This document shows positions 1 through 64,000 of a stretch of DNA of 64,000 nt, piece after piece (the first letter of the stretch is position 1; the number at the start of each line of letters is the position of its first letter). The DNA comes from Mucilaginibacter cryoferens (GTDB lineage Bacteria; Bacteroidota; Bacteroidia; Sphingobacteriales; Sphingobacteriaceae): NCBI RefSeq assembly GCF_014205845.1, contig NZ_JACHCR010000014.1, positions 101,086 to 165,085 of the forward strand. The letters are read 5' to 3'. The notes under the pieces are model-generated. The model made no database searches. It was not told where the DNA came from and worked only from the letters and a program-made list of their open reading frames with translations. A program made the translations under genes and the position numbers.

Positions 1-363
1 GGTTATTTCGCCCAGCTCGCCATGGGTTTCGTCTATGGCGACGAAGCCTTCCACATCGTTAAGCGTAAACTCGGCCTTTTTCTTCTTTGGTTTTAGCTTG
101 TTGGGTAGGTAAATATCCCGCTTTACCATTAGCGATGCTTTCTCTATGGTGTCTACATCTTCCAAAAATAAATAGGCATTGCTTTTTTGCAGGTATTTGA
201 TGGATTGCACAAAATAAGGGATCATTTTGCCGGCCATATCAATAAACATGGCGTCGAATTTAATAGCATCCAGGCCATCATAATCCACATATATCTGCAT
301 TTCGCCCTTAAGGCCTTTGGTTTTCAGTATACTGCCAACCCTGAAACAATCTTCAGTCTTCAT
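1..363 (-). CDS. rimM: Ribosome maturation factor RimM (partial)
   Basis: The first 121 codons are present and the gene runs off the left edge. The N-terminus reads MKTEDCFRVGSILKTKGLKG, the usual beta-barrel opening of RimM (FxVGxIxKxxGLKGE). RimM binds the 30S subunit next to S19 and helps mature the 16S rRNA 3' domain. It lies 77 bases downstream of rpsP on the same strand, the common rpsP-rimM order, so the two are probably co-transcribed; trmD or another translation gene may follow outside the window. I chose the ATG at 361-363 because it directly precedes the conserved opening. Identification is from family pattern only. Confidence 0.9.
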   Translation of the reverse strand, partial: MKTEDCFRVGSILKTKGLKGEMQIYVDYDGLDAIKFDAMFIDMAGKMIPYFVQSIKYLQKSNAYLFLEDVDTIEKASLMVKRDIYLPNKLKPKKKKAEFTLNDVEGFVAIDETHGELGEIT

Positions 364-381
364 AAAAATCGGTATTAAACA

Positions 382-421
382 ATAATGGCGAAGAACCATT
401 GTAAGGTTGCTTCGCCATTAT
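382..421. terminator. Hairpin between rpsP and rimM
   Basis: A perfect 12-bp inverted repeat (382-393 with 410-421, arm core AATGGCGAAG) with a 16-base loop lies in the rpsP-rimM gap. On the minus strand it is not followed by a clear U-run, so it is more likely a partial attenuator or an RNA-processing/stability hairpin than a full terminator. It may set the ratio of S16 to RimM. Confidence 0.6.
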
Positions 422-440
422 GTAAATCTTAATCAAAAAA

Positions 441-962
441 TTATTCTGCGTCTTCAGCAGCCGGAGCTTCTTCTTCAGCAGGGGCTTCAACTTCTTCGGC
501 AACAGGAGCATTTTTAGCAGCAATTGCAGCAGCTTTTTCTTCCTTCTTTTTAGCCTCAGCAGCCAAAGCTAATTTACGAGCTTCGTCTTTTGCAGATGTT
601 AAGCTGGTTTTTTTGCCAGTGATTTTGCCGTCTTTTAAGTCAGTCCATGCAGCAAATTTCTCCGCAGCTTGTTCTTCGGTTAAAGCACCTTTTTTAACAC
701 CACCTTCTAAGTGTTTTTTGTAAAGCACACCTTTGTAAGAAAGGATAGCACGACAAGTATCTGTAGGCTGGGCACCTGTGTTAACCCACTCTAAAGTTTT
801 GTCGAAATTAATGTCGATAGTTGCAGGATTGGTGTTTGGGTTGTATGAACCTAAACGCTCAATAAAACGACCGTCGCGTGGAGCGCGGGCATCTGCTACT
901 ACGATGTAGTAAAAAGGTTTTCCTTTTTTACCGTGTCTTTGCAGTCTGATCTTAGTTGCCAT
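441..962 (-). CDS. rpsP: 30S ribosomal protein S16 with long C-terminal tail
   Basis: Residues 1-80 are the S16 fold, beginning [19 protein letters not shown] and continuing with [19 protein letters not shown]16 binds 16S rRNA and is needed for 30S assembly. The protein is 173 residues, about twice the E. coli length. The extra part (about 100-173) is rich in Lys, Ala and Glu and ends in a very acidic, low-complexity stretch, probably disordered. Tails of this kind are common in Bacteroidota S16. It is followed by rimM. A -7 element TACCTTTG lies 53 bases upstream of the start. Confidence 0.97.
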
Positions 963-988
963 TTCTTGTATTTTATGTATTCAACATG

Positions 989-1022
989 TCCCCGGAGTAC
1001 TTTCTGCGGGGATGCAAAGGTA
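989..1022 (-). promoter_or_regulatory. rpsP promoter (-7 TACCTTTG) and leader hairpin
   Basis: On the minus strand TACCTTTG (1015-1022) matches the Bacteroidota -7 consensus TAnnTTTG. The only upstream TTG sits 14 bases away, shorter than the usual spacing of about 19-20. Just downstream, TCCCCG (minus, 1012-1007) can pair with CGGGGA (994-989) to form a 6-bp hairpin in the approximately 50-base leader. It could be a ribosomal-protein autoregulatory site, but that is a guess. Confidence 0.6.
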
Positions 1023-1221
1023 TAAATTATTCTTTACAATTTAAAAGCCTTGTAATTAATTATTTATTGAGTGCCCCGCGCTGAATAGAGATTGGTTTAT
1101 GGGGTGAGCGGTTTAAAAAATGAAGCTAATAGCAACCTGGTATTTTATTGATAGCCAGTGCATTTGCTGCTATTGCGATATTCTGCTTTTAATTGACTCA
1201 AAAAAATTGCAATTTACCATC

Positions 1222-1764
1222 ATGAGCATCAACAGAAAACCGCGCATTGCTATTGATATGGACGAGGTATTGGCCGATACCATTGATAAGTTTATCGAAC
1301 TGTATAAAGAGCGCCATCAGCACGAGGTATTATTGGCCGATATGCCGGGGCTGGAAATTGGGCAAACGCTGCCACCGCACCTCAGCAGTACGGTAAGGCA
1401 GTATGTTAACGAGCGGGGCTTTTTTCGCGATATTAAAGTAATGCCCGGTAGCCAGGAGGTAGTAAAAGCTCTGATGAAAGATTACGATGTATATATTGCA
1501 TCGGCAGCTATGGAGTTTAAATACTCGCTGGAGGATAAGCAGGCCTGGTTAGAGGAGCATTTCCCGTTTATCTCCTGGACTAACATCATCTTTTGTGGCC
1601 ACAAGATATTAGATGTTGATATAATGATAGACGATCGGATAAAAAACTTTGCAACTTTTAATGGGCGTAAGCTACTGTTTTCGTCGCCGCATAATTTATT
1701 GGTAGATGGCTTTGAACGCGTAAATAACTGGCAGGATGTGGCCGATAAATTATTAAATTTGTAG
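1222..1764 (+). CDS. 5'(3')-deoxyribonucleotidase (HAD superfamily)
   Basis: A 180-residue HAD hydrolase of the NT5C type, expected to dephosphorylate deoxyribonucleoside monophosphates in the cytoplasm. The nucleophile motif is IAIDMDEVLADT (Asp12 and Asp14); motif II is the Ser of IASAAMEF; motif IV is DVDIMIDDR. The reading frame is open 34 codons further upstream (ATG at 1120), but that segment is hydrophobic and Cys-rich and unlike the family, so I place the start at 1222, where MSINRKPRIAIDMDE gives the usual short lead-in. It stands alone; the next gene starts 57 bases on. Confidence 0.85.
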   Translation: MSINRKPRIAIDMDEVLADTIDKFIELYKERHQHEVLLADMPGLEIGQTLPPHLSSTVRQYVNERGFFRDIKVMPGSQEVVKALMKDYDVYIASAAMEFKYSLEDKQAWLEEHFPFISWTNIIFCGHKILDVDIMIDDRIKNFATFNGRKLLFSSPHNLLVDGFERVNNWQDVADKLLNL

Positions 1765-1821
1765 TATAATTGCTTTAATATAAACGCTTTAACTTTATAC
1801 GCTAAGCCTGGATTTTAAAGT

Positions 1822-3906
1822 ATGCCCAACCTTACATACGCCACCACCAACGAATGTATAACTATACTGGATACCCACGAGCAGAAATTTTTGTTCATAA
1901 GCCCTGCTATTGCTGATATTTTAGGGATAACCGCCAACCAACTGAGCGAGAATAACTGGCTTTGGCTGGAGCTTATTGACGAAAACGTACGCGAAACCGT
2001 TGATGAACAGGTTAAAAGCCTGCTGGTAAATGAGTCTGTTGAGTTAAGCTATACTATAAGTATCTCTGGCAACAAGGTTAAGTATATTAAGGATAAAAAA
2101 AGCCTGGTGATAGATGGGTTTTCGGGGCATAAAATTTTAACAAGTATTATTAAGGAATGTACCCCATTGGAGGCATTGACCACTGCGGAAGACAGTGTTT
2201 TTAAAGATCTGTTTTATAAAAACGCTAACCCGGCCTGGATAGTAGATATGGAAACTTTGCGAATTGTAAAGGTAAACAATACTGCCGTAGCCAATTATGG
2301 CTATACCGAAGAAGAGTTTCTATTGATGACCATAAACGATTTTAGACTACCCGAAGAAGCCGGGAAGGTAAAGGTGTACTTTCGGGAAAATGAAAAATTT
2401 CAACCTGGCAACACTGCTGTTAATAGCACCGGTATATGGAAACATAAAAGTAAAAGCGGCGAGATCATTTATGCCGATATAAATTGGTTTGATGTAACAT
2501 ACAATAACCGTGCTTGTGCTATAGCTGTTGCTGCCGACGTAACCCAAAAGCTACAATACCAGGAGGATGCCAAGCGGCGTGAGCAGTTTTTAAGTTCGCT
2601 GATTGATTCGCAAACCAGTTTTTTGATCCGGATAGATATTAAAGGCTGTTATAGCTTTGTTAACAAACAGTTTTTAAAAACCTTTGGCTACAACCATGAC
2701 CAACTAATTGGGCAGTATTTTTCGATAACTGCCATTCCACAAGAATTGCACTTATGCCAGGAAGCCTTTGCTAAATGTATTGCTAACCCCGGTAAAATTA
2801 TAAAACTGGTTCACAAAAAGCCCGATGTAAACGGGAAGCTGTACGATACCGATTGGGAGTTTATATCTGTAACTGATGATACCGGCCAGGTTTGTGAAAT
2901 ACAGGGTATTGGGTACGATATTACCAACAAACTAAAAATTGAAGCTGAGATAAAAAACGCTGCCGAAAAACTGGATGCCTTTATTGAAAGTATAACCGAC
3001 TCATTTTTTATTATTGATAACGACTGGAAGTTTGTAAAAGTAAATTCGGCATTTGAAAAAATAACCGGTACGCCAAGGGGCGAGATGCTGGGTAAGGTGA
3101 TCTGGGATGTTTTTCCGAAAATTACAGAGTCGGGCTTCGGCAAGGCTTATTATGGGATGATAGAGAAGCGCGAGAGCGTTAAGTTTACAGAATATTTTGA
3201 GCCGATACACAAATGGTTCAGCACCTCTGTTTATCCATCGGCCGAAGGGCTTACCGTTTATGTGAAGGATATAACCCATGAGCGGCGTGCCCGGGAGGAA
3301 GCTGTATGGGCAAAAAACAGCCTCGAAGCCTTAATTAACAATACTCATGATCACATTTGGTCTGTTGATACAGAAACCCGGTATGTATACATGAACGAAG
3401 CTTATATAAGGCAGATATTTTATATAACCGGTGTTGAACCCGCAAAAGGAGATTACTCTTATAAGCATACCGGCTATAACCAGCAAATACTTAACGACTG
3501 GAAAATATATTACGCCCGCGCTTTAAACGGTGAAATGTATACCATTATAAGCGAAAGTGTTGATCAGCTTACCAATGTGCCCTTGTTTTACGAAGTAAGC
3601 TTTAACCCTATTTATGCGCAGGAAGGTAATATTATTGGTGTAGGCTGTTTTGCCCGCGATATTACCTTAAGGCTTAGGATTGAAAAGGAACTGCTTGACC
3701 AGAATGAGCGGCTGCGTAATATAGCCTCGCTAAGTTCGCATGAGATAAGGCGGCCCGTTGCCAGTATGATGGGCCTGATAAGTATTATGGATCGTGATAA
3801 TTTTTTTAACCCCGATAATGAACAGATCATAGGGCATCTGCTCACCGTAAGTTCGGAAATTGACGATGTGATACGGCTAATTGTAGATAATACTTTTACA
3901 GGATAG
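1822..3906 (+). CDS. Multi-PAS sensor protein ending in a HisKA-like domain, no ATPase domain
   Basis: A 694-residue soluble protein with no signal peptide or membrane helix. About five PAS domains follow each other (roughly 1-110, 125-240, 255-370, 385-490, 500-620), each with the usual pattern of a predicted aromatic core and a GYT/GYN/GTP-like turn. The last about 70 residues are a dimerisation helix pair with an H-box SLSSHEIRRPVASMMGL (His640). The protein stops there; no N, G1 or G2 box of a HATPase_c domain follows, and the DNA after the stop is a terminator, not decayed kinase sequence. It therefore cannot autophosphorylate by itself. It may be a phosphoacceptor, a phosphatase, or a scaffold for another kinase. 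Confidence 0.8.
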   Translation: MPNLTYATTNECITILDTHEQKFLFISPAIADILGITANQLSENNWLWLELIDENVRETVDEQVKSLLVNESVELSYTISISGNKVKYIKDKKSLVIDGFSGHKILTSIIKECTPLEALTTAEDSVFKDLFYKNANPAWIVDMETLRIVKVNNTAVANYGYTEEEFLLMTINDFRLPEEAGKVKVYFRENEKFQPGNTAVNSTGIWKHKSKSGEIIYADINWFDVTYNNRACAIAVAADVTQKLQYQEDAKRREQFLSSLIDSQTSFLIRIDIKGCYSFVNKQFLKTFGYNHDQLIGQYFSITAIPQELHLCQEAFAKCIANPGKIIKLVHKKPDVNGKLYDTDWEFISVTDDTGQVCEIQGIGYDITNKLKIEAEIKNAAEKLDAFIESITDSFFIIDNDWKFVKVNSAFEKITGTPRGEMLGKVIWDVFPKITESGFGKAYYGMIEKRESVKFTEYFEPIHKWFSTSVYPSAEGLTVYVKDITHERRAREEAVWAKNSLEALINNTHDHIWSVDTETRYVYMNEAYIRQIFYITGVEPAKGDYSYKHTGYNQQILNDWKIYYARALNGEMYTIISESVDQLTNVPLFYEVSFNPIYAQEGNIIGVGCFARDITLRLRIEKELLDQNERLRNIASLSSHEIRRPVASMMGLISIMDRDNFFNPDNEQIIGHLLTVSSEIDDVIRLIVDNTFTG

Positions 3907-3953
3907 GTGTAGATTTTGGAGCAAGGACCTTTGGATTAAAGATTATTGCAACC

Positions 3954-4007
3954 AAAAAAATGATGCCATTGCTCTCGTGTTAGATTGGTTGGAGCAATGA
4001 CATCATT
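3954..4007 (-). terminator. Intrinsic terminator, convergent gene pair
   Basis: Arms 3959-3974 and 3992-4007 pair over 16 positions with a single G-U wobble on the minus-strand RNA (arm core CATTGCTC / GAGCAATG). On the minus strand the stem is followed by seven Ts (3960-3954), so it is a good terminator for the GH144-like gene. It may also serve the PAS gene arriving from the left. Confidence 0.85.
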
Positions 4008-4015
4008 CGTCGATT

Positions 4016-5371
4016 TTATTTCTTCACTAACGCCGGGCTTTCAAAGCCAAGTTTGTTTAACCCTCCCTGCACCTGGGGGCTACTCATAAATAACTTCCAC
4101 AACAGGCCGGTACGATAGTTTTCTATCATTACCACAATTGGGCCCTGGTCAATAGCCAGGTACGATTTTGCGTACCAGTTATGCTGTTCGCTAAAGGCAT
4201 CGGTAAAGCCGTATTCGCCCCAGATCTTGTCACCAAGATCATAGTAAAAATGGCGCAGCGCTTTCATCGATTGCTCGGGCGTGTAAGGGAATGCCGATAA
4301 TGCTGCTGTTGGCGTTATCACCCCCAAATCATTAGTTGGCGAGTGCGCGTTGTAGCCTTCAAAATTATCGCTGGCGGTTAGTCCCCAACAATCGGTACCG
4401 TAGCCTTTAAATTTCTTCGGATTATCTACGCAGTAAGCATAATTGATAAGGGTATGATTTTTATTTTGCTCCCAATAGTCGGCGTACTGATCTTTTAAGC
4501 CTTTAGGGTTTAAGCCCAAAAAGGAGTATTGTGAAAAGAAAAGCGGGCCACCATAATCAAAGCCCAGGGGCAGTTTGTAACCGTAAAAAGTTTTGCCGTT
4601 TTTAAAAAAGTCGCTTTGCGCCCAGCCTCTGTTGTACACACTTGCGCTTACGGGGTATCTTTCTGCCGATGCGGCCAGTACGTAGGTTATAAGGCATTCA
4701 TTAAAGCCGTGGATAGGGAAGTTCATGGCCCAGCCGTTGTTGGGGCTCCAGTGCCAGTAAAGGGCATCGCGGCCATCGCGGGTGTACCAGTCCCATTCCA
4801 TTTCGTCCCACATCCAGCTTATAACATCGCGAATGCGCTGCTCTTTTGGGGTATTGGCGGTAAAGTATTGTTTAGCGCATATTAATCCCTGGAACAGGAA
4901 AGCCGATTCTACAATATCGCCCCCATCATCCTTGCGGCCAAAAGGGATGATCTTGCCGGTTTCTCCGTTCATCCAATGTGGGAAAGCGCCGTGGTAGGAG
5001 TTGGCTTTAAATAAAAAGTTCACCATTTTTACCATCCGGTCAACCGCCTGCTCGTGGGTTATCCACTTGCGGCTATCGGCCACAATTAAAGCCATTACAC
5101 CAAAGCCCGAGCCGCCGGTGGTAACAACCTCGTTGCCATAATCAAAAGAGGTATTGCTGCGCTCACGGGCCAGCCCGCTTACCGGGTGCCCAAAATCCCA
5201 GAAGTAGCGGAACGTTTGGCGCTGCACCACATCAAGTAAGGCACTGTCGCTAAGGTTTTTTATAATGCCTACCGGTTTAATGCCTTCGCCCGTGTTAGCT
5301 TTTTCTTTTTTTTGCGCAAAGCCACTTAACGCCAGCATCAGTAAAAAAGGAGTTATTATGTATTTTTTCAT
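4016..5371 (-). CDS. Secreted GH144-like glucanase (glucoamylase-like family)
   Basis: A 451-residue protein with a signal peptide (MKKYIITPFLLMLALSGFAQ). The body matches the glucoamylase-like (alpha/alpha)6 barrel family that contains GH144 endo-beta-1,2-glucanases: QRQTFRYFWDFGHPVSGLAR near the start, ARERSNTSFDYGNEVVTTGG, then GTDCWGLTASDNFEGYNAHS, and GFTDAFSEQHNWYAKSYLAI near the end. Characterised GH144 enzymes cut beta-1,2-glucan to sophorooligosaccharides; the exact substrate here is inferred. It is the last gene of the SusCD locus, separated from susD by an intrinsic terminator. The product is probably periplasmic or cell-surface. Confidence 0.8.
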   Translation of the reverse strand: MKKYIITPFLLMLALSGFAQKKEKANTGEGIKPVGIIKNLSDSALLDVVQRQTFRYFWDFGHPVSGLARERSNTSFDYGNEVVTTGGSGFGVMALIVADSRKWITHEQAVDRMVKMVNFLFKANSYHGAFPHWMNGETGKIIPFGRKDDGGDIVESAFLFQGLICAKQYFTANTPKEQRIRDVISWMWDEMEWDWYTRDGRDALYWHWSPNNGWAMNFPIHGFNECLITYVLAASAERYPVSASVYNRGWAQSDFFKNGKTFYGYKLPLGFDYGGPLFFSQYSFLGLNPKGLKDQYADYWEQNKNHTLINYAYCVDNPKKFKGYGTDCWGLTASDNFEGYNAHSPTNDLGVITPTAALSAFPYTPEQSMKALRHFYYDLGDKIWGEYGFTDAFSEQHNWYAKSYLAIDQGPIVVMIENYRTGLLWKLFMSSPQVQGGLNKLGFESPALVKK

Positions 5372-5463
5372 TTAAGTATCTATTTCGGAATGAAATAACA
5401 TTTTTAAACTGTTCATGCGCTACAATTCTTTAATTGCTTTAAGGATGCGCATTTATTAAGCTG

Positions 5464-5500
5464 AAAAAAATGGGTTGTTGGGTTTACCCCAAACAACCCA
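5464..5500 (-). terminator. Attenuating terminator between susD and the glucanase gene
   Basis: On the minus strand GGGTTGTTTGGGG pairs with CCCAACAACCC (5500-5471, imperfect by one bulge) and is followed by TTTTTTT (5470-5464). A smaller hairpin (AGGCTT/AAGCCT, 5521-5541) lies just before it. Such a site lets susCD be transcribed more than the downstream enzyme gene. Confidence 0.75.
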
Positions 5501-5547
5501 AATCAATCAATCGTGTTTCTTTAGGCTTGCACGGTTAAGCCTATTTA

Positions 5548-7032
5548 TTAATAGCCCGGGTTTTGCGTTAAAGCACCACCGCTTAAATCAATTTCGTTTT
5601 GTGGAACAGGCCAAATCTCATTTTTACCCGCTGTAAAGCCCCGTACTCCAAAAACTTCGGTGCCCCGGCCCTGGCGTATCACATCAAAATAACGTTCAAA
5701 CTCCATGGCAAACTCTACCCTGCGTTCCTGATAAATGGCGGCGCGCAGCGCAACCTGGTTGGTAGTGGTAACTGCGGGTAGTATACTGTTGTTACCTGCT
5801 CTTGCACGTGCACGAACCTGCTCTAACGGACCTAAAGCCGCGGCAGAGTTACCAAGTTCGTTGTTAGCCTCGGCGTTCATCAGCAACACATCGGCGTAGC
5901 GTAACACAATTTTATCTTGCTGGCATCCCTCGTTAAAGCCAGATACAAAAAGGCTAAACGGAACGTATGATTTTTGGTTGTACATAGGGTTATCGCCGGT
6001 AGCGGGGATTTTATCGCCCTCTGGTGTAGTTTCGCCCCTGAAGATGATGGTTGCATCGCGGCGTGGATCGCCCGTTTCAAAAGCAGCAGCCAGGCTCGCG
6101 CTCGGAACATTAAAGCCCCAACCACCACCTGTAGAACCACGTACGCCCTGTACCTGTGAATACTGTGAGTTTGATGCATCCGGATTGTTAGGTATAAGCT
6201 CGCATTGGATCTCAAATATCGACTCCTGGTTGTTTTTATGCGTTGTACGAAACATTTGCTCAAAATCAGGGAATAAAGAATAGCCGAAACCAATTACCTG
6301 GTTGGTGTAGGTTAATACATCTGCCCATTTTTTTAAGTACATGGCAACTTTGGCATGTAAGGTTAATGCAGCGCCTTTACTGGCATGGCCAATATCGGTT
6401 GAACTGTAAGTTTGTGGCAACACAGCGGCGGCATCAGTTAAATCTGTTTCAATTGCTGCCCATACCAATGCTTTAGAGGTGCGGGGCAGGTTATATTCTG
6501 ATGCATCTTTAGGTAATGTTAACCGTAATGGTACATCACCAAAGGCTCTTACTAATCTGAAGTAAGAGTATGCCCGTATAAATTTGGCTTCGGCCAGGTA
6601 TCTCGCCTTCAATACCGCGTCCATAGTAATGTTGGGCACATTGGTTAATATCTGGTTAGCAAAGTTTATATTTTGATATTGCGATTTCCAGAAGCCACCT
6701 AACTGGGCATCACCAGCGGTAACAGTAAAATTATGGTAATCGTTAAAAAAGGTGGCATCACTTGCACTGCTGCCTTTTTCTACATCATCGGCTCCCATGC
6801 TTTCTACCGCTATAGGCGGGAAAGCAATATTGTTGTATTCTCTAAGATTAGCATACATAGCGCTAACAGCCTTAGTAGCATCATCCTGAGTTTTAAAGAA
6901 TAAGGTTGCTGCCGTATTTTGGGCAGGGTTAACATTTAAAAAGCTCTTTTTACAGCTTTGAAATGATATAATGGAGGCAATAAGACCTAAAATTAAGGCC
7001 TTTTGCATAAAAAGTTTTTTACTGTTCTTCAT
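5548..7032 (-). CDS. SusD/RagB-family surface glycan-binding lipoprotein
   Basis: A 494-residue lipoprotein: the signal sequence ends in the lipobox SFQSC (Cys27). The SusD fold is visible from the tetratricopeptide-like helices (residues about 60-320) and the typical C-terminal phrases IVLRYADVLLMNAEANNELG, YQERRVEFAMEFERYFDVIR and NEIWPVPQNEIDLSGG. SusD proteins cap the SusC barrel and bind oligosaccharide at the cell surface. It lies 11 bases downstream of the susC gene, so they are one operon. The start could also be Met9 (MQKALILGL), which would still leave a signal peptide. Confidence 0.95.
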   Translation of the reverse strand: MKNSKKLFMQKALILGLIASIISFQSCKKSFLNVNPAQNTAATLFFKTQDDATKAVSAMYANLREYNNIAFPPIAVESMGADDVEKGSSASDATFFNDYHNFTVTAGDAQLGGFWKSQYQNINFANQILTNVPNITMDAVLKARYLAEAKFIRAYSYFRLVRAFGDVPLRLTLPKDASEYNLPRTSKALVWAAIETDLTDAAAVLPQTYSSTDIGHASKGAALTLHAKVAMYLKKWADVLTYTNQVIGFGYSLFPDFEQMFRTTHKNNQESIFEIQCELIPNNPDASNSQYSQVQGVRGSTGGGWGFNVPSASLAAAFETGDPRRDATIIFRGETTPEGDKIPATGDNPMYNQKSYVPFSLFVSGFNEGCQQDKIVLRYADVLLMNAEANNELGNSAAALGPLEQVRARARAGNNSILPAVTTTNQVALRAAIYQERRVEFAMEFERYFDVIRQGRGTEVFGVRGFTAGKNEIWPVPQNEIDLSGGALTQNPGY

Positions 7033-7043
7033 CTTTATATTGA

Positions 7044-10000
7044 TTAAAAAGTAACGTTAACACCAAAGTTATAGGTAGCATATAATGGATATACGCTTGC
7101 ATCAATACCCCTGCTGCCTACAGCGCCGCCAATTTCGGGCGAGAAGCCTTTGTAGCCAAATATGTTAATGGCATTTTGTGCGTTGGCATAAAAACGCACT
7201 TTAGAGATTCCCAGTTTATTAGATAATACACCCGGAAGTGTGTAGCCAAATTGGGCGTTTCTCATTCTGAAATAAGCGCCGCTTTCAACATAAAACGAAT
7301 TTGGAGCCGCGTTGGATGTTTTACCAACGTTTACAGAAGGGTAGGTATTTGATGTACCTGCCCCGTGCCAGCGGTTTGCATAAAAATCCTGGGTGAAGTT
7401 CTCGTTACCAAAACGGTAAGCGATATTGGCATTATAAACACTTACATCTGCTACGCCCTGGAAATCTAAGGCCAGATCGAAGTTTTTATAGGTAAAGGAG
7501 GTGTTTATACCATAGTTGTATTTTGGCAGCGGGCTGCCTAAGGCTACACGATCCCTGCTATCCAATATGCCATCATTGTTGGTATCCTGGTAAATGAAAT
7601 CGCCGGGACTTGCACCTTTTTGTTTTGATGCAGCAACCTGTGCGGCAGTTTGAAAAATGCCTTCTACTTTATACCCGTAAAACTGACCAATAGGCTGGCC
7701 AACTACAGTGCGGGTTGCCAAAGCGCCATTGGCAATACCATCACCACCATCGTAAATAGGGTTGTCGCCGGTTATTACTTTAAGTACTTTGTTATTATTT
7801 ACACCGATGTTTGCTCCTATGCTGTAAGAGAAGTCTTTAGATGTCCGGTCTTTCCAGCTTAATGAAAACTCAAAACCGCGGTTCTGGATACTGGCTTGGT
7901 TACCAATTAGCGAACCATTGTTGGTGCCCAACGAGCCAGCCACAGGGATGGCAAAAATAGCATCCTGGGTTTCCCTGTTATAATAATCGGCCTCAAATGA
8001 TAGCTTGTTTTCAAGGAATCCTCCCTCTAAACCCAGGTCAGACGAAACCGTTTTTTCCCAAACAATAGAAGGCGGTACAATCGAGTTGATACTTGCACCT
8101 GGATATAATGTTTGTGGATTTCCAAAAATACCCGTTAAATATGGGTCAGTAGCTATAACTTGTACCGTTGGGTTAATTGGTACGCCTGAGTTACCTACTT
8201 TACCCCAGCTTCCGCGAAGTTTCAGATTGCTGAATACTTTCTGATCTTTCATGAAATCTTCGTTGGTAATTACCCAGCCAGCACCCACCGAAGGGAAATA
8301 GCCATAGGTGTGATCGCCGTAAAACTGTGACGCGCCATCCTTACGAACAGAGGCATTCAACATGTATTTATCTTTAAATGAATAGTTAACGCGGCCAAAT
8401 TGTGATAATGCACGGGTATGTATCTGGCTGCCTGGTGTAGCAAAGTAATTTACATTAGTTGTATCCGGGAAAGACTTACGAATGCTGCCATTGGCAACAT
8501 AAGGTACGTAATCTGCCTTACCGTCTATTTGCCTGGTTGTATTGTCTTGCGCGCTGTAGCCTGCTAAAACAGTTAACCTGTGATCTTTTATTTTAACATC
8601 ATAAGTTAATGTATTTTCCCATATCCAGTTGCGCACATCGGTATGGTTTACATCAAGGTTGGTTTTATTGCTAAACTGTTTTACTGTAGCTTCATAGATA
8701 GGAGTAAAAGCCCTTACTTCGTTCTGGCTAATATCTCCACCATAGCTCGATCTGAATTTAAAGTTTTTCAGAAATGAAAGCTCGGCGTATGCATTATAGG
8801 TAAAACGTTTGTTTTTTGTTTTCTGATTAAAAAAATCAAGTGTTGCCTGTGGGTTATAGTTATTACCATCGCCAGTGCCGTAATTGTTAGGATCGCCATA
8901 ACCGCCGTTAGCTGTACGTACGGGTAAAGTGGGCGCCGCGCCAAATAACTGGTGGAAAAGATCGCCGTTAACATCTTTAGATTTATCAGACAATGCGCTT
9001 GCCGTATAACCAAACTTTAAAGCTTTTGTAAGTTTAAAATCGTTAGAAAGGTGAATTGTATAACGTTGGTAGTTGTTTGTTTTAGCTAAGCCTCCCTGAT
9101 CAAGATAACCGAACGAATAATTGTACGTGTACTTATCGGTACCGCCACTTATAGATGCTTCGTGATTGGTAACAAATGCTTTGTGTAATATTTGTTTGTA
9201 CCAATCTGTTCCTGTACCGTAACTGGCCGGGTTACTGAATATAGGGGAGCCGCCGTTTAATGCCGATAACTCGTTTACCGCGGTAGCATACTCGGTACCA
9301 TTGGCCATTTTTACCTGGTTGGTAACTGCCTGAAAACCGGCATAGCCATTGTAATTAATAACGGGTTTGCCCTTAACACCTCTTTTGGTGCCAATTAATA
9401 CTACACCGTTAGCTGCACGAATACCATAGATAGCCGTACTCGACGCATCTTTTAAAATACTGAAACTTTCAATATCCTGCGGGTTAAGAAAACTGATATC
9501 GCTATACCAAACGCCATCTACAACAAAAAGCGGTTTGGTATTACCATAAATGGTACCTAAACCACGAATGGTGATATCTGGTGCTGCGCCTGGCGAGCCG
9601 GAGTTGGTTATTTGAACACCGGCTACTTTACCCTGTAGGCCACCCAAGGCGGTTGTTGATGCCTGCTTGGCTACATCGCTGCCTTTAACTGTAGCAATAG
9701 AGCCGGTAACATCAAGCTTGCGCTGGGTACCATAACCTATAACTACCACCTGTTGCAGCTCATTAGCTTTTGCCTGCAGGCGTACATCTACCGTTGTTTG
9801 GTTGTTTACGGCAACTTCTTGCGTAGCATAACCAATATAAGCGAAGGTTAAAGTTGCTGTACCTGGAACGCTAAGGGCATAACCGCCGTTAGCATCTGTT
9901 TGGGCGCCTGTACTTGTTCCTTTTACTAAAACAGATACACCTATAAGGGCTTCGCCCGAGGTGGCATCTATTACTTTACCTTTTACTGTAACGTTTTGTG

Positions 10001-10067
10001 CAAACGCAGCGTCTACGGTAAGTAAGAACAATAACATCAACCCTGAAATAGTAAATATTCTTTTCAT
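7044..10067 (-). CDS. SusC/RagA-family TonB-dependent transporter
   Basis: A 1007-residue outer-membrane transporter. In order: signal peptide (1-23), a carboxypeptidase-regulatory-like beta domain (about 26-110), the link LQQVVVIGYGTQRKLDVTGS typical of SusC proteins, a plug domain with RGLGTIYGNTKPLFVVDGV and ILKDASSTAIYGIRAANGVV, and a 22-strand barrel ending in the C-terminal aromatic pattern YATYNFGVNVTF. It imports oligosaccharide into the periplasm using TonB. There is no N-terminal STN domain, so signalling through an anti-sigma factor is unlikely; control probably comes from the neighbouring propeller regulator. Confidence 0.96.
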   Translation of the reverse strand: MKRIFTISGLMLLFLLTVDAAFAQNVTVKGKVIDATSGEALIGVSVLVKGTSTGAQTDANGGYALSVPGTATLTFAYIGYATQEVAVNNQTTVDVRLQAKANELQQVVVIGYGTQRKLDVTGSIATVKGSDVAKQASTTALGGLQGKVAGVQITNSGSPGAAPDITIRGLGTIYGNTKPLFVVDGVWYSDISFLNPQDIESFSILKDASSTAIYGIRAANGVVLIGTKRGVKGKPVINYNGYAGFQAVTNQVKMANGTEYATAVNELSALNGGSPIFSNPASYGTGTDWYKQILHKAFVTNHEASISGGTDKYTYNYSFGYLDQGGLAKTNNYQRYTIHLSNDFKLTKALKFGYTASALSDKSKDVNGDLFHQLFGAAPTLPVRTANGGYGDPNNYGTGDGNNYNPQATLDFFNQKTKNKRFTYNAYAELSFLKNFKFRSSYGGDISQNEVRAFTPIYEATVKQFSNKTNLDVNHTDVRNWIWENTLTYDVKIKDHRLTVLAGYSAQDNTTRQIDGKADYVPYVANGSIRKSFPDTTNVNYFATPGSQIHTRALSQFGRVNYSFKDKYMLNASVRKDGASQFYGDHTYGYFPSVGAGWVITNEDFMKDQKVFSNLKLRGSWGKVGNSGVPINPTVQVIATDPYLTGIFGNPQTLYPGASINSIVPPSIVWEKTVSSDLGLEGGFLENKLSFEADYYNRETQDAIFAIPVAGSLGTNNGSLIGNQASIQNRGFEFSLSWKDRTSKDFSYSIGANIGVNNNKVLKVITGDNPIYDGGDGIANGALATRTVVGQPIGQFYGYKVEGIFQTAAQVAASKQKGASPGDFIYQDTNNDGILDSRDRVALGSPLPKYNYGINTSFTYKNFDLALDFQGVADVSVYNANIAYRFGNENFTQDFYANRWHGAGTSNTYPSVNVGKTSNAAPNSFYVESGAYFRMRNAQFGYTLPGVLSNKLGISKVRFYANAQNAINIFGYKGFSPEIGGAVGSRGIDASVYPLYATYNFGVNVTF

Positions 10068-10115
10068 AGTGGTTAATAAATAAAACGGATTAGAAATAAT
10101 TGGTTTATTAATTTA

Positions 10116-10147
10116 CAAAGCTGTACAGATAATGCAGCTTAATCAAA
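10116..10147 (-). promoter_or_regulatory. Probable susCD promoter
   Basis: On the minus strand TTTG (10147-10144) and CAGCTTTG (10123-10116) are separated by 20 bases, close to the Bacteroidota -33/-7 layout (TTTG, then TAnnTTTG). The predicted leader is about 45 bases. One mismatch to the -7 consensus fits a promoter that needs an activator. Confidence 0.45.
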
Positions 10148-10325
10148 AAAATTAACTCAACATTAATACATCAACCTTAACATACTTTCTCAGGTTTTGT
10201 GTGCTGTTGTTTTATTTTATTGATAATCAGTGTTTTGATTGCGCTTCGAGTGCGGGTGATATACTACATCAGGCATACATGGTAAATCGGTTTTGTAAAC
10301 AGCCATGAGAGGCAATGATGTAGTG

Positions 10326-13220
10326 TTATAACTCGATGAGAAACTCGGTAAGGTTTTTATCGTGCTCCAAATTGAGCTTTTTACGTAGGCGATAACGCCG
10401 TATTTCGACACCACGCAGGGAGATATTGAGCAAAGAGGCCATTTCTTTACTGCTCATGTTCATGCGCAGGTAGGCGCATAATTTAAGGTCGTTTGGTACC
10501 AGGTCGGGGTGATCTGCTTTGAGTTTTTTGAAGAAATTTTCGTGTGCTTCATTAAAGCTTTTCTCAAAAATGTTCCAGTCGCGCTCGTCATTCATCCCCT
10601 CGTCTATTACTTTTTGAATGCGGCGTAGCTGCTCGTCTGATAGTTTTTTGCCGGTGCTGTCTTTTAAATGCGCAATCTCTTCGCTTATTTTTTGCAGTAA
10701 TTCATTTTTGTAAACCAAATTCATGGCAGAGTTGGCCAGCTCGCGGCTTTTACCTGCAAGGTCGGCTTGTAACTGTTCGTTTTTTATGTTGATGATATGC
10801 TGTTCGTTAGCAACGGCCTCCTGTTTTAAAAACTCTTCCTTTTCGTGCTGTAGCTTTTCTTGAATACGGTGTTGGTGGCGTTTTAATTTACGGCGATAAT
10901 AATATCGGATAAGGTAATAGCATAGTATAAGTAATAGCGTGTAAAATAACATAGCGGGCTTGCCTGCATACCACGGCGGCAGTATAACAAAGCTTAACGT
11001 GGTAATTGCCGATAGATTTTGATCGTTAATTTTGGCGCGTACTTTAAAATGATAGGTACCCTGATCCAGGTTTGTAAATTCTTTTTGGGTTTGTGGTGTC
11101 CAATCGCTCCACTGCGCCGAGTATCCTTCCAGGTAGTACTGAAATTTAATTTTAGCCTGTTTATAGTAAGGCAGCGAATAAGAGATGCGGATATTGTTTT
11201 GCGGGTAAGGGATCTCTATATCGTTAATCCCGTTGTTGCTTTCACTTACAGTATAAACTTTATCGGTAATGTTTTCAACCTCCCGGATAAGTACCTGCGG
11301 AATATTGATGCGATTAGGTGTAAGCGCGTCTTCATCGTTCAGAATTACAAAGCCATCATCAACGCTTATAAGGTAGGTGGCATTATTGATGCGGTTAATG
11401 GTTTCGTAATGTTGCACCATCTGGCCGTTAAGAATGCTGAAGCGGTTGCTATCGATGTTGAGTTTGCCTGGTACCGAAAAATCGGCCAGGGCCACACGCC
11501 CCTGGTTAATGAACCAAAATTTTTTGCCTATTGCTTGTATAATTTTACCCGATGAGGCAAATGTGCCCAGCTTTTTGTTAAGCTGCGTGTATTTAAAAAA
11601 GCGGTCGGTAATATCATCGTAAACATAAAAACCAGAGTCGGACGAGAAAACCACCCGGTTATCCAAATTAAACACGTTCACATTGTAACTTCCGGGCAGG
11701 CCGTATTTGCTATCGTAATAAACCTTTGATGTCACTTTTTTAAGATCGGCGCTGAGGGTAATTTTGTATATGCCTTTATAAGCGTGGCTTACCCATATCT
11801 GTCCCTTGTTATCCTGCTCTATATAGCGGGATGGCTCGCCAAAACCAGCCACTTTATGATCGAGCATCCAATTGCCGGCGGCATCTTTTTTGAGGATGGC
11901 CAGGCCGGTATAGGTTCCCTGGATCAGTTTATCCGCATTTAGTTTTTTGGTGGTCCACGCACCGGTTATGGTAGATATTTTGGTGATACTATTGCCGTTT
12001 ACCTGGTAGGTGCCATCGTTATGACCGCAAAGCAGGCGGCCATCTTGCAAGGTGAGGTCCCAAACCTGGCCCTGCGAGCCGGGTATTAATTTAAAATCGA
12101 ACGACTGAACGAGTTTGTTGCTTGTTTCCGGTATCCAATCGCTGTAAAATAAGCCTTGATTAGTACCCAGGTAAATTTTATTGTCGGATATAATGCTTGA
12201 ATAAACGGTGCCGAATTTACCTGTTTTATCGAAGTAAAAATACAGGGGCGAATTGATCTCTATGCGATCTATCCCATTATCCAATCCGGCCCAAAGATTT
12301 TGCTCGTTATCGGTATATAAACTTAAAACGGTATTGTTTTGTAACCCGCTTGATTTGTTGATGTGCTGTACCGCATTGCCGGCCGTATCAACCACTACAA
12401 TACCATTTAAAATAGTGCCATAGGCAAAATATTTGCCGGATACCATTACGCCATTATTAAGCTGATAAGTTTTTAAAAAATCATTGGCCTGGTTTGCCCA
12501 GGGCAATACGGTTTTACCATCGTAAACAAATAAGCCATTTTGGGCGGTGCCAATTATATACTTACTTTTTGGAAGCGAAATAATGGATAGCACACCGCTT
12601 GGGCCTAATATATTACTGCCTGGTATGTATACCAATTTGTTACCCTTAAGTTCAAATAAGCCTACTGATACCTGTTCTATAAAAAAGCGCCCGCCTGCTT
12701 TAAATAAAAACAAATAGGGACTGGTAGCTTTTATTACCTCAATTTTGCCGTTCGCATAAATATATACCGAGCCAAACGACTCAAAGATCACCCTATCGCC
12801 ATCGATATAAATTTTCCAGATCTCTTCGTTAATAGGTTTGTATTTTGCCGGCACCAGGTTTACCAGCGAATTGTATTTTAAAAAGCCTTTCTTATCATTG
12901 GCCCAATAACCAAATTCGCCATAGGCCCCCGCGTATATTTTGCCCCTGCCATCGGCCGATACCGAGCGCACTATTAAACCGTTGGGCATATGGTGCTGTT
13001 GCCAGTATTTGCCATCAAAAGCCAGTAAGCCTTCGGCGTTACCAAAATACATAATACCATGCTCGTCGCGGGTTATGCTCCAGTTTTGGTTACCCCACTG
13101 GTACATGGCCTTGGTGTAATTTTGCACATAAGGTACCCCCACGCTTTTAATATCAACCACTTGTGCATCTACTGCACTAAAACAAAACAGGGATATAAAA
13201 AGGATGAGTGATTTACGCAT
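10326..13220 (-). CDS. Membrane-bound propeller/Y_Y_Y sensor with LuxR-type DNA-binding domain
   Basis: A 964-residue one-component regulator. Order: signal peptide (1-19); a large periplasmic beta-propeller of regulator-propeller repeats (about 30-650, for example NQNWSITRDEHGIMYFGNAE and ENIRDW-like turns); a Y_Y_Y domain (about 660-745, YYLEGYSAQWSDWTPQTQKE); one membrane helix (about 757-772); a long coiled coil (about 775-850); and a C-terminal helix-turn-helix with MSSKEMASLLNISLRGVEIR (about 905-960). No kinase or receiver domain is present, so a periplasmic glycan signal would pass straight through the membrane to a DNA-bound, membrane-tethered HTH. It sits 258 bases upstream of susC, in the same direction, and is its likely activator. 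Confidence 0.88.
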   Translation of the reverse strand: MRKSLILFISLFCFSAVDAQVVDIKSVGVPYVQNYTKAMYQWGNQNWSITRDEHGIMYFGNAEGLLAFDGKYWQQHHMPNGLIVRSVSADGRGKIYAGAYGEFGYWANDKKGFLKYNSLVNLVPAKYKPINEEIWKIYIDGDRVIFESFGSVYIYANGKIEVIKATSPYLFLFKAGGRFFIEQVSVGLFELKGNKLVYIPGSNILGPSGVLSIISLPKSKYIIGTAQNGLFVYDGKTVLPWANQANDFLKTYQLNNGVMVSGKYFAYGTILNGIVVVDTAGNAVQHINKSSGLQNNTVLSLYTDNEQNLWAGLDNGIDRIEINSPLYFYFDKTGKFGTVYSSIISDNKIYLGTNQGLFYSDWIPETSNKLVQSFDFKLIPGSQGQVWDLTLQDGRLLCGHNDGTYQVNGNSITKISTITGAWTTKKLNADKLIQGTYTGLAILKKDAAGNWMLDHKVAGFGEPSRYIEQDNKGQIWVSHAYKGIYKITLSADLKKVTSKVYYDSKYGLPGSYNVNVFNLDNRVVFSSDSGFYVYDDITDRFFKYTQLNKKLGTFASSGKIIQAIGKKFWFINQGRVALADFSVPGKLNIDSNRFSILNGQMVQHYETINRINNATYLISVDDGFVILNDEDALTPNRINIPQVLIREVENITDKVYTVSESNNGINDIEIPYPQNNIRISYSLPYYKQAKIKFQYYLEGYSAQWSDWTPQTQKEFTNLDQGTYHFKVRAKINDQNLSAITTLSFVILPPWYAGKPAMLFYTLLLILCYYLIRYYYRRKLKRHQHRIQEKLQHEKEEFLKQEAVANEQHIINIKNEQLQADLAGKSRELANSAMNLVYKNELLQKISEEIAHLKDSTGKKLSDEQLRRIQKVIDEGMNDERDWNIFEKSFNEAHENFFKKLKADHPDLVPNDLKLCAYLRMNMSSKEMASLLNISLRGVEIRRYRLRKKLNLEHDKNLTEFLIEL

Positions 13221-13414
13221 GAGTTATAAAATGGCATCAGCTTATTAAAACAAACCAATTTTGCGAAATTAAGATTTGAGTTTGGATAAATAAAATAAGC
13301 TAAAAGCAGCCATCCATCCGGAACCACATCTCAATATGCAGGTAATAGTAAAGAGTTCTACTTTTATAGATATCATTTTATCTTTATTAACTTCCGGTTT
13401 TGAATCCCTGTTGA

Positions 13415-14365
13415 ATGAAACGTAACGACGATATACTTTGGAAAGCGGCATTGGAAGATCTCTTTGATGACTTTTTGCGTTTTTTTTATGCCGATGCGGA
13501 TAAGTTGTTTGATTTTGAAAAGGGGTTTCAATACCTGGATAAAGAGCTGGATCAGCTATTTCCTCCCGACGCGGGTAATTATGCCCCCAGGTACGTTGAT
13601 AAATTGATTAAAGTATTTACAAAAGGCGGCGACGAAGAGTGGGTGCTTATTCATGTTGAAGTGCATGGATATACCGATCACGACTTTGCCAAACGGATGT
13701 TTCAATATTACTACCGGATATTGGATCAGTACGATAAGCCCATTACCGCATTTGCCATTTTTGCCGACACCGGCAAAAACTTCGGCCCGCAATTTTATGA
13801 AAGGGCGTTTTTAGGTACAAAAGTTTATTATAGCTATAACACCTTCAAAATTATAGACCAGGATGATGCCGAACTTGAAGCCAGCAATAATCCTTTTGCC
13901 ATGGCGGTACTATCGGCTAAGCTTGCACTCTCCAGAAATTTAGTTAACGATCAACAGTTGTTTGATCTCGCTTATGATTTGGCTAAGCGCTTATTAAGCA
14001 AAAAGATGCCTAAAGATAAAATACGCAAAGTGATGAGCTTTTTACGCTATTACCTTCGTTTTGAAAACCCCGAAATGTTTACTAAATTTGAGCAAGAGGT
14101 AGCTATTTTAACAGAAAGAAGTATCACCATGGGCATAGAGGAGTTTTTATTAGACAGGGCCGAAAAGCAAGGTATAGAAAAAGGCATCGAAAGAGGTATA
14201 GAAAAAGGCATAGAAAAAGGGCGTGAAGAAGGCCGCGAGGAGGAACTGATTAAAGTAGTAACAAACCTTATTGTTCAGTTAGGTTTAGCTAATGAACAAA
14301 TTGCGGCTATTGCCGAGGTGCCTGTAAGTTTTGTTAAAACAATAAGAGACGGATTAAACAAATAG
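13415..14365 (+). CDS. Rpn-family (PD-(D/E)XK) putative nuclease
   Basis: A 316-residue protein resembling the recombination-promoting nuclease/putative transposase family. The N-terminal half has the nuclease-like core: LDQLFPPD and then VLIHVEVHGYTDHDFAKRMF, where Glu of VEVH is the probable catalytic acidic residue, followed by PITAFAIFADTG. The C-terminal part has a helical segment and a GIEKG/GIERG run (about 250-272) of 12-base DNA repeats, rich in Lys/Glu, that is usual in this family. Known Rpn proteins cut DNA and raise RecA-independent recombination; some act in phage defence. It is isolated, between divergently and convergently placed genes. Confidence 0.75.
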   Translation: MKRNDDILWKAALEDLFDDFLRFFYADADKLFDFEKGFQYLDKELDQLFPPDAGNYAPRYVDKLIKVFTKGGDEEWVLIHVEVHGYTDHDFAKRMFQYYYRILDQYDKPITAFAIFADTGKNFGPQFYERAFLGTKVYYSYNTFKIIDQDDAELEASNNPFAMAVLSAKLALSRNLVNDQQLFDLAYDLAKRLLSKKMPKDKIRKVMSFLRYYLRFENPEMFTKFEQEVAILTERSITMGIEEFLLDRAEKQGIEKGIERGIEKGIEKGREEGREEELIKVVTNLIVQLGLANEQIAAIAEVPVSFVKTIRDGLNK

Positions 14366-14383
14366 TATAATACTGTAAACAGC

Positions 14384-14427
14384 AATAACAAAAAAGCTTA
14401 CCCGGATGGTAAGCTTTTTTTGTTATT
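14384..14427. terminator. Bidirectional intrinsic terminator
   Basis: A near-perfect stem (left arm 14384-14402, right arm 14408-14427, core AAGCTTACC/GGTAAGCTT, loop CGGAT) with A and T runs on both sides. It serves both the nuclease gene and the convergent trhO, and overlaps the trhO stop codon. Confidence 0.9.
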
Positions 14428-15391
14428 GGTCTGCCGGTTGCAGGTTATTCTTTTTAGCTGTATTTACCGGTTGAGGGATTTTTACATAATAGCCGGTGCC
14501 ATCATAAACCCTTTTGCGCGGGTGGCTTTGGCAGGCATCGCTGCAGCAGCCTTCTAATTGGGTGCCGCATTCATCGCATTGGGTAAAATGCTCATTACAC
14601 TCGGGATTGGCGCAGTTGATCATTTTGGGCGTGGTTTTACCGCAGTTGCGGCAGGTTGATATAACTACCGGATTCACGCTGTTTACATCAACAGAAAGGC
14701 GGTTGTCAAATACATAGCATTTGCCTTCAAAATCCTCGCCGCCGGCTTCTTTGCCGTATTTTATAATACCGCCATGTAGCTGGTATACTTCGGGGAAGCC
14801 TTCGTGCAAGAGCAGCGCCGATGCTTTTTCGCATTTGATGCCGCCGGTACAATAAGTTAATATCTTTTTATCCTTGTATTTGGCCAGCTCATTGATCATG
14901 GCCGGAAAATCTCTAAAGTTTTCGATATCAAGTGTTATCGCGTTTTTAAATTTGCCTAAAGAGTGCTCGTAGTTCGAGCGTACATCCAGCACAACCACAT
15001 CGTCGCGGTCCTTCATCGCCATAAAATCTTTTGGCTCCAGGTGCTTACCGGTTTGTTGCTTTGGGTCTATCACGTTTGGATCGCGCAGGCCAGAGTATAC
15101 AATCTCGGCCTTGTGGCGTACGTGCATTTTTACAAATGATGGCTCATCAACTTCATCAACCTTAAAATCAATACCCGCAAAACGCACATCGGCGTGCAAG
15201 GTATCCATATAGGTTTTACAAGCTTCGGAGGTACCAGATATGGTGCCGTTAAGTCCTTCTTCGGCCACAATAACGCGACCGGTTAAGCCTAAACTTTTAC
15301 AAAATTTTAAATGATCGGCAGCAAATTGCTCCGCATCGGCTATTGTTGAATAACAATAGTACAGTAGTGTATTATATATTGCCATAAACAT
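14423..15391 (-). CDS. trhO: tRNA uridine(34) hydroxylase TrhO (rhodanese family)
   Basis: A 322-residue YceA/TrhO protein, which makes 5-hydroxyuridine at the wobble position of tRNAs using oxygen. It has an N-terminal ferredoxin-like domain (RVIVAEEGLNGTISGTSEAC), a rhodanese domain with the active-site loop YCTGGIKCEKAS (Cys181), and a C-terminal Cys-rich segment with paired CxxC motifs (CRNCGKTTP, CANPEC, CDECG). The length is usual for the long form. The start may be Met1 or Met3. A good -7 element lies about 33 bases upstream. Confidence 0.93.
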   Translation of the reverse strand: MFMAIYNTLLYYCYSTIADAEQFAADHLKFCKSLGLTGRVIVAEEGLNGTISGTSEACKTYMDTLHADVRFAGIDFKVDEVDEPSFVKMHVRHKAEIVYSGLRDPNVIDPKQQTGKHLEPKDFMAMKDRDDVVVLDVRSNYEHSLGKFKNAITLDIENFRDFPAMINELAKYKDKKILTYCTGGIKCEKASALLLHEGFPEVYQLHGGIIKYGKEAGGEDFEGKCYVFDNRLSVDVNSVNPVVISTCRNCGKTTPKMINCANPECNEHFTQCDECGTQLEGCCSDACQSHPRKRVYDGTGYYVKIPQPVNTAKKNNLQPADQ

Positions 15392-15423
15392 TGATACTGC
15401 TGCAAACAGTGTTAAATGAGGTG

Positions 15424-15431
15424 CAAAGATA
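15424..15431 (-). promoter_or_regulatory. trhO promoter -7 element
   Basis: TATCTTTG on the minus strand matches TAnnTTTG exactly. It lies 33 bases before the trhO start. I see no clear TTG at the expected -33 distance. Confidence 0.5.
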
Positions 15432-15455
15432 GGTTTTTTGGTGAATAGTTGAAAA

Positions 15456-15497
15456 GGTGAAAGGTGAAAGGTGAAAGGTGAAAGGTGAAAGGTGAAA
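15456..15497. repeat. Six perfect tandem copies of the heptamer GGTGAAA
   Basis: GGTGAAA is repeated six times without error. The last copy forms the base of the hairpin that follows. Perfect short tandem repeats are prone to slippage; the array lies about 65 bases upstream of trhO, so copy number would change only the leader/promoter-distal region. Confidence 0.95.
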
Positions 15498-15525
15498 GGC
15501 TGGCGATATTCGCCAGCCTTTCACT
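15491..15525 (-). terminator. Strong hairpin downstream of the DUF5686 gene
   Basis: A perfect 14-bp stem (15492-15505 with 15511-15524, core AAAGGCTGGCG, loop ATATT), with one more G-U pair outside. On the minus strand it is followed by TTTCACC repeats in place of a pure U-run. It probably ends the DUF5686 transcript. Confidence 0.7.
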
Positions 15526-15575
15526 GTAAAACTAAATGCGGCTACCTTTCGCCGTTACCCTTTCATTTCAAAAAA

Positions 15576-18056
15576 CTATCTTATCCCGTAAAAGATCCTG
15601 AATCCCTGTATGTATTTTTGGTTGCCGGCGTAGGAGATACCATAATCAACCCTAAATATGAGGCGTTGTACACCTACGTAAAACTCACGGTAGTTTTTGT
15701 TGTTTTTGGTAGTAAGGTAGTTGGCCCCAATAACTTCTTCCAGTTTAGCTTTCCTTAATAATGGAATCTTATTAAATATAGACCCCGCAAAATTGTGCTG
15801 GTAGTGGGCCTCTAAAAACGCGCCGTTGGTACTATAGGTATAAAAAGGTAAAAAGTGAAAACTACCCACATAAGTAGGATCGAAGGTGGTACCCTGGTTA
15901 CCTAAAAAGTGGTTATAATCCATGTAATACAAGGTTTTGTTGTTGAAAAAGCCACCGGCGGTAAATTTAAAGGATGAAAACCCTGTAAGGCCTACCCTGA
16001 TATTGTATTGAGAGATATCAACCGATGCAAAATCATAATCAACGTCGGAGCCAAAAGCTCCTTTAATGCCCTTACGGTAATTTACGGTTAGCGTTGGATA
16101 TTTTGACGGTAGGTTAAACTTACCCGTTGGCCGGGTAACATACTGCTGATCGAATGTAAATGATGCCGAAGAGGTAAAGGTTAATGCCTGGTTTTCCGGG
16201 AACAAAAACGAATGATCATCGGCAGGTGCTCCCGGCGGGGCCAATGGGTTATTGGATGTATAATCCCTGTCTTTTACATTTTTGATGTGGGCAAAGGAGG
16301 TATTGTACAACTGGCTTCTATCGGCATAAGAAATGTTGCCACTAAGCATCACTCCGTTGGTTACCTCGCGCTGATAGCCAAATAAGCCATAGTGGGTACG
16401 GTAATATTTAACATAGTTGTTTTCGCTTAGCAAAGTACTCAGGGTATTAAAATATAACGAACGGGTGCCAACGTTATTTAAATCGAGCACATCGCTGCCA
16501 AAGCCCACAAAAAATTTGGCATTATGGAAGGGATCGTTCTTGTATTCGGAATAAATATTAGCGCTAAGCTTTTTGTTGCCAAAACCATACCGCAAGGCCG
16601 GAGAGATATTGAAGGAATGAAAATCATCCAGCTTTTTGGTGTACCGCACTTTGGCGTTTATGCCAAAACCCTCTACAGTATTAAAGTAAAATGTTTGTAT
16701 AAACGGATAGATGTACAGCGAATCTGTTGCGGCCCGGTTACTGGCATTGTAACCAAATATGAGGTAGCCCGGGTAATTGATATGGTTTTTGGTATGCTGC
16801 AATGTATCCAGATAGGCATCTGTTTTTTTGTAGGCGGCTATGCTATCCTTTTTTTCATAATCGCGCGCCTCGCGTTTGGTTAGCGGCACAGGGCGTACTG
16901 ATGACCAGTAATCTTCTTTTTTGGTATTTGCTGTGGTGTCAATTTTTAAAACTTCGCCGGTGAAGTAATGCTGCGGAAAGGTTGGGTTAATTTTATAATT
17001 GTTGTAAATGGCCTCATAGTAGCCACCAAATTTAAAACCCAAAACAGCCCCTTTAAAGTTGTATTGTACGGCTGCCGGCATCCAAACGCTATCAGTTATT
17101 GCTACATATTGCTGGCTGATGTGCAGGGTATCAATAAGGTTAAGTGTATTTACGCCATTGGCCAGGTACAGATCGGCGCTGTATAAACGCCAGTCGCCCT
17201 CAACTATATAAATATTACCCTGGAAATATTGCCCATGCGCCCTGCGCGGTATTACCTGTATTTTATCAATAACCCGACCATTTTCGTTTGATACGCCCAG
17301 TAATTTATACCTGTAAAACAGTAAAGCATCTGATGCCAGTGGCGATACATAACCACGGGTACTTAAGCCGTTGATAGAGAAAACGTTATTGTAAAAATTA
17401 ACCTGCAGGTCTGATGCTTTGTTGTAACTAAACGCGGTATTTATACCGGCCATTCTGTTGGCAATAGTTACCTCTTTTATCTTGTCGGGCTTCTGAAAGC
17501 TATAGTCAGACAGGGATTCCTGCTGGTAAAGAATGCCCCTGCCCGCCGAATCAAGATCGAGCGTATGGATAACTTCTCTTGACAGTAAAGCCTTTGGTGC
17601 GCTCAGTAATTTTTGTACACCTTTTATATATACAGCGCAAGAGTAGGAGTTTGCTTCATCCAGGTAATATTTACGTTTTTTAATCACCTGCTTCATAATG
17701 GTATCGGCTGCATCGCGGTTCTTTTTGTAAATGGCGGCTACCCTTTCGGTAGCAAAAACTTCGTCATCCAACTGAACGTTAATGGCTTCGTCATGATCTG
17801 CAATGGTAACTTTTACCACCTTTTCGGTATAGCCAACAAAACGGTAAGTTAAATTGTAAGTACCCGGCGACAGCTTAAACTGGTAAACACCATTTTCATT
17901 TGCAGTGGTACCGTAACTGGAATTACGGATATAAACCGAGGTAAAAGGGACTGCATTGTTTTTTTGATCGGTTACTTTGCCCGATAAAAGATACTGCTGT
18001 GCCGATGCAGTAAAAGCACATAAAGCAGTAAAAATCAATAGTAAGTATCTTTTCAT
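15576..18056 (-). CDS. DUF5686 outer-membrane protein with carboxypeptidase-like regulatory domain
   Basis: An 826-residue secreted protein. Signal peptide MKRYLLLIFTALCAFTASAQ; then a carboxypeptidase-regulatory-like domain (about 22-105, LSGKVTDQKNNAVPFTSVYI and FVGYTEKVVKVTI); then the DUF5686 region, which starts with DTIMKQVIKKRKYY and continues with strand-rich sequence ending in IQGFRIFYGIR, like an outer-membrane barrel terminus. The function is unknown; a TonB-linked or surface role is assumed for the family. I start at Met6 of the longer frame (18056) because the signal peptide begins there. It is transcribed divergently from kbl. Confidence 0.85.
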   Translation of the reverse strand: MKRYLLLIFTALCAFTASAQQYLLSGKVTDQKNNAVPFTSVYIRNSSYGTTANENGVYQFKLSPGTYNLTYRFVGYTEKVVKVTIADHDEAINVQLDDEVFATERVAAIYKKNRDAADTIMKQVIKKRKYYLDEANSYSCAVYIKGVQKLLSAPKALLSREVIHTLDLDSAGRGILYQQESLSDYSFQKPDKIKEVTIANRMAGINTAFSYNKASDLQVNFYNNVFSINGLSTRGYVSPLASDALLFYRYKLLGVSNENGRVIDKIQVIPRRAHGQYFQGNIYIVEGDWRLYSADLYLANGVNTLNLIDTLHISQQYVAITDSVWMPAAVQYNFKGAVLGFKFGGYYEAIYNNYKINPTFPQHYFTGEVLKIDTTANTKKEDYWSSVRPVPLTKREARDYEKKDSIAAYKKTDAYLDTLQHTKNHINYPGYLIFGYNASNRAATDSLYIYPFIQTFYFNTVEGFGINAKVRYTKKLDDFHSFNISPALRYGFGNKKLSANIYSEYKNDPFHNAKFFVGFGSDVLDLNNVGTRSLYFNTLSTLLSENNYVKYYRTHYGLFGYQREVTNGVMLSGNISYADRSQLYNTSFAHIKNVKDRDYTSNNPLAPPGAPADDHSFLFPENQALTFTSSASFTFDQQYVTRPTGKFNLPSKYPTLTVNYRKGIKGAFGSDVDYDFASVDISQYNIRVGLTGFSSFKFTAGGFFNNKTLYYMDYNHFLGNQGTTFDPTYVGSFHFLPFYTYSTNGAFLEAHYQHNFAGSIFNKIPLLRKAKLEEVIGANYLTTKNNKNYREFYVGVQRLIFRVDYGISYAGNQKYIQGFRIFYGIR

Positions 18057-18145
18057 ATCCAAAATACACAATGCTTTTAACCATCAAAATGTTTTAACAC
18101 GCTGTTGAATTAATATTTAAGGCATCATAAAGTGTATCAAATGTT

Positions 18146-18153
18146 TAATTTTG
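18146..18153 (+). promoter_or_regulatory. kbl promoter -7 element
   Basis: TAATTTTG fits TAnnTTTG. It lies 24 bases before the kbl start chosen here, which supports that start over the upstream in-frame ATGs at 18132 and 18141. No convincing -33 TTG is seen at the usual distance. Confidence 0.45.
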
Positions 18154-18176
18154 CTGCCTTAAAACAGCACATAATT

Positions 18177-19367
18177 ATGTATAATACACTAAAGCCGGTT
18201 TTACAGCAAGAATTGGAAGCCATTGAAAATGCGGGATTATTTAAAAAGGAACGCATCATCACATCGCCGCAAGGGGCAGATATTACGGTACAGGGCGGTA
18301 AAGAAGTAATTAACTTTTGCGCCAATAACTACCTGGGCCTATCTGCCAATCCTAAAGTGATACAGGCAGCCAAAGATGCGATGGATACCCATGGCTATGG
18401 TTTATCATCTGTACGTTTTATTTGCGGTACACAGGATATACATAAACAACTGGAACAAAAGATAGCAGAGTTTTTAGGCACCGAAGATACCATTCTTTAC
18501 GCCGCTGCCTTTGATGCCAACGGTGGTGTTTTTGAGCCGCTGTTTAACGAGCAGGATGCCATTATATCTGATGAATTAAACCACGCCTCTATTATAGATG
18601 GTGTGCGCCTTTGTAAGGCGCAGCGCCAGCGTTATAAGCACGATGATATGGCCGATCTGGAAGCGAAGCTGATAGCAACCGAAAGTTGTCGCCACCGTAT
18701 TATTGTAACAGATGGTGCGTTTAGTATGGATGGTACAATTGCTCAACTGGATAAAATTTGTGCTTTGGCCGAGCAATACAACGCTTTGGTAATGATTGAC
18801 GAAAGCCATTGCAGTGGTTTTATGGGCAAAACCGGCCGTGGCACACACGAGCATCATAACGTAATGGGTAAAATTGATATTATTACCGGCACGTTGGGTA
18901 AAGCCTTAGGTGGTGCCTCAGGCGGTTTTACATCAGGCCGTAAAGAGATTATTGATATGTTGCGCCAGCGTTCGCGTCCATATTTGTTTTCAAACACGCT
19001 TGCTCCATCCATCACTGGCGCATCTATTGCTGTTTTAGATATGCTGAGCGAAACCACCGAGCTGCGCGATAAACTGGAAACCAACACCCAATATTTCCGT
19101 GAGAAAATGACTGCGGCGGGTTTTGATATAAAACCAGGTGTACACCCAATAGTACCCGTAATGCTTTACGAAGCCAAGCTGGCCCAGGAGTTTGCCGCCA
19201 AAATGCTGGAAGAAGGTATTTATGTAATTGGCTTTTACTACCCCGTTGTTCCGCAAGGCAAGGCACGTATTCGCGTTCAGATCTCGGCCGCGCATGACAT
19301 GCATCACTTAGATAAGGCTATCGCCGCGTTTACCAAGGTGGGTAAAGAACTGGGAGTGATTAAATAA
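18177..19367 (+). CDS. kbl: Glycine C-acetyltransferase (2-amino-3-ketobutyrate CoA ligase)
   Basis: A 396-residue PLP enzyme of the alpha-oxoamine synthase family, very close to E. coli Kbl along its whole length. It joins CoA to 2-amino-3-ketobutyrate, giving glycine and acetyl-CoA, the second step of threonine degradation. Landmarks: [35 protein letters not shown] (His136), and the PLP lysine in [13 protein letters not shown] (Lys242). E. coli has DDSHAVGF where this one has DESHCSGF. The start at Met16 of the longer frame matches the family. The partner threonine dehydrogenase is encoded 44 kb away at 62307-63257, not next door as in E. coli. Confidence 0.95.
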
Positions 19368-19386
19368 TTTTATATTTGTATCTTTT

Positions 19387-19409
19387 GCAAGCGGGTTAAA
19401 ACCGCTTGC
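19387..19409 (+). terminator. Hairpin between kbl and pheS
   Basis: GCAAGCGG (19387-19394) pairs with CCGCTTGC (19402-19409). The following CTCTATTAT is a weak U-tract. It is preceded by TATATTTG (19373-19380), a possible -7 element for pheS, so the hairpin may instead lie at the 5' end of the pheS leader. I cannot decide between the two from sequence. Confidence 0.5.
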
Positions 19410-19439
19410 TCTATTATAATACATAGTCAATAGTAAATA

Positions 19440-20474
19440 ATGCAAGCTCAGATAGATCAATATACTACCGAGATCAATGCCTTTTTGCCGGCCAATGCCG
19501 ATGAACTGGAAACGTTCCGGATAAAATTTTTAGGTACCAAGGGAATTATCAAAGACCTGTTTGAGCAATTTAAAAATGTTGGTCCCGAAGAGAAGCGCAC
19601 CTTTGGTAAAGTACTTAATCAATTTAAACAACTTGCCGAAGCAAAATATAATGAGTTAAAAGAAAGTTTGGATGCAGGCCCGCAAGCCAAAGCTTTGGAT
19701 ATAGATCTTACCTTGCCTGGCGATGGCTTTACGGTTGGCTCGCGCCATCCGCTATCATTAGTACGTAACGAGATCATTGATATATTTAAACGCCTGGGCT
19801 TTGTGGTTGCCGAAGGACCGGAGATTGAAGACGACTGGCATAACTTTTCGGCACTTAACTTCCCCGAAGAACATCCGGCCCGAGATATGCAGGATACCTT
19901 TTTTATTAAAAAGAACCATGGCAAGGATGATATTGCTTTGCGCACCCATACATCATCGGTACAGGTACGGATGATGGAGCATGGTAAACCACCGTTCAGG
20001 GCTATTATGCCGGGCCGGGTTTACCGTAACGAGGCTATTTCGGCCCGTGCGCATTGCTTTTTTCACCAGGTAGAAGGTTTGTATGTTGATGAGAACGTAT
20101 CATTTGCCGATCTGAAACAAACGCTTTATCACTTTGTACAGGAGCTTTATGGCGAAGGTACAAAGGTAAGGTTCCGCCCATCGTATTTTCCGTTCACCGA
20201 GCCATCTGCCGAAATGGATATCTCCTGTACCATTTGTAAAGGTGCCGGTTGTAACATGTGCAAATACAGCGGCTGGGTAGAGATATTGGGTTGCGGTATG
20301 GTTGATCCAAACGTACTGGAAAATTGCGGTATAGATAGCAAGAAATTTACCGGTTTTGCGTTTGGAATGGGTATGGAACGTATAGCCAACCTAAAATATG
20401 TTATCCGCGATCTTCGTTTGTTCTCCGAAAACGATGTGCGCTTTTTAAAGCAGTTTACAACAGAAATGTTATGA
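19440..20474 (+). CDS. pheS: Phenylalanyl-tRNA synthetase alpha subunit
   Basis: A 344-residue class II synthetase alpha chain. The N-terminal helical arm (1-80) is followed by the catalytic domain: motif 2 around GRVYRNEAISARAHCFFHQV, and motif 3 GFAFGMGMERIANLKY. An insert CTICKGAGCNMCKYSGW carries four cysteines in two CxxC-like pairs, a probable zinc site found in many bacterial PheS. It charges tRNA-Phe as an alpha2-beta2 tetramer; pheT is not in this window, so the two subunits are encoded apart. It overlaps the next ORF by four bases (ATGA). Confidence 0.97.
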   Translation: MQAQIDQYTTEINAFLPANADELETFRIKFLGTKGIIKDLFEQFKNVGPEEKRTFGKVLNQFKQLAEAKYNELKESLDAGPQAKALDIDLTLPGDGFTVGSRHPLSLVRNEIIDIFKRLGFVVAEGPEIEDDWHNFSALNFPEEHPARDMQDTFFIKKNHGKDDIALRTHTSSVQVRMMEHGKPPFRAIMPGRVYRNEAISARAHCFFHQVEGLYVDENVSFADLKQTLYHFVQELYGEGTKVRFRPSYFPFTEPSAEMDISCTICKGAGCNMCKYSGWVEILGCGMVDPNVLENCGIDSKKFTGFAFGMGMERIANLKYVIRDLRLFSENDVRFLKQFTTEML

Positions 20475-20884
20475 GAAAGGTTATAGTTTTACTTGTAGTT
20501 TGTGTTAGTTTACTTTCCTGCGGTAAAGCAACAAGCCCAGTGCCAAGTGTACCCGTAAATTATACCGGCGAAATATTTTCGCCGCCATTAAATAAATTGA
20601 GCAACGGTGGCCCGCCAATTTTTATTAGCGGCTACGGTGTTGCCGGCCTGGTAATATATAAAACCTACCAGGGAAATTTTGTGGCCTATGACAGGTGCAG
20701 CAGCTATCAGCCCGAAAAAAAATGTGCTGTTACCCTGGATGATTCCGGTGTGGTACTTATTGACCCATGCAGCGGTTCTAAGTTTTCTTTGGAGGATGGC
20801 ACCCCGGTTAAGGCACCGGCAACAAAGGCACTTCGGAGCTACCAGGTGATAACAAGCCAATACACACTTCAAGTAGTTAATTAG
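20471..20884 (+). CDS. Rieske-fold-like lipoprotein lacking the iron-sulfur ligands
   Basis: A 137-residue lipoprotein (lipobox SLLSC, Cys17). The body resembles a Rieske domain in layout: VAYDRCSSYQPEKKCAVTLD, then VLIDPCSGSKFSLEDGTPVK and PATKALRSYQV. In true Rieske proteins these sites read CxH and CxxH; here both histidines are gone and only cysteines remain, so it cannot hold a normal 2Fe-2S cluster. The cysteines may form disulfides. It overlaps pheS by four bases, so translation is probably coupled, though a functional link to tRNA charging is not evident. Confidence 0.7.
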   Translation: MRKVIVLLVVCVSLLSCGKATSPVPSVPVNYTGEIFSPPLNKLSNGGPPIFISGYGVAGLVIYKTYQGNFVAYDRCSSYQPEKKCAVTLDDSGVVLIDPCSGSKFSLEDGTPVKAPATKALRSYQVITSQYTLQVVN

Positions 20885-20887
20885 TAA

Positions 20888-21469
20888 ATGGAAGCCGATA
20901 AAATTAAAGATAGTATAAAGCGGGCGGCGCAAGATTTATTCCGCAAATTCGGATACCATAAAACCAGCGTTAACGAGATTGCTAAAAAGGCTAAAATAGC
21001 CAAGGCCACTATCTACAAATATTTTGATAGCAAGGAGGCCGTACTGCATATTTTGCTGATGGATTATATTAAGGCCAGTGTTGATGACCTGGTGCAAAGT
21101 AATACGCCTGATATTGATGAAGAGGCTTATCTCAATAATCTCATCATGAAAACCTGCCGCCTTTCATACACCGTTTGTAATGAGTTTATAGGTTGGGATT
21201 TTATTCGCGAATCTACCAACTCTCAGGATTTTTTGAAAAACCTATCCAATGAGTTGGAAGAAATGCTGATGGCTTCGTTTATCCAGCTACCTGGCATCCG
21301 CAAGCACGAAACTTACCACCAGCGACTGCGCTTTTTGATCAAATGCAGTAAAAGTATTGTGTTCAGCTTCGCGTTTACATCGGTAAGCGATTCGGATGTA
21401 CGCAAAAATTTTGTTTCTTTTCAAAAAGAGATCCTGCCATATTTGGTTAAGGCGGCTATCGCGGTTTAG
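20888..21469 (+). CDS. TetR/AcrR-family transcriptional regulator
   Basis: A 193-residue one-component repressor. The N-terminal HTH is clear: AAQDLFRKFGYHKTSVNEIA followed by KKAKIAKATIYKYFDSKEAV (residues about 13-52). The C-terminal ligand-binding helices are not assignable to a known ligand. It starts 3 bases after the lipoprotein gene, so it may be read from the pheS transcript. A long palindrome 450 bases downstream, over another promoter, is a candidate operator, but nothing proves the pairing. Confidence 0.92.
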   Translation: MEADKIKDSIKRAAQDLFRKFGYHKTSVNEIAKKAKIAKATIYKYFDSKEAVLHILLMDYIKASVDDLVQSNTPDIDEEAYLNNLIMKTCRLSYTVCNEFIGWDFIRESTNSQDFLKNLSNELEEMLMASFIQLPGIRKHETYHQRLRFLIKCSKSIVFSFAFTSVSDSDVRKNFVSFQKEILPYLVKAAIAV

Positions 21470-21471
21470 TT

Positions 21472-21858
21472 TTATCCTATTTTAATACTTATTGGGCCGC
21501 TTTCTTCCACATCCCAAATGGTTGATGCTGTAATATTGATTGAATTTAGGTTCAAAAAGGTATCTGCCTGCTCCAAATAGTCGCCTTCAATATCGCCAAG
21601 GCGCGGAAGGGCTATTACGCGGTTATCAATATTAATTCTCCTTATCCTATCGGTAAGTAACGCTAATGTATGGGCAGAATAGGCGGTAACTATGTCTTTA
21701 GCTATCTCTCCGTTTTTATCAAACAGCAGGTAGTCGGTAATCAGTATCGAAAAAAACTGGTCGTCGCGCCTGTCGTAATAAAATATTTCCGAAAATTTTG
21801 TGGGCGATTGCTGTAGGCCGGCTATTAACCAATTGTTTATTTGCTCTTGCGTGGTCAT
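21472..21858 (-). CDS. Conserved protein of unknown function
   Basis: A 128-residue soluble protein I do not recognise. It starts at MTTQEQINNWLIAGLQQSP; the frame is open for 54 codons upstream, but that part crosses a promoter/palindrome region and reads like noncoding DNA, so I start at 21858. The sequence is mixed alpha/beta with IFYYDRRDDQFFSILITDYL and ends in IWDVEESGPISIKIG. No catalytic motif is visible. It is convergent with the TetR gene (2-base gap) and divergent from the small ORF at 21993, so the palindrome between them could control both. Confidence 0.6.
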   Translation of the reverse strand: MTTQEQINNWLIAGLQQSPTKFSEIFYYDRRDDQFFSILITDYLLFDKNGEIAKDIVTAYSAHTLALLTDRIRRINIDNRVIALPRLGDIEGDYLEQADTFLNLNSINITASTIWDVEESGPISIKIG

Positions 21859-21921
21859 TGTTAAAGATAGCAACTTTATGGGTAAACACCCTCCCGGGAA
21901 GTTTGGTAATAAATAATTAAC

Positions 21922-21962
21922 AATTATATACCATATACCGTTTGGGTATATGGTATATAATT
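21922..21962. promoter_or_regulatory. 41-bp palindromic operator candidate
   Basis: Perfect inverted repeat with 18-bp arms (21922-21939 and 21945-21962) and a 5-base centre GTTTG. Each arm contains TATACCATATACC or its complement, itself a tandem of TATACC units. The centre supplies the -33 TTTG of the promoter described next, so a bound protein would block or assist that promoter directly. The neighbouring TetR protein is the obvious candidate. Confidence 0.75.
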
Positions 21963-21973
21963 TATTATGTTTG
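21941..21973 (+). promoter_or_regulatory. Promoter of the 35-codon ORF
   Basis: TTTG (21941-21944), 21 bases, then TATGTTTG (21966-21973): both elements match the Bacteroidota consensus. The start site should be near 21980, giving a leader of about 13 bases before the ATG at 21993. Confidence 0.75.
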
Positions 21974-21992
21974 CATAGTAAATTTAAATACA

Positions 21993-22100
21993 ATGAGCCG
22001 TGAACTAACAGATTTTTCAAAACAGGTAGACGAGCAGTTTGAGATTGAGTTTAACCCATTAACAGATATTGTAAGCTATTTGCTGAGTTTTTTTGTTTAA
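21993..22100 (+). CDS. Small ORF, 35 residues, unknown function
   Basis: ATG at 21993 to TAA at 22100, beginning MSRELTDFSKQVDEQFEIEF and ending in a hydrophobic tail with SYLLSFFV. I do not recognise it. The N-terminal part looks helical and charged; the C-terminal part could be a short membrane-associated helix. Support for it being real comes from a good promoter and a palindrome placed right in front. It could also be a remnant of a longer gene. It is followed after 72 bases by rlmD, which has its own -7 element. Confidence 0.5.
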   Translation: MSRELTDFSKQVDEQFEIEFNPLTDIVSYLLSFFV

Positions 22101-22157
22101 CGCGGGTATTTTAAATCTTGATCATTGACTCTAATATCTTGATTATCCTTTTTTAGC

Positions 22158-22165
22158 TACCTTTG
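22158..22165 (+). promoter_or_regulatory. rlmD promoter -7 element, almost no leader
   Basis: TACCTTTG ends 8 bases before the rlmD ATG at 22173. With the usual distance to the start site the mRNA would begin within a few bases of the start codon, so rlmD is probably leaderless or nearly so. The nearest upstream TTG (22139-22141) is 16 bases away, a little short. Confidence 0.55.
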
Positions 22166-22172
22166 CAGCCTG

Positions 22173-23579
22173 ATGAATAAAGTTGCAAAACAGAAGTTTT
22201 TTGAAGACGTTCGGATAATTGATATTGCCGAAGAAGGTAAAGGCGTGGGTAAAACCGACGACTTTGTACTTTTTGTTGACAAAGCCATTCCCGGCGATGT
22301 GGTAGACGTACAGGTTTACAAAAGCAAAAAGAATTTTGGCGAAGGCAAAATCAACAAGCTAAAACAGGCGTCGGAGTATCGTACCGACCCTTTCTGCGAA
22401 CATTTTGGTACTTGTGGCGGTTGTAAATGGCAGCACATGACCTATGAGGCGCAATTAAAATTCAAACAAAAATCTGTTGCCGATGCCCTGGGCCGGATAG
22501 CCAAAGTTGATGTGGATGGCATTATGGATATCGTTCCATCCCCTGCCGATCGCTACTATCGCAACAAACTGGAATATACCTTTAGCGATAAACGCTGGTT
22601 ATACGATGGCGAAAGCAAGGAAGACGAAACGTTAAACATGAACGCGCTGGGCTTTCACATCCCCGGGCGTTTTGATAAAATATTAGATGTAAAGCACTGC
22701 TACCTGCAGGCCGAACCATCAAACGATCTGCGGAACAGTATCCGCGATTTTGTGATTGAACAAGGTTACTCTTTTTATAACCTGCGTAACCACGAGGGGG
22801 CTTTGCGTAACCTTATTGTACGTACATCGTCAACCGGTGAGGTTATGGTGATAGTTGTTTTTGCTTATGTGAGCGAAGAAGAAGTTGATAAGCTGATGAA
22901 GTTTATTAATGCCCGGTTCCCGCAGATCACCTCGTTGCTATACATCATCAATCAAAAAAAGAACGATACCATTTTTGACCAGGATGTGGTTGCCTTTAGA
23001 GGCCCCGAGTACATTCATGAAGAAATGAATGGCATCAAATTCCGCATCGGTCCCAAATCTTTTTACCAGACCAATAGTATCCAGGCGTTGCGGTTGTACG
23101 AGATAACCCGCGATTTTGCAGGTTTTACAGGTAATGAGTTGGTTTATGACTTGTACACGGGTGCCGGCACCATTGCCAATTTTATTGCCGGTAGTGTAAA
23201 AGAGGTGGTTGGGGTTGAGTATGTACCCACAGCTATTGAGGATGCTAAAGTAAACTCGGCCATTAACAATATTACCAACACCAAGTTTTACGCTGGTGAT
23301 ATGAAAGATGTACTGGTAGCCGATTTTGTGGCAGAGCACGGCAAGCCGGATGTGATCATTACCGATCCGCCGCGTGCAGGTATGCACCCCGATGTAGTTG
23401 CCCGCCTGATGGAAATTGAAGCCCCCAAAATTGTTTATGTAAGCTGCAATGCCGCAACTCAGGCCCGCGATTTGCTGGTACTGAAAGACAAATACGATAC
23501 CGTGAGAATACAACCGGTAGATATGTTTCCGCATACACAACATGTGGAGAATGTAGTATTATTGGTTTTAAGGGACTAA
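22173..23579 (+). CDS. rlmD: 23S rRNA (uracil-5-)-methyltransferase RlmD family
   Basis: A 468-residue RumA/RlmD-type methyltransferase. TRAM domain at about 5-60 (IDIAEEGKGVGKTDDFVLFV); iron-sulfur cysteines in CEHFGTCGGCKWQHM plus a later Cys; SAM site LVYDLYTGAGTIANFIAG; catalytic region TDPPRAGMHPDV and YVSCNAATQARDL, where the Cys attacks C6 of uracil. E. coli RlmD modifies U1939 of 23S rRNA; which uridine is used here is not certain because Bacteroidota often have one or two paralogues. It stands alone with its own promoter. Confidence 0.88.
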   Translation: MNKVAKQKFFEDVRIIDIAEEGKGVGKTDDFVLFVDKAIPGDVVDVQVYKSKKNFGEGKINKLKQASEYRTDPFCEHFGTCGGCKWQHMTYEAQLKFKQKSVADALGRIAKVDVDGIMDIVPSPADRYYRNKLEYTFSDKRWLYDGESKEDETLNMNALGFHIPGRFDKILDVKHCYLQAEPSNDLRNSIRDFVIEQGYSFYNLRNHEGALRNLIVRTSSTGEVMVIVVFAYVSEEEVDKLMKFINARFPQITSLLYIINQKKNDTIFDQDVVAFRGPEYIHEEMNGIKFRIGPKSFYQTNSIQALRLYEITRDFAGFTGNELVYDLYTGAGTIANFIAGSVKEVVGVEYVPTAIEDAKVNSAINNITNTKFYAGDMKDVLVADFVAEHGKPDVIITDPPRAGMHPDVVARLMEIEAPKIVYVSCNAATQARDLLVLKDKYDTVRIQPVDMFPHTQHVENVVLLVLRD

Positions 23580-23580
23580 G

Positions 23581-23735
23581 GGTGGAAGGATAAAGGAACA
23601 AGGATTTTTGGACAAAGGACTTTCGGACAGCGGATAAAAGCTTTTTGTTTTAGAATTTTTCCTTTTAGAATTTAGAATTTTCTTTTTAGAGTTTCCCTTT
23701 TAGAATTTAGAGTTTAGTTTTTTAGAATTTTAACA
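23581..23735. repeat. Two adjoining stretches of degenerate seven-base repeats
   Basis: The gap after rlmD is built of units of seven, sometimes eight, bases. From 23584 each unit begins with GGA (GGATAAA, GGAACAA, GGACAAA and so on); from about 23650 the unit is TTTAGAA or TTTAGAG, about a dozen times. No ORF, promoter or hairpin explains it. It belongs to the window-wide heptad family described in the findings. Confidence 0.8.
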
Positions 23736-23739
23736 ATAT

Positions 23740-24138
23740 ATGCAACCCGAAGATCTGTTAAACGAAGGTAATAAAGAAAGCCAGGAAGCGGCCAAAAACA
23801 GCCCGCTGCTGAGTTTGGAGCGCGACCTTAAGTTTTTTAAAGACTCTATCCATGAAGTAGCTGTGGAGATTATGGTAGAGGGCTTATCATCATACCCCAT
23901 TTTTATTGCCCATCAGCACGAATTGAAATTGGGCGAATTGATACTGGACAGGAACGATCTTAATTCGGACTGGAGCATACACGCCTCTACGCTTGAAGAG
24001 TTTACAGAACGCGGCATAATTAAGCCCGAATTAAAAGATCGCTTTATTAACAGTTATAAAAATCCTAACGAGTACATGTGCGTGTTTGTAGTAGTACCCG
24101 AGGGAGCCAATTTTGTTTACGTGCCGTATAACAAGTAA
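23740..24138 (+). CDS. Conserved hypothetical protein
   Basis: A 132-residue soluble protein of unknown function. It is acidic at the N-terminus (QPEDLLNEGNKESQEAA), then has a helix FKDSIHEVAVEIMVEGLSSY and a beta-rich end with MCVFVVVPEGANFVYVPYN. It looks like one compact alpha/beta domain. No signal peptide or catalytic pattern is visible. The start ATG follows AT-rich DNA as in other genes here. It is spaced 66 bases before the phosphoribosyltransferase and may be co-transcribed with it. Confidence 0.75.
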   Translation: MQPEDLLNEGNKESQEAAKNSPLLSLERDLKFFKDSIHEVAVEIMVEGLSSYPIFIAHQHELKLGELILDRNDLNSDWSIHASTLEEFTERGIIKPELKDRFINSYKNPNEYMCVFVVVPEGANFVYVPYNK

Positions 24139-24204
24139 ATATTGGATGTTTGTTGGATAGTTAATTTTATATATTTACCCCAGTATTTCTAATATCCGTC
24201 CGCC

Positions 24205-24714
24205 ATGTCCGAAAAAAAACTCTTGATATTAAACCAGCAGCAGATACAACAAAAGCTCGACCGTATTGCCTACCAGATACTGGAAGATAATTTTGACGAG
24301 GAAGAAATATTAATAGCCGGTATTTTACCACGGGGCAACCATATTGCAGGTCGCCTCAAAGCTATTTTAGATAATATTGCTCCATTTAGCAGCAAACTAC
24401 TCACCATTGAACTTAATAAGCAAAGCAGTAGCCTGCAGGCCAAAATTAATTTTGATGTAAACGACTGTAGTAACAAAGTAGTGATATTGGTTGATGATGT
24501 ATTAAACAGTGGCAAAACCCTGGCCTATGGGTTTGGGGTGTTTTTGGATGTGCCGCTAAAAAAGCTGCGTACCGCTGTACTGATAGATCGTAACCACAAG
24601 AGCTTTCCTATAACTACCGATTTTGCAGGCGTGGCCTTATCTACCGTAATAAAAGAACACGTAGATGTGGTGCTTGATGAAAAAGGTGAAAACGATGCTG
24701 TTTATTTGAGGTAA
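24205..24714 (+). CDS. Phosphoribosyltransferase family protein (PyrR-like)
   Basis: A 169-residue type I phosphoribosyltransferase. The PRPP-binding loop is VVILVDDVLNSGKT (residues 92-105), and LIAGILPRGNHIAGRL is the pyrophosphate-binding region. It resembles PyrR/uracil phosphoribosyltransferase, but no nearby pyr genes support a role in pyrimidine regulation, so the substrate base is open. Cytoplasmic. It is followed after 5 bases by a lipoprotein gene. Confidence 0.82.
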   Translation: MSEKKLLILNQQQIQQKLDRIAYQILEDNFDEEEILIAGILPRGNHIAGRLKAILDNIAPFSSKLLTIELNKQSSSLQAKINFDVNDCSNKVVILVDDVLNSGKTLAYGFGVFLDVPLKKLRTAVLIDRNHKSFPITTDFAGVALSTVIKEHVDVVLDEKGENDAVYLR

Positions 24715-24719
24715 GCACA

Positions 24720-25448
24720 ATGCGGGCAATTACTATTTGCTTTCTTTCTGGTATGCTGCTTTCATCCTGCCATGACGATGCCCGGGAAAAGATCACCGAT
24801 GTTTTTAGGCCGGCATTAACCAACACAAGGCCGGTTACTACCAAAAGCTATAGTTTTGGCCATGGTTTTTGTGGACAGGATATTTATATAAACAGCGATT
24901 ATACCTTTACCTGGAAACATGGCTGCGAAGGGCAGTCGTCTTCCTGCGTGGGTAAGTGGCAAATAGCGGGCGATAGCATTCTGTTAACACCATCGGCCCA
25001 AAAAAGCAATAACATTCCATTTCGGGTTTCATTCAGCAAATCAAACAACGATTCACAGGTGGTTATTGTAGTAACAGATAAATCGAATACCCCGATAGGC
25101 AACTTTGTTATTCTCCCTTTCAACAGCAAACCGGCATTTACATTTACCGATGAAGGAGTGATGATGGGGAATAAGGATTATAAGCAATCTTATTTTCAGG
25201 ATAACCTGAGTACCGATAGTACTGGCACCATTAAACTATTAAAGGCCGAAAAGGATAGTCTTGATTTTTCGAAGCTTTACGTTTTAACGGGCAGAAAATT
25301 TAGGATAAGCACCAATAACTTACCCGATACCATCAGGCTAACAGTAGGTATAAACGCTGCTGCTTTTGCCGAATATCAAATAAAATACCTGGCAGAAAAG
25401 CCTGCGAAATTCAGTTACGTTGCCGGTAAATTAATCTTCAACAAATAA
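24720..25448 (+). CDS. Lipoprotein of unknown function
   Basis: A 242-residue lipoprotein with a short signal and lipobox MLLSSC (Cys17). The mature part is beta-rich with a Cys cluster (GHGFCGQDIYI, KHGCEGQSSSC) near residues 50-80 and VGKWQIAGDSILLTP, a pattern seen in lipocalin-like proteins. I cannot assign a function. It is probably co-transcribed with the phosphoribosyltransferase and ends 6 bases from the convergent CapA-like gene. Confidence 0.75.
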   Translation: MRAITICFLSGMLLSSCHDDAREKITDVFRPALTNTRPVTTKSYSFGHGFCGQDIYINSDYTFTWKHGCEGQSSSCVGKWQIAGDSILLTPSAQKSNNIPFRVSFSKSNNDSQVVIVVTDKSNTPIGNFVILPFNSKPAFTFTDEGVMMGNKDYKQSYFQDNLSTDSTGTIKLLKAEKDSLDFSKLYVLTGRKFRISTNNLPDTIRLTVGINAAAFAEYQIKYLAEKPAKFSYVAGKLIFNK

Positions 25449-25454
25449 TAGCGC

Positions 25455-26609
25455 TTAGTTTTCTGGAATGCCGGCGGTTAGCTGTCCCTCATCAGAAATG
25501 ATTAAGCCACTATCGGGAAAATCTGTTTGGGTAAGTGTTTTTATCTTTATGGCAGCGCGATTAAGTGTATCCCGCTCCAGGCCCTTATCATGCGCCTGCC
25601 TGAAGGATAAGATTCGCCCACTTAAAAACTCTCCTTTTTTATTAACATATACCTTCAACAGTGGCGCCAAACCGCAAACCCCGGCAACACTTACACACCG
25701 GTAGGTACAAAAATTACCCAGGCTATAGGCTATCAAACGTTTATTGTATAATTCCATTGCCCGGCTTACGTGAGGGCCATTGCCAAAAATAAGGTCGGCA
25801 CCGGCATCAATTGCATTGTGGGCAAATGCATATACATCGCCGCGTTTTTCGTTAATATAGCTTTCCATGGCACGTGGCACGTGCTCAAAATCAACTCCTT
25901 CGCCGCCACCATGAAAAGATACGATAACCACATCACAGCGTTGCTTTAATTGGCTGATGATAGCTGCTGCGCCTTTCAAATCGAGTATAGATACGGTATT
26001 GGCATTGGGTGCAAAGGAGCAAAAACCATACTTAATGCCGTTTACTTCAAAAACGGTTGAGGGTTTAATCAGTAGGCCAGCATAGTTTATACCAATGCTA
26101 TCCAGCGTTTTGGTAGTACTGTTGCGACCCTTAATATCAAAATCGCTAATGTGGTTATTAGCCACGCTAAGCACGTTAAATCCTGCATCCTTTAAAACCA
26201 GGGCGTACTTTACAGGCATCCTGAACAGGAAGGCCTTACTTTTCTGATGTAGTTTATAATGAGCCGGATCGCCCCAATCGAGTAACGATCCTTCCAGGTT
26301 ACCAAATATCACATCTGCACCCTGTAAACCGGGCTTTGCAGCATTAAAGCTGTTAACGGCGCTATCGGGCGGCAAGGTAGCATTATTGGGATACGATGTG
26401 CCCAGCATAATATCGCCAACGGCTGCTATACATAATGAATCGTTAGGGATAGGAGCCGGTTTTGGGGGCTCAGGTTTTGGGATGATCGCCTTTTTTTGCT
26501 TTACTATGGAATGTTTTTCAACAGGTGCCTGGCAGGCTGGTAATATAAATACCATGCAGACTATAAAAGACAGCAGGTAAGGTTTGGTATAAAAAAAAAG
26601 TCCCTTCAT
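25455..26609 (-). CDS. CapA-family lipoprotein (poly-gamma-glutamate synthesis-like metallophosphatase)
   Basis: A 384-residue protein with signal and lipobox LPAC (Cys26), a Pro/Lys-rich linker (about 38-55), then a CapA metallophosphoesterase domain: AAVGDIMLGTSYP, FGNLEGSLLDWG, VLSVANNHISDFDIKG, VSFHGGGEGVDFEH, and FGNGPHVSRAMELYNKRLIA with YSLGNF. These are the metal-binding blocks of the family. CapA was found in polyglutamate capsule synthesis, but most family members have no capB/capC beside them, as here, so the true role is unknown. Confidence 0.87.
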   Translation of the reverse strand: MKGLFFYTKPYLLSFIVCMVFILPACQAPVEKHSIVKQKKAIIPKPEPPKPAPIPNDSLCIAAVGDIMLGTSYPNNATLPPDSAVNSFNAAKPGLQGADVIFGNLEGSLLDWGDPAHYKLHQKSKAFLFRMPVKYALVLKDAGFNVLSVANNHISDFDIKGRNSTTKTLDSIGINYAGLLIKPSTVFEVNGIKYGFCSFAPNANTVSILDLKGAAAIISQLKQRCDVVIVSFHGGGEGVDFEHVPRAMESYINEKRGDVYAFAHNAIDAGADLIFGNGPHVSRAMELYNKRLIAYSLGNFCTYRCVSVAGVCGLAPLLKVYVNKKGEFLSGRILSFRQAHDKGLERDTLNRAAIKIKTLTQTDFPDSGLIISDEGQLTAGIPEN

Positions 26610-26649
26610 GTTTATGAGGAGACTAATTTAGGTATTTAATTGAATTTCT

Positions 26650-27237
26650 TTAGTTATTGTCGTCGTCGTTATTGTTTGTAGCTGCGCTGTTGGTTAACTC
26701 ATCTTTAAATGATGCCAGCAGGCGGCCACCTTTATAAAAATAACGGCTGTAGTAATTATCATCAAGGCTGCTTATGGCTACACCACGTGATGACGCGTGT
26801 GCAAATTTGCCTCCACCCAGGTAAATGCCTACGTGAGAGATGCGGCGGCTGTGAATTTTAAAGAAAACCAGGTCGCCTTCTTTTAAATCATCTTTACCAA
26901 CAGGGTTAACCATGCTAAAAATATCGCGTGAGCTTCTTTTAATATCCAGGTTAAAAACCTCGCTGTATAATTCTTTGGTAAATGCCGAGCAATCAATACC
27001 TTTTCTTGATTCGCCACCAAAGTGGTATGGGGTACCAATCCAATCGTAAACAAAGTGAAAAAGTTTCATGTTTGAGGTTGCCGATAATGCAACACCCATA
27101 ATTTGGGATAAATATGTTTTTGCTAAACCGTCTTGCTCGTCGGTTTTGTCTTCAGTAGTATTTGGAACGCTTTTTGTTTGCGCTTGCGAAGCTAAAACAG
27201 TGAGCGTAAGGGCAATAGCCAGGGCAAATTTCTTCAT
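26650..27237 (-). CDS. NlpC/P60 cell-wall peptidase
   Basis: A 195-residue secreted protein. Signal peptide to about residue 20 (LASQAQ); then the C40 peptidase domain with catalytic Cys83 in KGIDCSAFTKELY, His135 in RRISHVGIYLGGG, and a downstream polar residue near His147 (KFAHASS). It should cut peptide stems of peptidoglycan in the periplasm. The C-terminus ends in an Asn/Asp run. It has its own well-formed promoter. Confidence 0.92.
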   Translation of the reverse strand: MKKFALAIALTLTVLASQAQTKSVPNTTEDKTDEQDGLAKTYLSQIMGVALSATSNMKLFHFVYDWIGTPYHFGGESRKGIDCSAFTKELYSEVFNLDIKRSSRDIFSMVNPVGKDDLKEGDLVFFKIHSRRISHVGIYLGGGKFAHASSRGVAISSLDDNYYSRYFYKGGRLLASFKDELTNSAATNNNDDDNN

Positions 27238-27309
27238 TTAACGCGTTAAAATTGTTGTTAGGGCCAACAAGTTGTTTATTAAATTAGACACTTTGTCTTC
27301 AGTTGATTA

Positions 27310-27340
27310 CAAAACTATCCATATTTTTTAAAATTGCAAA
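27310..27340 (-). promoter_or_regulatory. Promoter of the NlpC/P60 gene
   Basis: On the minus strand TTTG (27340-27337), 19 bases, then TAGTTTTG (27317-27310). Both match the Bacteroidota consensus. The leader would be about 65 bases. Confidence 0.75.
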
Positions 27341-27675
27341 TAAATGGCACTTTTTTTTCAAAAAATATAAAAATTCGGTACTTGCTAAAAATCTTATCAA
27401 TAAAAAGGTGCTCTTGTTACTAATAGCGCTGTTTTTTTGTTTTTCATGCTGATGTGTAACACATCATTTACAGTGTTTTTTTAAAAAAAAAGGCCTCAAA
27501 AGCAGTACAATCGACCATATTTACTTGTTATAACACCTTAGCCGGGCTTAAATGCTTTTGCGAAAGGCCCAAACAGCCTTATAAAGTTTGGTTAATTAAA
27601 CAAAATGCGCTTAATATTGCTTCTTAAGCGTTGTCAACAAAAAATAAAAATAAAACTGCATAACAAATTGCTCGC

Positions 27676-27709
27676 AGTTTCGATAATTTAAAGGATATAA
27701 TTAGATTTG
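27676..27709 (+). promoter_or_regulatory. pdhA promoter
   Basis: TAGATTTG (27702-27709) fits TAnnTTTG; TTTCG (27678-27682) stands 19 bases upstream in the place of TTTGG. The leader would be about 27 bases. Confidence 0.6.
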
Positions 27710-27742
27710 CGCTTTACTCCAAGAAATTGACTGTTTAGATAC

Positions 27743-28738
27743 ATGAGTTCAATCGAAATAACCAAGGACACTTACCTGATGTGGTACGAACAAATGCTGT
27801 TGATGCGTAAGTTCGAAGAAAAGACAGGACAACTATACGGGCAACAAAAAATCAGGGGCTTTTGCCACCTGTATATTGGGCAGGAGGCTGTACTGGCCGG
27901 CGCAATGTCTGTAATGAAACAGGAAGATAGCATGATAACCGCTTACCGCGATCACGCCCATGCTTTGGCTAAAGGTGTAGAGCCTAGAGCTATCATGGCC
28001 GAAATGTATGGTAAAGCTACCGGATGCTCAAAAGGCAAAGGGGGATCTATGCACATGTTTGATAAAAGCAAACATTTTTACGGTGGTCATGGTATAGTAG
28101 GCGGGCAGGTACCACTAGGTGCCGGTGTTGCTTTTGCCGAAAAATATAAAGGTACGGAGTTTGTAAACATTGCCTATATGGGTGATGGTGCTGTACGCCA
28201 GGGTGCACTTACCGAAACCTTTAACATGGCGGCGCTTTGGAAATTACCTGTAATTTTTATTTGCGAAAATAACGGTTACGCCATGGGTACTTCGGTTGAG
28301 CGTACTACTATCCAAACAGATATTTACAAGTTAGGCTTACCTTATGGTATCCCTTCATCGGCTGTTGATGGTATGGACCCTGCTGCGGTACACGTAGCAA
28401 TGGACGAGGCCATTTCACGTGCCCGTGCCGGCGAAGGCCCAACCTTCCTGGAGATGCGTACCTATCGTTATAAAGGTCACTCGATGTCAGATCCGCAAAA
28501 GTATCGTACCAAAGAAGAATTGGAAAGCTACAAAGCAAAAGATCCTATTGAGATAACCCGTTTGGCTATAGTTGAAAAGAAATATGCCGATGAGGCCTGG
28601 TTTGAAGAAATTGATGCCAAAATAAAAGCTATTGTTGATGAGGCGGTTAAATTTGCCGAAGAATCGCCATGGCCGGATGCTTCTGAACTATATACCGACG
28701 TTTACGTTCAAAGCGATTATCCATACATTAGAGACTAA
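27743..28738 (+). CDS. pdhA: Pyruvate dehydrogenase E1 component, alpha subunit
   Basis: A 331-residue thiamine-diphosphate enzyme subunit. The ThDP site GDGAVRQGALTETFNMAALW (with the GDG...N pattern) and NNGYAMGTSVERTT are intact, as are the phosphorylation-loop-like region YRYKGHSMSDP and CSKGKGGSMHMF. It decarboxylates pyruvate together with E1-beta. The next gene is the E2 subunit; no E1-beta gene is adjacent, so pdhB must lie elsewhere. The gene has a proper promoter. Confidence 0.95.
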   Translation: MSSIEITKDTYLMWYEQMLLMRKFEEKTGQLYGQQKIRGFCHLYIGQEAVLAGAMSVMKQEDSMITAYRDHAHALAKGVEPRAIMAEMYGKATGCSKGKGGSMHMFDKSKHFYGGHGIVGGQVPLGAGVAFAEKYKGTEFVNIAYMGDGAVRQGALTETFNMAALWKLPVIFICENNGYAMGTSVERTTIQTDIYKLGLPYGIPSSAVDGMDPAAVHVAMDEAISRARAGEGPTFLEMRTYRYKGHSMSDPQKYRTKEELESYKAKDPIEITRLAIVEKKYADEAWFEEIDAKIKAIVDEAVKFAEESPWPDASELYTDVYVQSDYPYIRD

Positions 28739-28771
28739 ATACCAAGCCGAAAATCTAAAGGTAACATTCAA

Positions 28772-28803
28772 TTTTTTTTGAATTTTTACTTTTGAATTTT
28801 GAC
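28772..28803. repeat. Short seven-base periodic repeat in the pdhA-pdhC gap
   Basis: Units TTTTGAA, TTTTTAC, TTTTGAA, TTTTGAC follow each other. It belongs to the heptad family described in the findings. Confidence 0.65.
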
Positions 28804-28845
28804 TTATAAAACGTTGTACTAAATTATAACACATATAAAAAGTAT

Positions 28846-30474
28846 ATGGCCGAAGTAGTAAGAATGCCTAAAATGAGCGATACCATGACCGAAGGGGTAT
28901 TGGCTAAATGGCATAAAAAAGTTGGCGATAAGGTAAAATCTGGCGATGTATTGGCCGAGGTTGAAACCGATAAAGCTACCATGGATTTTGAATCGTACCA
29001 GGACGGCACCTTGTTGTTTATAGGTGTTGAAGAGGGTAGCGCTGTACCTGTTGACGAAGTTATTGCCGTTATTGGTAAAGAGGGCGAAGATTACAAAACC
29101 GCGTTAACAGATACCGGCAGCAAACCAGCGGCCGAGGCTCCTGCTAAAGAAGCCGCGCCTGTTGCCGATAAAAAACCTGCCGCAACCGCTGCACCAAAGG
29201 TTGATCTATCTAGCATACCTGCTACAGTTATACGTATGCCCGCCCTTAGCGATACCATGACAGAGGGTGTTATTAACAAATGGAATTTTAAAGTTGGCGA
29301 TAAAGTAAAATCCGACGATTCATTAGCTGATGTAGAAACCGATAAGGCTACTATGGAAGTTGTGGGTTACGAAGCCGGTACACTTTTATACATTGGCCCT
29401 AAAGAAGGCGAAGCTGCACCTGTTAATGGCATTATTGCCATTGTAGGTAAAGAAGGAACCGACATTACGCCATTATTACAGGATACAGGTAGTGCACCTG
29501 CCGCTGCTGCTGAAGAAGCTGCACCAGAAGCAAAAGCATCAATTGCCGATGCTGCCCCGGCTGCTTCGGTATCTGCCGACGACAGTCGTGTTAAAGCATC
29601 GCCGCTTGCCCGTAAAATTGCAAAAGATAAAGGTATCAACCTTAATGATGTAAAAGGCAGCGCAGAAGGCGGCCGTATCATTAAAAAAGATATTGAAGAC
29701 TTTACACCGGCTGCCGCATCTGCGGCCGCTGCACCATCGGCACCTGCCGCTGCTACAAAAGCACCAATAGTATTGCCAACTTATACTGGCGAAGAGAAAT
29801 TTACCGAAAGGGCAGTTACTCAAATGCGTAAAGCTATCAGCCGCCGCTTAAGCGAAAGCTTGTTTACCGCTCCGCACTTCTACGTAACCATGAGCATCGA
29901 TATGGATCAGGCAATTGCTGCCCGTACCCGTATCAATGATGTTGCCCCGGTTAAAATATCGTTTAATGATTTTGTATTAAAAGCCTGTGCTGTTGCCTTA
30001 AAACAACACCCTGCTATTAACTCGGCTTTCATGGGCGATAAAATTCGCACTAACGAGCATATCCACATTGGTGTTGCCGTTGCTGTTGATGAAGGTTTGC
30101 TTGTACCGGTTATTAAATTTGCCGATGGTAAATCATTAAGCCATATCTCTGTTGAGGTAAAAGAGTTTGCCGGTAAAGCAAAAGCTAAAAAATTACAACC
30201 TGCCGAAATGGAAGGCTCTACATTCACCATATCAAACTTAGGTATGTTTGGTGTTGATGAGTTTACTGCTATTATTAATACACCAAATGCCTGTATCCTT
30301 GCTGTAAGCGGTATACAAGCTGTGCCGGTTGTTAAAAATGGTGCAGTAGTACCTGGCAACGTTATGAAAGTTACCCTGAGTGCAGATCACCGTGTGGTTG
30401 ATGGTGCTACAGCAGCAGCTTTCCTGCAAACATTAAAATCGCTACTGGAAGAACCGGTAAGATTGTTGATATAA
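28846..30474 (+). CDS. pdhC: Pyruvate dehydrogenase E2, dihydrolipoamide acetyltransferase
   Basis: A 542-residue E2 with two lipoyl domains (1-80 with lipoyl Lys43 in VETDKATMDF, and 125-205 with Lys167 in VETDKATMEV), Ala/Pro-rich linkers, a peripheral-subunit-binding domain (about 247-287, KASPLARKIAKDKGINL), and the catalytic acetyltransferase domain with His515 in SADHRVVDG. It passes the acetyl group from E1 to CoA. The two lipoyl domains look like a tandem duplication. It lies 107 bases after pdhA and ends at a strong terminator. Confidence 0.96.
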   Translation: MAEVVRMPKMSDTMTEGVLAKWHKKVGDKVKSGDVLAEVETDKATMDFESYQDGTLLFIGVEEGSAVPVDEVIAVIGKEGEDYKTALTDTGSKPAAEAPAKEAAPVADKKPAATAAPKVDLSSIPATVIRMPALSDTMTEGVINKWNFKVGDKVKSDDSLADVETDKATMEVVGYEAGTLLYIGPKEGEAAPVNGIIAIVGKEGTDITPLLQDTGSAPAAAAEEAAPEAKASIADAAPAASVSADDSRVKASPLARKIAKDKGINLNDVKGSAEGGRIIKKDIEDFTPAAASAAAAPSAPAAATKAPIVLPTYTGEEKFTERAVTQMRKAISRRLSESLFTAPHFYVTMSIDMDQAIAARTRINDVAPVKISFNDFVLKACAVALKQHPAINSAFMGDKIRTNEHIHIGVAVAVDEGLLVPVIKFADGKSLSHISVEVKEFAGKAKAKKLQPAEMEGSTFTISNLGMFGVDEFTAIINTPNACILAVSGIQAVPVVKNGAVVPGNVMKVTLSADHRVVDGATAAAFLQTLKSLLEEPVRLLI

Positions 30475-30477
30475 TTT

Positions 30478-30513
30478 TGATTTTTGATTTCGGAATTTCG
30501 ATTTCGGATTTAA
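30478..30513. repeat. Seven-base periodic repeat after pdhC
   Basis: Units TTTTGAT (twice), TTCGGAA, TTTCGAT, TTCGGAT. Its complement shares 21 bases with the array in front of thrC at 39900, so the two are copies of one sequence. Confidence 0.75.
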
Positions 30514-30518
30514 ATATG

Positions 30519-30551
30519 AAGAGCGATGGGTTTACTTATCGCTCTTTTTTT
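30519..30551 (+). terminator. Intrinsic terminator after pdhC
   Basis: AAGAGCGAT (30519-30527) pairs perfectly with ATCGCTCTT (30538-30546), followed by a run of Ts to 30551. Confidence 0.92.
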
Positions 30552-30598
30552 GCGTTAATAAATTAACTTAAGATAGTTGGTGGTGTAAGCTTTTCTTT

Positions 30599-31471
30599 TT
30601 AGGCTGTTACCTTCTTCGAGCCCCTTTTCTTCATCCATTTCTTAAATATCCAATAGGTAGCAAGGCCTGTTATTACCAGGGGCCATATGGTTATAATAGT
30701 AAAGAAGAGACCTTGCAATATATTCCAGCCTTCGGCTAATGCTGTTTTAAGCCGGTAGCTAAATTGTTCATCGGCTGCCTGGGCAGTTAATTTGTGGTAG
30801 AAGGTAATATCCAGCGAGCTATAGGTAACCTGGCTGGTTAAATAATTTAGTTCTCCCTGGGTCGATTCTATATCGGTACGGATCTCGGTAAGCTTATCCT
30901 CTATTTGCAGCAGGTTACTTGTCTTGGTCGATCTTTTTAACAAGTCGAGATACCGGCTTTCTAACAGTTGTTTGTTTTTAAGTCGGGTTTCGATATCTAT
31001 AAACTCGGTAGTGACATCTCTTCTGCGGATGTTTTTGGTATCGATATAATCTGCGCTGGCAGATAATGATTCCAGAAACTTGTCGAAATTTGGGGAAGGC
31101 ACCCTGATTTTGAGGTTGTATTCCTTTTGATGGCTATCGTTATTGGTAGTTTCATTTTCTTCGGCTACGTAACCTCCTAAGTCCTGGAGTTTGCTCCCTA
31201 TTTGTTGGCGGGCAAGTTTTAAATTTTCAGCCTGGAAACGAATTTCGCCTTCCTTAATGATTTTTTTGCCGGTACTGGCAGTTTCTTTTTGTTTGTCCTG
31301 AGGTTTATTGAGCACTGCATCAACGGCAGCCTTTTCGTAACCTACTTTTGATTTGTCTGCAACAAGTGTCGGCATTGCATCCATCATCATCATTTTTTGA
31401 TCCCTGTTTTTATTTCCGCATGCAGAAAGCGCCAGTAATAAGGTAAAGGAGATAAGATAATAAGTTTTCAT
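30599..31471 (-). CDS. DUF4349 lipoprotein with C-terminal membrane helix
   Basis: A 290-residue lipoprotein (LLLALSAC lipobox, Cys17). The DUF4349 domain spans about 70-240: IIKEGEIRFQAENLKLARQQ, LGGYVAEENE, EYNLKIRVPSPNFDKFLES and a coiled-coil hairpin (EFIDIETRLKNKQLLESRYL). A membrane helix near 255-280 (FFTIITIWPLVITGLATYWI) is followed by a Lys/Arg-rich tail. The function of DUF4349 is unknown; an envelope role is likely. I start at Met5 of the longer frame, right before the signal sequence. Confidence 0.85.
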   Translation of the reverse strand: MKTYYLISFTLLLALSACGNKNRDQKMMMMDAMPTLVADKSKVGYEKAAVDAVLNKPQDKQKETASTGKKIIKEGEIRFQAENLKLARQQIGSKLQDLGGYVAEENETTNNDSHQKEYNLKIRVPSPNFDKFLESLSASADYIDTKNIRRRDVTTEFIDIETRLKNKQLLESRYLDLLKRSTKTSNLLQIEDKLTEIRTDIESTQGELNYLTSQVTYSSLDITFYHKLTAQAADEQFSYRLKTALAEGWNILQGLFFTIITIWPLVITGLATYWIFKKWMKKRGSKKVTA

Positions 31472-31522
31472 ATAATAAGGCAATTTAGTTTTAAGTGAAA
31501 ACGAAAATAGCCTTATTAAATT

Positions 31523-31562
31523 GTATAAAAATCAACATAAACAGAATTAAATTCTGTTTATG
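31523..31562 (-). terminator. Terminator downstream of the MazG-like gene
   Basis: A perfect 12-bp inverted repeat (31536-31547 with 31551-31562, arm core AAACAGAAT). On the minus strand it is followed by TTGATTTTTATAC. Confidence 0.75.
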
Positions 31563-31593
31563 TATTTAAATCGAAATATAATTTCAATTTTTA

Positions 31594-31920
31594 TTATTTC
31601 AGCTTCTCGTTATTCTTATGCCGGTCGGCGTCACGGATGCTTTTCTTCTCCATGTTTTTCTCTAACGCATCCGTGAGGTCGATACCGGTTTGGTTAGCCA
31701 GGCATATCAGCACAAAAAGCACATCCGCCATTTCATCTGCCAGGTTAACTTCTGTATCCGATTTTTTAAATGATTGCTCGCCATACTGCCTCGCCATAAT
31801 GCGGGCGACTTCGCCCACCTCCTCCATCAAAATGGCAGTATTGGTTAGTTCATTAAAATACCTGATACCCATGGTATTTATCCACTTATCTACCAGATGC
31901 TGCGCTTCTTTAATTTCCAT
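31594..31920 (-). CDS. MazG-like nucleotide pyrophosphohydrolase
   Basis: A 108-residue all-alpha NTP pyrophosphatase of the MazG/dUTPase-like superfamily. The metal site is visible as LMEEVGEVAR (Glu33, Glu34, Glu37) and LADEMADVLF (Glu63, Asp66). It should hydrolyse a nucleoside triphosphate to the monophosphate and pyrophosphate; the preferred nucleotide is unknown. The single-domain short form is typical of housecleaning enzymes. It lies at the left end of the repeat nest at 31936-33142. Confidence 0.88.
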   Translation of the reverse strand: MEIKEAQHLVDKWINTMGIRYFNELTNTAILMEEVGEVARIMARQYGEQSFKKSDTEVNLADEMADVLFVLICLANQTGIDLTDALEKNMEKKSIRDADRHKNNEKLK

Positions 31921-31935
31921 AAAATAATTTTAATT

Positions 31936-31973
31936 ATTCACGAATGTCACTAATTGAAGCGAATTTCACGAAT
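31936..31973. repeat. CACGAAT-type dispersed repeat, copy A
   Basis: A 38-base unit containing CACTAATTGAAGCGAATTTC and ending in CACGAAT. Similar units occur at 32435, 32504 (inverted), 33003 and 33085 (inverted). It lies 16 bases upstream of the MazG-like start. Confidence 0.8.
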
Positions 31974-32049
31974 GAAGGAGGAGTGAATATGATGAAACGA
32001 GGGTTTCACAGGGGGAAACTATCCCAATAAATTCTGGTGGGATTAGAAA

Positions 32050-32424
32050 TTAAATGATCACTCGTTGATATTCTACCGAAGGCGCACCAAAATTGATGAC
32101 AATGCCCAATCTTAAGCCGGAAGCCTTTAAGTAGTTAATGGTTTGTTTGATATAAGGGTCGCCAATATAATTCCCTGTTTTTATTTCGAGGATAATGGCA
32201 TCATACAATACAAAATCTGCTACAAAAAAATGCTTGAGTTTTTGCTCTTTATAAATGATGCTATATGGCTTTTCTTTTTCAAATGGAAGTTTTAACCGTT
32301 TAAACTCAAGTTCAAGGGCATCTTTATAAACAGCCTCCTTAAATCCGTGTCCTAATATTTTATGAACCTCAAAACAGGCCCCAATTATTTTGTAAGATTC
32401 TTCTTTGAATAATATATCAGCCAT
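32050..32424 (-). CDS. GxxExxY-family protein (PD-(D/E)XK-like)
   Basis: A 124-residue protein with the signature Gly27-Phe-Lys-Glu30-Ala-Val-Tyr33 (ILGHGFKEAVY). Further on ADFVLYDAIILEIKTGNYI gives the Asp and Glu-Ile-Lys of a PD-(D/E)XK nuclease site. Function unknown; the fold suggests nucleic-acid cleavage. It is framed on both sides by CACGAAT-type repeats (31936-31973 and 32435-32541), which suggests that gene and repeats travelled together. No promoter of the usual kind is visible. Confidence 0.88.
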   Translation of the reverse strand: MADILFKEESYKIIGACFEVHKILGHGFKEAVYKDALELEFKRLKLPFEKEKPYSIIYKEQKLKHFFVADFVLYDAIILEIKTGNYIGDPYIKQTINYLKASGLRLGIVINFGAPSVEYQRVII

Positions 32425-32434
32425 AATATAAGAC

Positions 32435-32541
32435 CACTAATTGGTTCTAATTTATGCGAATTTCACGAATTTGGAAGTAAATGATCTTGTATTAATGCGT
32501 GATAATTCGCTCCCATTCGTGAAATTCGTGTTTATTTAGTG
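32435..32541. repeat. CACGAAT-type repeats, copies B and C as an inverted pair
   Basis: Copy B (32435-32470, plus orientation) and copy C (32504-32541, inverted) share CGAATTTCACGAAT and its complement, so they can form a 14-bp stem. Copy C overlaps the stop codon of dtd (32536-32538). Confidence 0.8.
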
Positions 32542-32994
32542 ATTCTCTTTGTCCCGGGTATCCATCACTATAGTTACCGGGCCATCGTTTAACAAACCGA
32601 TTTTCATATCGGCACCAAAAATACCTGTTGCTATTTTTTTACCGGTGATAGTTTCCAGTATTTTTATCATTTGCTCATATAGGGGGATAGCCTTATCGGG
32701 CCTGGCGGCGCGGATAAATGATGGCCGGTTACCTTTTTTGGTTTGGGCAAATAACGTGAATTGAGATATCAGCAGTATATCGCCATCAATATCGGCAAGG
32801 GCTTTATTCATCAGGTTGTTTTCGTCGCCAAAAACACGCATGCCGGCAATTTTATTGGCAAGCCAATTCAGGTCGTCTTCGGTGTCGGCATCTTCAATTC
32901 CTAACAACACCAGGAATCCGGTGCCAATTTGCCCGGTAATTTCGCCATCTACTTTGCAGCTTGCTTCGGTAACTCGTTGTAGTACTGCCCTCAT
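32536..32994 (-). CDS. dtd: D-aminoacyl-tRNA deacylase
   Basis: A 152-residue DTD that removes D-amino acids (and glycine from tRNA-Ala) from tRNA. It begins MRAVLQRVTEASCKVDGEI, with LLISQFTLFAQTKKGNRPSF (the SQFTL block) and GIFGADMKIGLLNDGPVTIV (the NxGPVT block), both part of the active site. The frame runs four codons further up through a GTG, but the family start is the ATG at 32994. The last codons and stop lie inside a dispersed repeat. Confidence 0.95.
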   Translation of the reverse strand: MRAVLQRVTEASCKVDGEITGQIGTGFLVLLGIEDADTEDDLNWLANKIAGMRVFGDENNLMNKALADIDGDILLISQFTLFAQTKKGNRPSFIRAARPDKAIPLYEQMIKILETITGKKIATGIFGADMKIGLLNDGPVTIVMDTRDKENH

Positions 32995-33002
32995 AATATT
33001 TA

Positions 33003-33142
33003 ACACTAATTACACTAATTGAGGCGAATTTTACGAATTAAAATCCAATTCAATAAAACTCACACGTGGTTTTACCACATTCATGTAATTAGTCTCTCAT
33101 CAAATTCGCGCCCATTCGAAATCATTAGTGAAATTCGTGTCT
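33003..33142. repeat. CACGAAT-type repeats, copies D and E as an inverted pair
   Basis: Copy D (33003-33038) and the longer inverted copy E (33085-33142) flank a small hairpin GTGGT/ACCAC (33066-33078). The pair lies in the promoter region between dtd and the cystathionine gamma-synthase family gene. Confidence 0.78.
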
Positions 33143-33192
33143 ATTTTATTAAGTTCGCAACCGCTAGTATTTTTTTTACTAATAGGTTCAAA

Positions 33193-34428
33193 ATGACAAC
33201 TAAAAGAGGCTTTACAACTACCCTACTACATGCCGACCGCCTTGGCAAGCCCGAGCATGGTTCTTTACATAAACCCATCCACACTTCGGTTACCTATGGC
33301 CACGAGGATGTGCAGGATCTGGTAGATATTTTTCAGAATAAAAAGAAAGGTTACGCTTACTCGCGCCAGGGAAACCCTACGGTTACAGCGCTGGAGCATA
33401 AAGTAACCCAAATGGAAAAGGGCTTATCTTCTATCGCTTTTTCTACCGGAATGGCTGCCATTTCGTCTACCATAATGGCGCTTATTAAACATACAGACCA
33501 TATTGTTGCCAGCTCATTTTTATTTGGTAACAGCCGCAGCATTTTTCAAACCTATATTGATTTAGGTTTGGATATTACCTTTGTTGACGCTACAGATGTT
33601 GAAAATGTACGTGCCGAAATTAAAGATAACACCAAACTGGTATTTGTTGAAACCATAGCCAACCCGGCCACCCAGATTGCCGATCTGGAAGGCATAGGTG
33701 AGCTTTGCAGCCAAAAAGGAATATTGTACGTGGTTGATAACACCATGACATCGCCATACCTGTTCAATCCTATTGATGTAAAAGCAAGTTTGGTAATTAA
33801 CTCGTTAACCAAATATATTGGGGGCCATGGCGATGCCTTGGGCGGCAGTGTTACCGATACTGGCTTGTTTGATTGGAGCGTATATCCAAATATTTTCCCC
33901 AGCTTTAAAGCCCAGGTTAAACCCGAAGCGCTTGGAATGACCCAGGTGCGTAAAAAAGGACTACGTGATGCCGGTGGTACTTTAGCCCCGGAGGCAGCCC
34001 ACACGCTATCTGTAGGTGCCGAAACTTTGGCCTTGCGTTTAGAGCGTGCCTGTAGCAATGCGCTTGCATTGGCTACCTACTTTGAAGGTCATCCAAAAAT
34101 TAAAAAGGTATTTTACCCGGGTCTTGAAGAGCATCCGCAGCATGAACGCGCTGCCAGGCTATTCAGAAAGTTTGGGGGCTTAATGAGTATCGAATTAGAT
34201 GAAAGTATTGATTGCCTTGCATTTTTAAACAAACTGCAATTGGTAGTAAAATCAAGCAACCTGGGCGATACCCGCACGTTGGCTATCCCGGTAGCGCAAA
34301 CTATTTTCTTTGAGCTTGGTGCCGAGCGCCGTGCCGAAATGGGCATCCCGGAAACGATGATCCGCCTATCGGTAGGTATTGAAGACCTGGAAGATCTGGT
34401 TGAGGATTTTAAAGCAGCTCTTGCTTAG
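33193..34428 (+). CDS. Cystathionine gamma-synthase family PLP enzyme
   Basis: A 411-residue Cys/Met-metabolism PLP enzyme. It opens MTTKRGFTTTLLHADRLGKP and contains YSRQGNPTVTALEHKVTQME, FSTGMAAISSTIMALI, VFVETIANPATQIADLEGIG, and the PLP lysine Lys207 in NSLTKYIGGHGDALGGSV. The family includes cystathionine gamma-synthase, O-acetylhomoserine sulfhydrylase and methionine gamma-lyase; sequence alone does not settle which reaction it does. The frame is open 58 codons further up through repeats D and E, which are not coding; the start is 33193. Confidence 0.85.
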   Translation: MTTKRGFTTTLLHADRLGKPEHGSLHKPIHTSVTYGHEDVQDLVDIFQNKKKGYAYSRQGNPTVTALEHKVTQMEKGLSSIAFSTGMAAISSTIMALIKHTDHIVASSFLFGNSRSIFQTYIDLGLDITFVDATDVENVRAEIKDNTKLVFVETIANPATQIADLEGIGELCSQKGILYVVDNTMTSPYLFNPIDVKASLVINSLTKYIGGHGDALGGSVTDTGLFDWSVYPNIFPSFKAQVKPEALGMTQVRKKGLRDAGGTLAPEAAHTLSVGAETLALRLERACSNALALATYFEGHPKIKKVFYPGLEEHPQHERAARLFRKFGGLMSIELDESIDCLAFLNKLQLVVKSSNLGDTRTLAIPVAQTIFFELGAERRAEMGIPETMIRLSVGIEDLEDLVEDFKAALA

Positions 34429-34434
34429 GTAAAA

Positions 34435-34510
34435 GATTTTGAGAACAAGAATCAAGGACAAAAGCCATTAAATGTTTTTGTCTTGGTTCCTGACTCTAAC
34501 CTCTGGATTC
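34435..34510. repeat. Seven-base periodic repeats between convergent genes
   Basis: Left half GAACAAG, AATCAAG, GACAAAA; right half TTGGTTC, CTGACTC, TAACCTC, TGGATTC. The halves are roughly complementary and could fold as an imperfect hairpin that serves as the terminator for both neighbours. Confidence 0.65.
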
Positions 34511-34514
34511 TTCC

Positions 34515-35435
34515 CTACGCCCTTGTATCATTCCCATGATAAATGCTCAAATAGCTTTCATAGCGCGATAACTCAATCTCGCCCTCTTCTAAAGCCTCTA
34601 ACACAGCGCAGCCGGGCTCGTTAATATGGCGGCAGTTGTTGAAGCGGCATTGGTTCATACGCGAACGCATTTCGGGGAAAAAGTGGCTTAGTTCGTTTTT
34701 TTCTATGTCGATAACGCCCAGTTCGCGAATGCCGGGGGTATCTATAATGAAACCGCCTTGTGGCAACTCAAACATTTCGGCAAAGGTGGTGGTGTGCATC
34801 CCCTTATCGCTCCATTCTGATACCATGTGGGTGCGTAGGTCGAGATTGGGCAGCAGGGCATTAATAAGGCTTGATTTGCCTACACCGGAGTGGCCGGAAA
34901 ATAAAGTGACTTTATCTTTCAGCAAATCCTGCACGGTGCTGATGTTGGTACCCTCCAATGCTGATACTTCAAAGCAGGGGTAGCCAATTTTTTCGTAAAC
35001 GGCTTTTAGGTCGGCCAGTATTTCCAGGCCTTCGTCGCTAAAAAGATCTACTTTGTTAAAAATGAGCCTTGCGGGTATATCATAGGCTTCGGCAGTAACC
35101 AAAAAGCGATCGATAAAACCTAATGATGTGCGTGGCGAAGCCAGTGTTACCACCAACAGTGCCTGATCCAGGTTAGCGGCTATGATCTGGGCTTGCTTGC
35201 TCAGGTTAATGGCTTTGCGGATAATATAGTTTTTGCGCGGTTGCAGTTTGGTAATTACACCGCTTTCCTGCTCGGGTTCCATTTCAAACTCCACTACGTC
35301 GCCTACGGCTACCGGGTTGGTGGTGGTGATGCCATGCATCCTGAATTTTCCTTTTATCCGGCAATCAATCCTTTGGCCATCGGGTGTTTGCACCTGGTAC
35401 CAGCTTCCTGTCGATTTTATAAGTAGTCCCTGCAT
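34515..35435 (-). CDS. rsgA: Ribosome small-subunit-dependent GTPase A
   Basis: A 306-residue circularly permuted GTPase that checks 30S maturation. N-terminal OB fold (1-70), then G4 FNKVD (126-130), G1 SGHSGVGKSS (180-189) and G3 DTPGIRELG (232-240), in that permuted order, and a C-terminal zinc knuckle with Cys263, Cys268, His270 and Cys276 (NQCRFNNCRHINEPGCAV). All parts are intact. A -7 element lies only 10 bases before the ATG, so the mRNA has almost no leader. Confidence 0.96.
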   Translation of the reverse strand: MQGLLIKSTGSWYQVQTPDGQRIDCRIKGKFRMHGITTTNPVAVGDVVEFEMEPEQESGVITKLQPRKNYIIRKAINLSKQAQIIAANLDQALLVVTLASPRTSLGFIDRFLVTAEAYDIPARLIFNKVDLFSDEGLEILADLKAVYEKIGYPCFEVSALEGTNISTVQDLLKDKVTLFSGHSGVGKSSLINALLPNLDLRTHMVSEWSDKGMHTTTFAEMFELPQGGFIIDTPGIRELGVIDIEKNELSHFFPEMRSRMNQCRFNNCRHINEPGCAVLEALEEGEIELSRYESYLSIYHGNDTRA

Positions 35436-35445
35436 ATTATCGGTG

Positions 35446-35453
35446 CAAAGGTA
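35446..35453 (-). promoter_or_regulatory. rsgA promoter -7 element, almost no leader
   Basis: TACCTTTG on the minus strand ends 10 bases from the rsgA ATG. The predicted transcript starts about 4-5 bases before the start codon. Confidence 0.5.
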
Positions 35454-35556
35454 GTAATTAGCCCGCTTATTAATTAGCGATTGCTTGTTTTAGCGATGTG
35501 TGCAGGTAAGTATAGCAGTGTTCATACTGGAAAGGTAGTTTCTGATCATTCTTCTG

Positions 35557-36030
35557 TCAATGCTCATAGATGTTGCCAGGCCTATATGTTTTTGTTTGTA
35601 TAAATTCGGGATCTGCTTGGTAGCCTATTGCGTTAACAACCCCATTTTTGGGTCTGAAACGGATATTATGCAGCCTATAGCTATAGGCTCCGTTACTGCA
35701 ATTTATTTGCACGCTAACCACCAAATAAAACGGAATACTTATTAAACCCGGTGCTACATGATATTCAATTATCCCCTGTCTTAAAATATTTGCTTGTACA
35801 CCTTTGCCCTTTATAGTATCGGCCTGCCAGTTTTTAAAATAACTATTGAACCAGGTTTTGGCTTTGCTATCCAATGCGGTGCTATCAGCCCCTTTAACCG
35901 CAATGGTATCTGTATACAACAGTTTACCATTAACTACAGGTAAATTGTACACAATGGTATCTTTACCCTTTTGTGCAAAGCCCGGCCTTATCAGCATCAA
36001 AAACAGTATAAACAGCAGTAACCTTTTCAT
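35557..36030 (-). CDS. DUF4468-like secreted protein
   Basis: A 157-residue protein with a signal peptide (LILFLMLIRPGFAQ-like, cut near residue 20). The mature part fits DUF4468 with a TBP-like fold: VVNGKLLYTDTIAVKGADST, AKTWFNSYFKNWQADTIKGK, and YHVAPGLISIPFYLVVSVQI with YSYRLHNIRFRPKNG. The function is unknown. It is transcribed away from the thr operon. No partner genes. Confidence 0.72.
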   Translation of the reverse strand: MKRLLLFILFLMLIRPGFAQKGKDTIVYNLPVVNGKLLYTDTIAVKGADSTALDSKAKTWFNSYFKNWQADTIKGKGVQANILRQGIIEYHVAPGLISIPFYLVVSVQINCSNGAYSYRLHNIRFRPKNGVVNAIGYQADPEFIQTKTYRPGNIYEH

Positions 36031-36065
36031 AATGTGGGTAATTATATAAAAAATAAAAATAATCC

Positions 36066-36096
36066 TTGCTTATTAAAAAATAATCTATTTACTTTG
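36066..36096 (+). promoter_or_regulatory. thr operon promoter
   Basis: TTG (36066-36068), 20 bases, TTACTTTG (36089-36096): one mismatch from TAnnTTTG. The start site should be near 36103, so the leader-peptide ATG at 36111 lies about 8 bases from the 5' end. Confidence 0.65.
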
Positions 36097-36110
36097 TCGA
36101 CATTATAAGT

Positions 36111-36176
36111 ATGACAGCTAACAACACCATTATTACAACAATTATTACCACCGGCATAAACCCTGGAGGAAGATAA
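36111..36176 (+). CDS. thrL: thr operon leader peptide (attenuator peptide)
   Basis: A 21-codon ORF from ATG at 36111 to TAA at 36174-36176. Six of its codons are Thr and five are Ile (positions 2, 6-14 and 16 of the peptide), with the dense block TIITTIITT at residues 6-14; it ends GINPGGR. This is the amino-acid composition of the E. coli thr leader, although the sequence is not the same. The ORF is followed by a terminator and the thrA start. Its last codons form the 5' arm of the antiterminator. The symbol thrL is by analogy. Confidence 0.88.
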   Translation: MTANNTIITTIITTGINPGGR

Positions 36177-36250
36177 TCGTATGGTGTAAAACATAAACAA
36201 AAGAAACCAAATGAAAGCCTTCCTCCACAAACGGGGAAGGCTTTTTTATT
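36164..36250 (+). promoter_or_regulatory. Threonine attenuator: antiterminator and terminator
   Basis: Terminator: AAAGCCTTCC (36214-36223) pairs with GGAAGGCTTT (36235-36244), two more pairs extend it inward, and Ts follow to 36247. Antiterminator: TGGAGGAAG (36164-36172) is perfectly complementary to CTTCCTCCA (36219-36227), which is the left arm of the terminator. The 36164-36172 arm overlaps the last codons of the leader peptide, so a ribosome reaching the stop codon would cover it and allow termination, while one stalled at Thr/Ile codons would leave it free. Confidence 0.88.
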
Positions 36251-36273
36251 ATTTATACTGCTAAAACCAAACA

Positions 36274-38727
36274 ATGAAAGTTTTAAAATTCGGTGGCACA
36301 TCCGTAGGTTCCGCCGCAAGCATCCAAACTCTTTTAAACATATTAAAAGACGAAGTAAAAAATGAAGACAAGCCGGTTGTTGTATTATCGGCGATGGGCG
36401 GGGTAACCAACCTGCTGGCCTCCATGGCCGAAGACGCCGCTAACTGTAAGGAGTTTACCGCCCAGCTGGCCGAACTGGAAAAACGCCATTTTGATGTAGT
36501 GAAAACACTGCTTGATGTGCAAAACCAAAACCCGGCTTTTACCCGCCTTAAAATTCACTTTAACCAGTTAGAAGAATTACTGCAAGGCATACTAACCCTG
36601 CGCGAGCTTACCCCCAAAACCCGCGACCAGGTGCTTAGCTTCGGCGAGCGTTGCTCTACCATTATGGTGAGCAAAATTGCCGCCCAGCATTTTAAAGAGG
36701 TGTTGTATGTTGATGCTGCCGACGTAATTAAAACCGATAGCGCTTTTGGCAATGCCAAAGTAAACACCGAGCTTACCGAGTTGCTTATCCGCACTTTACA
36801 GCAAGAAAATAAAGACAAGATATTATTTGTTACCGGCTTTATTGCAGGTAACGACGCAGGCCAAACCACCACCTTAGGCAGGGGCGGTTCTGATTATACG
36901 GCGGCCATCTTTGGCGCGGCGCTTAACGTTAAAGAGATCCAGATATGGACCGATGTAAACGGTATGATGACTGCCGACCCGCGCATGGTTAAAAAAGCAT
37001 TCCCGCTAACCGAGCTTACTTATACCGAAGCTATGGAGTTATCTTACTTTGGCGCAAAGGTTATTTATCCGCCAACCATGATCCCGGCCTTTTTAAAGAA
37101 GATCCCTATCGTTATAAAAAACACCTTCGAGCCGGAGTTTGTGGGTACGGTTATCCGTCATGATTGTAAGGCATCAAACCTGCCTATTAAAGGTATCTCG
37201 TCTATCAACAACATCAGCATCCTCAATTTAGAGGGTAGCGGCATGGTTGGTAAATCGGGCTTCAGCGGCAGGTTGTTTTCTTTATTAGCCAGGGAGCAGA
37301 TCAATATCATCCTCATCACGCAATCATCATCAGAGCATAGCATCACCTTCGCGGTACAGCCGCAGGATACCGAGCGGGCCAAACAGGTAATTGAGCAGGA
37401 GTTTGAACTGGAACTTTTGGCAAAAAAACTGGAGCACCTGGTTATAGAGAAAAACCTGGCCATATTGGCTGTAGTAGGCGAAAATATGAAACAAACGCCG
37501 GGCATGTCTGGTAAGTTGTTCCATTCGTTAGGTCGTAATGGTATCAATGTAAGGGCCATTGCGCAGGGTTCATCAGAGTACAATATCTCGGTGATCATTT
37601 CGGCGCAGGACCTTTCAAAAGCATTAAACGCTGTACACGATGCCTTTTTTGTACAGCTTACCAAAACCCTGCATGCGTTTTGCTTAGGTACGGGTAACAT
37701 TGGTAAAACCTTGTTTAACCAGTTAAACGCCCATACCGAATACCTGAAAGAGCACAACGGCATCCAGGTAAAAATTGCAGGTATCAGTAATACCCGCAAA
37801 ATGACTTTTAACAGCGATGGCGTTTCTTTAGATACCTGGCAGGCAGACATAGAGTCGTCGCCATACACTGCCGACCTGAAAGAATTTATTGCCAAAATGA
37901 AGGACATGAATTTGCCTAACTGCGTGTTTATTGATAACACTGCAAGCCCTGTGCCGGTAGGCTTTTATGAAGAGATTTTTAAAGCCAATATATCGGTAAT
38001 TACCTGTAACAAAATAGGTAACTCGGCCAGCTACAAGCAGTACCGCACGTTTAAAGATACCGCCCGCCGTCATGGTGTCGATTTCTTTTACGAAACCAAT
38101 GTGGGGGCTGGTCTGCCTATCATCAATACCTTAAAAAACCTGATGAACAGCGGCGATAGGGTGCAACGTATAGAAGCTATCCTATCGGGCACTATATCTT
38201 TCATCTTCAATAATTTTAAAGGCGATGCCAACTTTCACGATGTGGTAAAAGAAGCACAGGAAAAAGGCTATACCGAACCAGATCCGCGTGATGATTTGAG
38301 TGGAAAGGATTTTATGCGCAAAATGCTCATCCTTGCCCGCGATGCCGGTTATGCTATGGAAGAGGCCGATGTTGATATTGAAAGCGTATTGCCACAAGCA
38401 AGTTTAGAAGCAAAATCTGTAGATGATTTTTATGCAACCCTTAAAACCGAAGACGCCCACTTTGCCAGACTGAAAGACCAGGCCGAAAAAGACGGCAAAG
38501 TATTGCGTTACATAGGCAAACTGGAAAATGGTAAAGTAACCATCACCCTGCAAATGGTTGATGAAAACCATCCGTTCTACATGCTATCCGGCAGCGATAA
38601 CATTATATCATTCACTACCGATAGGTATAAAGAACGCCCGCTGGTTGTAAAAGGCCCAGGCGCAGGTGCCGAGGTTACAGCCGCTGGCGTGTTTGCAGAT
38701 CTGATAAATTTGGGAGTAGCCCCCTAA
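36274..38727 (+). CDS. thrA: Bifunctional aspartate kinase / homoserine dehydrogenase
   Basis: An 817-residue fusion. Aspartate kinase (about 1-290): MKVLKFGGTSVGSAASIQTL and TTLGRGGSDYTAAIFGA; two ACT domains (about 310-455, VGKSGFSGRLFSLLAREQIN and PGMSGKLFHSLGRNGINVRA) that normally bind threonine for feedback; homoserine dehydrogenase (about 465-817): FCLGTGNIGKTLFNQL and the catalytic YTEPDPRDDLSGKDFMRK. First gene of thrABC. The final codons and the stop lie inside a CCCCC...GGGGG palindromic repeat. Confidence 0.97.
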   Translation: MKVLKFGGTSVGSAASIQTLLNILKDEVKNEDKPVVVLSAMGGVTNLLASMAEDAANCKEFTAQLAELEKRHFDVVKTLLDVQNQNPAFTRLKIHFNQLEELLQGILTLRELTPKTRDQVLSFGERCSTIMVSKIAAQHFKEVLYVDAADVIKTDSAFGNAKVNTELTELLIRTLQQENKDKILFVTGFIAGNDAGQTTTLGRGGSDYTAAIFGAALNVKEIQIWTDVNGMMTADPRMVKKAFPLTELTYTEAMELSYFGAKVIYPPTMIPAFLKKIPIVIKNTFEPEFVGTVIRHDCKASNLPIKGISSINNISILNLEGSGMVGKSGFSGRLFSLLAREQINIILITQSSSEHSITFAVQPQDTERAKQVIEQEFELELLAKKLEHLVIEKNLAILAVVGENMKQTPGMSGKLFHSLGRNGINVRAIAQGSSEYNISVIISAQDLSKALNAVHDAFFVQLTKTLHAFCLGTGNIGKTLFNQLNAHTEYLKEHNGIQVKIAGISNTRKMTFNSDGVSLDTWQADIESSPYTADLKEFIAKMKDMNLPNCVFIDNTASPVPVGFYEEIFKANISVITCNKIGNSASYKQYRTFKDTARRHGVDFFYETNVGAGLPIINTLKNLMNSGDRVQRIEAILSGTISFIFNNFKGDANFHDVVKEAQEKGYTEPDPRDDLSGKDFMRKMLILARDAGYAMEEADVDIESVLPQASLEAKSVDDFYATLKTEDAHFARLKDQAEKDGKVLRYIGKLENGKVTITLQMVDENHPFYMLSGSDNIISFTTDRYKERPLVVKGPGAGAEVTAAGVFADLINLGVAP

Positions 38728-38750
38728 GCCAAGCCCCCTGAAGGGGGAAC
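38716..38750. repeat. C/G-rich palindromic repeat at the thrA stop
   Basis: AGCCCCCTAAGCCAAGCCC continues into CCTGAAGGGGGAAC; CCCCCT/AGGGGG forms a tight stem (38734-38747). The TAA stop of thrA is part of it. A second, inverted copy lies at 38844-38877, inside thrB. Confidence 0.85.
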
Positions 38751-38804
38751 TATAGTTTGATAGCCCCGCCCCAAAAAGGAGGGGATAGTTTTGATAAATA
38801 TTAT

Positions 38805-39797
38805 ATGGAAGACAATAAGATATTAGAAGTAAACAAACCCTCTTTGGCTCCCCCTTCAGGGGGCGGGGGGGGCTCCATTCACGTTTTTGCTCCGGCTACT
38901 GTTGCCAATGTTGTATGCGGTTTCGATGTATTGGGCTTTGCCGTAAACGCGCCGGGCGACGAGGTAATTATGCGCCTGACCAATAAGCCGGGCATTACGA
39001 TAAGCAAAATTACCGGCGACGATGGCCGTTTACCAATGGACCCGGCTAAAAATACGGTGAGTGTGAGCGTTCAGCATTATTTGCAAAGCGTTGGGCGTAC
39101 CGATATTGGGTTGGATATTGAGCTGCATAAAAAAATGCCTATCGGTAGTGGCCTGGGTTCAAGCTCGGCCAGTACGGTTGCGGGTTTGTTTGCTATAAAA
39201 ACCTTGTTGGGCGATGATAGCGACGCAGCTAAGTTATTACCTTTTGCCATGAAAGGCGAGGAAATGGCTTGCGGACATGGGCATGCCGATAACGTGGCGC
39301 CTGCATTATTGGGTGGTTTTGTGCTCATCCGTAGTTACGAACCTTTGGATGTGGTGCGTTTGCCGCATCCGGAAAATTTATGGTGTGCCATAGTATTCCC
39401 AGATGTAGATGTGCCTACAAGAGAAGCCCGCCAGATCATCCGCAAAAACATCCAGATGAAGGATGCCGTAACCCAGTGGGGTAACATAGCAGGCCTGGTA
39501 AGCGGTTTGTTTATGAACGATATTGACCTGATAGGCCGCAGTATGAAAGATGTACTGGTAGAGCCGGTACGCTCTATGCTTATACCCGATTTTTACAAAA
39601 TGCGCGAAATGGCCATGGAATTGGGCGCGGTAAGCTTTGGTATCTCCGGCTCTGGTCCGTCGGTTTTTGCCTTTACTAAAGATGAAGATACCGCGCACCG
39701 CATCACCCAAAAATTACAAAAGCATTTAACAGGTTTAAAAATTGGCTCTAATGGCTATGTATCAACCATAAATGATGCAGGGCCGAGGGTGTTATAA
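38805..39797 (+). CDS. thrB: Homoserine kinase with repeat-derived N-terminal extension
   Basis: A 330-residue GHMP kinase that phosphorylates homoserine. The normal protein begins at HVFAPATVANVVCGFDVLGF; ATP-binding loop KMPIGSGLGSSSASTVAGLF, and SFGISGSGPSVFAFT near the end. Before this core are 24 extra residues, MEDNKILEVNKPSLAPPSGG followed by GGGS, of which the Pro/Gly part is translated from the second C/G-rich palindrome (38844-38877). No ATG lies at the usual position, where the codons are Ser-Ile-His, so the nearest ATG is 38805. An ATT start at 38876 cannot be excluded. Confidence 0.92.
   Translation: MEDNKILEVNKPSLAPPSGGGGGSIHVFAPATVANVVCGFDVLGFAVNAPGDEVIMRLTNKPGITISKITGDDGRLPMDPAKNTVSVSVQHYLQSVGRTDIGLDIELHKKMPIGSGLGSSSASTVAGLFAIKTLLGDDSDAAKLLPFAMKGEEMACGHGHADNVAPALLGGFVLIRSYEPLDVVRLPHPENLWCAIVFPDVDVPTREARQIIRKNIQMKDAVTQWGNIAGLVSGLFMNDIDLIGRSMKDVLVEPVRSMLIPDFYKMREMAMELGAVSFGISGSGPSVFAFTKDEDTAHRITQKLQKHLTGLKIGSNGYVSTINDAGPRVL
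38844..38877. repeat. C/G-rich palindromic repeat inside thrB
   Basis: Inverted copy of the element at 38716-38750 (TTGGCTCCCCCTTCAGGGGG and more Gs after it). It is read in frame as SLAPPSGGGGGS. Confidence 0.85.
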
Positions 39798-39808
39798 GCC
39801 TCACCCAA

Positions 39809-39886
39809 CCCTCTCCAAAGGAGAGGGCTTTAAAAACAAAGTTCAAAAAACGACCTAATCCGTTCGTACCTCGCAATGACGAACGG
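39809..39886 (+). repeat. Two palindromes in the thrB-thrC gap
   Basis: CCCTCTCC (39809-39816)/GGAGAGGG (39820-39827) with a 3-base loop, then CCGTTCGT (39860-39867)/ACGAACGG (39879-39886). The first has the look of a dispersed element of this genome type; the second resembles the GACGAACG motif at 61290. Neither has a proper U-run, so thrC is probably still in the operon. Confidence 0.7.
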
Positions 39887-39899
39887 AAAAATAAATAAA

Positions 39900-39932
39900 T
39901 CCGAAATCGAAATTCCGAAATCCGAAATCAAA
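39900..39932. repeat. Seven-base periodic repeat in front of thrC
   Basis: Units ATCCGAA, ATCGAAA, TTCCGAA, ATCCGAA, ATCAAAA end directly at the thrC ATG. The first 21 bases equal the complement of the array after pdhC. Confidence 0.75.
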
Positions 39933-41243
39933 ATGAAACTCTACAGTACCAATAACACCTTATCAGAAGTATCTTTTAAAGACGCGGTTTTTAACAGCAT
40001 GCCGCAGGATAAAGGTTTATATATGCCTATCAGCATCCCGCGTTTAAGTGACGATTTTATCAGCAACCTGGATAAGTATACTTTGCCGGAGATTGCTTTC
40101 GAAGTGGCAAAAAACCTTTTGGGCGATGCCATGCCTGCCGACGATCTGAAGGCTTTAATAGATGATGCCATCAACTTTGATGCACCCGTTGTAAAGCTGG
40201 ACGATAACGTGCATGTGCTGGAACTTTTCCACGGGCCATCCCTCGCGTTTAAAGATTTTGGCGCCCGCTTTATGAGCCGGGTAATGAGCTATTTTTTAGA
40301 GGACGGCGAAAAACAGCTGGATGTGTTGGTTGCTACCAGTGGAGATACCGGCGGAGCAGTAGCCCTGGGCTTCTTAGGTGTACCCAACACCCGTGTTACT
40401 ATCTTATACCCTAAAGGCAAAGTAAGCGGCGTGCAGGAGCAGCAATTAACCACCAATGGCCAAAACATCCGTGCTTTGGAGGTTGAGGGTACTTTTGATG
40501 ATTGCCAGGCCCTGGTTAAACAGGCTTTTACCGATGCTGAACTGAATGAAAAATTCCGTTTAACATCCGCCAACTCTATTAATATTGCCCGTTTGGTACC
40601 GCAAACATTCTACTACTTTAATGCTTATGCGCAATTATTAAGGCAGGGTGTTAAAAAGGTAATCTTCTCGGTACCCAGCGGTAACTTCGGTAACATTGGT
40701 GCAGGTTTGCTGGCCTGGAAAATGGGCTTGCCCGTAGAGAAATTTATAGCAGCTACCAATGCCAATGATACCGTGCCAGAGTTTTTAAAAACCGGCGTTT
40801 ATCAGCCTAAGCCATCTGTAGCAACCCTGTCAAATGCGATGGACGTAGGCAACCCAAGCAACTGGGTACGTATTGCCGATCTGTTTAAAGCGGATATGGA
40901 AGCTCTTAAAAATCTGGTTATAGGTTTTAAATATGATGATGCCGAAACGGTGAAAGCCATTAACTGGGTGTTTGATACTTATGGCTATGTAGTTTGCCCG
41001 CATACAGCCATTGCCTGGCAGGCCCTAACAGATTATCAGCACGATCATGCGAGCGCAGATACCGCCGGTGTATTTTTATCAACCGCCCATCCCTGCAAGT
41101 TCCCTGATGTTTTTAGCGACGAAATAACCGCCAAAATTGATGTGCCTGCACAGGTAAAGGAATTGGAATCAAAAACTAAACTGGCTATAGCCATAAGCAA
41201 AGATTTTGAAGATTTTAAAGGCTATTTGCTGAACGCGAAATAG
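39933..41243 (+). CDS. thrC: Threonine synthase
   Basis: A 436-residue PLP enzyme that converts phosphohomoserine to threonine. It begins MKLYSTNNTLSEVSFKDAVF; PLP lysine in HGPSLAFKDFGARFM; glycine loop TSGDTGGAVALGFLG; and later SGNFGNIGAGLLAWKMGLP, all standard. An in-frame ATG 19 codons upstream would add residues coded by the heptad repeat, so I choose 39933. Third gene of the thr operon; a palindromic hairpin follows. Confidence 0.96.
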   Translation: MKLYSTNNTLSEVSFKDAVFNSMPQDKGLYMPISIPRLSDDFISNLDKYTLPEIAFEVAKNLLGDAMPADDLKALIDDAINFDAPVVKLDDNVHVLELFHGPSLAFKDFGARFMSRVMSYFLEDGEKQLDVLVATSGDTGGAVALGFLGVPNTRVTILYPKGKVSGVQEQQLTTNGQNIRALEVEGTFDDCQALVKQAFTDAELNEKFRLTSANSINIARLVPQTFYYFNAYAQLLRQGVKKVIFSVPSGNFGNIGAGLLAWKMGLPVEKFIAATNANDTVPEFLKTGVYQPKPSVATLSNAMDVGNPSNWVRIADLFKADMEALKNLVIGFKYDDAETVKAINWVFDTYGYVVCPHTAIAWQALTDYQHDHASADTAGVFLSTAHPCKFPDVFSDEITAKIDVPAQVKELESKTKLAIAISKDFEDFKGYLLNAK

Positions 41244-41296
41244 TAAACAGGTTGCTTGTGGGGAATTTACTTACCCTTTAAAAGCGGTATATCCCA

Positions 41297-41332
41297 GACT
41301 TACGAAGTTTTTAAAACTTCGTAAGTCTTTCG
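41297..41332 (+). terminator. Hairpin after thrC, built of a dispersed palindrome
   Basis: AGACTTACGAAGTTTT (41297-41312) pairs with AAAACTTCGTAAGTCT (41314-41329), then TTTC. A related half-element, CAGACTTACGAAGTAATT, stands just before the esterase gene at 58143-58160. Confidence 0.75.
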
Positions 41333-41421
41333 CCGGATTGTGATTCCTCCTCCAAAGCCTGCGCATTTTAACCCCGCGATGGCTATCTGTTTATTCATTC
41401 GTAAGTTTTGCCATCTATACT

Positions 41422-41429
41422 TATATTTG
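41422..41429 (+). promoter_or_regulatory. Possible -7 element for the small lipoprotein
   Basis: TATATTTG matches TAnnTTTG and ends 19 bases before the ATG at 41449. No -33 element at the usual distance. Confidence 0.4.
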
Positions 41430-41448
41430 ATGTGTGAAACTTATTTCC

Positions 41449-41805
41449 ATGCGCAACAAAAGTAAAACCGTACTGTTTAGTTTAATTATACTGTTATTTG
41501 CGGCCTGTAACCGGCATTCAAAATTCAACAGGGATAATTGGGGCGATACCGATGGTTTAACATTTGCCTACCGTAATGGTATGGTTGATGATTTGCTGCA
41601 AAACTATAAGCTTAAAGGGTTAAAATACCAGCAGGTGATTCATTTACTACACCGCCCGCAGCAAAGCAATACAACCGAAATGATGTACGAAATTACGGAG
41701 ACCACCACACCCGGCAAACCCAAATATGTAAAGCAATTGATACTTGCCTTGAAAGATTCTGTTGTAACAGATGCCAGGATCTACGAGCATACCGATAAAA
41801 AGTAA
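41449..41805 (+). CDS. Small lipoprotein of unknown function
   Basis: A 118-residue lipoprotein: signal MRNKSKTVLFSLIILLF and lipobox FAAC (Cys19). The mature part includes FNRDNWGDTDGLTFAYRNGM and DLLQNYKLKGLKYQQVIHLL, then a beta-rich end. The order of helix and strand and the phrase about a decision helix before a Pro (LLHRPQQ) recall BamE/SmpA-like small lipoproteins, but I would not assign it. A GTG at 41434 is in frame; the ATG at 41449 fits the signal peptide better. Confidence 0.7.
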   Translation: MRNKSKTVLFSLIILLFAACNRHSKFNRDNWGDTDGLTFAYRNGMVDDLLQNYKLKGLKYQQVIHLLHRPQQSNTTEMMYEITETTTPGKPKYVKQLILALKDSVVTDARIYEHTDKK

Positions 41806-41810
41806 CCAGC

Positions 41811-42488
41811 TCAGCTCATTAACTCCAGCACCATAAAAAATACAAACTGCATCAGCAGTAAAACAGGTGCAACTTTACTTTGGGGATCGAACTTAAATTT
41901 TTCGAAGGCATAAAGCATAGCGGCGCCCAGTAAAAACCAGCAGCCATAATTTTTTAGTGGGATAGTATTATCTGCCCAATGCCAGTAATTAAAACGGATA
42001 GCAACAGGCTCAATAAGCACATCTAATAAAACCAGTAACAATGCCCCTGCCAGTATACGGATGTAAATACTTTTAACACGGCTGCGCTGCTGCATAAGTA
42101 CCCCGGTTGCATAGATGAGTAAAAACCAGTTTACGCCTATCATCAGCGGTACGCCAAATAGTTTAATGCCTAAGGTATCGCCATAACTGTAATTGCCAAA
42201 CAGTAGCCCGGTGTGCACACCCATAAGTTCGGCTCCAAAGCAGGCCACAGAAATAAGCAGGGCAAATAGTAAAAATTTGGTGTTCACCTGATTGTGGCTG
42301 TAAATTATCACTACAGTCATGAGTAATAAATGCCAGGGTACCAGCTGCAAAAATAAGTGACTTAATGATGGGATGATAAAGCCGGCTAAGCCTACTATAT
42401 GAAAAAGCACCACAATGATTATCCCAATGCGCCCGCTGTTTATATGATTATAGGATAATTGCTTTTTCAAATTTTGCGCCCTTTCCAC
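41811..42488 (-). CDS. CruF-like carotenoid biosynthesis membrane protein
   Basis: A 225-residue protein with about seven membrane helices. The family block GVHTGLLFGNYSYGDTLGIK followed by LFGVPLMIGVNWFLLIYATG is characteristic of the carotenoid biosynthesis (CruF, 1',2'-hydratase) family, with a further RFNYWHWADNTIPLKNY near the end. The start is a GTG at 42488, overlapping the upstream glycosyltransferase gene by 22 bases; a TTG at 42470 is an alternative. Last gene of a minus-strand cluster. Carotenoid hydration is a family inference; no crt genes are in the window. Confidence 0.78.
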   Translation of the reverse strand: MERAQNLKKQLSYNHINSGRIGIIIVVLFHIVGLAGFIIPSLSHLFLQLVPWHLLLMTVVIIYSHNQVNTKFLLFALLISVACFGAELMGVHTGLLFGNYSYGDTLGIKLFGVPLMIGVNWFLLIYATGVLMQQRSRVKSIYIRILAGALLLVLLDVLIEPVAIRFNYWHWADNTIPLKNYGCWFLLGAAMLYAFEKFKFDPQSKVAPVLLLMQFVFFMVLELMS

Positions 42489-43567
42489 ACGGTGGTTTTG
42501 GTGAGGTGTTTTTGGATGGATAACATGGCGATGACCAGCAAATTAAACATTTGCAGCGGATGTAATACCACGTTGTGCAACGCGTTCTGTCCCGATGCCA
42601 GCGAGATCATGATGCGGGTAAGAATGATGAGCCCCGACATGAAAAGGATCAGCGGCAAATTCAGCGTCATGATAATTATCAGCGGCAAAACAATAACCAG
42701 CATTAAATAAATTAGAAGCCCGATAACGCTGTAATTAAAAGCAGCCAAAAAGTTTTTACTGAAACCATTAATGCCCTCAGCATAGCTCTTATACATGCGG
42801 CAGCTTATCATACCATTTGCCAACAGGGCTTCGCCATTATAGGCGCTGGCTTTTATCAGTCGCATAATTTCTACATCCTCAACCACCTTGCCTTTTACAG
42901 CCTTATGCCATTGGTGCTGATGATAAATGGCCGCGTTAAACAACATAAACTGCCCACTAGCCGCTGCTACCGAAGAATTTTTTACAATCGAGATAAGCCT
43001 TACCGGTAACAGGTTAAGTAGTATAAAATGCATCAATGGCACTACCAGTTTTTCGCCCGGGGTAACCATTTCCTGGTTGGCAAACAGGCTGAGCAAGCCC
43101 AGCTTATTCTGGTGCATCCGGTGGATAGCGCTGTTGATAAGGCCCGGTTGTACTTGCTCATCGGCATCTAAAAAAAGAAGGTATTCGCCGTCGGCCAATT
43201 TGGCAAGCTGGTGGCAGGCGTAGTTTTTGCCTATCCACCCGGCTGGTAACTGGCCGCCTTTTATCACTTTAAATTGGGGATGCGTTTGGGCAAATTTTGA
43301 GCAAATGGCGTAAGTATTGTCTGTTGAGCCATCATCCAGAATGGTAACCTCATAATGCGGATAATCCTGCTGATGGATAGATTGCAGCAGGGTTAAAATA
43401 TTATCGGCCTCGTTACGTGCCGGGATAAGGATAGATACCTTATCGGTGTAATGCTTGCCTACCCGCCGCAATTTAGGGTCGGATATAAAGTTGAACAGCG
43501 TTACTGTAAAACGGAGGATAATAAAGAAGAGGGTGATTAATATAACTACGGTCACTTTATATATCAA
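42467..43567 (-). CDS. Family 2 glycosyltransferase (CruC-like)
   Basis: A 366-residue membrane GT2. An N-terminal membrane helix, then VSILIPARNEADNILTLLQS, EVTILDDGSTDNTYAICSKF, the DxD-like LLFLDADEQVQPGLI, VVEDVEIMRLI, and three C-terminal membrane helices. This architecture fits GT2 enzymes that glycosylate a lipid or carotenoid at the inner membrane. The start is a TTG at 43567 (overlapping the previous gene by 11 bases) or a GTG at 43555. The tight overlap with the CruF-like gene suggests a shared pathway, with the sugar joined to the hydroxyl that CruF makes. Confidence 0.82.
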   Translation of the reverse strand: MIYKVTVVILITLFFIILRFTVTLFNFISDPKLRRVGKHYTDKVSILIPARNEADNILTLLQSIHQQDYPHYEVTILDDGSTDNTYAICSKFAQTHPQFKVIKGGQLPAGWIGKNYACHQLAKLADGEYLLFLDADEQVQPGLINSAIHRMHQNKLGLLSLFANQEMVTPGEKLVVPLMHFILLNLLPVRLISIVKNSSVAAASGQFMLFNAAIYHQHQWHKAVKGKVVEDVEIMRLIKASAYNGEALLANGMISCRMYKSYAEGINGFSKNFLAAFNYSVIGLLIYLMLVIVLPLIIIMTLNLPLILFMSGLIILTRIMISLASGQNALHNVVLHPLQMFNLLVIAMLSIQKHLTKTTVWKGRKI

Positions 43568-44177
43568 ATTGGGTTTGAAGTAGTTTCGAACTGCTGTAAT
43601 GTTGCTGGTAAGCCTGCTTTAACTGGGCTATGTTTGTATAAGTTGTATCGTCGCTTTGTAAGTAAACGGTTGCGGTGCTCTTTTTATGTTTAAAATACTG
43701 AATAAATGTTGCCGCAAATATCAGCTGAAATTTCCCCTGTGCTTTTAGCATAATGCGAAATGCGCCTTTATCAAAATGGACATCATCCACATAATTGGAA
43801 AATAGTTTTCCCTGCGGAAATATCAGCACCAGGTTTTGCGGATCATCCAGCAGCCGGGCAGCATGATCAAGAGATTCGATAATATCCCTCGATTTTTTGG
43901 TGACCGAAAAAGCCCCCGCAAATTTGAGGTAGTGCAGCATGTGTACTGTTTTTTTTTCCACCATTACATGGTATCTTTTTTTCAACAGTTTTTCATTAAC
44001 ACAGTGCAGTATCAAGCCGTCCCAAAAACTAAAATGATTGGCTACCAATAAAACAGATCTGCTTTTATCAATCTCAATGGTGTTAAACAACAATTCATGA
44101 AACTGCCGTTTTACTATCCACTTTATATAGTAATGGATAATGCGGTTAATAAAAATGTTCTTTTTATTGTATATCAT
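43557..44177 (-). CDS. PlsC-type acyltransferase, copy 1
   Basis: A 206-residue acyltransferase with the NHxxxxD catalytic block in LLVANHFSFWDGL (His48, Asp53) and the later FPQGKLFSNYVDDVHFDKGA. The length is short for 1-acyl-glycerol-phosphate acyltransferases, and there is no clear membrane helix. It is a paralogue of the next gene: the H-box falls at the same residue numbers and FPQGxLFSN is shared. In a cluster with GT2 and CruF it may add an acyl chain to a glycosylated carotenoid, as CruD does in green sulfur bacteria. Confidence 0.8.
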   Translation of the reverse strand: MIYNKKNIFINRIIHYYIKWIVKRQFHELLFNTIEIDKSRSVLLVANHFSFWDGLILHCVNEKLLKKRYHVMVEKKTVHMLHYLKFAGAFSVTKKSRDIIESLDHAARLLDDPQNLVLIFPQGKLFSNYVDDVHFDKGAFRIMLKAQGKFQLIFAATFIQYFKHKKSTATVYLQSDDTTYTNIAQLKQAYQQHYSSSKLLQTQFDI

Positions 44178-44214
44178 GCAGTGGAAAGTTAATCAATGTA
44201 ACCAACAACATCAA

Positions 44215-44838
44215 TTAATGCTTCATCACTTTTTGGCGCTCCAGTGCCTGTAAATGAAACTCGTTAACACGCTGTTTTAACTCGGCAAAGGTCATTTCGC
44301 CGGCTACGCCGCAATCAAACTGGTGTATGTAGGCCCGTGGTTTATGGCTCTCAAAATAATCTATCAATATGGCCTGGTAAACTATTTGGCAGGGGCCTTT
44401 AATATATTCCGTTAGCTTAAACATGCCCTTTTCTACATGGATATGCGTTTCATGGTTAGAGAAAAGCTCGCCCTGCGGAAAAACTACGATCATGTTTCGG
44501 GGATCATCCAGCAGCTTTGCCGAGTATTGCAGTGAGGCAATCATCTCTCTCGAGCCCTTTTTTATAGAATATGCACCTATAAATCTAAACACCCAGTGTT
44601 TTATAAATTGATCCTGCTGCATCATTACATGGTAGCGGCGTTTAAGGCTATCCACAGCGGTAAGGTTTGATAAAAAGCCATCCCACCAGCTAAAGTGATT
44701 GCATAGCAATAGTACCGAATGCCCTTCCTTAGGCTCAAAAGGCATGATGTTAACCTCCTTAAAGTTACGACCTATCCACCCGCGAATATAGCGGACGTAA
44801 AGGGCGCTTAAAAAGTCGGTTTTACGGGTAGGCATCAT
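44215..44838 (-). CDS. PlsC-type acyltransferase, copy 2
   Basis: A 207-residue acyltransferase with LLLCNHFSWWDGF (His48, Asp53) and FPQGELFSNHETHIHVEKGM. Residue-by-residue it follows copy 1 closely in the N-terminal two thirds (YHVMxxxD/K, SRExI/DIIxSLxxAxxLLDDP) and differs at the end, as expected after a tandem duplication with later divergence. The gap between the two is 37 bases. The first two codons are both ATG. Confidence 0.8.
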   Translation of the reverse strand: MMPTRKTDFLSALYVRYIRGWIGRNFKEVNIMPFEPKEGHSVLLLCNHFSWWDGFLSNLTAVDSLKRRYHVMMQQDQFIKHWVFRFIGAYSIKKGSREMIASLQYSAKLLDDPRNMIVVFPQGELFSNHETHIHVEKGMFKLTEYIKGPCQIVYQAILIDYFESHKPRAYIHQFDCGVAGEMTFAELKQRVNEFHLQALERQKVMKH

Positions 44839-44842
44839 AAGT

Positions 44843-45652
44843 TTAGCGTGTTAAATATTCGTCCAAAGCTTTTATAACCAACCAATGGCCCAGTTTTAAC
44901 TCATGCACTTCGGCATCATCCAGCATGCCGATAAAAGGCATGGCCGCCGATTTTGGGAACAGATGATCGTGCTTGCCAAATATCAGGGTGCATTTTATCT
45001 TGTACTCGTTTATAAGCGAGGCCACCTTTTCAACATCTGGCTTTAAAAGCTTAATCAAATTTACGGTATAATATGCATCCAGCCGTTTGGATTTTGTATC
45101 AAGTTCGCTATAGGCTATTTGGTAAAGGCTGTCATCAATAATCCCCACTTTTTTAGCGGCTTTTACTATAAATGGTGCCAGCCAGCTACTTTTTGTTGCA
45201 AGCGAAAAAATGGATTTTCCCAGAAAGTTAAACTGCAAAAAATGGAATATTTTATGAACCGAGAGGCCATCGGGGGCCATTAATATCACCTCATCAATTA
45301 AATGCGGGTACTCTTCAACCAATATGAGCGCCAGGTTGGCACCAATGGAGTAACCTAATATAGAGATGCGCTGCTCGCCATAAATATTAAACCATTCCTG
45401 CATATAACCGCGCACCATTTCACGGGGCATACCTGCTGTAATTTGCTTGTCCGTCCAGCCCTCCAGGCTGCTTTGGCCGTGAAAAAAATGATCGAAACCG
45501 TAAATGTGGTAATTAGGCAATATGGATTGTTCTAACACATGAAACTGCTTCCCCGTCATCCCATAGCCGTGAAAAGCCAGCATTGGTTTCGGCCCTGCAC
45601 CGTATTCATGAAAATGTACTTTACCCAGGCCGGGCAGCTGTAAAAAACCCAT
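44843..45652 (-). CDS. Alpha/beta hydrolase
   Basis: A 269-residue alpha/beta-fold hydrolase. Oxyanion region MLAFHGYGMTGKQFH, nucleophile Ser102 in ISILGYSIGANLAL, acid in LIFGKHDHLFP and the His in LKLGHWLVIKALD near the end. No signal peptide, so it is cytoplasmic. The substrate is unknown. It starts just before the acyltransferase genes (4-base gap) and probably belongs to the same operon. Confidence 0.85.
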   Translation of the reverse strand: MGFLQLPGLGKVHFHEYGAGPKPMLAFHGYGMTGKQFHVLEQSILPNYHIYGFDHFFHGQSSLEGWTDKQITAGMPREMVRGYMQEWFNIYGEQRISILGYSIGANLALILVEEYPHLIDEVILMAPDGLSVHKIFHFLQFNFLGKSIFSLATKSSWLAPFIVKAAKKVGIIDDSLYQIAYSELDTKSKRLDAYYTVNLIKLLKPDVEKVASLINEYKIKCTLIFGKHDHLFPKSAAMPFIGMLDDAEVHELKLGHWLVIKALDEYLTR

Positions 45653-45716
45653 TTGCGCAATAATAGCAATTATGAAGAATATTTGAGGGAGAGGCTTGGA
45701 AAAATCTAATTGTTAG

Positions 45717-45741
45717 GATGAGGCGTAGCTCATGCCTCATC
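45717..45741 (-). terminator. Hairpin between kdtA and the hydrolase gene
   Basis: GATGAGGC (45717-45724) pairs with GCCTCATC (45734-45741) over a 9-base loop. On the minus strand it is followed by CTAACAATTAGATTTTTC, so weak termination after kdtA is plausible. Confidence 0.55.
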
Positions 45742-45771
45742 AATGTAATTGGTCTAAAATGCTTTGGGCTA

Positions 45772-47010
45772 CTAACTTGATTGAGGCGCGATCTTCTTTA
45801 ATATAATTTCCGTTGCTCCAACGTGCTCCCTCACATAATCCTCTGCCTTTTTACCGGTTACGCTGTAAAAAGCCTCATCATTAACCAATGTATCAACAAT
45901 GCCTTTAAGCTGATGGACATCGTTAATACTAAAGCCGGCTTTTAAGGTAATAAGTTCCCTGGCCTCATTAAATTTTTGATAGTTGGGCCCAAAAACAACT
46001 GGCAGGCCAAATGCTGCCGCCTCTAAGGTATTATGGATACCCACGCCAAAGCCTCCGCCTATATACGCGATGTTGCCATAGCCATATAAAGAAGATAGCA
46101 TGCCGATGTTATCTATAATGATAGATTTGAGATTTGAGATCTGAGATTTGAGATTTTGATCGGAAGAATTTAGCTCAGAATACCTGATGGTTGTTGCTGC
46201 CGGCAAAAGGTTTATAAGGTTAGTTATTTTCTCTTCGTCAATTTCGTGCGGGGCAAAAATAAACTTCCAATCGGGGTATAATTGGGGTAGTGTAGCCAGT
46301 AATGCCTCGTCCTGCGGCCAGGTGCTGCCTGCTATAAATACTTTTTGCCCGTTTATAAATTGGGCGATGCCTGGTATTTGTTTGGGATGCTGCGCATTGG
46401 CCCATACCCTGTCGAAACGGGTATCGCCGCTTACGGTGGTATTGGTTACGTTAACAGACTCCAATAACTGCCTTGATGCCTGGTCCTGCAAAAAAAAATG
46501 GGTGACGAAGCTTAATATTTTGCGGTGTAAGCCGCCGTACCATTTAAAAAAGATTTGCTTTGGTCTAAAAATTCCCGAAACGATATACAGCGGAATTTGC
46601 CTTTTATGCGTTTCGTTAAAAAAATGGTACCAATACTCATACTTGGTAAAAACAGCCATTTCGGGCTGTATGGCATCTATAAATTGTAAGGCATTTTTTG
46701 CCGTATCTAAAGGTAAATAATACACAAAATCGGCAAGCGGGGTGTTTTTTCTGATCTCGTAACCCGATGGTGAAAAAAAACTAACAACTATCTTTTTATC
46801 CGGATGTAAAGTCCTCAGGGCCTCTAAAATAGGCCGACCTTGTTCAAATTCGCCTAATGATGCAAAATGGAACCAAATACTATTATTAATGTGTATAAGT
46901 TGTTGGCTCTTTCGGCCGTTTATCCATTGGCTTGCTTTTTGATTAAACAGCGCAGCTATGTAAATGGCCATAAAATATAACCGTAAAGCAATAGTATATA
47001 GTAATATCAT
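45772..47010 (-). CDS. waaA: 3-deoxy-D-manno-octulosonic acid transferase
   Basis: A 412-residue GT30 enzyme that adds Kdo to lipid A at the inner membrane. N-terminal membrane anchor (MILLYTIALRLYFMAIYIAA), then WFHFASLGEFEQGRPILEAL, VFTKYEYWYHFFNE, VFIAGSTWPQDEALL, FAPHEIDEEKI and GGGFGVGIHNTLEAAAFGLP. Between about residues 284 and 300 the sequence SSDQNLKSQISNLKSII is translated from a seven-base periodic repeat (46124-46159); this segment has no match in the family pattern and reads as an in-frame insertion. Start at the ATG 47010, not the TTG at 47055. Confidence 0.92.
   Translation of the reverse strand: MILLYTIALRLYFMAIYIAALFNQKASQWINGRKSQQLIHINNSIWFHFASLGEFEQGRPILEALRTLHPDKKIVVSFFSPSGYEIRKNTPLADFVYYLPLDTAKNALQFIDAIQPEMAVFTKYEYWYHFFNETHKRQIPLYIVSGIFRPKQIFFKWYGGLHRKILSFVTHFFLQDQASRQLLESVNVTNTTVSGDTRFDRVWANAQHPKQIPGIAQFINGQKVFIAGSTWPQDEALLATLPQLYPDWKFIFAPHEIDEEKITNLINLLPAATTIRYSELNSSDQNLKSQISNLKSIIIDNIGMLSSLYGYGNIAYIGGGFGVGIHNTLEAAAFGLPVVFGPNYQKFNEARELITLKAGFSINDVHQLKGIVDTLVNDEAFYSVTGKKAEDYVREHVGATEIILKKIAPQSS
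46124..46159. repeat. Seven-base repeat inside waaA
   Basis: GATTTGA occurs four times in five units, with GATCTGA and GATTTTGA as the variants. It is in frame with waaA. The same words occur in the noncoding hairpin at 60966-61045. Confidence 0.9.
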
Positions 47011-47159
47011 TATAAATATGAATTGTATATTAGCCGGGGTTAAAATTAACAACAAAAACTAACACTGTAATAATTAATAACCCCTTGCTGATATAGCCGG
47101 TATGCATAATGATCTCAGTTGGTTATCAAAGCGTTAAATATTAAAAAAGAACAAAAAGT

Positions 47160-48473
47160 ATGAAAATTGCTGTAATTGGTACTGGGTATGTTGGCCTGGT
47201 AACAGGTACTTGCCTAGCCGAAACAGGTAACGAAGTAGCCTGCGTAGATATAGTTGAAGAAAAAGTAAACAAGATGCGCGCCGGCGAAATGCCTATTTAC
47301 GAGCCAGGATTGGATCTGTTGTTCCACAGAAACATAAAACAGGAAAGGTTAACCTTTACTACCAATCTTGCTGAAGCTATTGCCCCGGCCAAAGTTATAT
47401 TTCTGGCCCTGCCAACCCCTCCGGGAGCCGATGGCGCTGCCGACCTGAGCTATGTGTTAGGCGCAGCCAAAGATATAGCCAAGCTGATAACAGAATATAA
47501 GGTCATCGTAACCAAATCAACCGTACCGGTAGGTACCGCAGATAAGGTAACCGCTATCATGAAAGCCAACACCGACATCCCTTTCGCGGTGGTATCAAAC
47601 CCCGAGTTTTTACGCGAGGGTGTAGCTGTAGAAGATTTTATGAAACCCGATAGGGTGGTTATAGGCACTATGGACGAAAAAGCACGCCTGATTATGGGCG
47701 AGCTTTATGCCCCATATGTACGCCAGGGTAACCCCATCCTTTATATGGATGAACGCTCATCAGAATTGACCAAATACGCCGCCAACTCTTTCCTGGCCAC
47801 CAAGATAACCTTCATGAACGAGATTGCCAATATGTGCGAGCTGGTAGGTGCCGATGTGGATATGGTACGTAAGGGAGTAGGTGCCGATGCCCGTATTGGC
47901 AAACGCTTCCTTTTTCCTGGTGTTGGTTATGGAGGCAGTTGTTTTCCGAAAGATGTGCAGGCACTTTCAAAAGCAGCCGAAGAAAACAAATACGAGTTCA
48001 AGATCCTCAACTCGGTAATGGAGGTTAACGAAACCCAAAAGAAACGCCTGGTAGTAAAGCTGCGCGATTATTATGGTGCCGACGGGCTGAAAGGCAAACA
48101 CTTTGCCCTTTGGGGGCTGGCCTTTAAACCCGAGACCGATGATATTCGCGAAGCACCTGCTTTATACATTATTGATGAGCTGATAGCCGCCGGCGCAACA
48201 GTAACCGCGTATGATCCGGAAGGGATGCCAAACGTTAAAAAGCTGTTGGGCGATAAAATAGCATACGCTAAAGACCGCTACTCGGCACTTGAAAATGCTG
48301 ATGCATTGTTGATAGTAACAGAGTGGCCGGTTTTCCGAACTCCTGATTTTGATTTTATGAAAGAAAAATTAAACGCGCCGGTTATATTTGACGGCCGTAA
48401 CCTGTACGACCTGGACAGGATGAAAGATAATGGTTTTTATTACAATAGTATTGGACGTAAAGTAGTTAGGTAA
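47160..48473 (+). CDS. ugd: UDP-glucose 6-dehydrogenase
   Basis: A 437-residue enzyme that oxidises UDP-glucose to UDP-glucuronate. NAD site [20 protein letters not shown]; catalytic Cys261 in [15 protein letters not shown]; and [20 protein letters not shown]. All elements are complete. It overlaps the decarboxylase gene by one base (TAATG), so the two are translationally coupled and pass UDP-glucuronate on directly. First of five sugar genes on the plus strand. Confidence 0.96.
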
Positions 48474-49456
48474 TGGCAGAACGTAAAAGAATATTAATAA
48501 CCGGGGCAGCGGGCTTTTTAGGTTCGCACCTTTGCGATAGGTTTATCAAGGAAGATTACCATGTAATAGGCATGGATAACCTCATCACCGGCGACCTGCG
48601 CAATATTGAGCACTTGTTTAAACTGGAAAACTTCGAGTTTTATAACCACGATGTATCTACATTTGTGTTTGTACCGGGCGAGTTGAATTATATCCTTCAC
48701 TTTGCCTCTCCGGCAAGCCCGATAGATTATTTAAAAATTCCGATCCAAACCTTAAAAGTGGGTTCGCTGGGTACGCATAACCTGTTGGGCTTGGCCCGGT
48801 CAAAAGGAGCACGGATGCTGATAGCCTCCACCTCCGAGGTTTATGGCGACCCTAACGTAAACCCACAACCGGAGGAATACTGGGGTAATGTAAACCCGGT
48901 TGGTCCGCGCGGCGTATATGACGAAGCAAAGCGTTTTCAGGAAGCCATCACTATGGCTTACCATACCTTCCACGGATTGGAAACCCGTATTATACGCATC
49001 TTTAACACCTACGGGCCACGGATGCGGCTAAATGACGGCCGCGTATTGCCGGCCTTTATAGGCCAGGCTTTAAGAGGCGAACCATTAACCATGTTTGGCG
49101 ATGGCTCTCAAACGCGTTCGTTTTGTTATGTAGATGATTTGGTTGAAGGTATTTACCGCCTGTTGCACAGCGATTACGCGCAGCCGATGAACATAGGTAA
49201 CCCTGATGAGATCACGATAAAACAATTTGGCGAAGAGATCATTAAATTAACAGGTACCGATCAGGAAATGATAAGCCTGCCATTACCAACAGACGATCCT
49301 AAACAACGCCGCCCGGATATTACAAAGGCCAAAGCTATACTGGGCTGGGAGCCAAAGGTTTCCAGGAGCGAAGGGTTAAAGATCACTTACGAGTACTTTA
49401 AATCGTTGCCCGAAACGGAAATAAATCATAAGGATTTTACTTACTATAATAAGTAG
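48473..49456 (+). CDS. uxs: UDP-glucuronate decarboxylase (UDP-xylose synthase)
   Basis: A 327-residue SDR epimerase-fold enzyme. NAD loop [15 protein letters not shown]; catalytic Tyr149 and Lys153 in [35 protein letters not shown] and [17 protein letters not shown] are hallmarks of the UXS family. It makes UDP-xylose from UDP-glucuronate, and therefore the upstream ugd supplies its substrate. There is a short hairpin-rich gap before galE. UDP-xylose would feed exopolysaccharide or glycan synthesis. Confidence 0.93.
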
Positions 49457-49503
49457 GCAACCTTCGCGATGTTGGTTCATTACCAGTATCGGCACTTCAT
49501 ATA

Positions 49504-49570
49504 CCTTTGTTTATACCAAACAAAGAGGTGAAAAGCTTAAGCCACTCTATAATTAAATAGAGTGGCTTAA
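49504..49570 (+). terminator. Two hairpins after uxs
   Basis: CTTTGTTT/AAACAAAG (49506-49525) and then TTAAGCCACTCTA (49537-49549) with TAGAGTGGCTTAA (49558-49570), a perfect 13-bp stem. A U-run is missing; the second hairpin still looks like the end of the ugd-uxs unit. Confidence 0.65.
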
Positions 49571-49652
49571 TGAAATCAACAATTGAGTGAGCCAATTGGT
49601 CAATTTACTTATCTTTACCGCGCGATAAAAAACACTTAAACTCTCTACCTAA

Positions 49653-50675
49653 ATGAAGATATTAGTAACAGGCGGCCTTGGTTTTATAGGGTCCCATACT
49701 GTTGTAGAACTTGTAAATGCGGGTTACGAACCTGTTATTGTTGACGACCTTTCAAATTCTGACCCCAAGATCTTAGATCAACTGGCTAAGATCATTGGCT
49801 ACAAACCAGTTTTTCACAAGCTTGATTTGTGCGACGAGGCAGGCGTAAAAGCCCTGGCTATTGCCGAGCCTGATGTTGCGGGTATTATTCACTTCGCTGC
49901 TTTTAAAGCTGTGGGCGAATCTGTAGAAAAGCCATTAAAATACTATCGTAACAACTTTTATTCGCTAATTAATTTATTGGATGCTTATTACGGCAAGCCT
50001 TTAAATTTTGTGTTTTCATCAAGCTGTACTGTTTACGGTCAGCCAGAGGTATTGCCTGTTACAGAAGAGGCTCCCATACAACCGGCTCAATCGCCGTATG
50101 GTAATACCAAACAAATTGCCGAAGAGATTTTGAAAGATATGATAGCTTCTGGTACAAGTAGCTACAAAGTAGTATCATTAAGATATTTTAACCCGGTTGG
50201 CGCGCATGAAACCGGGCTTATTGGCGAGTTGCCTATTGGCGTGCCTCAAAACCTGGTGCCGTTTATTACGCAAACTGCCATAGGCAAGCGCGAAAAAATA
50301 ACTGTTTTTGGTAACGACTATGATACCCCGGATGGCAGCTGCGTACGCGATTATATTCATGTGGTTGATTTGGCCAAGGCACACGTAGCTGCGCTTAAGC
50401 TGGCAGCAACAGATGAATATACCGGTTACGATGTGTTTAATATAGGCACAGGTAAAGGCAGTACCGTATTAGGTGTTATACATGCTTTTGAAAAAGCTAC
50501 CGGTGTAAAAGTAAATTACCAGATTGGTGCGCGCCGCGCCGGCGATGTGGAAAAGGTTTGGGGAGATGTAACAAAGTCAACCAATAAACTGGGTTGGAAA
50601 ACCCAGCTTGGTTTAGAAGAAATGATGTCATCTGCCTGGGAGTGGGAAAAATATATTTCTCAAAATCCGTTATAA
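49653..50675 (+). CDS. galE: UDP-glucose 4-epimerase
   Basis: A 340-residue SDR epimerase. NAD loop TGGLGFIGSHTVVEL; SSSCTVYGQPEVLPVTEEAP; catalytic Tyr149 and Lys153 in SPYGNTKQIAEE; GSCVRDYIHVVDLAKAHVAA is typical of GalE. It interconverts UDP-glucose and UDP-galactose. It is followed by rfbB after 17 bases. Function is well supported by length and motifs. Confidence 0.94.
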   Translation: MKILVTGGLGFIGSHTVVELVNAGYEPVIVDDLSNSDPKILDQLAKIIGYKPVFHKLDLCDEAGVKALAIAEPDVAGIIHFAAFKAVGESVEKPLKYYRNNFYSLINLLDAYYGKPLNFVFSSSCTVYGQPEVLPVTEEAPIQPAQSPYGNTKQIAEEILKDMIASGTSSYKVVSLRYFNPVGAHETGLIGELPIGVPQNLVPFITQTAIGKREKITVFGNDYDTPDGSCVRDYIHVVDLAKAHVAALKLAATDEYTGYDVFNIGTGKGSTVLGVIHAFEKATGVKVNYQIGARRAGDVEKVWGDVTKSTNKLGWKTQLGLEEMMSSAWEWEKYISQNPL

Positions 50676-50692
50676 ACTATAAAATTCAGTAA

Positions 50693-51745
50693 ATGCAAAA
50701 GATAATTATTACAGGCGGTGCAGGGTTTATTGGGTCGCATGTGGTGCGCCGCTTTGTAAAAACCTATCCAAATTATAACATTATTAATTTAGATAAGCTA
50801 ACCTACGCCGGTAACCTCGAAAATTTAAGAGATATCGAGAATGAACCTAACTACAGGTTTATAAAAGGCGATATTGTTGATCTTGAATTTATAAATACTC
50901 TTTTTGATAGCGAGCAGCCCGATGCGGTTATTCACCTTGCGGCCGAGTCGCATGTAGATAGGTCTATTACCAATCCGCTGGAGTTTGTGATGACCAACGT
51001 GGTGGGTACCGTTAATTTGCTGAATGCTGCACGCGAAAACTGGAAAGGGAAGTACGATAAAACCCGTTTTTATCATGTATCAACCGATGAGGTTTATGGT
51101 ACATTGGGCGAAGATGGCATGTTTACCGAGGAAACCGCTTATGATCCGCATTCGCCATACTCGGCATCAAAAGCCAGTTCAGACCACTTTGTACGTGCTT
51201 ACCAGGATACTTATGGTTTAAACGCGGTAATATCCAACTGCTCTAATAACTACGGCTCGTTTCACTTTCCGGAGAAACTCATCCCGTTAGCTATCAATAA
51301 TATTAAACAAAATAAGCCTGTGCCGGTATATGGTAAAGGCGAGAACATTCGCGATTGGCTTTGGGTGGAGGATCATGCAAGGGCAATTGATGTTATTTTC
51401 CATAATGCAAAAGCCGGTCAAACTTATAATATTGGCGGTCATAACGAGTGGAAAAACATTGATCTCATTAATTTGCTATGCACTATTTTAGATAAAAAAC
51501 TGGGCAGGGAAGCCGGAGAATCGGCCAAATTGATCACTTATGTAACAGATAGAGCAGGTCACGATTTGCGTTATGCTATTGATGCAGGTAAATTGAAGAG
51601 CGAGCTTGGCTGGGTTCCGAGTATTACTTTTGAGGAGGGATTAGAAAAAACCGTAGATTGGTACCTTGCCAATGAAGAGTGGCTGGATAATGTAACATCC
51701 GGAAATTACCAGCAGTATTACAAGGGGCAGTACAATAACCGTTAA
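50693..51745 (+). CDS. rfbB: dTDP-glucose 4,6-dehydratase
   Basis: A 350-residue SDR dehydratase. IITGGAGFIGSHVVRRFVK; HLAAESHVDRSITNPLEFVM; STDEVYGTLGEDGMFTEETA; catalytic SPYSASKASSDHFVRA; and SNCSNNYGSFHFPEKLIPL, all RmlB markers. It makes dTDP-4-keto-6-deoxyglucose for rhamnose or other deoxysugars. rmlA, rmlC and rmlD are not next to it. It precedes the PHP phosphatase by 2 bases. Confidence 0.95.
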   Translation: MQKIIITGGAGFIGSHVVRRFVKTYPNYNIINLDKLTYAGNLENLRDIENEPNYRFIKGDIVDLEFINTLFDSEQPDAVIHLAAESHVDRSITNPLEFVMTNVVGTVNLLNAARENWKGKYDKTRFYHVSTDEVYGTLGEDGMFTEETAYDPHSPYSASKASSDHFVRAYQDTYGLNAVISNCSNNYGSFHFPEKLIPLAINNIKQNKPVPVYGKGENIRDWLWVEDHARAIDVIFHNAKAGQTYNIGGHNEWKNIDLINLLCTILDKKLGREAGESAKLITYVTDRAGHDLRYAIDAGKLKSELGWVPSITFEEGLEKTVDWYLANEEWLDNVTSGNYQQYYKGQYNNR

Positions 51746-51747
51746 TT

Positions 51748-52488
51748 ATGTTTGGGCTTTTTAAAAGTAAAAAAGAGAAAAAAGAGATCAGCTTCAACTA
51801 TGAGTCGATCATGGTTGATATGCATTCGCATGTTTTACCAGGGATTGATGATGGCGCGAAAACACCTGCCGATTCGGTTATCCTGATTCGTAAAATGATG
51901 GATCTGGGGATAAAAAAAATTATTGCCACCCCACACGTAATGATCGATTTTTACCGTAACACGCCCGAAACAATTGCTGCGTCGCTGGAGTTATTAAAAG
52001 CCGAGTTGATAAAAGAAAATATCGATATCCCCGTTGAAACAGCTGCCGAGCACTATTTTGATGAAACCTTTGAAACCCGCGTTAGGGAGGGAAATCTGAT
52101 GACCATGGGCGATAATTATGTGTTGTTTGAATTTTCGTTCATCAACCAACCTCCCAATGTTATCCCCGTTTTGCAAAAAATGAATGACATGGGCTATAAG
52201 CCTATTTTGGCCCACCCCGAAAGATATCCATATATGGATCTGGAGCAATACAAAAATATACAGGGCTGGGGCTGTAGTTTACAACTAAATACCATCTCGC
52301 TTACCGGTTACTACGGGCGCGATGTAAAAAGGATGGCCGAGATGTTGGTTGATAACCAAATGATAGATTTTATATCAAGCGACATGCACCACGAGAAACA
52401 CGCCATGGCCCTAAAAGATGCCCTGCGCACTACCTACATCGAAAAACTATTGTTCGATACCCCGTTGAAAAATAAGCTTCTTTTTTAG
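51748..52488 (+). CDS. CpsB/YwqE-like PHP tyrosine-protein phosphatase
   Basis: A 246-residue PHP-domain phosphatase. Metal-binding blocks: VDMHSHVLPGIDDGAK (His26, His28), IIATPHVMIDFY, AAEHYFDE, LAHPERYPYMD and SSDMHHEKHAMAL. In Gram-positives such enzymes dephosphorylate the tyrosine kinase that controls polysaccharide export. A kinase partner (Wzc-like) is not in the window, but the position after four sugar-nucleotide genes fits a regulator of polysaccharide assembly. Confidence 0.88.
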   Translation: MFGLFKSKKEKKEISFNYESIMVDMHSHVLPGIDDGAKTPADSVILIRKMMDLGIKKIIATPHVMIDFYRNTPETIAASLELLKAELIKENIDIPVETAAEHYFDETFETRVREGNLMTMGDNYVLFEFSFINQPPNVIPVLQKMNDMGYKPILAHPERYPYMDLEQYKNIQGWGCSLQLNTISLTGYYGRDVKRMAEMLVDNQMIDFISSDMHHEKHAMALKDALRTTYIEKLLFDTPLKNKLLF

Positions 52489-52801
52489 GATTTAGGGAGC
52501 AAAGGTTTTTAGATTAAAGACTATCAGGTTTTTTGAACCAAAGAGTATAAGATAAAAAGACACCCACAGCGGTGTCTTTTTTATTTTCCAGGTTTTTCAA
52601 GCCATCATCTATGTTTTCATCCTTTGTCCCCAAATTTTTGCTCCGTTGTCCAAAAATCCTTCATCCAAAAATCTTTCCTCTCCCCTTGCTATTTTCAAAC
52701 ATAATATATACTATTGTGTAATATTGACACAAAGCTATTATTTGCTGTTAATAAACCAGTTATAATCAATTATTACGCACATTCTTTTTTAACCCTTAAT
52801 C
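52489..52801. other. 313-base intergenic region
   Basis: It holds seven/eight-base periodic DNA on both sides of the terminator (52493-52553 with units starting AGG/AGA; 52625-52682 with units starting TCC), which are rough complements. Upstream of the GH3 gene I see AT-rich DNA without a convincing promoter. Confidence 0.6.
52555..52586 (+). terminator. Intrinsic terminator after the sugar operon
   Basis: AAAAGACACC (52555-52564) pairs with GGTGTCTTTT (52571-52580), loop CACAGC, followed by TTATTTT. Confidence 0.93.
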
Positions 52802-55186
52802 ATGGAAATAAGCTACAGATCTGGTGTTGCTATTGTAATTATGTGGGCTGCCGGCAGTTTTAACTCAACGGTACAGGCTCAAACCCAAAAACAGCCGCTA
52901 CAATTGCGCGCAAACAATGTTAAGCAGATTGTTGCTGCCATGACATTGGAAGAAAAATCAAAACTGGTTGTTGGTATGGGCTTTAAAATGCCCGGTGTAC
53001 CGCCGCCTGTTAAAGGTAAAAAGCCAGAGGCAATAGATATTGGTGGCTTTAAACTCCCCCCATCAGATCCGGATGCTTACAATATTCCGGAGAAAGTTCC
53101 GGGTGCTGCCGGGCGTACGCATGGTATTCCACGTTTAGGTATTCCATCTATGACGGTGTCTGATGGTCCGGCCGGCTTACGTATCGAGCCTACCCGTAAT
53201 GGCGATAAATCTAAAACGTATTATGCCACTGCTTTCCCGGTAGCCACCTTGCTGGCCAGCAGCTGGGATACCGAACTGGTGAATAAAGTTGGCGTAGCCT
53301 TTGGTAACGAAGTGCGCGAATACGGCGTAGATATTTTACTAGCCCCCGGTATGAATATTCATCGTAACCCGCTTGGCGGCCGCAATTTTGAATATTATTC
53401 TGAAGACCCGCTGGTGGCCGGTAACATGACGGCGGCTATCGTTCGCGGTGTGCAATCAAACGGCGTAGGTACCTCTATCAAACACTACGCGGCCAATAAC
53501 CAGGAAACCAACCGCAACTCCATCAACACCATTGTGAGCGAAAGGGCTATGCGCGAGCTGTACCTCCGTGGCTTTGAAATAGCCGTTAAAAAATCACAAC
53601 CTTGGACAGTGATGTCATCATACAATAAAATAAATGGCACCTATACCTCCGAAAGGCACGATTTACTAACCACCGTTTTAAAAGACGAATGGGGCTTTAA
53701 AGGTTTTGTTATGACCGATTGGTTTGGTGGTAACGATGCCGTAGCGCAAATGAAAGCGGGAAATGACCTTATTATGCCAGGCAGCCCCAATAAATCCGAA
53801 GAAATTGTTGCTGCTGTAAAAAACGGAAAGCTGGATATTAAACAATTAAACGCCAATGTAGAGCGGATGCTGAACGTGATTGTTAAATCACCATCGTTCA
53901 CCAAATATAAATATTCTGATGCTCCCGATCTGCAAGCGCATGCCAGGGTATCGCGCGAGGCTGCGGCGCAAGGTATGGTGTTGCTGAAAAACGACGACCA
54001 TTCGTTACCATTTGCGTCTGCCAAAAGGGTTGCCGTATTTGGCAATACCAGTTATGATATTATTGCAGGTGGTACAGGTAGCGGCGATGTTAACAAAGCT
54101 TACACTATATCATTAATGCAGGGCTTAACCAATGCCGGCTTTAAAGTACAGGAAACCTTATCAAAAAATTACGCCGCCTACCTGGCAGATATGAAGTTGA
54201 AACAGCCGAAGCCTAAAAACTTTTTCGATCACCCTGCCCCTATTCCAGAAATGGATGTGAACAGCATTGTGGCCGATGAAGCCAACGGTGCCGATGAAGC
54301 GTTGATAACGATAGGGCGTAACGCCGGTGAAGGCGCAGATAGAAAGCTGGAAGGCGATTATTACTTAAATGATGCCGAAAAAGGTTTGATAAGGGGCGTT
54401 GCCGCTGCTTTCCATGCAAAAGGTAAAAAAGTAATTGTAGTATTAAATATTGGCGGCGTTATTGAAGTTGCCAGCTGGCGCCATGAAGTAGACGGTATTT
54501 TGTTGGCATGGCAGCCGGGCCTTGAGGCCGGTAACGCTATTGCCGATGTATTGAGCGGTATGGTTAACCCATCGGGCAAATTGGCTACTACTTTTCCTGT
54601 AGATTATAAAGATGTACCATCGGCCAACAATTTCCCAGGCACACCTATGCCTAAACCAGAATCTGTTACTTACGAAGAAGGTATTTATGTTGGCTACCGT
54701 TACTACGATGCTGCCAATATTAAACCGGCCTATGAGTTTGGCTATGGTTTATCATACACCAATTTCAAATTCAGCGATCTTAAGCTAAGTGCTCCAAGCT
54801 TTATGCATAGCATTACCGCTACCGTAACGGTTAAAAATACGGGCGATGTTGCTGGTAAAGAAGTAGTGCAGTTATACCTGAGTGCTCCTAAAAAAGACCT
54901 GGATAAGCCCGAGCAGGAGTTAAAAGCATTTGCCAAAACCCGTTTGCTGGCAGCAGGTGAATCGCAAACATTGAGCTTTACCATTAAGGCTGCAGATTTG
55001 GCCTCTTTTTATACCAACAGGCAGGCCTGGATTGCCGATGCCGGTAAATACGAAGTAAGGCTTGGTTCGTCATCAAGGCAGATAGAAGAAAAAGCTTCTT
55101 TTAAACTGGCCAAGGATATCACCGTTGAAAAAGTAAACAAGGTGTTAACACCTCAGGTTACTATCAATGAAATGAAATTGAAATAA
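52802..55186 (+). CDS. Glycoside hydrolase family 3, beta-glucosidase type
   Basis: A 794-residue secreted enzyme (signal to about residue 26). GH3 N-terminal barrel with TVSDGPAGLRIEPTR, LAPGMNIHRNPLGGRNFEYY, SIKHYAANNQETNRNS and nucleophile Asp306 in GFVMTDWFGGNDAVAQMK; GH3 C-terminal domain (about 390-640, VLLKNDDHSLPF); FN3-like domain at the end (about 690-760). Complete length. It could release glucose from beta-glucan oligomers, and in other Bacteroidota a GH3 of this kind acts with GH144, but the two are 40 kb apart here. Confidence 0.93.
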   Translation: MEISYRSGVAIVIMWAAGSFNSTVQAQTQKQPLQLRANNVKQIVAAMTLEEKSKLVVGMGFKMPGVPPPVKGKKPEAIDIGGFKLPPSDPDAYNIPEKVPGAAGRTHGIPRLGIPSMTVSDGPAGLRIEPTRNGDKSKTYYATAFPVATLLASSWDTELVNKVGVAFGNEVREYGVDILLAPGMNIHRNPLGGRNFEYYSEDPLVAGNMTAAIVRGVQSNGVGTSIKHYAANNQETNRNSINTIVSERAMRELYLRGFEIAVKKSQPWTVMSSYNKINGTYTSERHDLLTTVLKDEWGFKGFVMTDWFGGNDAVAQMKAGNDLIMPGSPNKSEEIVAAVKNGKLDIKQLNANVERMLNVIVKSPSFTKYKYSDAPDLQAHARVSREAAAQGMVLLKNDDHSLPFASAKRVAVFGNTSYDIIAGGTGSGDVNKAYTISLMQGLTNAGFKVQETLSKNYAAYLADMKLKQPKPKNFFDHPAPIPEMDVNSIVADEANGADEALITIGRNAGEGADRKLEGDYYLNDAEKGLIRGVAAAFHAKGKKVIVVLNIGGVIEVASWRHEVDGILLAWQPGLEAGNAIADVLSGMVNPSGKLATTFPVDYKDVPSANNFPGTPMPKPESVTYEEGIYVGYRYYDAANIKPAYEFGYGLSYTNFKFSDLKLSAPSFMHSITATVTVKNTGDVAGKEVVQLYLSAPKKDLDKPEQELKAFAKTRLLAAGESQTLSFTIKAADLASFYTNRQAWIADAGKYEVRLGSSSRQIEEKASFKLAKDITVEKVNKVLTPQVTINEMKLK

Positions 55187-55194
55187 CGGGGCGA

Positions 55195-55366
55195 TGAAGA
55201 CTCACCCGACATTGCTGCGCTCGTCACCCTCTCTTCACCTGTGGTGGAAAGAGGGGTTTTGAACAGATAATATTGATGAAGGAGTTATAAAACACTTTCA
55301 AGCCCCTCTTTCCGGCGAAGCCGAAGAGAGGGTGGCTGGCGTAGCCTCGCCGGGTGAGTCTTCGCC
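55195..55366. repeat. Long imperfect inverted repeat between the GH3 genes
   Basis: Left arm 55195-55262 and right arm 55299-55366 are about 68 bases each and align over almost their full length (shared words GACTCACCCG, CACCCTCTCTTC, GGAAAGAGGGG). The 36-base centre would form the loop. It resembles a dispersed mobile palindrome, not a terminator. Confidence 0.85.
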
Positions 55367-55531
55367 AGCGTTCAAAGCCAACGCAGGTGTAAAACGAAAA
55401 ACGTCATTGAAAAAGAATAACGATCTTAATACACATAATAACTATCTAAACTATGCCATTGCAACCTTGTGTTGCAATGGCTTTTATAGGTACAAGGCAA
55501 TTATAAATACTAACCAACCAATACAATCTTC

Positions 55532-57862
55532 ATGGCTAATCAATTAAAATTTATCGCGTTGCTATCGCTGCTGCCCGCAACTGCTGCTATGGCCCAAACC
55601 AAATGGACCGAAAAAAAATCGGGTGACGTTGTTTTTGTTACCAATACAGGTGGGCAGCAACTAGGCTATGCTACTGCATCAGGCGTTAAAATATTAACTG
55701 TGGATGGTCTGGCTTTTAAAGACCTTAATAAAAACGGCAAACTTGATAAATATGAAGACTGGCGACTGCCGGTTGATGTGCGGGCAAAAGACCTGGCATC
55801 TAAAATGAGCGTGGAGCAAATTGCAGGTTTAATGCTGTACAGCAAGCACCAGCCAATTCCCGCCGCGCCTGCCGGTCCGTTTAAAGGTACCTATGGTGGT
55901 AAGGTGTTTGCAGAAAGCGGCGCAAAACCTTATGATCTTACCGATCAACAAAAAGAGTTTTTAGCCAAAGATAACGTGCGGCACGTACTTATTACATCGG
56001 TACAAAGCCCCGAAATTGCGGCGCAGTGGAACAATAATGCACAGGCTTTTGTAGAAGGGCTGGGTTTAGGCATCCCCAATAATAACAGCTCCGACCCAAG
56101 GCATGGTACCCTGGCTACTGCCGAGTTTAATGCCGGCGCGGGTGGTGCCATATCTATGTGGCCCGGTTCGCTGGGTTTCGCAGCAACGTTTGATCCTGCT
56201 GTGGTAGAAAAATTTGGGCATATAGCAGCTTTAGAATATCGTGCTTTGGGCATTGCTACGGCATTATCGCCCCAGGTTGATATCGCTACCGACCCACGAT
56301 GGTGGCGGGTAAGCGGTACTTTTGGCGAAGACCCACAACTATCGGCCGATATGGCGCGGGGGTATATAAATGGTTTTCAGACTTCGGTGGGCGATAAAGA
56401 GATTAATGGCGGCTGGGGTTTTGGCAGTGTAAATGCCATGGTAAAACACTGGCCCGGTGGTGGCGCCGGCGAGGGCGGCAGAGATGCGCATTATGGTTAC
56501 GGTAAATATGCCGTTTACCCCGGTAATAACTTTAAGCAACATTTGATCCCGTTTACCGAGGGGGCATTTAAATTGAACGGCAAAACAGGCATGGCCGCTT
56601 CGGTAATGCCTTATTATACAATCTCGTTTAAGCAGGATACCAAAAACAAAGAGAACGTTGCCAATAACTATAACGCTTATATCATTAATGATCTGCTGCG
56701 CAAGAAATATAAGTTTGACGGCGTGGTTTGTACCGATTGGCTGGTTACTGCCGATGAAACCGCGGTCGACGTATTTCTTTCGGGCAAATCATGGGGTGTT
56801 GAAGGATTGTCGGTAGCACAACGTCATTATAAAATACTAATGGCAGGTGTAGATCAATTTGGAGGTAACAACGAAGTTGCTCCGGTGGTAGCTGCTTACC
56901 AGATGGGCGTAAAGGAGCACGGCGAAACATTTATGCGTGCAAGATTTGAGCAATCGGCAGTAAGGTTATTGCGTAATATTTTCAGAACAGGCTTGTTTGA
57001 GAATCCATATTTAGATGCCGGGGCCACCAAAACACTTGTAGGTAATCCCGAATTTATGAATGCCGGTTACGAAGCGCAGCTAAAATCAATAGTGATGTTG
57101 AAAAATAAGGGTAACGTTTTGCCGCTGCAAACGGGCAAAACTGTTTATGTACCTAAACAATTTACACCGGCTGGTCGTAATTTTCTGGGGATGGAAACTC
57201 CCGAGAAACTGGAATACCCTGTAAATATGGAAACGGTGAAGAAATATTTTAAGGTGACCGAAAACCCTGATGAGGCCGATTACGCTTTGGTATTTATAAA
57301 CAGCCCCAACAGCGGCGGCGGTTACAACAGCCAGGATGTTAAAAGCGGCGGAACCGGTTATGTACCTATCAGTTTGCAATACGGGCAGTATACCGCTACC
57401 GATGCCCGTGCAACCAGTATTGCCGGTGGCGATCCGTTGGAGAAATTTACCAACCGCACTTACAAAGGCAAATCATCAATTGCTATAAATATTACCGACC
57501 TTGGAATGGTGAACGATACTTATGCCAAAATGAAGGGCAAGCCGGTTATTGTTTCGGTAAATATGGCTAACCCAATGGTATTTGCCGAGTTTGAAAAAAA
57601 TGCAGATGCCATTGTAGTTGATTTTGGTGTACAAGGGCAGGCAACATTAGATATACTGACAGGTAAAAACGAACCATCGGCGTTACTGCCATTGCAAATG
57701 CCTATTGATATGAAAACAGTAGAGCAACAATTTGAAGATGTGCCCCACGATATGAAATGCTATACGGATGATCAGGGCCATGTATATGATTTTGGTTACG
57801 GCTTAAACTGGAAAGGCGTTATTAATGATGCCCGTACAGCTAAGTATAAAGTAAAACCGTAA
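55532..57862 (+). CDS. Glycoside hydrolase family 3 enzyme with EF-hand-like loop
   Basis: A 776-residue secreted GH3 (signal to about residue 21). Residues 60-80 carry a calcium-loop-like DLNKNGKLDKYEDW. The barrel has NNSSDPRHGTLATAEFN, SPQVDIATDPRWWRV, MVKHWPGGGAGEGGRDAH and the nucleophile Asp402 in GVVCTDWLVTADE. The C-terminal domain reads VMLKNKGNVLPL. It belongs to a different GH3 branch than the previous gene, so they are neighbours, not recent duplicates. Substrate unknown. Confidence 0.9.
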   Translation: MANQLKFIALLSLLPATAAMAQTKWTEKKSGDVVFVTNTGGQQLGYATASGVKILTVDGLAFKDLNKNGKLDKYEDWRLPVDVRAKDLASKMSVEQIAGLMLYSKHQPIPAAPAGPFKGTYGGKVFAESGAKPYDLTDQQKEFLAKDNVRHVLITSVQSPEIAAQWNNNAQAFVEGLGLGIPNNNSSDPRHGTLATAEFNAGAGGAISMWPGSLGFAATFDPAVVEKFGHIAALEYRALGIATALSPQVDIATDPRWWRVSGTFGEDPQLSADMARGYINGFQTSVGDKEINGGWGFGSVNAMVKHWPGGGAGEGGRDAHYGYGKYAVYPGNNFKQHLIPFTEGAFKLNGKTGMAASVMPYYTISFKQDTKNKENVANNYNAYIINDLLRKKYKFDGVVCTDWLVTADETAVDVFLSGKSWGVEGLSVAQRHYKILMAGVDQFGGNNEVAPVVAAYQMGVKEHGETFMRARFEQSAVRLLRNIFRTGLFENPYLDAGATKTLVGNPEFMNAGYEAQLKSIVMLKNKGNVLPLQTGKTVYVPKQFTPAGRNFLGMETPEKLEYPVNMETVKKYFKVTENPDEADYALVFINSPNSGGGYNSQDVKSGGTGYVPISLQYGQYTATDARATSIAGGDPLEKFTNRTYKGKSSIAINITDLGMVNDTYAKMKGKPVIVSVNMANPMVFAEFEKNADAIVVDFGVQGQATLDILTGKNEPSALLPLQMPIDMKTVEQQFEDVPHDMKCYTDDQGHVYDFGYGLNWKGVINDARTAKYKVKP

Positions 57863-57897
57863 TTTCAATTTTTAAATGACGACGATCTTTCGAGATT

Positions 57898-58124
57898 GGT
57901 CATTCTGAGTTGTAAAACCCAGGGACTCTGAAAGTGGAATGACATCCCCTCAAAAGCTTGTCATGCTGAGGTACGAAGCATCTATTCGCAGACTGTACAG
58001 GGCGAATACGCATGGTGGAGAATAGATTCTTCACTACGTTCAGAATGACAAAAGGGTAGTTTTTTAACATGTTATGGGTAGGTACGAAGCATCTATTCGC
58101 AGACTTTACGGGGCGAAGAAGCAT
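57898..58124. repeat. Cluster of dispersed repeats with a 44-base direct duplication
   Basis: A 44-base unit starting GGTACGAAGCATCTATTCGC occurs at 57970-58013 and 58081-58124 with four differences. Around it GTCATGCTGAG (57960-57970) and the complementary CAGAATGACA (58041-58050) form an imperfect inverted repeat. No ORF. Confidence 0.85.
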
Positions 58125-58168
58125 AGGAACGACAATCTGGCTCAGACTTACGAAGTAATTAAAATTAT

Positions 58169-59713
58169 ATGAAAATTAAAGTTTTATTGTTTTTATCGAT
58201 ATTGATAAAAAGCTCTGTAGTGTTTGCGCAGAACGGCAATTTAGCTGTAGTAGCAACCGCGGCAGGCAAGGTGTCCGGCAATGTAAGTGCCGATGGTACA
58301 GTTCATATATTTAAAGGTATCCCCTTTGCTGCACCACCTGTTGGCAACCTGCGCTGGAAAGCCCCCCAGCCAGTAACGCCATGGGAGGGAGTTAAAGCAT
58401 GTACCACATTTTCGGCCAGCCCGGTGCAGGCAAAGCCCGATGAGTTTGGTGTTTATACGCGGGAGTTTTTGATTCCCTATCAGCCCATCAGCGAAGATTG
58501 TTTGTACCTTAACGTTTGGACAAATGCCACATCATCCGCAGAGAAAAAACCGGTGCTGGTTTATATTTATGGTGGCGGCTTTGGGTCTGGCGGTGCTGCC
58601 TGCCCTATTTATGATGGTGAGGCTACTGCCAAACAAGGCGTTGTATTTGTGGTTATCAACTATCGTGTTGGCATCTTCGGTTTTTTTGCCCACCCCGAAT
58701 TGAGTAAAGAATCGGGCCATAACGCGTCTGGTAATTATGGTTTGATGGATCAGTTGGCCGCACTTAAATGGGTAAAACAAAATATCCAAAATTTTGGCGG
58801 CGATCCTGGCAACGTTACCATCGCCGGGCAATCGGCCGGTTCTATGAGTGTGAACTGCCTGGTGGCATCCCCATTAGGGAAAGGTCTGTTTCAAAAAGCT
58901 ATTGCCGAGAGCGGGGCAAGTTTTATCAATGGAGAGTACGGCTATAAAACATTGGCAGAGGCCGAGCAGACCGGTGTAAAATTGGCAAAAGAGCTTAATG
59001 TAAATTCTATTGCCGCACTGCGTAATATTCCAGCTGCCGATCTGCTTAACAAATGGCAGCCACGGCCAATTATCGACGGCTACGTATTACCGGAAAGTAT
59101 TGCTCAGATCTTCGCCGAAAACAAAGAAAACAATGTGCCGCTGCTAACCGGCTGGAACGAAGACGATGCATTTATAGGGAAACTCAAAAATGCTGAAGAT
59201 TATAAAAAGCAGATAGCCGAACAATATGGCGATAAAGCAGCGGCGTTTTTACAGCATTATCCAGGTGGTACGGATTTGGAAGCGGCCAGGTCGCAGATCA
59301 ATATCAGCAGAGACCAAACTTTTGGGATTCAAAATTATACCTGGGCAAATGTACAAAGCGCTAAGCAACGGGCAAAAGTTTACCTTTACCGCTTTGCCCG
59401 CCGGCTTCCGGCAACTGCCGATTTTGTAAAATACGGCGCGTTCCATACCGGCGAGGTGGCCTATGCCTATAATAATCTAAAATTTTTAAATCGCCCCTGG
59501 GAGCCGATCGACTGGAAATTAGCGAATACAATGTCGTCCTATTGGACAAACTTTGCCAAAACCGGCAATCCTAATGGGAAGGGATTACCAACATGGCCGG
59601 CCTATAACACTGGTATTAATAAAATAATGATGCTGGGCGAACAACCAGCTGCGAAATCGTTACCAGATAGAGCCGCGTTAGATTTTATGGTTGAGATAGC
59701 CGGTGGAAAGTAA
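58169..59713 (+). CDS. Secreted type-B carboxylesterase
   Basis: A 514-residue alpha/beta hydrolase of the carboxylesterase type B family. Signal peptide to about 20; FKGIPFAAPPVGNLRWKAPQ; SEDCLYLNVWT; oxyanion hole VYIYGGGFGSGG; nucleophile Ser222 in VTIAGQSAGSMSVNC; His in GAFHTGEVAYAYNN. It hydrolyses carboxylic esters, perhaps acetyl or other acyl groups on plant glycans, given its place after two GH3 genes; that role is inferred from the neighbours. The upstream gap contains dispersed repeats, not a clear promoter. Confidence 0.92.
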   Translation: MKIKVLLFLSILIKSSVVFAQNGNLAVVATAAGKVSGNVSADGTVHIFKGIPFAAPPVGNLRWKAPQPVTPWEGVKACTTFSASPVQAKPDEFGVYTREFLIPYQPISEDCLYLNVWTNATSSAEKKPVLVYIYGGGFGSGGAACPIYDGEATAKQGVVFVVINYRVGIFGFFAHPELSKESGHNASGNYGLMDQLAALKWVKQNIQNFGGDPGNVTIAGQSAGSMSVNCLVASPLGKGLFQKAIAESGASFINGEYGYKTLAEAEQTGVKLAKELNVNSIAALRNIPAADLLNKWQPRPIIDGYVLPESIAQIFAENKENNVPLLTGWNEDDAFIGKLKNAEDYKKQIAEQYGDKAAAFLQHYPGGTDLEAARSQINISRDQTFGIQNYTWANVQSAKQRAKVYLYRFARRLPATADFVKYGAFHTGEVAYAYNNLKFLNRPWEPIDWKLANTMSSYWTNFAKTGNPNGKGLPTWPAYNTGINKIMMLGEQPAAKSLPDRAALDFMVEIAGGK

Positions 59714-59847
59714 GTCCTTAGATTGTGATCAACGATAGCTATTTCAATGAGTTGTAAAATACGAAGATTTTGAAGGGGGAATTACAAGCCGGAAGTCTGG
59801 GATCTACAACTACTTGTTATGGGTAGATAGTTTATAAATATTGTGCT

Positions 59848-60960
59848 TTATTCCTGCTCCGGTTTTTTGGGCAAGTTTCTCATGTTAAATTTCGGTTTGT
59901 AAGCGGGTTTAGCTGCCGGAGTTTCTTCAGTTGACTCGGCGGGCGGAACGGTTGTATCTTCCTTCTCTTCCTGTTTTTCAACAATAACTTCCGTGTTTTC
60001 AACCGGTTTGGGTTTCATCATTGCGGCATTAAACCTTGGCTTAAAAACAGGTTTGGCTACTGGTGCTTCCTCAATTGGTGTAACCGTATCTTCATCAGCG
60101 TCGGCTTTTGCCTCTGTGGGCTCCACTTCTTCAGTAGCTTTCGGTTTCATCATCGCCGCGTTAAAGCGAGGTTTAAATACCGACTTTGCAGCAGGTGCTT
60201 CTGTGGATGGGCTAACCGGCTCTTCTTTAATTTTAGCTGTTGGTTCCACTTCTTCAACAGCTTTGGGTTTCATCATTGCCGCGTTAAAACGAGGTTTAAA
60301 AGCAGGTTTGGTAGATGGCTCATCTGCAGATGGAGCAATTGCCTCGGTTTGTTCTTCTGTTTTTTCAACAGCAGTTTCCTGGTTGTCTGTAGGCTTTGGT
60401 TTTACCATAGCCGGGTTAAAACGTGGTTTAAAGGCAGGCTTGGTTACCGGCGCGGCAGTTTCCTCTGGTGTTGTTTCATGCTTTTCATTAACCAGATCAG
60501 TTGGTTCTGCCTGCTTTGGCTTTACCATTCCAGGATTAAACCTGGGTTTAAAAGCAGGTTTAGCAGCTGTACTTTCGGTATTAGCTATTGTTTCAGCGGC
60601 TTTTGTTTCTTCTGGTTTAACAACATCGGGCTGTGTTTCCTCTAATGGCTTTGGTGCGGCGGCCGCTCTAAATTTGGGTGTAAATCCAATTTTGGGTGAT
60701 GGCGTTCCCGGCTCAATCAAACTTTCGGTGATAGTTTGCTCGGCTAATGGATTAGCAATATGTACACGCTCGGTTTTTACTTCTAACGGAATAGGAAACT
60801 GACGGCGTAGTTTATTGAACCAGTATTTTTTAGAATGATCGAAGCTCTTCTCGCCCATTTGCTCAAAGTGATCTTTAAATTCAGAAAATAACGTTCTCTC
60901 TGCCGCTTGTAAAGCAACCAAGTCAATCCTTTTCTTTTTAAAAAACTCTTCGAAAACCAT
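59848..60960 (-). CDS. Repeat protein with six FKPRFN-type motifs, unknown function
   Basis: A 370-residue cytoplasmic protein I do not recognise. Residues 1-60 are a compact helical domain (MVFEEFFKKKRIDLVALQAA and HSKKYWFNKLRRQFPIPLE). The rest is acidic, low-complexity linker carrying a short basic motif, KPAFKPRFNxxMxKPK, at residues 137, 177, 221, 262 and 306, with a last YKPKFN at 354 and a degenerate FTPKF at 93. Spacing is 40-48 residues. The even beads-on-a-string layout suggests multiple binding sites for one partner. The frame is open 24 codons upstream through a repeat hairpin; I start at 60960. Followed, upstream on its strand, by the DUF2442 gene. Confidence 0.8.
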   Translation of the reverse strand: MVFEEFFKKKRIDLVALQAAERTLFSEFKDHFEQMGEKSFDHSKKYWFNKLRRQFPIPLEVKTERVHIANPLAEQTITESLIEPGTPSPKIGFTPKFRAAAAPKPLEETQPDVVKPEETKAAETIANTESTAAKPAFKPRFNPGMVKPKQAEPTDLVNEKHETTPEETAAPVTKPAFKPRFNPAMVKPKPTDNQETAVEKTEEQTEAIAPSADEPSTKPAFKPRFNAAMMKPKAVEEVEPTAKIKEEPVSPSTEAPAAKSVFKPRFNAAMMKPKATEEVEPTEAKADADEDTVTPIEEAPVAKPVFKPRFNAAMMKPKPVENTEVIVEKQEEKEDTTVPPAESTEETPAAKPAYKPKFNMRNLPKKPEQE

Positions 60961-60963
60961 AGG

Positions 60964-61046
60964 TATTAGATTTGAGATATGAGCCGTTAGATATGAGATG
61001 TGAGATAAAACCAATCCGGTCTCAAATCTCATATCTAACGGCTCAT
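60964..61046. repeat. Seven-base periodic inverted repeat
   Basis: Units such as TTAGATA, TGAGATA, TGAGATG on the left and TCTCATA, TCTAACGG on the right. The halves are complementary and could form a hairpin over the gap between the DUF2442 gene and the FKPRFN gene. Confidence 0.8.
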
Positions 61047-61049
61047 AAA

Positions 61050-61265
61050 CTATAGCTGCACGTCTACATCCAGCTGATTAAAATGGATGCCTTTGTCTGT
61101 CTGTTTCCAGTCCTCGCGCTCCTCGTTGGTAGCGTCCATTATCTTAGGGAACCACTCCAGCGGGAAAGCTTGTTGCTTACCATCTGGCTTTTCAACAAAA
61201 AGCAACCCGTTTGCAAAGGTTACTTTTACTTTCTTTTCTTCCTTACGTGAACTGAATAGTGGCAT
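61050..61265 (-). CDS. DUF2442 domain protein
   Basis: A 71-residue protein with VTFANGLLFVEKPDGKQQAF, PLEWFPKIMDATNEEREDWK and the usual closing GIHFNQLDVDV. DUF2442 proteins often pair with toxin-like or hypothetical genes, but no function is established. It lies 89 bases upstream of the FKPRFN gene on the same strand, separated by the repeat hairpin, and could be its partner. Confidence 0.85.
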   Translation of the reverse strand: MPLFSSRKEEKKVKVTFANGLLFVEKPDGKQQAFPLEWFPKIMDATNEEREDWKQTDKGIHFNQLDVDVQL

Positions 61266-61278
61266 GATGTGTTATCTC

Positions 61279-61352
61279 CTATTTTGTTATCCTGACGAAC
61301 GAAGGATCTATTTGGAGCTTAATAGCCTATAGCAGATGCTTCGTTCCTCAGC
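61279..61352. repeat. Dispersed GAAGCATCT/CAGCATGACA-type element
   Basis: TTATCCTGACGAACGAAGGA on the left and GATGCTTCGTTCCTCAGCAT on the right are complementary with several mismatches. It is related to the element at 57958-58052. Confidence 0.7.
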
Positions 61353-61367
61353 ATGACAATTGTTTAA

Positions 61368-61396
61368 ATTCGAAATTCTCAATTCCGAAATCAAAA
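61368..61396. repeat. Seven-base periodic repeat before the YebC gene end
   Basis: Units TTCGAAA, TTCTCAA, TTCCGAA, ATCAAAA. Same family as the arrays at 30478 and 39900. Confidence 0.7.
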
Positions 61397-62122
61397 TTAT
61401 TCCGCCATGTTATGGTAAACTGCTTGTACGTCGTCGTCTTCCTCCAGGCGGTCAATTAGTTTCATTATATCTACAACTTGCTCTTCGGTAACCTCATGAA
61501 ATGATTGAGGCACGCGCTCCAACTTGGCCGATTTCACATCTACGCCTATTTCTTCCAAAGCTTTCTGCATTTTGCCAAAATCTTCAAAGGCTGTATGTAT
61601 TACACCTATATCTTTTCCTTCTTCATCTGCTTCAACAAACAAATCTTCGAGGCCGGCATCTATCAGTTCAAATTCAAGTTCTTCCAGGTCGCGTTCGCCT
61701 GGCTCAAAAGTGAAAACAGATTTGCGGGTGAAAATAAAATCCAATGATCCTGTTTTGCCCAGCGAGCCACCGTATTTGGTAAAGTAACTGCGTACATTGG
61801 CAACGGTACGGTTGGTATTATCTGTAGCGGTTTCTACCAAAACTGCAACGCCGTATGGCGCGTAGCCCTCATAAACCAGCTCTTCGTAATCTTTTTCATC
61901 ACGACTGGTAGCGCGTTTTATCGCGGCTTCCACGCGGTCTTTAGGCATATTAACAGCCTTTGAGTTTTGTACGGCGGTACGTAAACGCGAGTTGGTGTTA
62001 ATATCACCACCACCTGCTTTAACGGCCATTACTATTTCTTTCCCTAAACGGGTAAACTGCACGGCCATTTTGGCCCAGCGCTTAAACTTTCTTTCTTTGC
62101 GGAATTCAAATGCTCTTCCCAT
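61397..62122 (-). CDS. YebC/PmpR-family regulator/translation factor
   Basis: A 241-residue protein of the YebC family. MGRAFEFRKERKFKRWAKMA, GGGDINTNSRLRTAVQNSKA, NMPKDRVEAAIKRATSR, YEGYAPYGVAVLVETATDN and ETATDNTNRTVANVRSYFTK are the fingerprint. Members act as DNA-binding regulators or help ribosomes on proline runs. Length and motifs are normal. It stands alone, with a terminator-like hairpin from the gene to its right about 60 bases upstream. Confidence 0.95.
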   Translation of the reverse strand: MGRAFEFRKERKFKRWAKMAVQFTRLGKEIVMAVKAGGGDINTNSRLRTAVQNSKAVNMPKDRVEAAIKRATSRDEKDYEELVYEGYAPYGVAVLVETATDNTNRTVANVRSYFTKYGGSLGKTGSLDFIFTRKSVFTFEPGERDLEELEFELIDAGLEDLFVEADEEGKDIGVIHTAFEDFGKMQKALEEIGVDVKSAKLERVPQSFHEVTEEQVVDIMKLIDRLEEDDDVQAVYHNMAE

Positions 62123-62175
62123 AACTATTGCTTCATTGTTGATGGTTCAATTATCATAGCTTTTGCCATAAAACA

Positions 62176-62209
62176 GAACCCCCTGTATATGTTGTTATAC
62201 AGAGGGTTC
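62176..62209 (-). terminator. Terminator downstream of the threonine dehydrogenase gene
   Basis: GAACCCCCTGTAT (62176-62188) pairs with ATACAGAGGGTTC (62197-62209) with one mismatch; on the minus strand it is followed by TGTTTTATGG. Confidence 0.7.
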
Positions 62210-62306
62210 AAATATAATATTGTTTTTTTAATGGTTGAATAAAAATCCAGAATTGAAGCTTCCTTTTCCTGTCGTTGCTCCATCAATCTTTACTCCTTTA
62301 TCCCCC

Positions 62307-63257
62307 TCAAATTACTTTCTTCAAATTTTCCAACATATCTGCCGTCATTTTTGGTAAATCGTATTCCAACTTCCAGCCCCAGTCTTGCTGCGCGTGGCTA
62401 TCGTCAATTGATTTTGGCCAGCTATCGGCAATGGCCTGGCGTGGGTCGGTATCTACATAACCCATCTCAAAAGCGGGTAAGTGTTTTTTAATTTCTTCGG
62501 CCAGTTGAGTTGGGGTAAAGCTGATACCCGCCAGGTTATATGACGACCTGATTTTTATCTGCCCGGCCGGAGCATTCATTAATGTAATGGTTGCCCTGAT
62601 GGCATCTTCCATGTACATCATAGGTAACGCGGTATCTGCAGATAGGAAACTTTGATATTTGCCTTTTTTTAAAGCCTCGTGAAATATGTGCACAGCGTAA
62701 TCGGTAGTACCCCCACCCGGTGATGCTTTCCAACCAATAAGGCCCGGATAGCGGATACTGCGTACGTCAACACCATATTTAGTATAATAGTACTCGCACC
62801 AGCGCTCGCCGGCCAGTTTGCTAAAGCCATAAACCGTGTTTGGGTCCATTACACAATACTGCGGTGTATTAAATTGCGGCGAATGCGGGCCGAATACGGC
62901 GATAGAACTTGGCCAGAAAACCTTGGCGGTTTTAAACTCCACCGCAAAATCAAGTACGTGGATAAGGCCGGTCATGTTTAGATCCCAGGCCATTTTGGGC
63001 TTTTGTTCGCCTACGGCCGATAATATGGCGGCAAGCAGGTAAACCTGGGTTGGGCGATGTTTATCAAAAATGTGGTGTAGATTGTGCTTATCGAGCACGT
63101 TTACAATTTCGTATGGCCCGCTGTTGCGGATAGCGTAGGTGGGGTCGTTAATATCGGATGCGATTACGTTTTCGGCTCCGTGAATGGCCCGTAAAGCCAT
63201 AACCAACTCGGTACCAATTTGTCCATTGGCACCAATCACTAAAATTTTTTCAGTCAT
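62307..63257 (-). CDS. L-threonine 3-dehydrogenase, SDR type
   Basis: A 316-residue NAD-dependent epimerase-fold enzyme. NAD loop VIGANGQIGTELVMAL; PSSIAVFGPHSP; catalytic Tyr143 and Lys147 in NTVYGFSKLAGERW; RYPGLIGWKASPGGGTTDYA and DSWPKSIDDSHAQQDWGW are specific for the SDR threonine dehydrogenase branch. It oxidises threonine to 2-amino-3-ketobutyrate, which Kbl (18177-19367) cleaves. It is not homologous to the zinc-dependent E. coli Tdh. The start is the ATG at 63257; the codon before it is TTG. Confidence 0.92.
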   Translation of the reverse strand: MTEKILVIGANGQIGTELVMALRAIHGAENVIASDINDPTYAIRNSGPYEIVNVLDKHNLHHIFDKHRPTQVYLLAAILSAVGEQKPKMAWDLNMTGLIHVLDFAVEFKTAKVFWPSSIAVFGPHSPQFNTPQYCVMDPNTVYGFSKLAGERWCEYYYTKYGVDVRSIRYPGLIGWKASPGGGTTDYAVHIFHEALKKGKYQSFLSADTALPMMYMEDAIRATITLMNAPAGQIKIRSSYNLAGISFTPTQLAEEIKKHLPAFEMGYVDTDPRQAIADSWPKSIDDSHAQQDWGWKLEYDLPKMTADMLENLKKVI

Positions 63258-63273
63258 CAACTTTTAGTTTTAA

Positions 63274-63281
63274 CAAAGGTA
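63274..63281 (-). promoter_or_regulatory. Threonine dehydrogenase promoter -7 element
   Basis: TACCTTTG on the minus strand, 16 bases before the start codon. A -33 element is not evident. Confidence 0.5.
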
Positions 63282-63660
63282 GGAATTTGGCCGAAATGTT
63301 AATGGCCGGTTAAGCCGTTTACGCAAACGATTAATCGTATAAATTTGGATACCTGGAGACTTGAAAATGGTGCTAACACGAATGAGTTATAATATACTAT
63401 AGAGCTAATAGTAATAACACCCCAATTTACAGGTTTTGCGCTTTGATTTGTTTGCGTAAGCACATCTTATATACTATATGGTTTATGCTTATTGGAGATT
63501 CCTCCTTCTGGAAATGCGCCGCACTTACTATATAATAAGACACCTTACTTAATAGTAATGTAGAAGTAGGCCCCCATTTAGCGTGATTTTTGATTTGTAA
63601 ATGATTTTTGAATGTTTTTTTTGATTGATTATTAGCGCCTTATCTTTAATGATTAATTAA
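63282..63660. other. Noncoding region before the stable-RNA promoters
   Basis: About 380 bases with no ORF worth calling and no tRNA or rRNA motif. It contains several TATACTAT-like AT-rich words (63397-63402, 63470-63478, 63531-63535) but nothing I can assign. Confidence 0.5.
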
Positions 63661-63674
63661 ATGTATAAAACGGC

Positions 63675-63704
63675 TTGCGTGAGAGGATAAAGAGGCTACC
63701 TTTG
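63675..63704 (+). promoter_or_regulatory. Tandem promoter P1
   Basis: TTG (63675-63677), 19 bases, TACCTTTG (63697-63704), then GCATCCCGC. CCCGC and GCGGG (63708-63712, 63723-63727) could pair at the start of the transcript. Confidence 0.7.
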
Positions 63705-63822
63705 CATCCCGCAAATAAGGAAGCGGGGTTGTTCTTAGAAAGGTTAGTGAAGGGTTTTTGTTGAGGTAGGGAAAGCGAGCGAGATTAATATAAAACAGGA
63801 GCCAAAAAAACTTCAGATAAAA

Positions 63823-63853
63823 TTTCGGAAAGCGAAAAAGTTTACTACTTTTG
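63823..63853 (+). promoter_or_regulatory. Tandem promoter P2
   Basis: TTTCGG (63823-63828), 17 bases, TACTTTTG (63846-63853), then GCACCCCGC as in P1. Confidence 0.7.
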
Positions 63854-63934
63854 CACCCCGCTACGGAGGGAGAAAAGAGAGCTGGTAAGCGGTTCAAAAC
63901 TTAGGATTTCGAAAGAAAAAATAAAAAAAATAAG

Positions 63935-63966
63935 TTTTGGAAATAAGGAAAAGGTTTCTACCTTTG
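63935..63966 (+). promoter_or_regulatory. Tandem promoter P3
   Basis: TTTTGG (63935-63940), 18 bases, TACCTTTG (63959-63966), then GCAGACCC. The best match of the three, followed by ACCC/GGGT that can pair. Three such promoters in a row without an ORF point to an rRNA or tRNA operon beginning beyond 64000. Confidence 0.78.
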
Positions 63967-64000
63967 CAGACCCAAACGGAAGGGTGTTAGCGATAACGAA

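Follow-up and report, generated by a model that had tools for sequence, protein, structure and literature searches.

A Thr/Ile Leader Peptide in Front of thrABC of Mucilaginibacter cryoferens: A Very Probable Transcription Attenuator Conserved in Sphingobacteriaceae

Introduction

In the classical model of trp and his attenuation, as sections of PMC1183508 describe it, the control codons lie in region I of the leader, I pairs with II, and the pairings II:III and III:IV exclude each other. The enterobacterial thr attenuator follows this logic with a terminator located before thrA, and in Escherichia coli (thrL 190–255; Rfam RF00506) a 21-codon Thr/Ile leader precedes an operon encoding a fused ThrA. 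For Bacteroidota, the attenuation encountered in the literature searched was limited to the Bacteroid-trp motif of Rfam (RF01692), which Table 1 of PMC2864571 lists, and to a passage of PMC7366714 that notes in general terms small ORFs resembling leader peptides. In that search, whose hits were covered in part, a thr attenuator of this phylum was not the subject of any paper. Lopatovskaya et al. 2010 (PMID 20198868; cited in PMC4833913) may, to go by its title, cover such an attenuator, and hence no priority is claimed here.

Here we describe an element that is very probably a ribosome-mediated transcription attenuator before thrABC of M. cryoferens, sensing charged tRNA-Thr and, probably, tRNA-Ile. 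Mucilaginibacter is a genus of Sphingobacteriaceae; the host is a soil bacterium, and its group of bacteria does not use Shine-Dalgarno-led initiation. The stretch of DNA that was analyzed, which we call the window, is 64,000 nucleotides long.

The element resembles the E. coli thr attenuator in its 21-codon Thr/Ile leader, operon type, fused ThrA, terminator before thrA, and logic, but differs in the sequences of the arms. Its leader mixes ACA/ACC with ATT codons, whereas thrL of E. coli has eight ACC according to the same sections of PMC1183508. With Bacteroid-trp it shares the peptide leader, the terminator, and the phylum; Bacteroid-trp, however, carries Trp codons in another sequence and constitutes a separate family. 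Predicted control codons in region I, a I:II pairing, and exclusive II:III and III:IV pairings correspond to the trp/his model, in contrast to which region II here lies partly behind the stop codon and serves both the 1:2 hairpin and an extension of the antiterminator. The architecture is that of classical attenuation, a known kind of switch.

Results and Discussion

Leader Anatomy and the Operon behind It

The element and the genes that follow it consist of these parts:

36066–36096, + strand: promoter-like pair of the Bacteroidota type (TTTG/TAnnTTTG), TTG (36066–36068) and TTACTTTG (36089–36096)
36111–36176, + strand: leader ORF of 21 codons, MTANNTIITTIITTGINPGGR (ATG at 36111, TAA ending at 36176), from the ORF reading and third-position variation in 83 distinct Mucilaginibacter ORFs
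36124–36154, + strand: segment 1, 5′ strand of the protector hairpin with its outer helix at 36124–36130, from the minimum-energy structure and two-sided changes
36138–36146, + strand: predicted control codons 10–12 (ACA ATT ATT; Thr-Ile-Ile), from the ribosome-mask model
36163–36187, + strand: segment 2, with the antiterminator strand (36164–36172) and a post-stop strand (36181–36187)
36206–36209, + strand: ACCA, the antiterminator extension, pairing with UGGU at 36182–36185
36213–36249, + strand: intrinsic terminator, a stem (36213–36245) and then a U-rich tail
36219–36227, + strand: segment 3, CTTCCTCCA, common to antiterminator and terminator
36274–38727, + strand: thrA, fused aspartate kinase/homoserine dehydrogenase I (NCBIfam NF006959, 1046.5 bits, cutoff 726; Pfam)
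38757–39797, + strand: thrB, homoserine kinase (NCBIfam thrB above cutoff), given as the ORF from the first TTG, the true start being probably further in
39876–41243, + strand: thrC, threonine synthase (NCBIfam TIGR00260 above cutoff)

The leader ORF contains 6 Thr and 5 Ile codons, and TGGAGGAAG (36164–36172) near its end is the exact reverse complement of segment 3. A preliminary description, made from the letters of this DNA, had reported both a 21-codon ORF of this composition followed by a terminator and the nine-base complementarity, and both are borne out. The terminator scan gave 13 pairs and a U-rich tail at 36213–36245. The fold of 36210–36252 has −19.5 kcal/mol (z = −5.46), and that of the leader 36103–36252 has −35.7 kcal/mol (z = −4.61). 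In the minimum-energy structure without a ribosome, the 1:2 protector helix (36124–36130 with 36181–36187) is formed alongside the terminator. The antiterminator by itself folds with −21 kcal/mol, and it includes a second helix between 36182–36185 and 36206–36209. As the first half of the ORF pairs with the post-stop stretch, 1:2, 2:3, and 3:4 make up the usual design. Upstream, the neighbors of the attenuator are a PLP enzyme of Cys/Met metabolism (33019–34428) and an RsgA GTPase (34515–35435).

Chance was evaluated within the window. The leader ORF is the sole instance with Thr plus Ile at 11 or more of 21 among 1301 small ORFs (15–30 codons, any ATG/GTG/TTG start, both strands), and a nine-base complement to 36213–36227 was reached by 9 of 20,000 mononucleotide shuffles of 36111–36210. 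The generic terminator scan proves nothing alone, since it gave 8 sites in the 36.5 kb-scale context versus 7.8 in shuffles; the stem at 36213–36245 is the longest by far among its sites.

The TTG-N20-TTACTTTG pair, which ends 14 bases before the leader ATG, is of the promoter type TTTG/TAnnTTTG that a section of PMC7366714 gives as the Bacteroidota consensus. Going by its position, the transcript would start approximately 8 bases before the ATG. A loose form of the motif lies upstream of the leader start in 128 of the 149 distinct family leaders with enough sequence, a count made without a chance control, and its distance to the start is mostly 12 or 14 nt; in 29 leaders it is 26–31 nt, and in one it is 0. 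The transcript may thus be almost leaderless here, but this is no rule in the family; the same section of PMC7366714 puts the share of 5′ UTRs below 10 nt in B. thetaiotaomicron at approximately 3.7%.

Similarity to Known RNA Families

The window contains no Rfam family at cutoff. RF00506 (Thr_leader) matched 36121–36250 with 33.8 bits (E = 8.5e-5), which is under its gathering cutoff of 55, and it was the best of 16 Rfam matches obtained on 36000–36320 with E up to 10, none of which was a T-box or an amino acid riboswitch. RF01692 (cutoff 49 bits) gave no match in the window, on 36000–36320 up to E 10, or, with E ≤ 0.001, anywhere in the genome to which the window belongs. In other Mucilaginibacter genomes, sub-cutoff RF01692 matches (45.1–48.6 bits) with WWW leaders were found at five loci (L100–L104; 5 of 41 genomes searched, all Mucilaginibacter), and the gene behind L102 is trpD.

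A model built from the family thr leader, R1, scored E. coli thrL with 42.4 bits and a His leader with a terminator (L286) with 55.2 bits. Homology with the E. coli leader was considered in view of these cross-matching models and was set aside; because R1 also matches the His leader, shared design or convergence is enough to account for the likeness. The preliminary description had assigned the E. coli attenuator the same logic with unrelated sequence. The logic agrees, and "unrelated" is half right, given the 21 codons of both leaders, the sub-cutoff RF00506 match, and the R1 score of thrL.

Conservation in the Family

Upstream regions of 184 full ThrA genes were collected from genomes of the same family, comprising 34 regions, 70 of 119 places, and 80 loci (the best 80 of 329); one locus (L039) was left out since its contig ends inside the gene. 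The source sets overlap and contain 152 distinct leaders, or 151 without L053. By fixed criteria, a Thr/Ile ORF was present in 182/184, a U-tract hairpin in 184/184, and both in 182/184, and a joint test, which demands these two and also that the end of the ORF form six or more base pairs with the terminator arm, was passed by 174/184. One dinucleotide shuffle of each region gave 7/184 for the ORF, 2/184 for the hairpin, and 0/184 both for the two together and for the joint test. The ten that failed are L030, L044, L045, L047, L048, L066, L068, L069, L139, and L141, of which L139 and L141 drop out solely because their ORFs scored too low at the outset. L053, counted within the 174, was judged to be a false positive. 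Its ThrA (genome G097, same family) is just 48% identical, and its leader looks like the second type described below and ends in TPWGV as in other families, which would fit a replacement of thrA.

The ORF varies in the manner of a coding sequence. In codons 6–15 of the 83 distinct Mucilaginibacter ORFs, the entropy is 0.21, 0.54, and 1.04 at codon positions 1–3, and 52 of the 84 single-base codon contrasts are synonymous. Thr and Ile codons, whose order varies, chiefly make up codons 7–12. Codons 13 (ACC, 82/83), 14 (ACC, 75/83), 19 (GGA, 80/83), and 20 (GGA, 82/83) are near-fixed as nucleotides, as pairing duties would demand.

Coordinated Change of the Helices

The antiterminator strand and the terminator arm are swapped jointly. 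TGGAGGAAG/CTTCCTCCA of the window is represented elsewhere by CGGGGC/GTCCCG and TGGGGG/CCCCCA, and further pairs in other genera are ATCGGGAGC/GCTCCCGAT and CGGGAAGGT/GCCTTCCCG. That the ORF end and both arms of the terminator have been exchanged together in separate genera is the strongest evidence. A requirement for the Shine-Dalgarno-like GGAGG was considered and rejected, as other genera have CGGGGC, TGGGGG, or CGGGAGC in its place and a terminator arm altered correspondingly. For 1:2, the best helix is ACACCAT/ATGGTGT in the window and GCACCAT/ATGGTGC, TTACAACAA/TTGTTGTAA, or TATTACAACAT/ATGTTGTAATA elsewhere, where the best helix found per sequence was compared with no fixed positions.

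Own partners were evaluated against permuted ones. The 2:3 energy was −15.85 versus −14.27 over all leaders (0/300) and −14.67 versus −11.83 in other genera (0/2000), and the 1:2 helix score was 15.27 versus 14.60 (0/300) and 14.37 versus 13.22 (0/5000), respectively. Leaders with the common arm (n = 125) gave −16.42 kcal/mol with their own arm and those with other arms (n = 26) gave −13.15; crossing the two groups resulted in −9.30 and −11.18 kcal/mol. Of the 26 distinct changed-arm leaders, 14 pair better with their own arm than with at least 90% of other arms, whereas for 10 leaders at least one third of the other arms pair equally well or better. Segment 1 of other genera pairs with segment 2 of Mucilaginibacter (14.64) as well as with its own (14.37).

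An alignment (A2) of 56 of the 151 distinct leaders, chosen for diversity, was used for covariation. Because 1:2, 2:3, and 3:4 compete, the named structures were counted on it; the consensus that RNAalifold computed from it contained no helix other than the terminator. Terminator plus 1:2 had 83.5% of cells paired and a covariation of 0.301 versus 0.201 shuffled, and antiterminator plus extension had 72.9% and 0.181 versus 0.125 (each 0/500 and above all slides), in a test whose structure was derived from one aligned sequence and whose shuffles relatedness alone can beat. Paired cells amounted to 91.7% for the terminator, 70.5% for 1:2, 75.6% for 2:3, and 66.8% for the 2:3 extension. Two-sided changes were found at 7 of 11 counted pairs of the terminator, 4 of 7 of the 1:2 outer helix, and 3 of 4 of the extension; coordinated change is thereby seen in terminator, antiterminator, and 1:2. 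The numbers of double-change pairs and of pair types were ordinary (79 and 173 of 500 for terminator plus 1:2; 171 and 72 of 500 for the antiterminator).

The preliminary description had proposed a peptide-controlled attenuator in which the ORF end serves as the antiterminator strand, and the relatives support this; its suggested check, a search of relatives for Thr/Ile-rich small ORFs and for compensatory changes, was largely passed, with 174/184 loci and helices that change on both sides. It had also allowed for only one alternative pairing. This must be corrected, because the protector helix 1:2 is in the minimum-energy structure with two-sided changes in relatives, and a second antiterminator helix exists as well.

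Proposed Mechanism

When no ribosome is present, the protector hairpin 1:2 would form and the terminator 3:4 would stop transcription near 36247. If Thr or Ile is scarce, a ribosome translating the leader would wait at approximately codons 10–12 and cover the 5′ strand of 1:2. Segment 2 would then be left free, 2:3 would form, and the polymerase would continue into thrABC. Termination in vivo and its response to the amino acids are expected on this basis, and both Thr and Ile may be sensed.

These states were computed with an equilibrium masking model and an assumed 30-nt ribosome footprint. For transcripts to 36247, the terminator had 0.99 without a ribosome or with a ribosome at the stop codon. 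The antiterminator had 0.06, 0.68, 0.91, 0.45, 0.26, and 0.00 when the A site was at codons 9, 10, 11, 12, 13, and 14, respectively. The model thus predicts that the antiterminator can compete only when a ribosome is at approximately codons 10–12 (Thr-Ile-Ile), and that stalling at Ile16 would not relieve termination. For a transcript to 36230, the antiterminator had 0.97 even without a ribosome at equilibrium, which means that the order of formation matters: either 1:2 is formed first or the pairings rearrange.

The locus shows a short, putatively translated ORF rich in codons for the operon product (182/184 by the ORF score, with codon-like variation), an intrinsic terminator before the first gene as judged by sequence and structure, and a mutually exclusive antiterminator overlapping the ORF end. 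It also shows a protector hairpin 1:2, with reservations on the specificity of its partners.

Alternative Explanations

A simpler switch, as drawn in the preliminary description, would have antiterminator and terminator alternate in the absence of any protector hairpin. That the antiterminator, with −21 kcal/mol alone, prevails in transcripts to 36230 with or without a ribosome is what such a switch would give, and so is the equal pairing of segment 1 from other genera with segment 2 of Mucilaginibacter. However, 1:2 is part of the minimum-energy structure, 4 of its 7 pairs show two-sided changes, and outside Mucilaginibacter its own partners beat all permuted ones (0/5000). An untranslated leader lacking 1:2 would, moreover, read through. 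We consider the simpler switch very unlikely, and the attenuator with a protector hairpin is preferred.

A strong stem and a U-rich tail before thrA could also belong to a plain terminator that insulates thrA or yields a small RNA, the ORF then being unconnected to control. The Thr/Ile codons of the ORF are kept, however, its third positions change mostly synonymously, and where its end and the terminator arm have been replaced they still complement each other, which together leave this explanation hardly any room. Direct sensing of tRNA or threonine by a T-box or an amino acid riboswitch shares with the locus the position and the terminator only. What is conserved is a set of codons and pairing arms, not an aptamer, and Rfam gave no T-box or amino acid riboswitch match in the window at cutoff or on 36000–36320 to E 10; this explanation is the least credible of all.

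Thr and His Leaders of a Second Type

Outside the family, a different picture was observed. In the class sample, full-length-type ThrA (E ≤ 1e−180) occurs in 40 of 198 genomes, and the joint test was passed by 1 of 34 upstream regions (L113), perhaps accidentally. L105, whose ThrA is 62% identical, has by eye a similar terminator and GGAGG with a Thr-poor ORF, and scored 33.7 bits with R1. The joint test was passed by 5 of 30 loci of family f15 and by 0 of 30 of family f33; in f15, L226, L227, and L230 are by eye of the terminator type, and L243 and L248 carry a stop-codon hairpin.

Thr-rich thrA leaders with no U tract are seen in f15 (L234, L236, L239, L240, L242–L248, L250–L252, and L255), where the leaders end at a small hairpin over or beside their own stop codon, e.g., ACGGG-GTAAT-CCCGT. 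Those in f33 (L256–L261, L264, L266, L267, L270, L273, and L280) likewise end at a hairpin, e.g., ACCC-TTAG-GGGT, mostly followed by GGATAGT and a conserved TCTACGYGA hairpin, a motif also present in the Mucilaginibacter hisG leader. Alignments of 15 and 10 loci gave an f33 consensus of −10.49 kcal/mol with two hairpins and an f15 consensus of −1.93 with three pairs; since the latter has only three pairs, it is the hairpins of individual loci that speak for f15. In Rfam searches, ten loci had nothing at cutoff, and for fourteen the only matches were microRNA models on one repeat in L107.

At Mucilaginibacter hisG, a leader ORF with at least five His is present in 8 of 9 loci (the partial locus L298 left out), and the finder detected a U-tract hairpin in 0 of these 9, versus 3 of 3 loci from other families. 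The hisG leader of the window genome (L291; contig C28, near 46900) is the His-rich MNGIALHHLHLHHHHVVIS with no U-tract terminator, as also observed at L290 and L294–L297; it has a hairpin at the ORF end and a TTTCTACGCGAAA hairpin. Its start, AUGAACGG, can pair with CCGUUUAU, and both strands of this pairing are altered in step in L290, where they read AUGAUCGG and CCGAUUUAU. The pattern TTTCTACGYGAAA was discarded as a genome-wide element, for it was found at 9 places in 8 of 13 genomes versus 8 places for the reversed control pattern; its position is telling, with 6 of the 9 places beside hisG by coordinates.

It is conceivable, if on balance rather doubtful, that two or more peptide switches of distinct structure control the thr operons of Bacteroidota, the classical terminator-based one in this family and often a terminator-less one in other families of the class, with a comparable terminator-less leader at hisG of the window genome. 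Such a second design, if true, would add to the leader-peptide mechanisms one that Rfam lacks, acting perhaps via Rho, pausing, or translation control.

Wider Use of Leader Peptides and Implications

Of 296 genomes of the phylum searched with R1, 79 contained a match with E ≤ 0.01. At the 12 loci inspected outside the family (L332–L343), a leader-like run fitting the downstream gene was recognized in 11, L343 being the exception; at L333, L335, and L342 the run was read by eye, with no start codon in the stretch. Family models confirmed the downstream genes as ilvE (L332), ilvD (L334), tyrA (L336), ilvA (L340), acetolactate synthase small subunit (L335), and, behind the R1 match L346, ilvE; at the other six loci the gene was assigned by sequence likeness. 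L332–L342, L346, and L347 carry leader-like runs with terminators in other Bacteroidota families, Ile-rich before ilvE, ilvD, ilvA, or acetolactate synthase small subunit, and tyrA of another family has a Tyr/Phe-rich run with a terminator upstream. The window's own genome has 7 R1 matches at E ≤ 0.1, of which the two following thr, L344 and L345 (41.7 and 36.5 bits), resemble plain terminators; a weak ORF of 19 codons (3 Thr, 4 Ile) is present at L344, with no recognized biosynthetic gene behind it. Upstream regions of ilvD at 16 loci contained no convincing leader by a crude score.

As R1 finds Ile- and Tyr/Phe-rich leaders, attenuation may be a common control of amino acid synthesis in Bacteroidota. 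The element described here would provide this phylum with a thr attenuator that has comparative support, for which stalling at codons 10–12 and sensing of both Thr and Ile are predicted, and the stalling would take place in bacteria whose initiation is not led by Shine-Dalgarno sequences.
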